DNA of 34,929 bases from Archaeoglobaceae archaeon (GTDB lineage Archaea > Halobacteriota > Archaeoglobi > Archaeoglobales > Archaeoglobaceae). A model generated the notes under the pieces. That model searched no databases. It was not told the DNA's origin and worked only from the letters and a program-made list of their open reading frames with translations. Shown here piece after piece: positions 1 through 34,929 of this stretch (within the stretch, counting starts at the first letter, position 1; every line of letters starts with the position of its first letter). The stretch lies in contig WAKM01000033.1 in assembly GCA_015523335.1 (NCBI GenBank), forward strand, positions 1-34,929. The letters run 5' to 3'. A program made the translations under genes and the position numbers.

Positions 1-789
1 GGATAACACGGTTAGCCAGAAGTTCATGTTTTTTAAGGATTTACGCCTTTCTTCCACGACTATTCCGTGTAAAAGACCGGTTACGGTTAACCAAGGCATG
101 AGTGAAGCATTTTCAACCGGATCCCAACCCCAGAATCCGCCCCAACCCAGAACCTTGTATGACCACCACATTCCCAAGAAAATTCCCAAAGTTAGAAATA
201 TCCAAGTCAATAGGAGCCATCTCCTCGCATCCCTTATCCAACTTTCCCTCTTGTAAACTCCAGAAAGGGCAATTGAGAACGGAATCGTCATGCTGGAATA
301 CGCTAAGAATACCACCGGCGGATGCAGAACCATCTCGATCGTTCTCAGCAGAGGATTGAGTCCGTAGCCGTTTGGGGGTGTGAAGTTCAATCGGACGAAC
401 GGATTCGAAATCGTCGCCAGAACGCAGACCAAGAACAAGAAGACCCAAGACGAAATAGCAAGGGCGAGGTTATCTCTTTTCGCGTAGTAGAAGATCAGAT
501 TCATAACCGCCAAGAACGAAACCCAAAGCAAAAGCGATCCTTCCTTGCCAGCCCAAACGGCACTTATCAGGTATATCAAAGGCAGAGTAGTATCGGAATA
601 CTCGTAAACGTAGAGAACGTTAAAATCGTGAACGAGGAAGTAATAGATGAGAAGAAACAACGCAAGCAGGATCGTGAATGTATAACCTACCAAAGCGTAG
701 AAACCGATTTTCGACTTTTTAAGAAAACCGTAGATGCTCAAAGCCGAAAGCAGAGCGGATATTATCAGCAGGACGTTGCCGATCTCCAT
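1..789 (-). CDS. ccmF: Cytochrome c haem lyase CcmF, C-terminus cut by window edge
   Basis: Membrane subunit that attaches haem to apocytochrome c on the outer face of the membrane. I translated 263 codons from the ATG at 789 leftward with no stop before the edge. It is hydrophobic with many predicted helices. It has the tryptophan-rich WWD signature of haem-handling proteins (GWGGFWGWDPVEN, about residues 215-227) and a HPP motif (His156) at the place of the conserved haem-ligand histidine of CcmF. Bacterial CcmF is around 650 aa, so over half is missing here. It lies downstream of cytochrome b, a nine-haem cytochrome and ccmE, which fits haem attachment for those cytochromes. A TATA element at 811-823 is centred 28 nt before the start, so it can also be transcribed on its own. 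CcsA-type proteins share the WWD motif, but length and context favour CcmF. Confidence 0.9.
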   Translation of the reverse strand, partial: MEIGNVLLIISALLSALSIYGFLKKSKIGFYALVGYTFTILLALFLLIYYFLVHDFNVLYVYEYSDTTLPLIYLISAVWAGKEGSLLLWVSFLAVMNLIFYYAKRDNLALAISSWVFLFLVCVLATISNPFVRLNFTPPNGYGLNPLLRTIEMVLHPPVVFLAYSSMTIPFSIALSGVYKRESWIRDARRWLLLTWIFLTLGIFLGMWWSYKVLGWGGFWGWDPVENASLMPWLTVTGLLHGIVVEERRKSLKNMNFWLTVLS

Positions 790-810
790 GATTCCACCGT
801 AAACAGCTAT

Positions 811-823
811 GTATATTTAATTA
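811..823 (-). promoter_or_regulatory. TATA element for ccmF
   Basis: A/T-rich TAATTAAATATAC read on the minus strand, centred 28 nt upstream of the ccmF ATG at 789. The spacing fits a leaderless or near-leaderless archaeal transcript. The 71-bp gap between cytochrome b and ccmF holds only this element and a GGTGGA close to the ATG. Confidence 0.5.
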
Positions 824-860
824 ACCATTCGAATTTCGAAAAATATAAAAAATAATTTAA

Positions 861-1535
861 TTACTTGCAGATCCTTTCCTTCCTCTTTCCGGTGATCATC
901 GACGTTACCACTCCGAACACGAAACATGCGTAGGCGTGTATCAGCATTATCATCAGGTAGATGAACATAACCAATCTGTGCACGGTTCTCAGTAGTTCTA
1001 CTCCACTGCTCAATCCGAAAATCGGTGCATACTTGTCGGCTATCGCTATTATCGGGTGGAAATACTGTGGCCAGTAGAGGGGCAGTCCGGTTAGTCCCAT
1101 TATAAGCGTTAAGGCTATGTATGCCCACGGAACGGTAACTTCCGTCGGAATTATCTTCTCCCTGTAATCACCGATCCTCGGATCGTAGCACCTCGGATCC
1201 TCGACGTGAGGACCTATTCCGAGCCAAGCCTTAGTTTCGGCTATGAGGAACTTTATGGAGTATGGAAATCTGTGGAAACCGAACCACTTCCATTCGTGTG
1301 TTATGAGCTGGAGGAACATGAGAATCCAAAAGAACGCGAATACGAGTGCCGTGTATACGTGAATCTTCAGAGCTAGTTCGTAGTCGCTTGGGAAGTTTAT
1401 TCCCCATATTCCGCCCAATCTGAGCCCGGTGATACCGACTATCCATCCGGTTATAACTATGCCCCAGTGCGTTATTCTGTAAAGGAGATGCTGTCTGTGA
1501 ACTTCGATATACTCTCCATTACCATGCCCACCCAC
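861..1535 (-). CDS. Membrane cytochrome b subunit (hydrogenase/formate dehydrogenase gamma-like)
   Basis: A 224-aa di-haem cytochrome b-like membrane protein, probably passing electrons between the menaquinone pool and the nine-haem cytochrome encoded just upstream. Four hydrophobic segments are visible (about 24-42, 58-78, 136-156, 184-210). Histidines within or next to them, His23, His59, His186 and His200, are candidate haem b ligands. The start is a GTG, chosen because GGGAGGTG (1543-1550) lies 7 nt upstream; it starts 2 nt after the cytochrome stop. The pattern matches the cytochrome b561 type found in Ni/Fe-hydrogenase and formate dehydrogenase gamma subunits. No hydrogenase or dehydrogenase is present in this window, so the partner is inferred to be the cytochrome. 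Length and helix count are normal for the family. Confidence 0.8.
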   Translation of the reverse strand: MGGHGNGEYIEVHRQHLLYRITHWGIVITGWIVGITGLRLGGIWGINFPSDYELALKIHVYTALVFAFFWILMFLQLITHEWKWFGFHRFPYSIKFLIAETKAWLGIGPHVEDPRCYDPRIGDYREKIIPTEVTVPWAYIALTLIMGLTGLPLYWPQYFHPIIAIADKYAPIFGLSSGVELLRTVHRLVMFIYLMIMLIHAYACFVFGVVTSMITGKRKERICK

Positions 1536-1537
1536 AA

Positions 1538-2563
1538 CTACTCACCTCCCATCGTAATTCTTCTCTTAAGGTAATGCAGACATATACCGGCAAGAGTCGC
1601 TCCGATTATTAATGTTCCAAGCATGCTCGAGTCTATCCATATGTTCAGAATCGGAACTTTGAATACGAGCTTCGAAGGTGGTTCCGCGAATTCGGTGCCT
1701 TTCGGTCCGACTATCCTACCGTTGAATCCTTCAAGGAAAACCTTGCTGGCGTTTGAAGAATGACAGTCGCTACAATCTCTCGCCTTCGGAGATATCGTGT
1801 GAGGCATGACTATTCCCACTACCTTAGATACCTTTCCGTTGTAAACCACGCTCATGATATCCGCAGGATAAAGCTCACCGTTCGGAGCTCTCAGCACGTG
1901 GAATTCGCTTATGGACACCTTGTCTATCTTACCGCTCGGAATATGGCAGTTGTAGCATGTCTGATACCAAACCGCATGACAGGCGTAGCAGGAGACGATT
2001 CCTCTGTGCAATCTGTGCGGAAGTAGGTTGGGATCATACTGCTTCGGCTTTATTCCGTTTATCACAACACTGCTATTACCGTGGCAATCCAGACATCTGA
2101 CCTTCACGGCATAGTAAGCCATAGTGTAGTTGTGACCGTCACCGTGAATTTCGGTGCTGTTGTGACAATCCACGCATGTCATGTTATACGTGTAGTGCAC
2201 ATCTGGACTCGGTCCCTTTTTTATCTTATCAACGAGATATCCGATGTAGTTAACTCCTATGTTGTGCTTGTGACAATCAACGCATGTTGTCATGTTCGGT
2301 ATCTCTTTGTGAATTGGATGGCACGTAGAACAGTTTTCGATGTGGCACTTAAGACACATCTTCGGAACGGGCATGTTGAAGTCCTTTCCGGCGCCTTGAT
2401 TCCACCCTACTATTATTCCTTCATTGGTATAGTGAAGAGATTTCGTAAAGTTTTGAGCTATTTTAGAGTGACATAGAGCACATCTTTGTATATCGCTGGC
2501 ATTTGCTGGAATCAAAGCTATTATCAGTATAATCAGTGGAAACAAAATTTTTAGCTTGTTCAT
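1538..2563 (-). CDS. Nine-haem membrane-anchored cytochrome c
   Basis: A 341-aa multiheme c-type cytochrome on the outer face of the cell membrane. It has an N-terminal signal peptide (hydrophobic 6-20, ANA/SD-like cleavage region). Nine CXXCH haem sites begin at residues 28, 70, 78, 94, 130, 157, 192, 203 and 264, and a C-terminal membrane helix (about 314-330) ends in a KRR anchor. Extra histidines between the sites could be distal ligands. It lies 2 nt before cytochrome b, so the two probably form a quinol-oxidising module. It has its own TATA element (2583-2594), placing transcription start at or next to the ATG. The natural electron acceptor is not visible; the two cytochromes at 5302-7256 are candidates. 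Assignment as a multiheme cytochrome is certain; its subfamily is not recognised. Confidence 0.9.
   Translation of the reverse strand: MNKLKILFPLIILIIALIPANASDIQRCALCHSKIAQNFTKSLHYTNEGIIVGWNQGAGKDFNMPVPKMCLKCHIENCSTCHPIHKEIPNMTTCVDCHKHNIGVNYIGYLVDKIKKGPSPDVHYTYNMTCVDCHNSTEIHGDGHNYTMAYYAVKVRCLDCHGNSSVVINGIKPKQYDPNLLPHRLHRGIVSCYACHAVWYQTCYNCHIPSGKIDKVSISEFHVLRAPNGELYPADIMSVVYNGKVSKVVGIVMPHTISPKARDCSDCHSSNASKVFLEGFNGRIVGPKGTEFAEPPSKLVFKVPILNIWIDSSMLGTLIIGATLAGICLHYLKRRITMGGE
1543..1550 (-). promoter_or_regulatory. Ribosome binding site fixing the GTG start of cytochrome b
   Basis: GGGAGGTG on the minus strand, 7 nt before the GTG at 1535 and inside the last codons of the nine-haem cytochrome. 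It shows translational coupling and decides the start. Confidence 0.7.
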
Positions 2564-2582
2564 GGACTTCGCTATGTGAATC

Positions 2583-2594
2583 CTATATATAGCT
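2583..2594 (-). promoter_or_regulatory. TATA element for the nine-haem cytochrome
   Basis: AGCTATATATAG read on the minus strand, centred about 25 nt upstream of the ATG at 2563. It implies a leaderless transcript covering the cytochrome c and cytochrome b genes. Confidence 0.65.
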
Positions 2595-2611
2595 TTTTTG
2601 AAATTTTAAAA

Positions 2612-2968
2612 TTAGCCGAACAGGGTGTATTTACTCGCACACTTGAAGAGCACTTGAGTTGCGTGCAGTGTTCCGTTATAATAATCGCCAACAACGACCA
2701 CCTGAACACCCTCTCTGTAGTTTGCCGGCAGATGCTTGCAGAACACTTTAACAGTAGCTTTGCCATCCGTAAGCTTGAAGTATACCCCATTATCAGTAAT
2801 AACGGTTGAATTCGGAACGATCTTTCCGACAACCTGAACGCCGTAAGCTTCTTTCTTTTTAACGAGATCAGAAACCGAAATGTATGGCGAGATGCTCATG
2901 CTGAAGGCTACTACTATTAAAACGACCGCAACGCCTAATGCTAAGCCCAACAAAACCTTCTGATTCAT
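2612..2968 (-). CDS. ccmE: Haem chaperone CcmE, cysteine (CXXXY) variant
   Basis: Holds haem covalently outside the membrane and hands it to CcmF for attachment to apocytochromes. The 118-aa product has one N-terminal membrane anchor (about 5-25) followed by an OB-fold domain with the family order VVGKIVP, a DGKATVKV strand, LPANYREG, then a C-terminal haem-binding tail. That tail reads CASKY (Cys110 to Tyr114). Classic CcmE has HXXXY; the CXXXY form is known in archaea and some sulfate reducers. An in-frame ATG lies 18 nt further upstream (2986). I prefer 2968 because the TATA-like element at 2991-3000 is centred 27 nt before it. It heads the cytochrome cluster. I see no ccmA, ccmB, ccmC or ccmH in the window. 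Confidence 0.88.
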   Translation of the reverse strand: MNQKVLLGLALGVAVVLIVVAFSMSISPYISVSDLVKKKEAYGVQVVGKIVPNSTVITDNGVYFKLTDGKATVKVFCKHLPANYREGVQVVVVGDYYNGTLHATQVLFKCASKYTLFG

Positions 2969-2990
2969 GACCAATCCTTTAGCCATTGCA

Positions 2991-3000
2991 ATATTTTAAG
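2991..3000 (-). promoter_or_regulatory. TATA element for ccmE
   Basis: CTTAAAATAT on the minus strand, about 27 nt upstream of the ATG at 2968. It is too close to the upstream ATG (2986) to serve it, so it argues for the shorter CcmE. Confidence 0.45.
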
Positions 3001-3043
3001 TTTGTTTTGTTGTCGTCATTACATTATCATTATAACAATAAGG

Positions 3044-3052
3044 ATTATATAA
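3044..3052 (+). promoter_or_regulatory. TATA element for the VWA protein gene
   Basis: ATTATATAA centred about 40 nt before the ATG at 3088. Transcription should start near 3074, leaving a short leader that begins at the GAGGTGA ribosome binding site (3075-3081). Confidence 0.6.
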
Positions 3053-3087
3053 GATGCGGGACTAACCTACCTTAGAGGTGAAAGGTA

Positions 3088-5244
3088 ATGATGAAGTGGA
3101 TCACTGTAACGATCCTCTTGATCATGCTAACAGTTCCGGCAGTAGCCGCGGATGTAACGGTTACCGCAGAAAAGGGAACAGTCGGAAAGCTTGCAAACTT
3201 CACTATTACTATAAACACAAAGAAATACACCGAAACTACGCCGATCGATGCCGTCTTGGTAATGGACTGCTCCGGTTCTATGCTGAGATGGGGAAACATA
3301 ATTACGGATGTCAGCTACGTGACTATTACCAGAAGCTACACGAAGGTAGGGGAATTTAAACTCGACAGACCCTCCGATGTGGAAATCATGCTCCAGAAAC
3401 CCCTCGATATTTACACACCCGATGACGAGTTCGAAGCATACATAGTTAACAAGGATACGGGTCAAACGTTTCCGATTAAAAAAGGTCTATCTGTTGTTAG
3501 ATGGAACAACGTTCCTCCCGGAAAGTATGAAGTCTACGCGAGATTGATGCACTGTTGTTGCTGTAAAGAAGATCTTAGAATATTCTGCGTTGAACTACCG
3601 CCCGAAAGGCTTACTCTCGTAAAATCCGCGGCTAAGAGTTTTGTGGATCTGCTCAAAGACAACGATAGGGTCGCGGTGGTAGAATTCACATCATACGGTT
3701 TAGATTACTGGGACTACACCAAAGTGATCGAACATCTCACTAACGACAAGAACGACGTTAAATCAGCGATAGATAGCCTAAACGCTTTGGGAGGGACACC
3801 GATGGGATACGGACTTCAGTTGGCGATAGATGAACTGAACTACAACGGAAGAACTGACGCGAACAAGGTTATAATTCTGCTATCCGACGGATGGTGGAAC
3901 ACGGGACCGGATCCGATGGTTGTCGTAAACGATGCGATTGCGCACGGATACAAGATATACACAATCGGATACGGCGGAGCAGATGAGAACACACTAAAGG
4001 CTATTGCGGAGAAGACCGGAGGAAAGTATTACTACGCAGCAAACGAAAGCGATCTAAAGGAGATATACTCAGAAATAGCGAAGGAGATAGTGTGCGTAGG
4101 TAAGAACGCTGTTTTAAAGCTTAAGTTGACGAACGTTACGTTCGTTAAGTCCGATCCGGATTGCACGAGGAACGGAAACGTTTTGACGTGGAACATAGGC
4201 GATCTAAAGCCCGGAACTCTGAACTTCACAGTTACAGTTAAGGCTACGAAGGAAGGGACATTTAAAGTAGCCGACGGCTGGCTGAACTATACGGCACCGA
4301 ACGGAACGGAGGTTTCTAAGAAGTTCGAGGTATACATGACGTTCGTAAACCATCCGCCTAAAATAGAGGTGTTCGGTAAAACCGAGATATACGAACTGGA
4401 GTGGCTCGATCTGACAATCAGAGTTACTGATCCCGACGGACATGCTGTTAGCTTGAGTTACGTAGCGCCGATTTCCGGAATTTTCGTTCGAAAGAACGCC
4501 ACCACTTGGGAGCTCAAATGGATGCCGAGTAGCAATTTCGTCGAGAGCGGAACGAGAACGTTCACGATTACGTTCGTAGCCAAAGACGAATACAACAAGA
4601 CTGCAGAAAAGAACGTAACCGTCACGGTTCACGACAGGCAGAAGTGGTTGGTGATGTGGACCGACAAGGAGAATGCAACGGTTTACGAAGGAAACACGAC
4701 ATGTATAGGAGTTCACGTAAACAGCAGTTCAGATTACACCATAACGTTCGATGTCGAAAATGCCAGCAATGGCACATACGTAGCGAGTCTGCAGAACTTG
4801 GGAAACGTATGGACGTTCTACTTTACTCCGCAGTATGATTTCACGAACAGCGTAAAGAACGTTACAGTCGTATTTAAGGCTGAAAATAAGGAAGGACTTA
4901 CAGCAAGCGCATCCGTTAATATAACGGTCAAAAACGTTAACGTCACAACGTGGGCCAAGGTGTTACCAAAAGGAGAGCTTGAGATACCCACAAAAGGTAA
5001 AATATACGTCGGCGAGCCGATATACCTCAAGATAACTTTCATCAACGCCACAGCCGGCAACGTGACCGTAAACGGCGTGGAAATCTGGAGAGACAAACTA
5101 ACACCACCAGTCGACGAAAGAACAGTTATATTTGTGCCGAACGCCGCCGGAGAATACAGAATAGTCGTATGGGCTATAAACGGTAGCATCGCAACGCCTA
5201 CGAATTTCGTTCCGATAGACGTATCAATAAAACCGATCTCGTAA
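3088..5244 (+). CDS. Secreted VWA-domain protein with cysteine-rich insert and Ig-like repeats
   Basis: A 718-aa exported protein of unknown role. A signal peptide (1-21, VAA/AD) is followed by a von Willebrand A domain. The metal-site motif DxSxS is Asp60-Ser62-Ser64, the conserved threonine lies in GGTPMG (Thr237), and the conserved aspartate is Asp267 (LLSDG). About 100 residues (70-172), including four consecutive cysteines (156-159) and Cys167, are inserted between the first metal motif and the next VWA helix. Residues about 338-400 resemble a DUF11-like beta domain. About 420-515, 515-615 and 620-718 look like cadherin/Ig-type beta modules. N-glycosylation sequons (NXS/T) are frequent, and there is no C-terminal anchor. 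GAGGTGA sits 6 nt before the start. It faces the cytochrome genes on the other strand, suggesting a cell-surface binding or assembly role; that is inference. Confidence 0.82.
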   Translation: MMKWITVTILLIMLTVPAVAADVTVTAEKGTVGKLANFTITINTKKYTETTPIDAVLVMDCSGSMLRWGNIITDVSYVTITRSYTKVGEFKLDRPSDVEIMLQKPLDIYTPDDEFEAYIVNKDTGQTFPIKKGLSVVRWNNVPPGKYEVYARLMHCCCCKEDLRIFCVELPPERLTLVKSAAKSFVDLLKDNDRVAVVEFTSYGLDYWDYTKVIEHLTNDKNDVKSAIDSLNALGGTPMGYGLQLAIDELNYNGRTDANKVIILLSDGWWNTGPDPMVVVNDAIAHGYKIYTIGYGGADENTLKAIAEKTGGKYYYAANESDLKEIYSEIAKEIVCVGKNAVLKLKLTNVTFVKSDPDCTRNGNVLTWNIGDLKPGTLNFTVTVKATKEGTFKVADGWLNYTAPNGTEVSKKFEVYMTFVNHPPKIEVFGKTEIYELEWLDLTIRVTDPDGHAVSLSYVAPISGIFVRKNATTWELKWMPSSNFVESGTRTFTITFVAKDEYNKTAEKNVTVTVHDRQKWLVMWTDKENATVYEGNTTCIGVHVNSSSDYTITFDVENASNGTYVASLQNLGNVWTFYFTPQYDFTNSVKNVTVVFKAENKEGLTASASVNITVKNVNVTTWAKVLPKGELEIPTKGKIYVGEPIYLKITFINATAGNVTVNGVEIWRDKLTPPVDERTVIFVPNAAGEYRIVVWAINGSIATPTNFVPIDVSIKPIS

Positions 5245-5260
5245 ATTTTAAAAATTTAAA

Positions 5261-5280
5261 TTTATTTTTTATTTATTATT
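5261..5280 (+). terminator. T-rich terminator between convergent genes
   Basis: Long T-rich tract just after the VWA stop codon, in the 57-bp gap between convergent genes. Archaeal intrinsic termination usually needs only such T runs. The minus-strand gene has only short T runs here. Confidence 0.5.
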
Positions 5281-5301
5281 GTAATTGGAGTTGTATCGTA
5301 T

Positions 5302-6558
5302 TTAGGGTTCAGTATACTGCGTAACCGCTTGGTTTCCTACATGACACTCCGATCCACACTGTCCATTGTGATAAGCTGCCTCATGGCAAGCCATGCATAT
5401 GTCACCGTGAACGAATCTTGGATAGTTAACCGCCGTGGCGTTTATCAGGTTCTCGTGATCGTAAGCAACAGTAGAACTAGACATGTTAACTATTGCGTAA
5501 TACGGATCAAGCCACCAGTATGTCGAATTTCTGTGATGACATGTGTAGCAGGAAACCTTCTCGGCGCAGTGAACCAAACCCTTTGCTGCTGCCGTAAACG
5601 GGTTCCTAAACGTGTAGGTAACGCCAGTTGTGTAGTTCGTTAGCGTCACGTTCACGCAGTAATGACATTCATCGCAGTATGTGTTGTTTATCCATGACGT
5701 GTTTAAAGGAGTTCCATAATAAGTTAAACCGTGATATCTGTAAAATCCCCAAAAGTTGTAAACTGGCCATTTACTAGCTATGTATATGGGGGCGTGCTTT
5801 CCGTTTATAAGTCCGAGATATATGTTTTCGTGACATTTCGAGCAGTTTATATCCTTCAATGGAAGAAATACGTGCTTACCGCTGAATATCGAATTTTTGA
5901 CGTAGGATACGTTGTATACCTTATATGTTGAGCTTATCTGAGTCGAAGTCGTAAACGTCCAGTTGAGAATATCAACGTAAATGTAATCAGGATAAGAAAA
6001 GCTTATGTTAATGGAGTAATTCGTATGACAAGCCAAGCATGCCAGATTTTCGTCCCCCATCTTCTCGCAGTAAGCGACGAACTGCTTATGCGCGGTTGCG
6101 TTGGGAATCGAGCTTATTACCGTTACGTTTCTGTAATTTACGGTGGTTGTTACGTTGAAAGTCCTCGCCGGAGGAGCGTGAACCAACACACCGCTGGCGT
6201 TAACTATCCAAGCACCTTTTCCGCCGTGACAATCCAAACAGCTCGGCACGTAAGCGGCATGAGCCTGCTTTCCCGGAAAAACTCCGCTCGAATTTGCGGT
6301 GGCGAAGGATATTCCGGTTCCGTTGTATCTGTGACAGTCTTCGCATGTTAGATCCCAGTGCGGGCCGTGTAAAGCTCTCGTTATCGCCATCTCTTCGGCA
6401 ACATGCTTGTGACATGCGGAACAGTTAACATCGTTTCCGTTTCCGGAGATGTCCTTAACGTAATGACTACCTTTAATTAAGCTGACTACCTTTATGTTCG
6501 ATATGAACAATCCAGCGATGGCTATAACCAAGATGAGCGCCACAGCCCATGACCTCAT
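5302..6558 (-). CDS. Multiheme cytochrome c, eight CXXCH plus one CX3CH
   Basis: A 418-aa membrane-anchored, outward-facing multiheme cytochrome. An N-terminal hydrophobic anchor (about 6-29) is followed by CXXCH sites at residues 46, 72, 107, 174, 239, 295, 337 and 388. A spaced-out CGSECH (Cys401/Cys405/His406) near the C-terminus may carry a ninth haem. Sequons are common. The first four haem sites and the shared motif GKxAHAA have the same order and similar spacing as in the 233-aa cytochrome just upstream, so the two are paralogues and this one is extended by a five-site C-terminal part. It starts by ATGA overlap with that gene, with GGAGGTT (6567-6573) 8 nt upstream. It is likely an electron carrier to an external acceptor. 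The subfamily is not recognised. Confidence 0.85.
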   Translation of the reverse strand: MRSWAVALILVIAIAGLFISNIKVVSLIKGSHYVKDISGNGNDVNCSACHKHVAEEMAITRALHGPHWDLTCEDCHRYNGTGISFATANSSGVFPGKQAHAAYVPSCLDCHGGKGAWIVNASGVLVHAPPARTFNVTTTVNYRNVTVISSIPNATAHKQFVAYCEKMGDENLACLACHTNYSINISFSYPDYIYVDILNWTFTTSTQISSTYKVYNVSYVKNSIFSGKHVFLPLKDINCSKCHENIYLGLINGKHAPIYIASKWPVYNFWGFYRYHGLTYYGTPLNTSWINNTYCDECHYCVNVTLTNYTTGVTYTFRNPFTAAAKGLVHCAEKVSCYTCHHRNSTYWWLDPYYAIVNMSSSTVAYDHENLINATAVNYPRFVHGDICMACHEAAYHNGQCGSECHVGNQAVTQYTEP

Positions 6559-7256
6559 GACAGCTTAACCTCCGTAACGTTCTTAAAATCGGTAATATAC
6601 AAACCCGTTATCTCCACTTCCGATTCGTTAATTCCTGTTGTTGCGTTGTAACCCAAAACGACATCCTTAGCGTAAACATTCATACCGGTGCTAACGTTGA
6701 AGTTCATCTTCACCTCTATGTCCGCGTGACAACTCAAGCATGCTTCGGTCGAATCCAAAAGGAGCGAACTGTTGTTGGCTTTTGCAATCGCATGAGCTAC
6801 CAACGAATTGTGAGCTTCGCAAATACCGTTGTATGTAGAGTTCGAGTAGTTGTAGGAAGAGGTCACTCCAAACAACGTGACGTTAAAACCTCCGGCGTAA
6901 GGACCGGGAACTCTGGATGCGTGAGAAGCGTTGATCTGATGACACAGCATACATGCAACACAGGATGCGGCATGCGCTTCCTTTCCGGGCGTTACATTGG
7001 TGTAGCTCCCGCTCACACTCGCATAGGTTATGCTCTTGTTAGCCCTATGACAGTCCTCACACCTGAGATTCCTATGAGCGCTCAACTTAAGTTCCTCGTA
7101 AACGTCCGCATGACACTTAACGCACGGAACAGTCTTATTGTAGCTTAGATTATACCAGTAGTGCTCTCCGGCAAAAAGTGAGACCGTATTGGGTAATACG
7201 ATAACGCCCAGAGCGAATACGATGATCGTGATGAGAACGGCCTTACCGTAATCCAT
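6555..7256 (-). CDS. Tetraheme cytochrome c, glycosylation-sequon rich
   Basis: A 233-aa outward-facing cytochrome with an N-terminal membrane anchor (about 6-28) and CXXCH sites at residues 45, 66, 102 and 173. The third site is preceded by one more cysteine (CVACMLCH). At least a dozen NXS/T sequons are packed into roughly 200 residues, so the mature protein is probably heavily N-glycosylated at the cell surface. It is the shorter member of a tandem paralogous pair; its stop overlaps the start of the longer cytochrome by 4 nt. The C-terminus (about 180-233) has no haem sites and no membrane helix. A TATA-like element at 7280-7289 on the minus strand gives a leaderless start at the ATG. Confidence 0.85.
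   Translation of the reverse strand: MDYGKAVLITIIVFALGVIVLPNTVSLFAGEHYWYNLSYNKTVPCVKCHADVYEELKLSAHRNLRCEDCHRANKSITYASVSGSYTNVTPGKEAHAASCVACMLCHQINASHASRVPGPYAGGFNVTLFGVTSSYNYSNSTYNGICEAHNSLVAHAIAKANNSSLLLDSTEACLSCHADIEVKMNFNVSTGMNVYAKDVVLGYNATTGINESEVEITGLYITDFKNVTEVKLS
6567..6573 (-). promoter_or_regulatory. Ribosome binding site for the 8+1-haem cytochrome
   Basis: GGAGGTT on the minus strand, 8 nt before the ATG at 6558 and inside the 3' end of the upstream cytochrome. It supports coupled translation of the pair. Confidence 0.65.
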
Positions 7257-7279
7257 TGATTAAAGTATTTAAGTTAAGA

Positions 7280-7289
7280 ATACTTAAAA
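7280..7289 (-). promoter_or_regulatory. TATA element for the cytochrome pair
   Basis: TTTTAAGTAT read on the minus strand, centred about 28 nt before the ATG at 7256. It shows that the cytochrome pair has its own promoter within the 46-bp gap after the upstream synthase gene. Confidence 0.5.
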
Positions 7290-7302
7290 GTTTCTTAAAA
7301 AG

Positions 7303-8781
7303 TTAAATTAGCATGTTCAAACCTTCGATGAAGGCTTCGACGGATGCCATGATTATGTCCGTCCTTGCACCTCTCGCCGTTACTATCTTATCCCCCCTCT
7401 TCAGTTGAATTATAACGTCTACAAGCGCGTCAGTTCCGCCCGTTATTGCATCAACATGATAGCTTACGAGCTCTATGTCCGCGAACTCCGATACCACCTC
7501 TTTAATCGCGTTTATCGCCGCATCTACTGGGCCGAGTCCAACGCCCGCACCTATGAACTCCTTCCCATCGATTTCGAGGATTATGCTCGCAGTTGGAATT
7601 ATATCCTTGCCGCAGACAACGTTAAGTCCCTTCAGCTTAACCTTCTTTTCCCTCTTGATCTGCAGGACAGTCTCGATTATCGTTCTGACGTCCGCATCCG
7701 TAACTCTCTTTCCTTTATCACCCATCTCCTTTATCCTCGCCAAAATCTCCTTCATCTGCTCCGGCGTTGCTTTGTAACCGAGCTCCTTCATTATCGCTTC
7801 GACGCTCGCCCTTCCGGCGTGCTTGCCCAGAACTATCGTTCTCTTCCTTCCGACCATCTCAGGAGATATGGGTTCGTATGTCGCTGAATTCCTAAGGATT
7901 GCAGACGTATGAATCCCGCTTTCGTGAGTGAAGGCATTCTCACCGACTATCGGCTTGTTCGGCGGGATTACAACCCTTGTAAGCTTCTCAACGAGCTTCG
8001 ATGTGTCGTATATCCTCTTCATGTTTATCTTCGTTTTTATACCATAGAGAACCTCCAAAGCCACGACAACTTCCTCAAGCGCGGCGTTTCCGGCTCTTTC
8101 TCCCAATCCGTTCACGGTTACGTGGATCTCCTTCGCTCCACCCTTCACAGCGTAAATCGTGTTTGCCGTAGCCAAGCCGAAATCGTCATGACCGTGGAAC
8201 GCGATCGGAACGTTGAACTCAGATGATAGTTCCTTCATTATAGCCTCACACCTTTCTGGAGTGAGAACTCCAACGGTGTCAGCAAACGTAAGTCTATCTG
8301 CACCAGCATCGATCGCATGCCTGAACAACTCTTTTACAAACTCCAAATCAGCTCTTGAAGCATCTTCAGCACCGAATTCAACTATCAAGCCTCGCTCCTT
8401 GGCGTATTCTATAGCCTTAACCGACATCTCGATTACGTCTTCTCTCGTTTTATCCCTAAACTTGCTCTTGATGTGAATGTCTGATGATGGAGCTACCATG
8501 AAAACCGAATCGGCATCGGCATCGGCAGCCGCATCGATATCGATCTCCTTAATTCTCGCAAAAGAGCAGATTTCCGCATCAAGTCCAGCATTTGCGATCT
8601 CCTTAATCGCCTTAAAATCACCTTCCGAAGCTATGGCCGTTCCGGCTTCTATTATGTCGACTCCTAAAGAATCCAACGCCCTCGCTATAAGCAACTTCTG
8701 CTCCACGGTAAGCGAGACTCCCGGCGTCTGCTCTCCATCTCTTAGCGTTGTATCTAAGATCTTCAGCTCCACAGACCGCAT
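7303..8781 (-). CDS. cimA: (R)-citramalate / 2-isopropylmalate synthase
   Basis: Condenses acetyl-CoA with a 2-oxo acid (pyruvate to citramalate for isoleucine, or oxoisovalerate to isopropylmalate for leucine). The 492-aa product starts with the DTTLRDGEQTPG loop of the DRE-TIM family. It carries metal-ligand histidines in HGHDD and the NGLGERAGN segment. After the TIM barrel comes a full C-terminal allosteric domain (about 380-492, with GGTDALVDV), so it is not the shorter homocitrate synthase AksA. Length and the ending GLNMLI resemble archaeal CimA as I recall it, but LeuA is hard to exclude by eye. It is preceded by an AT-rich 190-bp gap and followed by the cytochrome pair, with no functional link visible. 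Confidence 0.8.
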   Translation of the reverse strand: MRSVELKILDTTLRDGEQTPGVSLTVEQKLLIARALDSLGVDIIEAGTAIASEGDFKAIKEIANAGLDAEICSFARIKEIDIDAAADADADSVFMVAPSSDIHIKSKFRDKTREDVIEMSVKAIEYAKERGLIVEFGAEDASRADLEFVKELFRHAIDAGADRLTFADTVGVLTPERCEAIMKELSSEFNVPIAFHGHDDFGLATANTIYAVKGGAKEIHVTVNGLGERAGNAALEEVVVALEVLYGIKTKINMKRIYDTSKLVEKLTRVVIPPNKPIVGENAFTHESGIHTSAILRNSATYEPISPEMVGRKRTIVLGKHAGRASVEAIMKELGYKATPEQMKEILARIKEMGDKGKRVTDADVRTIIETVLQIKREKKVKLKGLNVVCGKDIIPTASIILEIDGKEFIGAGVGLGPVDAAINAIKEVVSEFADIELVSYHVDAITGGTDALVDVIIQLKRGDKIVTARGARTDIIMASVEAFIEGLNMLI

Positions 8782-8930
8782 TGGACAACTGGTTAAAAAT
8801 ACTTTTGGTATTTGATAACATCAATCACATTTATTACTTAAATTTAGGTTTTTAAAGTTAACAAGCGAGATCAAATTTATTTCTGAAATTGTATAATTAT
8901 ATTTTAAATAACCTTAAACTGAACTGTAAC

Positions 8931-8944
8931 AAAAGATTTAAGTA
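8931..8944 (+). promoter_or_regulatory. TATA element for tRNA-Ile
   Basis: AAAAGATTTAAGTA centred about 33 nt before the mature tRNA 5' end, the expected distance for an archaeal tRNA promoter with a short 5' leader. The rest of the gap from 8782 is A/T-rich with no gene seen. Confidence 0.5.
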
Positions 8945-8971
8945 TCTGAATTTAGCAACTACCATTGCTGA

Positions 8972-9046
8972 GGGCCCGTGGCTCAGCCTGGTTAGAGCGT
9001 GCGCCTGATAAGCGCAAGGTCCGGGGTTCAAATCCCCGCGGGCCCA
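8972..9046 (+). tRNA. tRNA-Ile (GAT)
   Basis: Full cloverleaf with a 7-bp acceptor stem (GGGCCCG / CGGGCCC), D-arm GCTC/GAGC, anticodon loop CTGATAA with anticodon GAT at 9007-9009, T-arm CGGGG TTCAAAT CCCCG, and discriminator A at 9046. No intron is seen. The 3' CCA is not encoded. Confidence 0.97.
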
Positions 9047-9119
9047 CTTTTAACTCCGGCTTCCGCAAGAAGATCTATCCGTTCAAAACTGTAAGTCGAG
9101 ATGGTCGGTGTAGCATTTT

Positions 9120-9758
9120 TTAAAATCTAAAGCAACATCCCGCATAGCATTCCCGAGCATTCTCGAACTTCAGTATCTCCCGCTTGTGCATCGTGCAGTG
9201 GCACGGAACTACGAGTTCGTATTTTCTCAAAATATCGATTTCGCTGAATTCGTGAAATCCACCCATAACACCTCTCACATCCCCCAAAATTTCCGCCGTT
9301 TCAAGTATAACGTCCAATCCGGGATGAGAGCAACCGGTAACGACGAAAAATCCTTTATCAAGCTCGACGATCAGAGACTGCTCTTTAATGTGTCTTCCAA
9401 GCTCTCCGGTGGTGTATACACCATCGTCAATTTTCCGCATCTCCGAGACTTCGATAAGCTCGGCTTTTCTGCTTATCTCTTTTTTAAGATTGCCCGAGAA
9501 CGATTGAGGAACTACAACGTATGAAGTTCTGTCGATCACGTGATTCAATCCGCCAATGTGATCCCAGTGCTGGTGGGAAAGAAATACGTAGTCAAAATCA
9601 TCGATTCCCGCCAGTTCCAAGTTGTGCAGAAGTATGTTTCCGTCCCAACCGGTGTCGAACAAAACTCTCACCTTAGATTCGACGTAGCATGAGAAACCCC
9701 AGCCTTCAACAAATCCGTTCTTGGCTTCGTTGTCGTAAACCACGAAGAACTCCACCAC
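9120..9758 (-). CDS. Metallo-beta-lactamase-fold hydrolase (COG1237-like)
   Basis: A 212-aa metal-dependent hydrolase. It has the double-metal motif HxHxDH in LSHQHWDHIGG, the early segment FDTGWDG, and TGCSHPG carrying a later histidine ligand. The opening VVYDNEA and overall order resemble the group annotated around methanogen dihydropterin-ribofuranosylaminobenzene phosphate synthase, but I cannot fix a substrate. The reading frame stays open to 10004, but that extension is antisense to the ribosomal protein L40e gene and is not real. I chose the GTG at 9758 because GCATTTTAAC on the minus strand (9780-9789) is centred 26 nt upstream. There is no operon partner. Confidence 0.75.
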   Translation of the reverse strand: MVEFFVVYDNEAKNGFVEGWGFSCYVESKVRVLFDTGWDGNILLHNLELAGIDDFDYVFLSHQHWDHIGGLNHVIDRTSYVVVPQSFSGNLKKEISRKAELIEVSEMRKIDDGVYTTGELGRHIKEQSLIVELDKGFFVVTGCSHPGLDVILETAEILGDVRGVMGGFHEFSEIDILRKYELVVPCHCTMHKREILKFENARECYAGCCFRF

Positions 9759-9779
9759 ATCGATTTTTCGAACCTGACG

Positions 9780-9789
9780 GTTAAAATGC
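9780..9789 (-). promoter_or_regulatory. TATA element for the beta-lactamase-fold hydrolase
   Basis: GCATTTTAAC on the minus strand, about 26 nt before the GTG start at 9758. It lies back to back with the L40e promoter on the other strand. Confidence 0.45.
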
Positions 9790-9801
9790 TTACTCCCCGC
9801 A

Positions 9802-9812
9802 AAGGTTAAATA
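9802..9812 (+). promoter_or_regulatory. TATA/BRE element for L40e
   Basis: AAGGTTAAATA, with a purine-rich BRE-like flank and a TATA core centred 27 nt before the ATG at 9835. This predicts a leaderless mRNA. Confidence 0.55.
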
Positions 9813-9834
9813 GCGAATCGGAATCTGGCAAAAT

Positions 9835-9987
9835 ATGGCGAGATTTCCAGAGGCTGAGGCGAGGCTCTTCAACGTCAAGATCTGCATGAGGTGTAACGCG
9901 AGAAATCCGATCAGAGCTACGAGATGCAGGAAGTGTGGATACAAGGGATTGAGACCGAAGTCCAGGGAGAGGAAGGGTAAGAAGTAA
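9835..9987 (+). CDS. rpl40e: Large ribosomal subunit protein L40e
   Basis: A 50-aa basic zinc-ribbon protein of the large ribosomal subunit. The translation starts [12 protein letters not shown] and has two CXXC pairs (Cys17/Cys20 and Cys31/Cys34), [19 protein letters not shown] and a lysine/arginine-rich tail ending RERKGKK. Length and layout match archaeal L40e, which lacks the ubiquitin fusion seen in eukaryotes. It ends 13 nt before the stop of the convergent winged-helix-like gene. The coding region lies antisense to a spurious extension of the hydrolase frame, which makes it easy to miss. Confidence 0.92.
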
Positions 9988-10000
9988 CCTTCGTCTATTT

Positions 10001-10399
10001 TCACAAGGATTCTTCATCGTAACCCAGCATAACGACCCACCACCACCTTGCCATATCTACAAGATCCCTGCTGAAAACTCCCGAGAGGTGATACTCCCCG
10101 TTCTTGATCGCAATCATTCCAGCGGATATCAGTTTGTTCCTCATCGCATAGAAGGACGACTTCGCCATATCGAGTTCTTCAATAGTCTTTTCCCACTCCT
10201 CCACACGCAACGGCTTGCCCATCTTCTGCCTTTCCTCAACTATCGTGACAAACTTAGCGGCTTTTAATGCTATCTCCTCCTTCCTGAACAGTCTCCTCAT
10301 GAGCTCAAGGAGCGGATTCTTGGACTGAGAAATTCGGGCATTTGATGCTGAACGGACTATTATGGATGTAGATGTCTTCGGAGCGTCTTTTATCTTCAT
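10001..10399 (-). CDS. Small protein with winged-helix-like C-terminal half
   Basis: A 132-aa cytoplasmic protein of unknown role. The N-terminal third is basic and low in structure ([15 protein letters not shown]). About 50-120 is helical with a [20 protein letters not shown] segment that looks like a recognition helix and wing, followed by [16 protein letters not shown] with three adjacent tryptophans. It could bind nucleic acid, but the domain is not certain. I chose the ATG at 10399 over one 48 nt upstream because GTTTAATGT (10422-10430, minus strand) is centred 27 nt before it, and the longer form would overlap that promoter. It is divergent from the glutamate synthase operon, so it might regulate it; this is speculation. 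Confidence 0.65.
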
Positions 10400-10421
10400 G
10401 GTTCGAAGTGTAATCGCTCGA

Positions 10422-10430
10422 ACATTAAAC
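10422..10430 (-). promoter_or_regulatory. TATA element for the winged-helix-like gene
   Basis: GTTTAATGT on the minus strand, centred 27 nt upstream of the ATG at 10399; it decides the start. Confidence 0.45.
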
Positions 10431-10477
10431 TTGTCCAATAAGAGCAACCTTTTTATTCATGTGATGAGTCGGAAAAA

Positions 10478-10484
10478 AGGGTGA
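10478..10484 (+). promoter_or_regulatory. Ribosome binding site of the glutamate synthase operon
   Basis: AGGGTGA ends directly before one ATG (10485) and 6 nt before the next in-frame ATG (10491). Spacing favours 10491. Confidence 0.6.
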
Positions 10485-10490
10485 ATGTCG

Positions 10491-11600
10491 ATGATAAAGC
10501 CGAGAGACGATAAGGACTTCCAAGCTTGCGGTCTTTTCGGAGTTATGGACAGAAGCGGCGAGAGGTTCAACGGGAAGATGGTCGTCGAAGCTATGAAAAA
10601 TATGCACGTTAGAGGAAACGGACTCGGCGGAGGTTTTGCAGTTTACGGACTTTATCCTGAATACAAAGATTACTACTGCCTTCACGTTATGATCCAAGAC
10701 TGGAACGAAGATGCCAAGAGAGAGGTCGACAAGTTCTTGGATGCGAACTTCGACATAGTTCACGACGAGGAGATTCCGACGAATGAAGATGCCAATGTCG
10801 TTAATCCTCCTCTGTTTTGGAGATATTTCGTGTATCCCCAGAAAAAGGGAGACGATAAGAGGCTTTCAGATGATGATTACGTAATTAAAAAGGTTATGTA
10901 TATTAATACCAAAATTAAGGATGCTTATGTTATCTCATCCGGTAAGAACATGGGTGTTTTCAAGGGAGTGGGATTCCCTGAAGATATAGCAGAGTTTTTC
11001 ATGATCGAAAAGTATAAGGGATACATTTGGACAGCCCACAGCAGATTTCCAACTAACACACCCGGCTGGTGGGGTGGAGCGCATCCGTTCTGCATTTTGG
11101 ATTGGACGGTCGTTCACAACGGTGAGATCTCTTCTTACGGCACCAACAAGCGTTACTTGGAGATGTTCGGCTACTACTGCACACTCCAGACCGATACTGA
11201 AGTCATGGCTTACGCCTTCGATCTCCTCATGAGAAGACAAAAACTGCCGATTGAGATAGTCGCAAAGATCTTGGCTCCGCCGATGTGGGACATAATAGAT
11301 CACATGGATGAAAAGAGGAAGAAGCTTTACACGACTCTGAGGATGGTTTACGCCCCACTTCTCATAAACGGCCCTTGGACTGTGATAGTAGCTCATCACG
11401 GTGAGATGTTCGGGCTGACGGATAGAATAAGGCTCAGACCCATAACTGCTGGAGAAAAGGGCGATCTCCTCTTCCTATCATCCGAAGAATCAGCTATAAG
11501 AGCAGTTTGTCCGAATTTGGATAGGGTTTGGACTCCTCACGGCGGTGAGCCAGTGATCGGTAGGATTAATGAAAAAGCTCTGAAGAAGGTGGTAGAATGA
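10491..11600 (+). CDS. Glutamate synthase, glutaminase (class II amidotransferase) subunit
   Basis: Releases ammonia from glutamine for the archaeal three-part glutamate synthase. It is a 369-aa Ntn-type class II glutaminase. The nucleophile is the cysteine in QACGLFG, about 12 residues from the start, so a short propeptide must be removed. Other family segments are HSRFPTNTPGWWGGAHPF, the VVHNGEISSYG loop and TDTEVMAY. It is the first of three ATGA-overlapped genes that together correspond to the domains of the bacterial large subunit, in the same order. The start at 10491 is set by AGGGTGA; the ATG two codons earlier is less well spaced. Confidence 0.88.
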   Translation: MIKPRDDKDFQACGLFGVMDRSGERFNGKMVVEAMKNMHVRGNGLGGGFAVYGLYPEYKDYYCLHVMIQDWNEDAKREVDKFLDANFDIVHDEEIPTNEDANVVNPPLFWRYFVYPQKKGDDKRLSDDDYVIKKVMYINTKIKDAYVISSGKNMGVFKGVGFPEDIAEFFMIEKYKGYIWTAHSRFPTNTPGWWGGAHPFCILDWTVVHNGEISSYGTNKRYLEMFGYYCTLQTDTEVMAYAFDLLMRRQKLPIEIVAKILAPPMWDIIDHMDEKRKKLYTTLRMVYAPLLINGPWTVIVAHHGEMFGLTDRIRLRPITAGEKGDLLFLSSEESAIRAVCPNLDRVWTPHGGEPVIGRINEKALKKVVE

Positions 11601-13111
11601 AGTCCCATCTGCTACCGGATTTTATCGTCGAAAGAATTGAAGACAGATGCAACAGGTGCGGGGTTTGTGTCAAGCAGTGCCCTTGGGGAGTTTACAGCTG
11701 GAACGATGACAAGACCGACATTTTGATCGATTACACCAAATGCGTCGGCTGTCAGAGGTGCGTTGTATATTGCCCGAACAACGCGCTCATAGTTAAGCCC
11801 TACTACGGAAGCTACCGCCCGAATGCCTATTGGACGAAGGATATAATTTCGGATATCAAAAAGCAGGCTGAGCAGGGCGGAGTTTTATTAGTTGGAACGG
11901 GTAGCGATCGTCCTTATAAAGTTTACTTCGATCACATCCTTCTGAATGCATCTCAGGTTACCAATCCTTCGATCGATCCTCTGAGAGAGCCGATGGAGTT
12001 GAGGACGTTTTTGGGCAGGAAGCCGGATCAGTTGGAGATAGAAATTAGGGATGATGACATCGAGATCAAGACGGAACTGTATCCGAACTTGGTCGTGGAA
12101 ACGCCTATACTCTTCGCGGGAATGAGCTACGGAGCCATAAGTAAGAACGCATTTTTGGCACTTGCGATGGCTTCGAAGGAGTTCGGAACGCTGTTCTGCA
12201 CCGGGGAGGGAGGATTGCCAAAAGACATGAGGGAAGAATACGGGCCGGTTGCGATAGTCCAGTGCGCAAGCGGTAGGTTTGGAGTAGATCCCGAGTATTT
12301 AAACTGCGCAGCTGCGATAGAGATAAAGATCGGACAGGGAGCGAAGCCGGGAATCGGCGGGCATCTGCCGGGAGAGAAGGTTACGGCTGAAATATCGGCT
12401 ACGAGGATGATTCCCGAAGGAACAGATGCCCTTTCGCCGGCGCCGCACCATGACATTTACTCCATAGAAGACCTCTCCATGCTCATATACGCTTTGAAGG
12501 AGGCTACGAATTACGAGAAGCCCGTTTTCGTTAAGATCGCCGCTGTTCACAACGTAGCCGCGATAGCGAGCGGAATCGTTAGGGCTGGAGCGGATGTGAT
12601 CGTAATAGATGGTTTCAGAGGAGGAACTGGTGCTTCGCCTAAGGTTATGAGGGATCACGTCGGAATTCCGATCGAGATGGCAATAGCCGCAGTAGATCAG
12701 AGGCTGAGGGAAGAGGGAATAAGGCACAAGTGCTCGATAATCGCGAGCGGCGGAATCAGGTGCTCAGCTGACGTTGTTAAGGCTATTGCCTTGGGTGCGG
12801 ATGCGGTTTACATAGGAACCGCTGCTCTGATTGCATTGGGTTGCACGATGTGTCAGAAGTGCTACACGGGCAAATGTGCATGGGGAATATGCACTCAGGA
12901 TCCGAACTTGGCCAAGAGGTTGAATCCGAAGGAAGGAGCGAAGAGGTTGGTGAATCTCCTCAGAGCTTGGAGTTTGGAGATCAAGGACATGCTCGGCGGT
13001 ATGGGTATAAACGCCATCGAAAGCCTTAGAGGAAACAGAGAGCATTTGAGGGGAATAGGATTGGAGGAGTGGGAGCTTAGAGTTTTGGGCATTAAGGGGG
13101 CGGGAGAATGA
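11597..13111 (+). CDS. gltB: Glutamate synthase, ferredoxin-FMN catalytic subunit
   Basis: Makes glutamate from 2-oxoglutarate and ammonia on FMN. The 504-aa protein opens with two [4Fe-4S] ferredoxin motifs (Cys18/21/24/28 and Cys49/52/55/59). The FMN-binding TIM barrel follows, with family segments PILFAGMSYGAISKNA, GEGGLP, IKIGQGAKPGIGGHLPG and GGTGASP. A late cysteine cluster (CTMCQKCYTGKC) fits the iron-sulfur site near the FMN. There is no separate NADPH-binding small subunit in the window, so electrons likely arrive through the fused ferredoxin domain. Its ATG overlaps the upstream stop and its stop overlaps the downstream ATG, each by 4 nt, pointing to equal, coupled synthesis. Confidence 0.93.
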   Translation: MKSHLLPDFIVERIEDRCNRCGVCVKQCPWGVYSWNDDKTDILIDYTKCVGCQRCVVYCPNNALIVKPYYGSYRPNAYWTKDIISDIKKQAEQGGVLLVGTGSDRPYKVYFDHILLNASQVTNPSIDPLREPMELRTFLGRKPDQLEIEIRDDDIEIKTELYPNLVVETPILFAGMSYGAISKNAFLALAMASKEFGTLFCTGEGGLPKDMREEYGPVAIVQCASGRFGVDPEYLNCAAAIEIKIGQGAKPGIGGHLPGEKVTAEISATRMIPEGTDALSPAPHHDIYSIEDLSMLIYALKEATNYEKPVFVKIAAVHNVAAIASGIVRAGADVIVIDGFRGGTGASPKVMRDHVGIPIEMAIAAVDQRLREEGIRHKCSIIASGGIRCSADVVKAIALGADAVYIGTAALIALGCTMCQKCYTGKCAWGICTQDPNLAKRLNPKEGAKRLVNLLRAWSLEIKDMLGGMGINAIESLRGNREHLRGIGLEEWELRVLGIKGAGE

Positions 13112-13944
13112 GGTTCGTCGATTCATACCTTGAAGGAGTTCGCAAGATCGACGAGATCATAAAATACGCGAAGATTGAAGGAGAAGTTGCCGAGATAGAT
13201 GCCAGAGATCTCAGGCATAAAGAGTTGAACGATCTTATGAGGGAATGCGTGCTGAGAGGGGCGAGGAAGCTTATACTGAAGAACGTATGTGGGCAGAGAT
13301 ACATAGGCACGAGATTGTTTTTCAACCCCGGAGTTAACGTTGAGATCGTAATTTACGGGACTCCCGGCAACGACTTGGGAGCATTCTTAAGCGGGCATCG
13401 GATCATCGTTTACGGAAACGCGCAGGATGGAGTTGGCAACACCATGGACAGCGGAGAGATAATAGTGCACGGAAGGGCCGGAGATGTGGTTGCGATGGCT
13501 ATGAGGGGAGGAAAGATCTTCATAAGGGACAGCGTTGGATATAGGACGGCTATTCACATGAAGGAGTATAAAGAGCGAATTCCTCTCCTTGTGATAGGAG
13601 GAACGGCTCAGGACTTCTTGGGAGAATACATGGCCGGAGGTAGAGTAGTTCTCTTGGGCTTGAACCTCAAAAACGGAAAGCACAAGAGCCATTACATCGG
13701 AACGGGAATGCACGGCGGGATAATATATCTCAGAGGAAAAGTGGAAGATTACCAGCTTGGGAAAGAGGTTGGAGTAGTAGACATGGAGCAGGAAGATTGG
13801 AAGTTCTTGGAAAAAGTCGTTGAGGAGTTCTGCGGACATTTCGGCAATGAAATAAAAGTGGATAAAGACGAAATATTAGGCGAAAAATTCATGAAGCTTA
13901 TTCCGGTTACGAAGAGACCATACGGAAAGATATACGCATATTGA
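13108..13944 (+). CDS. Glutamate synthase, GXGXG domain subunit
   Basis: A 278-aa structural subunit matching the C-terminal right-handed beta-helix of the bacterial glutamate synthase large subunit. Repeats with GxxxGxxxG spacing run through the middle (GNAQDGVGNTMDSGEIIVHG, GRAGDVVAMAMRGG, VIGGTAQDFLGEYMAGGRVV, GTGMHGGIIYLRG). It has no catalytic residues of its own; it orients the glutaminase and FMN domains. The 30-50 N-terminal residues are extra helices. It ends the operon; T-rich runs follow. Confidence 0.88.
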   Translation: MRFVDSYLEGVRKIDEIIKYAKIEGEVAEIDARDLRHKELNDLMRECVLRGARKLILKNVCGQRYIGTRLFFNPGVNVEIVIYGTPGNDLGAFLSGHRIIVYGNAQDGVGNTMDSGEIIVHGRAGDVVAMAMRGGKIFIRDSVGYRTAIHMKEYKERIPLLVIGGTAQDFLGEYMAGGRVVLLGLNLKNGKHKSHYIGTGMHGGIIYLRGKVEDYQLGKEVGVVDMEQEDWKFLEKVVEEFCGHFGNEIKVDKDEILGEKFMKLIPVTKRPYGKIYAY

Positions 13945-13963
13945 TTTTTATACATTCTTTTTC
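13945..13963 (+). terminator. T-rich terminator of the glutamate synthase operon
   Basis: Two T runs (TTTTTATA and CTTTTTC) directly after the operon stop codon, in the gap before the convergent malate dehydrogenase. Confidence 0.4.
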
Positions 13964-14018
13964 ATGCTGAGAAAAGTTAAAAAACAGCGTAGCCGTTCGT
14001 GAGCGGAGCGTTGATGGA

Positions 14019-14903
14019 TCAGTAGCCGATCTCCTTGAGCCTTTCTCTCAAAATTTCGGCGGATCTCTTCAGAGCTTGAAGCTCATCTTCAGTGAAATCG
14101 TATTCTACGATCTTTTCGACTCCGTTTTTACCCAGAATAACAGGAACGCCGACGGCTACATCTCTTATGCCGAACTCACCCTGTAAAACGACGCTCGTCG
14201 GAATCTCCTCCTTCGTATCCTCCAATACCGCTTTCACCATCCTGTATATGCATACAGCCGGCCCGTAAATCGTCGCTCCCTTCCTTTTAATAACCTCCGC
14301 GGCTATGAACCTCGCCTCCTCCACAGCCCTGTCCAAATCAACATCGCCCTCGACTTCGGCGATGCTCTTCGGCAGAAACATCGAATCGCCGTGTTCTCCC
14401 ATCATGAAAACCTTCCTCGGCTTCCCGCCCATGGCAACTATTCTTTCCCTGAGCCTTGCGGTATCCAGCAGGTTACCCATGCCGAACACCTCATTCCTCG
14501 GCTTTCCGGTTTCCTTCCACATTACGTATGTCATTACGTCCATCGGATTCGTAACCACGAGGATTTTGCTCTCCGGGGAATTTTGCATGATCTTCTTTGC
14601 AACATCTCTAATTATCTCAGCGTTCTTCGTAGCCAAGTCGAGTCTGCTCATTCCCGGCTTTCTGGCCAACCCAGCAGTGACGACGATTATATCGCTATCC
14701 TTAAGCAGTCCGAAATCCGTTCCGCCCACGATCTTCGGATACTTATCCAAAGCAGATGCTGCATGGGACAGATCCATGGCTTCTCCGATCGCCAAATCCT
14801 CGACGATATCCACAAGCGCGATCTCGTCTACATCCATGTGCTGAATGCATGTGAACGCTGAAGCCGAACCGACCCTTCCGGCTCCGACGAATCCTATCTT
14901 CAT
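14019..14903 (-). CDS. mdh: Malate dehydrogenase
   Basis: Interconverts malate and oxaloacetate with NAD(P). The 294-aa protein has an N-terminal Rossmann motif GFVGAGRVGS, the substrate-side LARKPGMSRLDL, VTNPMDVMTYV, and the catalytic histidine in MGEHGDSMF. It belongs to the lactate/malate dehydrogenase superfamily and has the same length as the A. fulgidus enzyme. The DIVEDLAIGEAMDLSHA loop with acidic Asp favours NAD. The start ATG has a TATA element 29 nt upstream (14926-14938). It converges on the glutamate synthase operon, whose 2-oxoglutarate need links the two only loosely. Confidence 0.93.
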   Translation of the reverse strand: MKIGFVGAGRVGSASAFTCIQHMDVDEIALVDIVEDLAIGEAMDLSHAASALDKYPKIVGGTDFGLLKDSDIIVVTAGLARKPGMSRLDLATKNAEIIRDVAKKIMQNSPESKILVVTNPMDVMTYVMWKETGKPRNEVFGMGNLLDTARLRERIVAMGGKPRKVFMMGEHGDSMFLPKSIAEVEGDVDLDRAVEEARFIAAEVIKRKGATIYGPAVCIYRMVKAVLEDTKEEIPTSVVLQGEFGIRDVAVGVPVILGKNGVEKIVEYDFTEDELQALKRSAEILRERLKEIGY

Positions 14904-14925
14904 AAAATTCGGCTAAACGGCTGGA

Positions 14926-14938
14926 GATATAAATATGC
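14926..14938 (-). promoter_or_regulatory. TATA element for mdh
   Basis: GCATATTTATATC on the minus strand, centred about 29 nt before the ATG. The 140-bp gap up to 15044 otherwise holds only A/T-rich tracts. Confidence 0.55.
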
Positions 14939-15044
14939 TGTATTCTTCTCCCAAGAGTGATTCCGTTGTCGATGACTTTTAAAATTTAATAAATTTTTTA
15001 AAATGTTTTTTAAATTTATTTTATTATTTAAATTCATAAAGAAT

Positions 15045-16718
15045 TTACCAGAACCAGAAAGCCATACCGCCTTCCATAACCTTTACATCCTTGAATCCGT
15101 AACCTTCGAGTATCCTCTGCGCATCGTATGCTCTGCTACCGATCTGACAGACGATAACGATCTCCTTGTCTCTCGGAATCTTGTCGATGTTTTCCCTTAG
15201 CTCTTCAAGCGGGATTCTCAGCAACCTCGGATCTTCGATCTTCTTGAACTTTCTGAACTCCTCATCGCTCCTTATGTCGAGCAGAACGATATCTTCACCC
15301 CTGTCAAGCTTATCCTTGACTTCGAAACTCGAAATCGTCTTGTATAATCCGTCCCTCTTGTTTCTCACAACATTCGCGGCATGGATTAATGTATCGATGG
15401 CAGTTGAGTATGGAGGAGCATAAGCCAAGTCGAAGTTGGCTAAGTCATCTATCGTAGCACCCATCTGAATTGCCGTGGCTACGATATCGATTCTCTTATC
15501 AACAACACCCCAACCAACCATCTGCGCTCCCAAAAGTTTGCCAGTCTTTGCATCTGCAATGAGCTTAATTCTTATCGGCTTCTGTCCGGGCATAAAGTGA
15601 GCCCTATCCGGACCGGGGCACAGAGCGGTGATGACATCGTATCCTAATTCCTTAGCTTGCTTCTCCGTTAAGCCAGTCCTCGCAACGTTCAAATCGAACA
15701 CCTTGAAGATCGTAGTTCCTATGACTCCGGGGAACGTCGATTTCCCACCAGTTACGTTGTCGCCTATCACTCTTCCATGTTTGTTGGCTGTAGAACCGAG
15801 TGGAATGAAAACGGGCTTGCCGGTAATCAGGTGGATATTCTCAACGCAATCTCCACCAGCGTATATGTTCTCATCGGATGTCTGTAGGTAACTATTTACC
15901 TTTATAGCTCCAGTTTCTCCAATTTCAAGTCCGCAGGCTTTAGCTAAGTCCACATTCGGTCTAACTCCGACCGCCATCAGAACCAAATTAGCTTCTATTT
16001 CCTTGGTTCCGTCAACCTTAACCCCGACAACACTTCCATCCTTCGCAATTATCTCGGTAACTCTGCTTCCGGTCAAAATCTTGACGCCCTTATCCGCTAA
16101 GTAGCTCTGAACGAGCATAGCCATTTCCTTGTCAAGTAAAGCCGGCAATACGTGATCTAAAAGCTCAACGATGGTAACCTCAACGTCCAAGTTCGATAGA
16201 GCTTCGGCTGTCTCCATTCCTATTAAACCGCCGCCTATTATGACAGCCTTCTCCAAAATCCCTTCGTCCCACATATCGAGGATCTTCTCGGCATCTTCCG
16301 GATCGAATAGGGTAACCACCCCCTCGGCGTCCGCATTGGGCAAATTCAGCCTTATTGGCTTTGCTCCTGTTGCGAGAACGAGATAATCGTATGGAATCTC
16401 ATCTTCGCTACCGTCTTTCTTAGTGATCTTAACGACCTTCTTTTCTCTATCAATTTCGGTGACTTTGGTTTCGGTCAGAATGTCGATATTCTTGATCTTT
16501 TTGAAGTATTGAACATCTCTAACTACTCCAGCCAAAGTTCTTCTCAGGTCATTAAGTTCGTTGACGATTCCGCCAACGTAATATGGCAAACCACACCTGC
16601 CTAAGGATGGATATCTGCCGGCATCTATAACGGTGATCTCAGCTTCCGGATCTCTTCTCCTCGCTCTGCAAGCGGCTTTAAGCCCACAAGCACCGCCACC
16701 AATGACTACGATTTTCAT
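15045..16718 (-). CDS. CoA-disulfide reductase-like NADH oxidase with C-terminal rhodanese domain
   Basis: A 557-aa flavoprotein of the pyridine nucleotide-disulfide family. It has an N-terminal FAD motif GGGACG, the single redox cysteine Cys42 in SLGRCGLPYYVGG typical of CoA-disulfide reductases and NADH oxidases, a second dinucleotide motif VIIGGGLIGMETAE, and the FAD-contact YAGGDCVEN. About 460-557 is a rhodanese domain with active-site loop VCQIGSRA. This architecture is known for enzymes reducing CoA disulfide, polysulfide or sulfur, so sulfur or thiol metabolism is likely; oxygen removal is an alternative. An ATG 54 nt upstream is in frame, but the TATA element at 16741-16752 is centred 28 nt before 16718, and MKIVVIGGG is the natural N-terminus. 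Confidence 0.88.
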   Translation of the reverse strand: MKIVVIGGGACGLKAACRARRRDPEAEITVIDAGRYPSLGRCGLPYYVGGIVNELNDLRRTLAGVVRDVQYFKKIKNIDILTETKVTEIDREKKVVKITKKDGSEDEIPYDYLVLATGAKPIRLNLPNADAEGVVTLFDPEDAEKILDMWDEGILEKAVIIGGGLIGMETAEALSNLDVEVTIVELLDHVLPALLDKEMAMLVQSYLADKGVKILTGSRVTEIIAKDGSVVGVKVDGTKEIEANLVLMAVGVRPNVDLAKACGLEIGETGAIKVNSYLQTSDENIYAGGDCVENIHLITGKPVFIPLGSTANKHGRVIGDNVTGGKSTFPGVIGTTIFKVFDLNVARTGLTEKQAKELGYDVITALCPGPDRAHFMPGQKPIRIKLIADAKTGKLLGAQMVGWGVVDKRIDIVATAIQMGATIDDLANFDLAYAPPYSTAIDTLIHAANVVRNKRDGLYKTISSFEVKDKLDRGEDIVLLDIRSDEEFRKFKKIEDPRLLRIPLEELRENIDKIPRDKEIVIVCQIGSRAYDAQRILEGYGFKDVKVMEGGMAFWFW

Positions 16719-16740
16719 GGGCTTGCGTTTGCGTTCAGTT

Positions 16741-16752
16741 AAATAAAATTTT
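16741..16752 (-). promoter_or_regulatory. TATA element for the CoA-disulfide reductase-like gene
   Basis: AAAATTTTATTT on the minus strand, centred about 28 nt before the ATG at 16718; it decides the start. Confidence 0.5.
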
Positions 16753-16775
16753 ATCTTTGGGATAGATTTCAAAAA

Positions 16776-16784
16776 GCTTTAACT
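16776..16784 (+). promoter_or_regulatory. TATA element for cofG-cofH
   Basis: GCTTTAACT centred about 27 nt before the GTG at 16807, supporting a leaderless GTG start. Confidence 0.4.
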
Positions 16785-16806
16785 GGACATATGTGAACAT
16801 CAGGCT

Positions 16807-17784
16807 GTGAATGTGGTTACGTTCTCAAGAAACGTGTTCATCCCCCTCACGAACGCCTGCAGGAATAGGTGTGCCTACTGTGGTTTTAGATCGGATGAGC
16901 ATAGGCTGATGATGCCGAATGATGTCCGTTCGCTATTGGCTAAAGCCAAGAATGCGAGTGAAGCTTTGTTCACGTTCGGCGAAAAGCCGGATGTTTATGA
17001 TGACATAAAACAAAAGCTCAAATCAATGGGCTACTCAAGCTTCTTGGAATACGTAAGAGATATGAACGAGTTAGCCGTGAGAATGGGTCTTCTCCCGCAC
17101 ACGAACGCTGGAGTTTTAAGTTACAACGAATTAAAGATGCTCAAACCTTGGAATGCGAGCATGGGTCTGATGCTTGAACAAGCAGTCGAGTTGGAATGCC
17201 ACGCTTTGAGCCCGGGAAAAAAGCCAGAAGTTAGGATAAAGACGATAAAGAACGCTGGAAAATTGCAGATTCCGTTCACTACCGGCATACTTGTCGGAAT
17301 CGGCGAAACCCACTACGATCGGATATACTCTCTTGAAGTTATTGCAGACATACACGAGAACTACGGGCACATTCAGGAGGTTATAATCCAAGGCTTCAGC
17401 CCCAAGAAAGGGACACCGATGGAAAACTGGAAACCGCCATCCAATGAAGAACTGCTGAGGGTCGTTAAAGATGCGAGAGGCATTCTGCCAAAAGATGTCC
17501 CGATCCAGATCCCACCGAATTTGGTCAGAGACGTATATCCATTCATTAAGGCTGGAGCGAGGGATTTGGGTGGAATTTCCGAAGTTACGCCGGATTACAT
17601 AAATCCAGAACATCCCTGGCCTTCTATAGACGAGCTTAAAGCGAGCTTAAGGGGTGAGTTTCTGCTGAGAGAGAGGTTGCCGATCTATCCGAAGTTCGTC
17701 AGGCTGGGATGGTTTAGCGATGAGATTTCGAGCCTGATTCGTAAGCTTGCAGATGAAGAGGGATTCAGATGCTCGAATATTTAG
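16807..17784 (+). CDS. cofG: FO synthase subunit 1 (CofG), radical SAM
   Basis: With CofH it makes FO, the deazaflavin core of coenzyme F420, by radical chemistry. The 325-aa protein has the radical-SAM cluster motif CRNRCAYC (Cys18, Cys22, Cys25) in the family N-terminus [10 protein letters not shown]. Further segments include [22 protein letters not shown] and [11 protein letters not shown]. The start is GTG; a second GTG two codons on is possible, but the promoter spacing favours the first. Its 3' end overlaps cofH by 16 nt in another frame, so the subunits are probably co-translated. Confidence 0.94.
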
Positions 17785-18776
17785 AACTGCTCAACGATCC
17801 GTTCGAAACGTTTAAGATAGCCGATGAGCTTAGGGAGAAAGCCGTCGGAGATGTCGTGACGTTCGTAGTCAATAGAAACGTAAACTTCACGGATATATGC
17901 GTAAACAGATGCAAATTCTGTGCTTTCAGTAACAGGAAGAAGTTTCTACTTACGCTCGATGAAATAAAGAATAAGGTTAGAGAAGCAGTTGAATACGGTT
18001 GCACTGAGGTTTGCATCCAAGGTGGATTGCTTCCGAATGCCAAATTGGACTTCTACATCTCGATACTCGAAGCCGTTAGGGATGTTAGCGAAGACATACA
18101 CGTTCACGCATTTTCGCCCATGGAAGTCTATCACATGGCTAAGAACAGCAGTTTGAGCATCAAAGAAACTCTAAAAGAGCTTAAAAAAGTAGGATTGGAT
18201 TCAATGCCCGGCACAGCCGCTGAGATCTTAGACGACAACATAAGAAAGCAGATATGCCCAGATAAGATCACGACTTCTCAATGGATTGATATAGTAACCA
18301 CAGCACACAAACTCGGGATTCCAACAACGGCAACCATGATGTTCGGACATATAGAAAGCTGGAAGCATAGAATCAAGCATCTGCTGATCGTAAAGGAGAT
18401 TCAAAGAAAGACAGGAGGCTTCACGGAGTTCATCCCTCTCCCATTCATGACAAAGAACAACGAACTTGGCAAAATCGTTAAGGGAAGCTCGGGCTTTGAA
18501 GATCTGCTTGTAATCGCTATTTCGAGGATAATTTTATATCCTGAAATTAAGAACATTCAAGCTTCGTGGGTCAAGTTAGGCGTAAAGCTTGCTCAAGTGG
18601 CTTTACACGTCGGAGCGAACGATCTGGGTGGAACTTTGATGGAGGAGAACATTTCAAAAGCCGCTGGAGCTACGAGCGGGGAGTTTCTACCAAAAGAGGA
18701 GCTGATCAAAATCATTGAATCTGCTGGTAGGATTCCAAAGCAGAGGGATACCCTATACAACATCTTAAGCCCTTAA
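17769..18776 (+). CDS. cofH: FO synthase subunit 2 (CofH), radical SAM
   Basis: Second radical-SAM half of FO synthase; it joins tyrosine with the ribityl-diaminouracil. The 335-aa protein has CVNRCKFC (Cys44, Cys48, Cys51) after [26 protein letters not shown], and [13 protein letters not shown], all typical of CofH/MqnE-like enzymes. Adjacency to cofG settles the identity over menaquinone-pathway homologues. Its last 12 nt overlap the 3' end of the convergent cyclophilin-like gene. Confidence 0.94.
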
Positions 18777-19154
18777 AATCTCGATTTCATCTCCATCTTC
18801 AGCTTTCTTAAACTCTTCCAAATCTCCCAAAACTTTACCAATCACGTTTACCGCACTTGCCGGGCGGATTACATCATCATCGCTGATCGGAGTTTTGCCA
18901 AAGAATATGCATATAGCTCTGCCGGGAATCCAGTATGCCAAATCTCCCAATTCGACGATTTCTTTCGAGTTCTCTTCGATATCGATTTCAATGTCGGTTT
19001 CAAAATAAATCTCGTCACCCCACCTGTTAACAATTCCGCTAATTGGTAAAGCTTCGACTATTGCTTTAACCGTCTTCGGAGCCAAATTTTCGTATAACTT
19101 GGCTTTCCTCTCAATTACGCTATCCTTAGTTTTAATTCTTATCAGAACTTCCAT
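18765..19154 (-). CDS. Cyclophilin-like fold small protein
   Basis: A 129-aa cytoplasmic protein with features of the archaeal/bacterial cyclophilin-like family: a [18 protein letters not shown] segment, then [26 protein letters not shown], and a C-terminal [13 protein letters not shown]. Homologues adopt a cyclophilin-type beta barrel; true prolyl isomerase activity is doubtful since the catalytic residues of cyclophilins are not evident. A TATA-like CTTAAATGC lies about 22-24 nt upstream on the minus strand. It marks the last ordinary gene before the AT-rich patch. Confidence 0.75.
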
Positions 19155-19282
19155 GTTTGAGATTTTGCATTTAAGACCTTTAACATTTTTGAAAACAATT
19201 TGAACCTTGTTTAAGTGAATCGACTTGTTACAACAGAGAATTCAACAATCCAAGCCATGAGAATACTAATCAGGAAACTATA

Positions 19283-19540
19283 ATGAATAAAAAGGAATCT
19301 CTGTACTCTGCTGAGAGATATATCGCATATCTGGATTAAGAATGTGCTAGGGGCTTGAAGCTGATACTGAAGTTATCAGATTTCTTTTAAATAAATCTTT
19401 ACAACAGAATATATATCGCTTCTGGGAAAACAATTGATGGCATAATTAAAGATATGCTTACTGAAAGAGAAAAATTTAAAAAGAAAGTTGAGAATGACGA
19501 AGTATCGTCAAGTCTTGGTATAATAGATAAGAGGAAGTGA
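19283..19540 (+). pseudogene. Decayed small gene with two in-frame TAA codons
   Basis: One continuous frame from ATG 19283 to TGA 19540 (86 codons) reads like protein but is broken by TAA at codons 19 and 36. Readable pieces are MNKKESLYSAERYIAYLD, ECARGLKLILKLSDFF, and a longer tail containing SGKTIDGIIKDMLTEREKF and a lysine-rich end. The TGA lies 19 nt before the next gene, whose strong ribosome binding site follows directly. I infer a lost partner gene of the 391-aa membrane protein. It could instead be a small intact peptide starting at an inner codon, or chance. The family is not recognised. Confidence 0.4.
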
Positions 19541-19544
19541 GATT

Positions 19545-19552
19545 GGAGGAGG
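19545..19552 (+). promoter_or_regulatory. Strong ribosome binding site of the 391-aa membrane protein
   Basis: GGAGGAGG, 7 nt before the ATG at 19560. It makes the otherwise unrecognised gene likely to be translated. Confidence 0.6.
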
Positions 19553-19559
19553 TTATAGC

Positions 19560-20735
19560 ATGGTTCGATCTCTTTCAATTGTGTTGATAATCCTTAGTGT
19601 TCCTGTTGTGGCATTCTCTATCTATATTGTGGTTTCAGTTCACACAAAGGCAATGTCTCCAGAGCAAGGGCAGGTGTATGCTCAAATAAATATGGTTTTT
19701 TTAACACTTATGATTTTATTAATCTATTATCGGCAAACCCAAGTTCTATCAAATCAAGCGCAAATAATGGACAAGCAAACAAAATTACTGGAAGTTGATA
19801 AACTGCCTATGCTTATTTTCCAGAAAGTTGATTCCAGCCAAGATGGAGAAACCCAAGATAAAAATCAGGAGAACAACCTGAACAGCACAGAAAATCAAGA
19901 AAATGGCATCCTAGTTGGAAAACGCAATCTGGCGTTTAAGATAATTAATGTTTCAAAATACCCAGTTAAAGTTGAATATGTCAGTTTTAAGCCCGAAGAA
20001 GGCTATAATGAAATTATTGAAAAACAACATAAAGGAGGAAAAAATAGAGAACCACCACAAGCAGTACGTTTACGTGGCATATTTGGATCTAAGGGCAGAA
20101 TTATACCACCCAAACAGAAAATAAAAGTTCCAGATAAAAAGAATAGTGAAGCAGATATAGTAGTTCCAGGGATTTTAAGGATAAAGGCATCTAATGTGTT
20201 CTATCCGGATGATTTTACTCTCGAATATGAGTATGATACAAGTTCTGGAAGATTTTGGTTGAGTGAAAAAAGTTTCAAAATTGGTTTTAAAGGGAGGAAT
20301 AACATGAGAGCCAATACAGAATATTTTTATGAATTCGCAAATAAATTTACACCATATCTAACAATCTATTCAGCTGTGATGACTATATCCATAGCACTCA
20401 TAGCATTTTCAAATAGATTGGCAGAGATTACTACTCTCAAAAACTGGGTGTTTGTTTTCATAGGAATCTTGTTTGGGTTATCTGGATTTTCAACAGTAAT
20501 AGGACTAATATTACATATATGGTCAGAAATCAAACTTTTCAAACCTCTAAGAGAGAATCTTGTAAGATTTTTCGTTTTCTTAGCGATTCTTCTTCCTTCT
20601 GTTGGGCTAATTTTATTTTTCTTACTTTTATTTCGTTCTTGTAAAATTTCTTTAGGCTTCTTTTTTTCCTATATATACTATTTCACCTTTATATTCTACC
20701 ATGTTCATATAAAACATATTCTGAATCAGCACTAA
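19560..20735 (+). CDS. Unrecognised membrane protein in AT-rich patch
   Basis: A 391-aa protein I do not recognise. Two hydrophobic N-terminal segments (about 5-27 and 44-60) lead into a Gln/Lys-rich helical linker. A soluble region follows (about 80-250) with beta-type sequence and an Asn/Gln/Glu-rich low-complexity stretch near 95-115. Three or four hydrophobic segments end the protein (about 262-282, 290-318, 332-356, 360-383). It uses A/T-ending codons much more than its neighbours, as expected for a transferred gene. It is preceded by a decayed reading frame and ends about 185 nt before the 3' end of tRNA-Leu. A mobile-element or defence origin is possible; nothing in the sequence names a function. 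Confidence 0.6.
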   Translation: MVRSLSIVLIILSVPVVAFSIYIVVSVHTKAMSPEQGQVYAQINMVFLTLMILLIYYRQTQVLSNQAQIMDKQTKLLEVDKLPMLIFQKVDSSQDGETQDKNQENNLNSTENQENGILVGKRNLAFKIINVSKYPVKVEYVSFKPEEGYNEIIEKQHKGGKNREPPQAVRLRGIFGSKGRIIPPKQKIKVPDKKNSEADIVVPGILRIKASNVFYPDDFTLEYEYDTSSGRFWLSEKSFKIGFKGRNNMRANTEYFYEFANKFTPYLTIYSAVMTISIALIAFSNRLAEITTLKNWVFVFIGILFGLSGFSTVIGLILHIWSEIKLFKPLRENLVRFFVFLAILLPSVGLILFFLLLFRSCKISLGFFFSYIYYFTFIFYHVHIKHILNQH

Positions 20736-20920
20736 TAAAGAAGTTTTCAGCCAAAAACAGCAAGAAAAGGGTTGATTTGCATATCAGAATTTCAAGGGAG
20801 AATTATATATTTTTGAAAGAAAAATTTCAGAAATTGCTTTTATGAGTTATTAAATGATAAATTACTAAGCTCTTTTAGAACAGGGAACAAGAAAACATCC
20901 AAATTCTTAAAATAAAACCA
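20736..20920. other. AT-rich gap without genes
   Basis: About 185 bases between the membrane protein stop and the 3' end of tRNA-Leu. I see no credible ORF, RNA or repeat here. Confidence 0.5.
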
Positions 20921-21005
20921 TGCGGGGGGTGGGATTTGAACCCACGAACCCCTACGGGACGGGACCCTCAATCCCGCGCCTTTGTCCTGACTCGGCAACC
21001 CCCGC
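20921..21005 (-). tRNA. tRNA-Leu (GAG)
   Basis: Class II tRNA on the minus strand with acceptor stem GCGGGGG / CCCCCGC and discriminator A at 20921. The anticodon stem is CGGGA/TCCCG around loop TTGAGGG, anticodon GAG. A long variable arm CCCGTAGGGG and T-arm GTGGG TTCAAAT CCCAC complete it. No intron and no encoded CCA. It lies downstream of moaB and has its own TATA. Confidence 0.96.
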
Positions 21006-21025
21006 TCGATCCAATGTTACCTCTT

Positions 21026-21038
21026 GGGATATATGATA
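21026..21038 (-). promoter_or_regulatory. TATA element for tRNA-Leu
   Basis: TATCATATATCCC on the minus strand, centred about 28 nt before the tRNA 5' end, in the short gap after moaB. Confidence 0.5.
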
Positions 21039-21046
21039 CTTATGGT

Positions 21047-21559
21047 TTACCTTAGACCCTTGGCATGACTAACCGCATGTCTTAGCAGTGGTTTGATGAG
21101 TTTGATTCCCAGCTCAACCGCCTTTTTCGATCCGGGGAGACAGAATATAATCTTGCCACGTGAAACTCCCGCGAAGGTTCTCGTAAGAATTGCGGATTCC
21201 CCTATTTCCTCGTAGCTCAGCATTCTGAATATCTCACCGAAACCTTCGATCTCCTTTTCAACCAGCATCCTTACGGCTTCAATCGTTACGTCCTTCGGCG
21301 ATATTCCCGTTCCTCCCGTGGTTATTATCACATCCACATCTCGGTGAATAAGATCCATGATCGTAGAAATTATTTTTGACCTATCGTCCGGAATTAGTCT
21401 ATACTCCACGCAGTTCAACTCTTTTGCAAGCAACCTGCCTGATTCGTCATCTTCCGGAATGTTCTCAACGCCGGTAACATCTCCGAATCTGCTCCACCTC
21501 GAAGTTGAAACCGTCACAACACCAACCCTAACCTCCACATCCGCCTCGTGCTCGTGCAT
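21047..21559 (-). CDS. moaB: Molybdopterin biosynthesis protein MoaB/MogA family
   Basis: Adenylates molybdopterin during molybdenum or tungsten cofactor assembly. The 170-aa protein has the family core VGVVTVSTSRW, the TTGGTGIS loop, DVTIEAV and a late LPGS motif. The frame is open further upstream (to 21643) but runs into FEN-1. I chose the ATG at 21559 because GAGGTG (21566-21571) lies 6 nt upstream and overlaps the FEN-1 stop; the ATG at 21565 has no spacing. It is co-transcribed with FEN-1, with no obvious functional link. Confidence 0.88.
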   Translation of the reverse strand: MHEHEADVEVRVGVVTVSTSRWSRFGDVTGVENIPEDDESGRLLAKELNCVEYRLIPDDRSKIISTIMDLIHRDVDVIITTGGTGISPKDVTIEAVRMLVEKEIEGFGEIFRMLSYEEIGESAILTRTFAGVSRGKIIFCLPGSKKAVELGIKLIKPLLRHAVSHAKGLR

Positions 21560-21565
21560 ACGCAT

Positions 21566-21571
21566 CACCTC
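21566..21571 (-). promoter_or_regulatory. Ribosome binding site deciding the moaB start
   Basis: GAGGTG on the minus strand overlapping the FEN-1 stop codon, 6 nt before the ATG at 21559. Confidence 0.6.
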
Positions 21572-22595
21572 AACCGAACCACCTTTCCAATGTCTGCTGA
21601 CTCGCTTTAAGCCCGGATCGAAGCTTCTCAATTGCCTTCTCAACCCTATCCCTGCTGAAATCGTGCTCTTCGCAAAGAAACTCTATTATTCCGTCTTCAT
21701 CCGGCTTTCCAAACTTTATCTCGTAATCATCCGTCACCGGAGGATTCAGAAAGAACTCGCGGATTTCCTCTATCGGCTCCTTCGGCTGAACCTTAAGAAC
21801 CCTCAGAACCTTAAATATGTCGCCGTAGTTCTTTATATATTTATAGGCTTTCTTGATACCTATCCCCTCGACTCCTTCGTTGTAGTCCGTTCCGATCAGA
21901 AGGGCTATATCGATAAGCTGTTCCCTCGTTATGCCCAACTTTCGAAGGTTTCTCTCAAGCTCTATTATTTCCGGCTTTATCTCGACGTAAACCTTTTTGC
22001 CCGGCAACTTTCTCTTTCCGGTTATCGCCAAATTTCTCGCCAGCTTCGGGCTTCCGAAGAGGAGGGAATCGTAATCTTGGCTTCCGGTATAATTCACATC
22101 ACCCTTCTTAGCCATGTATGCCGCCTGAGCTTCTCCTTCTGAAGGAGCCTGAACTATAGGAATCCCCATGAGCTTAAGAAGTGTTTTGGCGGATTCTATT
22201 ATGTATTCGTCCACACTCGCGGAAGCTTGGGCGTATTTCCTCGCCTCTTCAATCATCCCGAGCTCGAGCGCTTTCTTCCATTTTATTTCAGCCTCCTCCC
22301 TAATCCTTTTTCTCTCCTCTATCTCCGCTCTCTTAAATTCGGGCGGTTTTCCGTCGAAAACGAATATCGGCTTAATTCCGATCTCGACCATATTCGAAAC
22401 TCTGTAGAGGATTCCGGATAAGTGAGAGGTGATCCTACCCTGAGAATCCTTAAGAGGAGTTCCATCTGGCTGTCTTATCGTTGCTATAAATTGGTAGAGA
22501 GTGTTGAGAGCATCCACCGCAATCTTCTTTCCGGAGAAGTATTCAACTTCGACAACTTCTCTCTCGGTAAGCAACTCGCCTATATCCGCACCCAT
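21570..22595 (-). CDS. fen: Flap endonuclease 1 (FEN-1)
   Basis: Cuts 5' flaps in Okazaki-fragment maturation and repair. The 341-aa protein has the N-nuclease domain with metal ligand Asp28 (AVDALNTLY), [11 protein letters not shown], the internal nuclease motif with [13 protein letters not shown] and [11 protein letters not shown], and the helix-hairpin-helix [20 protein letters not shown]. It ends in a PCNA-interacting QQTLERWF (333-340). Length matches archaeal FEN-1. A TATA-like GGTATTTTTG about 27 nt upstream suggests a leaderless start. RfcL, another PCNA partner, lies at the right end of the window. Confidence 0.97.
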
Positions 22596-22661
22596 ATTTG
22601 TATTGTATAATCAATAACAAAAATACCTTTGGTTTTCGATCCGTTCGGGTTCGTAAGCTGA

Positions 22662-22670
22662 GGTTAAAAA
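22662..22670 (+). promoter_or_regulatory. TATA element for the deoxyribosyltransferase/QueF-like fusion
   Basis: GGTTAAAAA centred 26 nt before the ATG at 22692. It supports the first of two nearby in-frame ATGs and a leaderless mRNA. Confidence 0.45.
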
Positions 22671-22691
22671 CTAAAATCGAACCAGCCAACG

Positions 22692-23414
22692 ATGTCTATG
22701 AAGGTAGTAGTCTGCGGATCCGTCGGATACGGCGGAATCGAAGAGATCAGAAGAATTCAGCGATTTCTTAAGGAGAGGGGTTACGATGTCTTGGATCAGT
22801 TAAAGCTGGATTACAGCGATATCGACGATTTCAGGGATAAACCAGAACTTTGGAGCGAAATAGTTCGAAACGACCTCGAATTCTGCGAGAAAGCGGATGC
22901 GATAGTTCTAATAGCAACAAACCCGAGCTTCGGGGCGATGGCTGAAATCGTCATTTCTTCGCTTAAAGGTAAGCCCGTCGTAGCTTACTGCCCGAAAGCG
23001 GTGAAATCTCCTTGGCCTCTTTACTTTGCAACATCGATAGCCAAGAACGATGAAGAGTTGATAAGAGCGCTGGAATCGATAAAATCTAAGAGGATAAGGA
23101 CGATTCCGAACGTATACGGAAAGCACGAGGCTGAATTCGTTTACGAAAACTTCACATGCATATGTCCTGTTACCGGAAGGAGGGACTATGCGGTGATCAG
23201 GATAAGATATAAGCCGGGGGATAGGCTAATAGAATACGAATCTCTCGACGAATATTTCAGAGACTTCGAAGATAAGGTGATGCACCACGAAGCTGTAGTC
23301 GAAAAGGTGTTCAACGATCTCCTAAGCGAACTAAAGCCCGAGAAGTTGGAGGTTATCGCAGAGTTCGAGGAGAGGAGCGGGGTTAAGGCGGTAGTCAGAC
23401 GCTCGACAGGTTGA
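22692..23414 (+). CDS. Nucleoside deoxyribosyltransferase-like domain fused to QueF-like domain
   Basis: A 240-aa two-domain protein. Residues 1-135 look like the nucleoside 2-deoxyribosyltransferase fold, with VVCGSVGYGG, KADAIVLIATNPSFGAMAEI (candidate nucleophile Glu85) and KPVVAYCP. Residues about 148-236 look like QueF, the preQ0 nitrile reductase family, and its archaeal amidinotransferase relative QueF-L that makes archaeosine in tRNA. They include ENFTCICPVTGRRDYA with the catalytic cysteine (Cys158) and aspartate (Asp165) at the family spacing, and a HHE (198-200) at the substrate-contact place. I infer a role in 7-deazaguanine tRNA modification, with the first domain acting on a base or nucleoside. 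It is followed 25 nt later by an HD hydrolase. Confidence 0.75.
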   Translation: MSMKVVVCGSVGYGGIEEIRRIQRFLKERGYDVLDQLKLDYSDIDDFRDKPELWSEIVRNDLEFCEKADAIVLIATNPSFGAMAEIVISSLKGKPVVAYCPKAVKSPWPLYFATSIAKNDEELIRALESIKSKRIRTIPNVYGKHEAEFVYENFTCICPVTGRRDYAVIRIRYKPGDRLIEYESLDEYFRDFEDKVMHHEAVVEKVFNDLLSELKPEKLEVIAEFEERSGVKAVVRRSTG

Positions 23415-23439
23415 AATTCCCGATGAAATACTCTGTTCG

Positions 23440-23952
23440 ATGACATCGCATGACGACGGACACGTCGAAAGGGTGCTGAGGTGGGCTGTCTATCTTGCAA
23501 AAAGGGAAGGAGCGGATGTAGAAGTCGTGAAGAAGGTGGCTGAGCTCCACGATATAGCAAGGGATAAGCCGAATCATGCGATTGAAGGAGCGAAGATGGC
23601 GAGGGAGATTTTGAGATCGGAGGGATACGATGAGGAATTCATAGACAAAGTAGCTCACTGCATAGAAGCCCACTCTTTCAGCTCTGGAATAGAGCCGAAA
23701 ACTATTGAGGCAAAGGTCTTGAGCGATGCGGATAAGTTGGACGCAATGGGAGCGATAGGGATAGCGAGAGCGTTTATCTTCGGCGGAGAACACGGGAGGA
23801 GCATAGAAGATACCCTCAAACACTTCGAAGAGAAACTGCTGAAGCTGAAGGACATGCTTTACACGAAAACGGCTAAGCGAATGGCTGAGGACAGGCACAG
23901 GTTCATGGTAGAATTTTACGAGAGACTTAGGAAGGAGCTTGAGGAGCCGTGA
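23440..23952 (+). CDS. HD-domain phosphohydrolase
   Basis: A 170-aa metal-dependent phosphohydrolase of the HD superfamily. Ligand pattern is H...HD...D: His8 in DGHVERV, His37-Asp38 in ELHDIARD, further histidines at 73 and 78, and Asp96/Asp98 in LSDADKLDAMG. The substrate cannot be told; nucleotides are usual. The ATG at 23440 is the only normal start before an upstream in-frame stop, though no clear ribosome binding site precedes it. It lies 25 nt after the fusion gene and overlaps the next gene's GTG by 4 nt. Confidence 0.82.
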   Translation: MTSHDDGHVERVLRWAVYLAKREGADVEVVKKVAELHDIARDKPNHAIEGAKMAREILRSEGYDEEFIDKVAHCIEAHSFSSGIEPKTIEAKVLSDADKLDAMGAIGIARAFIFGGEHGRSIEDTLKHFEEKLLKLKDMLYTKTAKRMAEDRHRFMVEFYERLRKELEEP

Positions 23953-24494
23953 ACAGGAAGGTTGTAGCCTTCTGCGTATCTCTGCTTCCGCTCATGATTT
24001 CATCGGGCATGGTATACTCGATTCTGCCGATATACATTTCGGACGAGCTTAAGGCGAGCGATTTTGCGGTTGGATTGCTCTTCACGATCGGAGCGCTGAC
24101 GGGTGTTTTCACGTCCATCCTCATCGGCAGGATATCGGACAAGTTCGGAAGGATGCCCCTGATACTCCTTTCCCAGATAGCATTTGCGATAGTTATGCTC
24201 GCATACTCCTTCATAAGCTACTACATCTACGCTATTCCGATCCACGTTCTCGAAGGTTTCGCTTGGGCGACCATAGGCACGGTTGCTCCAGCTTACATAA
24301 CAGATTTAGCCGGTAGAGATGAAAGGGGGGAGTCTATGGGCGTATACAACACGGTTTGGAGCTTGGGTTGGGTTGTGGGCCCGATCTTAGGCGGTTTCCT
24401 TGCAGAATTCTTCGGTTTTAGGTTGATGCTCAGATTTGCGTTTCTAATGATAATCGTGGGTCTTATACTATCGGCCTTTGCTAATTCGAAGTGA
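23949..24494 (+). CDS. Half-length MFS transporter (six helices)
   Basis: A 181-aa membrane protein matching the N-terminal half of a major facilitator transporter. About six hydrophobic segments are seen, with motif A (GRISDKFGRMPL) between helices 2 and 3 and GWVVGPILGG in helix 5. Full MFS proteins have 12 helices and about 400 aa. Only 42 bp separate its stop from a convergent gene, so no second half exists here. It may be a truncated remnant, or a half-transporter working as a dimer. It starts at a GTG overlapping the HD stop. The substrate is unknown. Confidence 0.75.
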   Translation: MNRKVVAFCVSLLPLMISSGMVYSILPIYISDELKASDFAVGLLFTIGALTGVFTSILIGRISDKFGRMPLILLSQIAFAIVMLAYSFISYYIYAIPIHVLEGFAWATIGTVAPAYITDLAGRDERGESMGVYNTVWSLGWVVGPILGGFLAEFFGFRLMLRFAFLMIIVGLILSAFANSK

Positions 24495-24536
24495 GCCTGA
24501 TGCTACCGGTTTCGGTCAGTTTGGGACTGTAATATT

Positions 24537-25505
24537 TTAAAAATCAAAAATTTTTATTTCCAAGCCGACGTCCATCTCTCTCGCCTTTCTAAACACTAAA
24601 TCCGCCACCGCTATATCCTGAATAGCCAAACCTGTGGAATCGAATATCGTTATTTCTTCTTCACTCTCGCGTCCTTTTTTCATTCCAGCTACGATTTCGC
24701 CGAGCGTCGCGTATATGTTCTCTTTCCCGATTTTTCCTTTAGACACCGCCACGTTTATCTCCCCGCCGTGCATAGCCTGATCTAAATCGTCCACAACGAT
24801 CTTAGCTTTAAGTAAAATTTCTTCCTCAAGCTCCTGCTTACCGGGAGCGTCCGCACCTATGGCGTTTATATGCGTTCCCTCCTTAACCCATTCCGATTTA
24901 ACGACGGGTTTTCTCGAAGGCGTTGTGGTCGTAAGAACATCGCAATCGCAGGTATCTTCGATATTACAGACCACCGCGGAAACTCCAAAGCTCTCACAGA
25001 ACTTTGCAAACTTATCGGCGTTTTGCTTAACGATATCGTAAGCCTTGACGAGCTCGATGTCAAATACTTCTCTTAGTGCCAGAAATTGGGTGTATACTTG
25101 TCTCCCGCACCCGATAAATCCGAAAACTTTGCTGTCCTTTCTCGCAAGGTATTTCGAGGCTATTCCACCAGCTGCACCTGTTCTAAAATTCGTTATATGC
25201 GTTCCGTCCATTATTGCGAGTGGAAAGCCCGTTTCCGGATCGTTGTATATCAGAACAGCCATTACGGTCGGCAAACCCTTCTTGGGATTTTCAGGATGCG
25301 AATTTACCCATTTAATGCCGGCTTTTCCGTCCAAATATGCTGGCATAGCCCTAAGATCACCTTTTTCAAACGTCAAGTAGACTTTCGGCGGCATCTGAGT
25401 TTTTCCCTTTGCATGCAACTCGAACGCTTTCTCCACGACTTCGATCGTTTCTTTCATCGTCAGAACTCTCTTAACATCACCTTCGGTAAGTATGAGGGTT
25501 TTCAT
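24537..25505 (-). CDS. ala: Alanine dehydrogenase (ornithine cyclodeaminase/mu-crystallin family)
   Basis: Interconverts alanine and pyruvate plus ammonia with NAD. The 322-aa product has exactly the length of the A. fulgidus archaeal alanine dehydrogenase. It carries Lys41 (MPPKVYL) and Arg52 (GDLRAMPAY) at the pyruvate-binding places, TNFRTGAAGGIASKYLA, and the nucleotide motif GFIGCGRQ. The relatives include ornithine cyclodeaminase, but residue layout supports alanine dehydrogenase. The frame is open 78 nt further upstream into the neighbouring gene; the ATG at 25505 is chosen because TTTTTTAAAAAC (25525-25536) is centred 26 nt before it. Confidence 0.88.
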   Translation of the reverse strand: MKTLILTEGDVKRVLTMKETIEVVEKAFELHAKGKTQMPPKVYLTFEKGDLRAMPAYLDGKAGIKWVNSHPENPKKGLPTVMAVLIYNDPETGFPLAIMDGTHITNFRTGAAGGIASKYLARKDSKVFGFIGCGRQVYTQFLALREVFDIELVKAYDIVKQNADKFAKFCESFGVSAVVCNIEDTCDCDVLTTTTPSRKPVVKSEWVKEGTHINAIGADAPGKQELEEEILLKAKIVVDDLDQAMHGGEINVAVSKGKIGKENIYATLGEIVAGMKKGRESEEEITIFDSTGLAIQDIAVADLVFRKAREMDVGLEIKIFDF

Positions 25506-25524
25506 GGAACAACCACCATCCCAA

Positions 25525-25536
25525 GTTTTTAAAAAA
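25525..25536 (-). promoter_or_regulatory. TATA element for alanine dehydrogenase
   Basis: TTTTTTAAAAAC on the minus strand, about 26 nt before the ATG at 25505; it decides the start. Confidence 0.5.
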
Positions 25537-25563
25537 TATCGTAAATCCGATTTGGTGTGATTT

Positions 25564-26100
25564 CTACCTGCCGTATAAACCAACCAATTCGCCGTATTGA
25601 ATTATGTGGCCTCGCATAGCTTTCAAAAGCTGTTCTTTAGTGGCGTCCTTTAAGTTGAGCACTGTATCGAGAACGTAGACTTTAAATACGTATCTGTGAG
25701 GTTTTCCTTTCGGCGGGCAGGGACCTCCGTAGCCGTAATATCCGAAGTCGTTCCTTCCTTGGTAAGCCTTAAAGGGTTTGGTAATCTCCTTACCCCTCGG
25801 AATACCTTCCGGAATCTTGTGTGTTGGAGGAATGTCCCAGATTATCCAATGCGTGAATGTTCCCATAGGAGCGTCTGGATCTTCCATAATGATGGCGATG
25901 CTCTTAGCTTTTGGAGATAGATTTACGAGTTCGAGAGGGGGAGATATGTCTTCACCATCGCACGTATACTTTTTTGGTATTAATTCTCCATTTTTAAATA
26001 CGGACTTTACTTCCAAGTTCTTCTCCAATTTTGGCGCCTCACTCTGTGTGCAACCCAACAGCAAAATCGCTAAAAACAACACAGCGAGCAATCTCATCAT
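25564..26100 (-). CDS. YbhB/PEBP-family lipoprotein
   Basis: A 178-aa secreted protein of the phosphatidylethanolamine-binding-protein family (YbhB type). A signal peptide ends in lipobox LLLGC (Cys17), so it is probably lipid-anchored outside. Family segments are CDGEDISPPLE, EDPDAPMGTFTHWIIWDIP, and GYYGYGGPCPPKGKPHRYVFKVYVLD, which form the anion-binding pocket. Bacterial and archaeal members have no firmly known role. Two adjacent ATG codons are possible starts. It is divergent from the SepCysS gene. Confidence 0.88.
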   Translation of the reverse strand: MMRLLAVLFLAILLLGCTQSEAPKLEKNLEVKSVFKNGELIPKKYTCDGEDISPPLELVNLSPKAKSIAIIMEDPDAPMGTFTHWIIWDIPPTHKIPEGIPRGKEITKPFKAYQGRNDFGYYGYGGPCPPKGKPHRYVFKVYVLDTVLNLKDATKEQLLKAMRGHIIQYGELVGLYGR

Positions 26101-26128
26101 CGTGCAGTTTACCTAATGTAAAGATTAA

Positions 26129-27274
<1,146 letters not shown>

Positions 27275-27280
27275 CAGTTT

Positions 27281-27310
27281 ACATTTTTATTTTGCTCAAA
27301 TAAAAAATTG
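27281..27310. terminator. Bidirectional T-rich terminator
   Basis: In the 45-bp gap between convergent genes, a T run on the plus strand (27283-27293) follows pscS. A-rich bases at 27301-27308 give a T run on the minus strand after the permease. Confidence 0.45.
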
Positions 27311-27319
27311 TTAGAAATT

Positions 27320-28651
27320 TTACAATTTGACGAGTCCGCCCAAGTATAGGAAGTAAACCACGAAGACGCCAGCTAAGATCCATAGCAACGGATGAACATC
27401 CCTTGGCTTTCCTGCTACGAGCTTTAGAATGCAGTAGCTGATGAATCCGACACCGATACCGTCCGCGATGCTGAACGTGAACGGAATCGTTGCCAGAACG
27501 AAGAACGCCGGTAGAGCTTCCGTGGGATCGTCGAACGTTATGTTTCTTATAACGTTCATCATCAGGAATCCTACCAAAATCAGCGCTGGGGCGGTTGCGC
27601 ATGTCGGAATTATCTGCGCTATCGGTGAGATGAACAGACCGATGACTATGAATAGCACACCAACCACGAGCGCGACCATTCCCGTTCTACCACCTTCTTC
27701 AATTCCAGCTGCAGATTCTATGTAGGTCGTTACCGTCGAAGTTCCAAGAATTGCTCCTAACGTCGTTCCTATGGCATCCGTAAGCAGTATCTTTTCGGAA
27801 TCTGGGATACTCCCGTCTTCTCTCAGGAATCCAGCTTTAGCGCTTAAGCCGGTGACCGTTCCGATGGTATCGAAGAAGTCGACCATGAAGAACGCGAAGA
27901 CCACTCCGAACGCTCCGACGTTAAGCAATCCCCGAAAGTCAAGCTTCATGAACGTGTAGCTGAGTGTCGGAAGAGAGAACAGGCTTTCTGGCTTGGGTGT
28001 AACGCCTATAGCTATTGCCAAGACCGTAGTCGTTAGAATCGAAATCAATAGAGCTCCGGGAATTTTTCTAACCATCAAAGCACATGCGAAGAAGATTCCG
28101 AATATCGCAAGCCAGAACTCCGGCTTTGCAAAATTTTGTGTTCCCAACGTTACGAGTGTAGCCTTACTGCCGACGATTATTCCCGCGTCCTTTAGACCTA
28201 TAAGCGTCAGGAACAGTCCGATTCCGGCACCGATTGCATACTTCTGCGAGATAGGTATGGCATCGATTACGGCAGTTCTGAACTTCGTAACCGATAGAAT
28301 TATGAAGATTACACCTTCCACAAACACCGCGGCAAGCGCAACCTGCCAAGGGTATCCCATGTTAAGGCATACGCTGTATGCGAAGTAGGCGTTCAGCCCC
28401 ATTCCCGGAGCCAATGCGAACGGCTTTTTTGCGTAAAGTCCCATTATGATCGTTGCAATTCCCGCTGAAAGGGCCGTGGCTGTGACCAAGGAGGGTATAG
28501 CCTCCTTACCCATCGCATTGCTCAGTATCGCCGGATTTACGAAGAGTATGTAAGCCATCGTCATGAACGTCGTTATTCCCGCGAGTACCTCCGTTCTCAT
28601 GTCGGTGTTGAACCTTCTAAATTCGAAGTATTCCTCAAACCAGTTTGGCAT
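27320..28651 (-). CDS. Purine (guanine/hypoxanthine/adenine) permease, AzgA-type NCS2
   Basis: A 443-aa membrane transporter for nucleobases, cation coupled by analogy. It has the AzgA opening FNTDMRTEVLAGITTFMTMAYI, FALAPGMGLNAYFAY, FFMVDFFDTIGTVTGLS, and GTSTVTTYIESAAGIEEGGRTG, and about 12-14 hydrophobic segments. The frame is open 63 nt further upstream, but TTAAATATG (28672-28680, minus strand) is centred 25 nt before the ATG at 28651, and MPNWFEEYF is a natural N-terminus. Which purine it moves cannot be read from sequence. Confidence 0.88.
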   Translation of the reverse strand: MPNWFEEYFEFRRFNTDMRTEVLAGITTFMTMAYILFVNPAILSNAMGKEAIPSLVTATALSAGIATIIMGLYAKKPFALAPGMGLNAYFAYSVCLNMGYPWQVALAAVFVEGVIFIILSVTKFRTAVIDAIPISQKYAIGAGIGLFLTLIGLKDAGIIVGSKATLVTLGTQNFAKPEFWLAIFGIFFACALMVRKIPGALLISILTTTVLAIAIGVTPKPESLFSLPTLSYTFMKLDFRGLLNVGAFGVVFAFFMVDFFDTIGTVTGLSAKAGFLREDGSIPDSEKILLTDAIGTTLGAILGTSTVTTYIESAAGIEEGGRTGMVALVVGVLFIVIGLFISPIAQIIPTCATAPALILVGFLMMNVIRNITFDDPTEALPAFFVLATIPFTFSIADGIGVGFISYCILKLVAGKPRDVHPLLWILAGVFVVYFLYLGGLVKL

Positions 28652-28671
28652 GCCCGATTGAAACCCTTTGG

Positions 28672-28680
28672 CATATTTAA
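28672..28680 (-). promoter_or_regulatory. TATA element for the purine permease
   Basis: TTAAATATG on the minus strand, centred 25 nt upstream of the ATG at 28651; it decides the start. Confidence 0.5.
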
Positions 28681-28773
28681 AATTTGACCGTTTTAATTTA
28701 ATCATGATTAACAATTTGATAAATCATCTAATAACGGAAAAGCTTATTACGTGAGATAGCCCACTCCTTTTGA

Positions 28774-28846
28774 AGCCCCGTAGGGTAGCGGTCAATCCTG
28801 CGGGCCTTTGGAGCCCGCGACCGGGGTTCGAATCCCCGCGGGGCTA
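28774..28846 (+). tRNA. tRNA-Gln (TTG)
   Basis: Cloverleaf with acceptor AGCCCCG / CGGGGCT and discriminator A. The anticodon stem CGGGC/GCCCG frames loop CTTTGGA (anticodon TTG, 28808-28810), with T-arm CGGGG TTCGAAT CCCCG. The D-loop keeps the GGTAGCGGTCAATCCTG layout common in archaeal tRNA-Gln. No intron and no encoded CCA. Confidence 0.96.
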
Positions 28847-28891
28847 CTAACCAACATACGATTTGCACCAAAATTTCAAAACCGCTAAACT

Positions 28892-28901
28892 GTTATATAT
28901 T
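28892..28901 (+). promoter_or_regulatory. TATA element for thioredoxin
   Basis: TTATATATTT centred about 26 nt before the ATG at 28922; implies a leaderless mRNA. Confidence 0.6.
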
Positions 28902-28921
28902 TTCCCGAATAGTCGTGTATC

Positions 28922-29239
28922 ATGAAGGAAATCGACGGAAACGAGCTTGAGAGGATAGTTGAGAACGGATTGGTAGTTGTGGATTTCTATGCGGATTGGT
29001 GTGCACCGTGCAGATTCTTAAAGCCTATACTCGAAAAGGTTGAAAGAGAGTTCGAAGGAATAACGTTTGTAAAGGTGAATATAGATGAGCATCCGGAGAT
29101 CGCGTTCAAATACGGGATAACGAGCATTCCGACCGTTCTGGTCTTCCGCAACGGTAAAGTCGTTGGAGGCTTTGTCGGAGTTTTGCCTGAGGACGCGATT
29201 AAAACCGAAATTCTAAAAGCCCAAGCGACGATCCGCTAA
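28922..29239 (+). CDS. trxA: Thioredoxin
   Basis: A 105-aa disulfide reductase with the active site WCAPC (Cys27, Cys30), the DFYADWC approach, KVNIDEHPEIA, and the cis-proline in SIPTVLVF. It has no signal peptide, so it acts in the cytoplasm. Alanine in place of glycine in the CXXC (CAPC) is a common variant. It converges on, and overlaps by 4 nt, a cysteine-rich DNA-binding protein gene, which may be a redox link. Confidence 0.93.
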   Translation: MKEIDGNELERIVENGLVVVDFYADWCAPCRFLKPILEKVEREFEGITFVKVNIDEHPEIAFKYGITSIPTVLVFRNGKVVGGFVGVLPEDAIKTEILKAQATIR

Positions 29240-29559
29240 ATCTTGCTATTTTTTATATCGTCGAGCCATCTTCCGAGCATTCTTACCGCGACCCCTTTAA
29301 ACTTGTCGAAATCTGCCGCTTTATAAACGTATTTGTATCCTCCGCCCCTCAAAATCCTGTATTCTCTCTTCACGAGTCCCCTATCCATCAAATTTTTCAG
29401 CGCTTTATAAACTGAACTGTTATCCTTTCCGAGTTTTTCGGCGATCATGCTTACATCCAATCCGGGATTTTTAAGCAGTGTAAAGTAAACCTCCATCTCC
29501 AAGCACGATATACCGAAAGCACACTTCAGAATGCATTTGAGGTTTCGATCGCACTTCAT
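29236..29559 (-). CDS. Cysteine-rich winged-helix transcription regulator
   Basis: A 107-aa DNA-binding protein. After four cysteines in the first 19 residues (3, 9, 13, 19) comes a TrmB/MarR-like winged helix: LEMEVYFTLLKNPGLDVSMIAEKLGKDNSSVYKALKNLMDRGLV, then a wing with RGGGYKYVYKA. The cysteines could bind an iron-sulfur cluster or zinc and sense redox state; this is inferred. The start ATG overlaps the stop of the upstream zinc-ribbon gene by 4 nt; the longer open frame would run into that gene. Confidence 0.78.
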   Translation of the reverse strand: MKCDRNLKCILKCAFGISCLEMEVYFTLLKNPGLDVSMIAEKLGKDNSSVYKALKNLMDRGLVKREYRILRGGGYKYVYKAADFDKFKGVAVRMLGRWLDDIKNSKI

Positions 29560-29840
29560 ACCTTTACGAACACCATTTTGATGTTCTCCCTCATCGGCAT
29601 GAACTTGTAACCGCATCTACACTCGACTTCATCCGGAATGTCTATTATATTTTCAAATTCGGCGCAGACTTCTCTGCACCCCGGACAGATAACCTTAAAC
29701 TTCAGCCTGAGCTTTCCCTTCTCGACGAGCTTTAAGCAGAGATTTGTAGCATGACAGACACTCGTATTAAGCTTTTCCGCAATAAATTCGGGCTCCGTTT
29801 CTCCTGAAATAAGCTCAAGAACGCGATCCAACTCCGACAT
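29556..29840 (-). CDS. Helix-turn-helix/zinc-ribbon small protein
   Basis: A 94-aa protein. Residues 1-45 form a helix-turn-helix-like unit (EPEFIAEKLNTSVCHATNLCLKLVEKGKL). Residues 50-80 have cysteines at 52, 55, 59, 74 and 76 (CPGC...CRCG) that look like a zinc ribbon, with two more at 29 and 35. It is co-transcribed with, and overlaps, the cysteine-rich winged-helix regulator. The family is not recognised; a transcription or nucleic-acid role is likely. Confidence 0.65.
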   Translation of the reverse strand: MSELDRVLELISGETEPEFIAEKLNTSVCHATNLCLKLVEKGKLRLKFKVICPGCREVCAEFENIIDIPDEVECRCGYKFMPMRENIKMVFVKV

Positions 29841-29860
29841 ACGAACAAATAAAAAATTGA

Positions 29861-30214
29861 TTAGCCGGCTTGGACTCCGCTGAGTAGAGACTTGATCTTC
29901 TTCTGCAAGTCTTGAAGTCTCTCCTTCAGCTTTTCCTCCTGTCTCTCCAAAGTTCTAATTCTGATCTCGAAAGTATCCTTCTTCTCCTTCAACTCTTTTA
30001 GAATATCCTCCTTCGAAGTTTTGACGAGTATCGTTCCGACCGTCTTGAAGATCGGAGTGTCATCGCTGACCTTCTCCACTTCCTGAATCGCATTCTCAGT
30101 TTCCTTCAAAGAGTTTTCGAGTTGAACCTTCTGCGTTACCACCATCTGAAGCTGTTGCTGGAGTTGTTGAAGCTGGGCAATCATATTCTGAACCTGAGGT
30201 GGAAGCTCACCCAT
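29861..30214 (-). CDS. pfdB: Prefoldin subunit beta
   Basis: One of two prefoldin subunits; the hexamer holds unfolded proteins for the thermosome. The 117-aa protein is two long coiled coils (about 5-45 and 70-112) around a beta-hairpin linker (DDTPIFKTVGTILVKT), the expected jellyfish-tentacle design. The N-terminus ELPPQVQNMIAQLQQLQQQL is typical. I chose the ATG at 30214 because GGAGGTG (30220-30226) is 5 nt upstream; it forms TAATG with the stop of pcc1. Confidence 0.94.
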   Translation of the reverse strand: MGELPPQVQNMIAQLQQLQQQLQMVVTQKVQLENSLKETENAIQEVEKVSDDTPIFKTVGTILVKTSKEDILKELKEKKDTFEIRIRTLERQEEKLKERLQDLQKKIKSLLSGVQAG

Positions 30215-30429
30215 TACAACACCTCCAAACACGCTTTAATCAACCTGAGCCAAGCGTTTACCGCTGCCCTCAGGTCGGCTAACTCATCGGCTTCGAGCCT
30301 TAGCATTAGCCTACCTCCATCTAAATAAACCTTTGCTTTGCTTATCGCATCCCTCTCCTCCACCTTTAAAGCACGGTATAAAATTTCGGCTTTCTCATCG
30401 TCGAGCTCGAATACGAACTCAGCCTCCAA
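30214..30429 (-). CDS. pcc1: KEOPS complex subunit Pcc1
   Basis: A 71-aa subunit of the KEOPS complex, which makes t6A37 in tRNAs that read ANN codons. It has the short alpha/beta Pcc1 fold: FVFELDDEKAEILYRALKVEE, a GGRLMLRLEADELADLRAAVNAWLRLIK segment, with the usual length. It sits between a Brix-domain gene (11-nt overlap) and prefoldin beta (1-nt overlap), an arrangement often seen in archaea. The catalytic subunit Kae1 is elsewhere. Confidence 0.88.
   Translation of the reverse strand: MEAEFVFELDDEKAEILYRALKVEERDAISKAKVYLDGGRLMLRLEADELADLRAAVNAWLRLIKACLEVL
30220..30226 (-). promoter_or_regulatory. Ribosome binding site deciding the prefoldin start
   Basis: GGAGGTG on the minus strand, 5 nt before the ATG at 30214, within the end of pcc1. 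Confidence 0.65.
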
Positions 30430-30907
30430 TCTTGATTCCCCCCTTTCTCTTTATCTTCATCTTGAAAACCGTAACGTCCTCGTATCTAAATTCGAGTGTT
30501 ATCCACTCTTCATCACGTTTAACGTAAACCTTCTTCTTCGAATCCATCTTCCTCGCGAGCTTCAAGCCCGCCTCGCTTTGAGGAAGAGCTCCCAGTAAAA
30601 GGGGATCGAAAGGAGCTTTGCCGATGAAAACAACCGGACTGTCGTCCATCTTAACCTTCATTACGTTGCTCACGTTGAACCTTATTTTGAGAATCTCACC
30701 CCTTTTGGGATGGATTATTTTAAGAATTGCCGGATTTCCCTTAACTTCTTCGATGATGGCGAGAGTTTCGTTCTTTCCGAGCATGGAATAAAGTTCATCT
30801 AAGCTGAGCTTACCTCTCTGAACGTATCTCCAGTTCATGAATCTCGCCAAAGCCTTTGCCAAGCTTCTCGTTCTCCTGCTCGGCTTTCTTGAAGTTGTTA
30901 GTATCAC
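30419..30907 (-). CDS. Brix-domain ribosome biogenesis protein
   Basis: A 162-aa archaeal Brix/Imp4-like protein thought to help large ribosomal RNA assembly. The N-terminus ILTTSRKPSRRTRSLAKALA is the family hallmark (sigma70-like basic motif). It continues with LGKNETLAIIEEVKGNPAILKI, and a C-terminal strand series LEFRYEDVTVFKMKI. The start is GTG at 30907; TTTATATAAA (30930-30939) lies about 27 nt upstream, giving a leaderless mRNA. It heads the pcc1-prefoldin operon, divergent from trm5. Confidence 0.85.
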   Translation of the reverse strand: MILTTSRKPSRRTRSLAKALARFMNWRYVQRGKLSLDELYSMLGKNETLAIIEEVKGNPAILKIIHPKRGEILKIRFNVSNVMKVKMDDSPVVFIGKAPFDPLLLGALPQSEAGLKLARKMDSKKKVYVKRDEEWITLEFRYEDVTVFKMKIKRKGGIKIGG

Positions 30908-30929
30908 GGACTCTAATTTGACGGAGATG

Positions 30930-30939
30930 TTTATATAAA
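30930..30939 (-). promoter_or_regulatory. TATA element for the Brix-pcc1-prefoldin operon
   Basis: TTTATATAAA, near-palindromic, centred about 27 nt before the GTG at 30907. Confidence 0.6.
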
Positions 30940-30965
30940 GTTGCTTTGCCGGTGGACAACCGGGG

Positions 30966-30976
30966 AATATTTTTAT
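30966..30976 (+). promoter_or_regulatory. TATA element for trm5
   Basis: AATATTTTTAT centred about 29 nt before the GTG at 31000; it lies inside the longer open frame and favours the shorter protein. Confidence 0.4.
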
Positions 30977-30999
30977 TCAGCCTCGCTCGATTTCTTCAG

Positions 31000-31833
31000 G
31001 TGAGCATCAAAGAGGCTTTGAAGGGGAAGGTGAGCGAAGAGGATCTGAAAAAGGTGACTAGGAGCTTCGAGATAATAGGAGATGTCGTTCTAATCAACCT
31101 GCCGGATGAAGTTCTGCATCTAAAAGATCTGATCGTTCAGGCAATTTTGAGCAAACATAAGCATGTAAAGACCATTTTGAGGAAGGTTGGAGAAGTTGAG
31201 GGCGTGTATAGGGTTGCGAGATACGAGCCAATCTACGGCAAAAAAACTGAAACCGTAGTCAAGGAGCACGGATGCAGATTTATGGTCGATCCGACGAAAG
31301 TATACTACTCGATAAAGCTTTCGGGAGAGAGGGAGAGGATTGCAAAGCTCGTAAAACCGGGAGAAAGAATTTTGGTTATGTTTGCTGGCGTTGGCCCTTA
31401 CGCGATCGTAATCGCCAAGCTTGCGAAGCCTAAGGAAGTTATAGGCGTTGAGATTAATCCGAAAGCCGTGGAATACTTCCGCAGGAATGTGGAGCTGAAC
31501 AAGGTGCGGGATATAGTTAAGGTTTACGAAGGGGATGTGAGGGATGTAGTTCCGAAGCTCGAAGGCAAATTCGATAGAATTCTGATGCCCGCTCCTTATT
31601 CGGCGGAGGATTTCGTTTACCTGTTGAGAGATAAGGTAAAAATTGGAAGTTACATTCACTACTACACGTTCGCCGGGGAAGAGGAGGAAGACGAAGTTCT
31701 GCCTAAGAGGGTGAAGGATCTCTTCAGAAAACACGGAATGATAGCTGAAATTGAGAAAATAAAGGCTTGCGGAAGCTTTGCGCCACGTGTTTACAGATAC
31801 GTTCTGGATTTGAGAATATCTGATCTAATTTAA
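31000..31833 (+). CDS. trm5: tRNA (guanine37-N1)-methyltransferase Trm5 family
   Basis: Methylates N1 of G37 beside the anticodon, which prevents frameshifts. The 277-aa protein starts with the small D1 domain (KEALKGKVSEEDLKKVTRSFEIIGDVVLINLP). It is followed by VKEHGCRFMVDPTKVYYS, the SAM site VMFAGVGPYAIVIAKL, GVEINPKAVEYFRRNVELN, and DRILMPAPYSAEDFVYLL at the catalytic loop. That loop departs from the common NLP form, so a related wybutosine-pathway enzyme is not excluded. The frame opens at a TTG (30946), but the D1 domain begins right at the GTG at 31000 and promoter spacing agrees. Confidence 0.82.
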   Translation: MSIKEALKGKVSEEDLKKVTRSFEIIGDVVLINLPDEVLHLKDLIVQAILSKHKHVKTILRKVGEVEGVYRVARYEPIYGKKTETVVKEHGCRFMVDPTKVYYSIKLSGERERIAKLVKPGERILVMFAGVGPYAIVIAKLAKPKEVIGVEINPKAVEYFRRNVELNKVRDIVKVYEGDVRDVVPKLEGKFDRILMPAPYSAEDFVYLLRDKVKIGSYIHYYTFAGEEEEDEVLPKRVKDLFRKHGMIAEIEKIKACGSFAPRVYRYVLDLRISDLI

Positions 31834-32105
31834 CCAATCTCGATCTCCAAGTAATCTTTTTCAGCCTTGATCTCCTTAACCCTCTTACCTATCTCGAATC
31901 TGACCTTATCTGTTATTCTCTCCGAAGGTAATCCGAGGGATGAGAATATGTAACCCATCAGAAGGGCGCTATTGACAAAGAAAAGTCCAGCCAAGCCCAT
32001 GTCCAGGAAAGTTCTGAAGTTCTGCTCTCCCATGCGTTTGTCGTATCCCCTATCCCTCAGCCATCTTTCAAACTCCCGAATCGTGAGGGTTACCTTTTTA
32101 GGCAT
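31830..32105 (-). CDS. Conserved-looking small protein of unknown function
   Basis: A 91-aa protein I do not recognise. The N-terminus is basic (MPKKVTLTIREFERWLRDRGY), the middle has one hydrophobic helix (about 33-57, DMGLAGLFFVNSALLMGYIF), and the end is charged and beta-like (KDYLEIEIG). It may be membrane-associated or a small helical dimer. It overlaps the end of trm5 by 4 nt and starts 43 bp from the divergent amidohydrolase; one TATA element seems to serve both. Confidence 0.6.
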   Translation of the reverse strand: MPKKVTLTIREFERWLRDRGYDKRMGEQNFRTFLDMGLAGLFFVNSALLMGYIFSSLGLPSERITDKVRFEIGKRVKEIKAEKDYLEIEIG

Positions 32106-32123
32106 AATTGCAGATCTGTCGCA

Positions 32124-32134
32124 GTAAATATAAG
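32124..32134. promoter_or_regulatory. Shared bidirectional TATA element
   Basis: GTAAATATAAG lies between divergent starts 32105 (minus) and 32149 (plus). It reads as a TATA on both strands, centred about 24 nt and 20 nt from the two starts. I see no other candidate in the 43-bp gap. Confidence 0.4.
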
Positions 32135-32148
32135 CTTAGGGGATTCGC

Positions 32149-33147
32149 ATGAAGGGAGAACTGATAACCCCAGACGGCGAAATCTTAAAGGGAGAACTGG
32201 TGATTGAAGGGGGAAAGGCTAAATTTGAAGAGCGCGAATGCGAACCGGAATACGTGTTCGTTCCGACATTTTTCAATGCCCATACGCATTTAGGGGATTC
32301 GGTTGCGAAAGATCCCCCGTTCAAAAGCTTGGAAGAGCTCGTGGCACCCAGAGGATTTAAGTTCAAGGTTTTGTCGGAATCGAGCGAGGAAGAATTGGTA
32401 GAAGGAATCAGAAATTCGTTGAGGATAGCTTTCGAGAGCGGAACCACAGCTCTGTTAGATTTCAGGGAAGGAGGGTTTGCGGGTTTAAGCATTTTGAAGA
32501 AAGCAGACGAAATGGGATTGTGCTTACCCCTTACGAGACCCTCAAGCTTGGATGAAGCTGAAAAGCTTGTAGAAATATCTTTGGGATTCGGAATGAGCTC
32601 TGCGAGGGATCACGATTACGCATTCTTAGAAGAGCTAAGAGAGATCGCTAAAAAGCACAGTAAGGTATTTGCGATCCATGCCGGAGAGAAGGACAACGAA
32701 GACGTTGAATCTGCACTTACGCTCGAACCCGATCTGCTCATACACATGAATTTTGCCGACGTAGATCTGTTAAAGAAAGCTATGGACAAGAGTATACCGA
32801 TAGTTTCGTGCATTCGCTCGAACGCTTTTTTCGGACTTCTAAACTTGAAAAATTACGGGATTTTAGCGGAATACGACGGATGGTTGCTCGGAAGCGACAA
32901 CGCAATGATAGCAAAGCCTTCGATGCTTGAGGAGATGCACTTCGCCTCTCTTCTGATAAAAAACGATTTGGCTGTTTTTAAGGCGAGCGTTAGGGGTTTC
33001 GAATTGTTTGGAGGTAAGTCGGGAGTGGTGGTGTTTCATAGAAGAAAGAACTTCAAAAATTCGAAGAACGTTCTTGCTACCCTTGTTAGAAGAGCGGGAG
33101 TTGAGGACATAGACTTGGTGTCACTCGTTACGCTTGTCTACGATTAA
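32149..33147 (+). CDS. Amidohydrolase-family metal-dependent hydrolase
   Basis: A 332-aa cytoplasmic hydrolase related to cytosine/chlorohydrolase-type deaminases. The metal-site pattern is visible: HxH in NAHTHLGD (His45, His47), histidines in FAIHAGE and LIHMNF, and the catalytic aspartate in LLGSDNAM. The protein is shorter than typical members (about 400 aa) and lacks much of the small beta domain. The substrate is unknown; a deaminase of nucleobase or pterin type is plausible. AGGGGA (32138-32143) precedes the ATG. Confidence 0.82.
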   Translation: MKGELITPDGEILKGELVIEGGKAKFEERECEPEYVFVPTFFNAHTHLGDSVAKDPPFKSLEELVAPRGFKFKVLSESSEEELVEGIRNSLRIAFESGTTALLDFREGGFAGLSILKKADEMGLCLPLTRPSSLDEAEKLVEISLGFGMSSARDHDYAFLEELREIAKKHSKVFAIHAGEKDNEDVESALTLEPDLLIHMNFADVDLLKKAMDKSIPIVSCIRSNAFFGLLNLKNYGILAEYDGWLLGSDNAMIAKPSMLEEMHFASLLIKNDLAVFKASVRGFELFGGKSGVVVFHRRKNFKNSKNVLATLVRRAGVEDIDLVSLVTLVYD

Positions 33148-33189
33148 ATAAAACAGCCGTGAAAGCTTCTGGAAGGAGACCCGACGACA

Positions 33190-33200
33190 ATATTTTATAG
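33190..33200 (+). promoter_or_regulatory. TATA element for rfcL
   Basis: ATATTTTATAG centred about 28 nt before the ATG at 33223; implies a leaderless mRNA. Confidence 0.55.
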
Positions 33201-33222
33201 CATCCGAGTCGAAGTTTGATCG

Positions 33223-34722
33223 ATGCCGGAACTTTGGGTGGAGAAATACAGACCCAGGACCATTAAGGAGGTTGTCGCTCCTCGTGATATTATTGAAAAA
33301 GTTGTTATGTGGGCTAAAAAGTGGGAGGAAGGCATTCCTCAAAAGCCTTTGCTTTTAGCCGGTCCTCCGGGTGTTGGTAAGACATCCCTCGCCTTAGCTT
33401 TAGCCAATACATTCGGCTGGGAGGTTGTTGAGCTCAACGCGAGTGATCAACGAAATTGGCAGGTTATTAGGAAGATAGTCGGTGAAGCCGCTTTCACCGA
33501 AACGATAAGTGAGGAGGGAGAGTTCTTCTCATCTAAATCCGGCAGACTTAAGCTCATAATTTTGGATGAAGTCGATAACATTCACAAGAAGGAGGATTTC
33601 GGCGGAGAAGGAGCCTTAATCCGATTGCTCAAGAGACAGCCAAGGCAACCGCTCATTTTAACGGCAAACGACCCATATAACCTCTCCCCGGAACTCAGAA
33701 ACTTCTGCGAGATGATAACGTTCAAGAGGTTGGACGTCAGACAGATCGTAAAGGTTTTGGAGAGGATATGTGCGGCTGAAGGCATTAAAGCCGACAAAAG
33801 GGCTCTCGAAGCTATAGCAAGAAATGCCGGAGGTGACTTAAGAGCGGCTATAAACGATTTGCAGGCGATTGCGGAAGGTAAAACTGAGATCAAATTCGAA
33901 GACGTAATAGTGGCGAAGAGAACGCAGGAGACGGACGTATTCAAGGTTATGCAGAAGATCTTCAAAACATACAATCCCGCAGTTTATGGAGAAGCCATGC
34001 TTTTGGACGAATCGCCGGAGGATCTCGTAATCTGGATAGACGAAAACCTCCCGCTCGAATACGAAGGTGAGGATCTGCTAAAAGCCTATCTCGTTCTCTC
34101 AAGGGCTGACATGTTTTTGGGAAGGGTTAGGAGAAGGCAGTTCTACAGACTTTGGAGATACGCGAGCTATCTGATGACGGTCGGAGTTCAGCAGGTTAAA
34201 AGTAAGGCGAAAGGAGGTTGGACGAGGTATCAGAAACCGAACGTCTGGCAACTTCTCATCCAGTTCAAAGACAGAAGGGAGAAGTTCAGGAAGATTCTGG
34301 AGAAAATCGCGAAGTATTCACACATGTCCAAGAAGAAAGCTTCTGCGGAGATGTTCGGTTACATCAAAGTGCTTCTCAGTAAGGCGGACATAAAAACTGC
34401 CGCGAGCGTTGCCGCATTTTACGATTTCACCGAGGAAGAGCTGACGCTTATCATAGGTAACGAGAGGAGAGCTAAGGAGATAAAGGAGTTCATACGAAAG
34501 CACAAACTGCATAGGGTTGAAGAAGAGGCAATAGAAGAGGAAATTTCGGTTGAAAAAATTGAGAAGGAAATCGAAGAAAGATTGAAGAGGGCTGAGGAAG
34601 AGAAACCAAAAGAAAAGAAGAAAGAAAAGAAGGTAGAGAAGAAGAAAAAGAGGACTGCGAAAAAGAAAAAGAAAGAAGAAAAGCCGAGCGGAGTTACTAC
34701 GCTTGAGGATTTCTTCGGGTAA
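33223..34722 (+). CDS. rfcL: Replication factor C large subunit
   Basis: Large subunit of the clamp loader that places PCNA on DNA. The 499-aa protein has the RFC opening LWVEKYRPRT, Walker A GPPGVGKT (47-54), Walker B LIILDEVD (Asp115, Glu116) and sensor-1 LTANDPY. The AAA+ lid and collar domains follow. The C-terminus is a long Lys/Glu-rich linker (about 445-488) ending in a PCNA-binding TTLEDFFG. The arginine-finger segment of small subunits is absent, as expected. The small subunit is not in this window. Confidence 0.97.
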   Translation: MPELWVEKYRPRTIKEVVAPRDIIEKVVMWAKKWEEGIPQKPLLLAGPPGVGKTSLALALANTFGWEVVELNASDQRNWQVIRKIVGEAAFTETISEEGEFFSSKSGRLKLIILDEVDNIHKKEDFGGEGALIRLLKRQPRQPLILTANDPYNLSPELRNFCEMITFKRLDVRQIVKVLERICAAEGIKADKRALEAIARNAGGDLRAAINDLQAIAEGKTEIKFEDVIVAKRTQETDVFKVMQKIFKTYNPAVYGEAMLLDESPEDLVIWIDENLPLEYEGEDLLKAYLVLSRADMFLGRVRRRQFYRLWRYASYLMTVGVQQVKSKAKGGWTRYQKPNVWQLLIQFKDRREKFRKILEKIAKYSHMSKKKASAEMFGYIKVLLSKADIKTAASVAAFYDFTEEELTLIIGNERRAKEIKEFIRKHKLHRVEEEAIEEEISVEKIEKEIEERLKRAEEEKPKEKKKEKKVEKKKKRTAKKKKKEEKPSGVTTLEDFFG

Positions 34723-34841
34723 TTCCGTGAATTTACCCTTCAAAATATACATGAAATTGCGGTGCTCACACGTGCAGAGGAGTTGTCAAGATAATTTACG
34801 TATGGAGTTATAGGTGAGGCAGAAACTATTGAGCCAAGAGA

Positions 34842-34929
34842 GTGTTGTGTGTGTATTGTAGTATTGTGGGGGAAGTGGTTGTAGAATGCTTTAGTACGTT
34901 TTTTGAGGGTGGAGAAGAAGGATTCGACA
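34842..34929 (+). CDS. Possible start of an unrecognised ORF cut by window edge
   Basis: A frame from GTG 34842 stays open for 29 codons to the edge (it contains GEVVVECFSTFFEGGEEGF). The DNA here is G/T-rich, unlike the preceding gene, and no clear ribosome binding site is seen; GTTATAGG at 34807-34814 is a weak TATA-like match about 31 nt upstream. It might be a transposase or hypothetical gene, or chance. The stretch 34723-34841 shows nothing else. Confidence 0.2.
   Translation, partial: MLCVYCSIVGEVVVECFSTFFEGGEEGFD

Follow-up and report, generated by a model that had tools for sequence, protein, structure and literature searches.

What does a QueF-like domain do when it is joined to a nucleotide N-glycosidase-like domain, in archaea that already encode the enzymes for placing archaeosine in tRNA? 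The question is raised by an open reading frame on the forward strand at positions 22692–23414 of the window, the whole 34,929-nucleotide stretch of Archaeoglobaceae DNA analysed here. The frame starts with an ATG at 22692, its stop codon ends at 23414 and it encodes 240 amino acids, with coordinates that agree with those of a first-pass annotation made from the letters alone. Profile and fold comparisons and orthologues confirm that it is a fusion of a domain of the nucleoside deoxyribosyltransferase superfamily that resembles Rcl/DNPH1 (residues 1–135; 22692–23096, forward strand) and a complete one-domain QueF-like T-fold (residues 136–240; 23097–23411, forward strand). It is not a chance open frame, because 14 further genomes share the architecture, at identities to the window protein down to about 50%. 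We found no earlier description of an Rcl-like/QueF-like fusion in the open-access literature, and we regard the protein as a variation on known enzymes, not as a kind of its own.

We evaluated each half using profiles, alignments and Foldseek searches with the corresponding part of a low-confidence AlphaFold model (mean pLDDT 59.5). Residues 20–103 match Pfam Nuc_deoxyrib_tr (PF05014) at 2.7e-5 and 24.7 bits, just under the curated gathering cut-off of 28.8, which a standalone relative of this half exceeds with 35.3 bits. A profile of 15 N-half relatives reached Rcl/DNPH1 entries of the PDB first (9.6e-4, for rat Rcl, and 2.6e-3) and a deoxyribosyltransferase at 0.13, and Foldseek matched the modelled N-half to a 2'-deoxyribosyltransferase (7o62; 1.1e-5, TM 0.75). 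The deoxyribosyltransferase fold proposed for residues 1–135 by the first-pass annotation is thus borne out at the level of the superfamily, with the refinement that the nearest kin are the Rcl/DNPH1 N-hydrolases and not the nucleoside deoxyribosyltransferases proper.

Asp61, Ser79 and Glu85 are conserved in the fusions and align with Asp69, Ser87 and Glu93 of rat Rcl, where we take Ser87 to be the phosphate-binding residue and the rat and human numberings to differ by an offset. The domain also carries motifs of its own, DFRD (46–49) and SPWP (106–109). In human DNPH1 (PMC10603095), D80 and E104 have catalytic roles as acid and nucleophile, and the glycosyl-enzyme is trapped when Glu55 is mutated to Gln (E55Q). 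In a low-identity sequence alignment, the fusion has Val6, Gln36 and Leu37 where the human enzyme has Tyr24, Glu55 and His56, and because of these replacements hydrolysis by the DNPH1 route appears doubtful as judged from sequence. On the same low-identity alignment, Gln36 stands where DNPH1 has its water-activating Glu55, and base exchange instead of hydrolysis would therefore be possible. This suggests the main alternative to the salvage role that we develop below, namely that the N-domain is a base-exchange transferase moving (deoxy)ribose 5-phosphate from a nucleotide onto a 7-deazaguanine base that the QueF-like domain has made or trimmed; the resulting 7-deazaguanine nucleotides would go into DNA, RNA or a small molecule. 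A glutamine at this site is what would be expected if the acceptor were not water, as the E55Q trap illustrates, and the superfamily includes true deoxyribosyltransferases such as the Foldseek match 7o62. The argument nonetheless turns on a single site in a low-identity alignment, acidic residues elsewhere, in the DFRD motif, could activate water, and no DNA-modification genes were seen beside the fusion, so that we regard base exchange as rather unlikely.

The C-terminal half is more readily placed. Residues 165–238 match Pfam QueF (PF14489) at 6.7e-18, and residues 136–236 score 88.7 bits on NCBIfam QueF-II (TIGR03139), narrowly above the 86.9 required. On the NCBI preQ(1) synthase model the fusions score 87–96 bits and QueF-L itself only 39.8 bits, which makes bacterial QueF, and not QueF-L, the nearer relative in sequence. 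The profile built from 12 C-halves likewise reached Bacillus subtilis QueF at 4.6e-19 and Pyrobaculum calidifontis QueF-L at 8e-7, and Foldseek matched the C-half of the model to QueF at 8.5e-9 and to QueF-L with a TM-score of up to 0.83 on the target. The first-pass annotation had described this half as QueF-like, with Cys158, Asp165 and an HHE motif, and we found these residues in place, the last as His198-His199-Glu200, within a T-fold. Cys158, Asp165, His199 and Glu200 are invariant among the 12 fusions aligned; Cys158 and Asp165 are the equivalents of the catalytic Cys55 and Asp62 of QueF, and Glu200 that of its substrate-binding Glu97. All 12 aligned fusions also read CICP at this site and so have a second invariant cysteine, Cys156, two residues before the catalytic one, while the Cys99 that forms a protective disulfide in bacterial QueF is absent.

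QueF binds NADPH through the motif E(S/L)K(S/A)hK(L/Y)(Y/F/W) (PMC5372742). In all 12 aligned fusions the corresponding stretch reads EYESL(D/E/K)xY: the first lysine is replaced by glutamate (Glu183 or its equivalent) in every one, and the second by aspartate or glutamate in most, with lysine kept in genera g7 and g10. The standalone QueFs used for comparison, from the same phylum and elsewhere, mostly retain the first lysine. Because the first motif lysine is glutamate in 12 of 12, the fusion falls, by its sequence, outside the QueF reductases as they have been defined in print, and the name preQ(1) synthase, which the NCBI model would give it, is likely wrong. P. calidifontis QueF-L, whose sequence as used here matches PDB 5jyx over all 109 residues, also has a glutamate at the position of the first lysine, and the fusion has the sequence features of QueF-L: a T-fold with equivalents of Cys21 and Asp28 and without the NADPH motif. 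It differs in keeping Glu181, the glutamate of the motif, and Arg228 near the C-terminus, both of which QueF-L lacks.

These residues bear on whether the C-half could be a nitrile reductase that makes preQ1 with a changed cofactor, for example NADH. Such an enzyme would fit the closeness to bacterial QueF (4.6e-19), the score above the NCBI preQ(1) synthase cut-off and the retention of Glu181, Arg228 and, in g7 and g10, the second motif lysine. It fits poorly with a first lysine changed to glutamate in 12 of 12 fusions and a second changed to aspartate or glutamate in most, and to our knowledge preQ1 has no known use in archaea; we consider this reading improbable.

Given the resemblance to QueF-L, which the first-pass annotation had raised as a possible source of archaeosine in tRNA, we examined the archaeosine pathway in the genomes that carry the fusion. 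ArcTGT (TIGR00432) and ArcS (PF17884, in frames of about 540 amino acids) occur in all 15, including the genome of the window, and RaSEA (TIGR01210) passes its cut-off in 14, missing only from G292, which is 72% complete. The fusion thus does not take the place of the archaeosine pathway, we rejected plain substitution for ArcS as the explanation, and a second enzyme to amidate preQ0 in tRNA is not needed. The distribution of QueF-L has been reported to be inverse to that of ArcS (PMC5485725), a pattern that the fusion, with ArcS in 15 of 15 genomes, does not follow. A QueF-L-type role is weakened accordingly. In its fullest form, this explanation would make the C-half an archaeosine synthase with preQ0-tRNA as its substrate, either duplicating ArcS/RaSEA or reserved for other conditions, and the N-half a module for oligomerisation or for binding tRNA or nucleotides. 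It would account for the lysine-to-glutamate change in common with P. calidifontis QueF-L, the fold match (TM up to 0.83) and the conserved Cys, Asp and Glu. It sits badly with the coexisting ArcTGT, ArcS and RaSEA, with an N-half that keeps Glu85, Asp61 and Ser79, and with a C-half whose sequence is nearer to that of bacterial QueF. A second, redundant archaeosine synthase for tRNA is not the simplest reading, and we judge it unlikely.

QueC, an enzyme of de novo synthesis, has a strong match in most fusion genomes. Among genomes at least 90% complete, a strong match is missing from 4 of 13 with the fusion and 7 of 32 without it (Fisher p 0.70), where some absences may reflect assembly gaps or divergent copies. 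We therefore rejected the idea that salvage is forced by lost de novo synthesis, as the absence of QueC is not associated with the fusion. Four nearly complete genomes (G146, G307, G014 and G249) have no strong QueC match despite having ArcTGT and ArcS.

The fusion is found in 15 of 59 Archaeoglobi genomes, belonging to 7 of 16 genera, and is absent elsewhere in a 394-genome sample of the phylum. Every PF14489 match in the Archaeoglobi sits in a fusion, and none of the 59 genomes has a standalone QueF. This patchiness, together with a copy in G249 whose QueF half is broken by frame changes and a Nanoarchaeota copy with no QueF half, might suggest a weakly constrained relict that no longer has a function. 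Intact fusions with only about 50–80% identity to that of the window have nevertheless kept the catalytic residues of both halves invariant, and a relict is very improbable. The Nanoarchaeota copy, an N-domain alone in a metagenome-assembled genome (L036:5001-5474), is 68% identical to the window protein over residues 3–145 and was likely either acquired recently from an Archaeoglobaceae relative or assigned to this genome by mistake in binning. Standalone N-domains also occur in three genomes of one other genus, with Asp61 replaced by His in both sequences aligned; the neighbours of the standalone relatives were uninformative. A viral origin was considered and rejected: scans of viral contigs gave no relative, and searches of phages and plasmids returned only standalone QueF or standalone deoxyribosyltransferase.

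We also considered the genes that accompany the fusion. At 23440–23952 on the forward strand, 25 bases downstream of its stop codon, lies a homologue of the YpgQ/YedJ-like HD nucleotide pyrophosphohydrolases, which matches PF01966 at 2.8e-17 and YpgQ (5dqv) at 8.9e-30 over residues 3–167. YpgQ hydrolyses NTPs and dNTPs with a preference for dGTP and dATP (PMC8177086). The HD gene adjoins the fusion throughout g1 (five genomes), in two genomes of g7 and in G057 of g2, and in one assembly, G081 (L048:6488-7741), the N-domain, QueF and HD domains follow one another in a single open frame of 417 amino acids. Members of this family occur in 54 of the 59 Archaeoglobi genomes, usually at loci that have no fusion. 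The earlier proposal that the HD hydrolase acts on the same compounds is therefore supported by adjacency in three genera and by the G081 protein but tempered by this wide occurrence, and the link is suggestive without being exclusive.

A half-size major-facilitator transporter of about 180 amino acids follows (23949–24494, forward strand), overlapping the end of the HD gene. Its association with the fusion, in g1 and g2, is looser than that of the HD gene; it is widespread in Archaeoglobi that have no fusion, and the two genes are paired away from the fusion in G244 (G244:C95) and G165 (G165:C9). Frames of the same length (about 180–200 amino acids) recur in many Archaeoglobi, so the gene is not a fragment, and perhaps its product works as a dimer. 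In both genomes of genus g16, an unassigned radical-SAM gene of about 310 amino acids (L054:5052-5981 and L056:6714-7649) overlaps the end of the fusion. A search for a riboswitch gave no Rfam family of any kind near the fusion, and the only Rfam matches in the window are three tRNAs.

These data allow us to propose a function. We infer that the fusion is probably an enzyme that converts 7-deazaguanine nucleotides to bases for salvage, an inference that extends to its substrates, direction, order of steps and salvage role. Our preferred reading, held tentatively, is that it has two active sites for 7-deazaguanine compounds, stands beside and not inside the tRNA archaeosine pathway, and returns the archaeosine base to preQ0. 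The HD partner, or the HD domain of the same protein in G081, would convert stray 7-deazaguanine (d)NTPs to monophosphates. In the Rcl-like domain, Glu85 would attack C1' while Asp61 protonates the base, which would leave, the (deoxy)ribose 5-phosphate staying bound before its release. The QueF-like domain would then take the base and hold it by Glu200. Its Cys158 and Asp165 would work at the C7 substituent by way of a thioimide and with no need of NADPH, either converting nitrile and amidine into each other or hydrolysing the latter. By this route the archaeosine base from tRNA turnover could become preQ0, or a substrate of QueC, and be reused by ArcTGT. Canonical ArcTGT reportedly cannot use the archaeosine (G+) base (PMC5485725), and recycling would therefore need conversion back to preQ0.

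Several observations point towards salvage: the N-half profile reaches Rcl/DNPH1 before other solved folds and the nucleophile, acid and phosphate serine are kept; the 12 aligned fusions share an invariant Cys, Asp and Glu in the C-half and have glutamate for the first motif lysine; QueF occurs in the Archaeoglobi only as the fusion; and the HD partner, adjacent in g1, g2 and g7, is homologous to YpgQ. Others count against it, in that reversal from amidine to nitrile may be unfavourable at cellular ammonia, replacement of the DNPH1 Tyr24, Glu55 and His56 equivalents makes hydrolysis by that route doubtful, the fusion does not track loss of QueC, and the HD family and half-size transporter are widespread without it. 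More broadly, we suggest, again with less than even confidence, a one-protein archaeal route for 7-deazaguanine nucleotides, which in G081 would start from the triphosphate and pass through the monophosphate and the free base to an altered base, and which would serve either archaeosine salvage to preQ0 or, through Gln36, base exchange that makes free nucleotides outside tRNA. The first-pass annotation had suggested that the protein performs a new or combined step in the metabolism of 7-deazaguanines, possibly salvage, and this is still the reading that we favour. We found no description of an archaeosine salvage route in the literature; if correct, the archaeosine branch would be the first such pathway, and the fusion gene offers a concrete candidate for it. 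The occurrence of a QueF-family protein whose NADPH motif is broken beside complete ArcTGT, ArcS and RaSEA would also extend the roles of T-fold nitrile enzymes.

Each part of the system has a known counterpart. Rcl/DNPH1 provides the solved structures nearest to the N-half, with an aligned Glu nucleophile, Asp acid and phosphate Ser; the human enzyme has Tyr24, Glu55 and His56, whereas the fusion has Val, Gln and Leu, its own DFRD and SPWP motifs and a QueF partner. For the C-half, the nearest match in sequence and fold is unimodular QueF, the preQ0 nitrile reductase of B. subtilis (PDB 4f8b), whose Cys55, Asp62, Glu78 and Glu97 have equivalents in the fusion; the altered NADPH motif, missing Cys99, additional Cys156 and fused state set the two apart. 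QueF-L of P. calidifontis (PDB 5jyx/5k0p) is, like the C-half, a one-domain T-fold with the Cys, the Asp, the His-Glu pair and the first motif lysine changed to glutamate, but the fusion has an N-glycosidase-like partner, coexists with ArcS/RaSEA, lies nearer to bacterial QueF and keeps Glu181 and Arg228. Homology to YpgQ/YedJ (PDB 5dqv, 3gw7) spans the entire HD protein encoded downstream, which, unlike them, adjoins an enzyme of 7-deazaguanine type or, in G081, belongs to it. Finally, bacteria salvage queuosine with the hydrolase QueK and with QueL. The proposed archaeosine salvage would share the logic of that pathway, in which a base is released and then converted to a form that the transglycosylase accepts; the proteins are unrelated as far as is known, and the fusion would hold both steps in one polypeptide.
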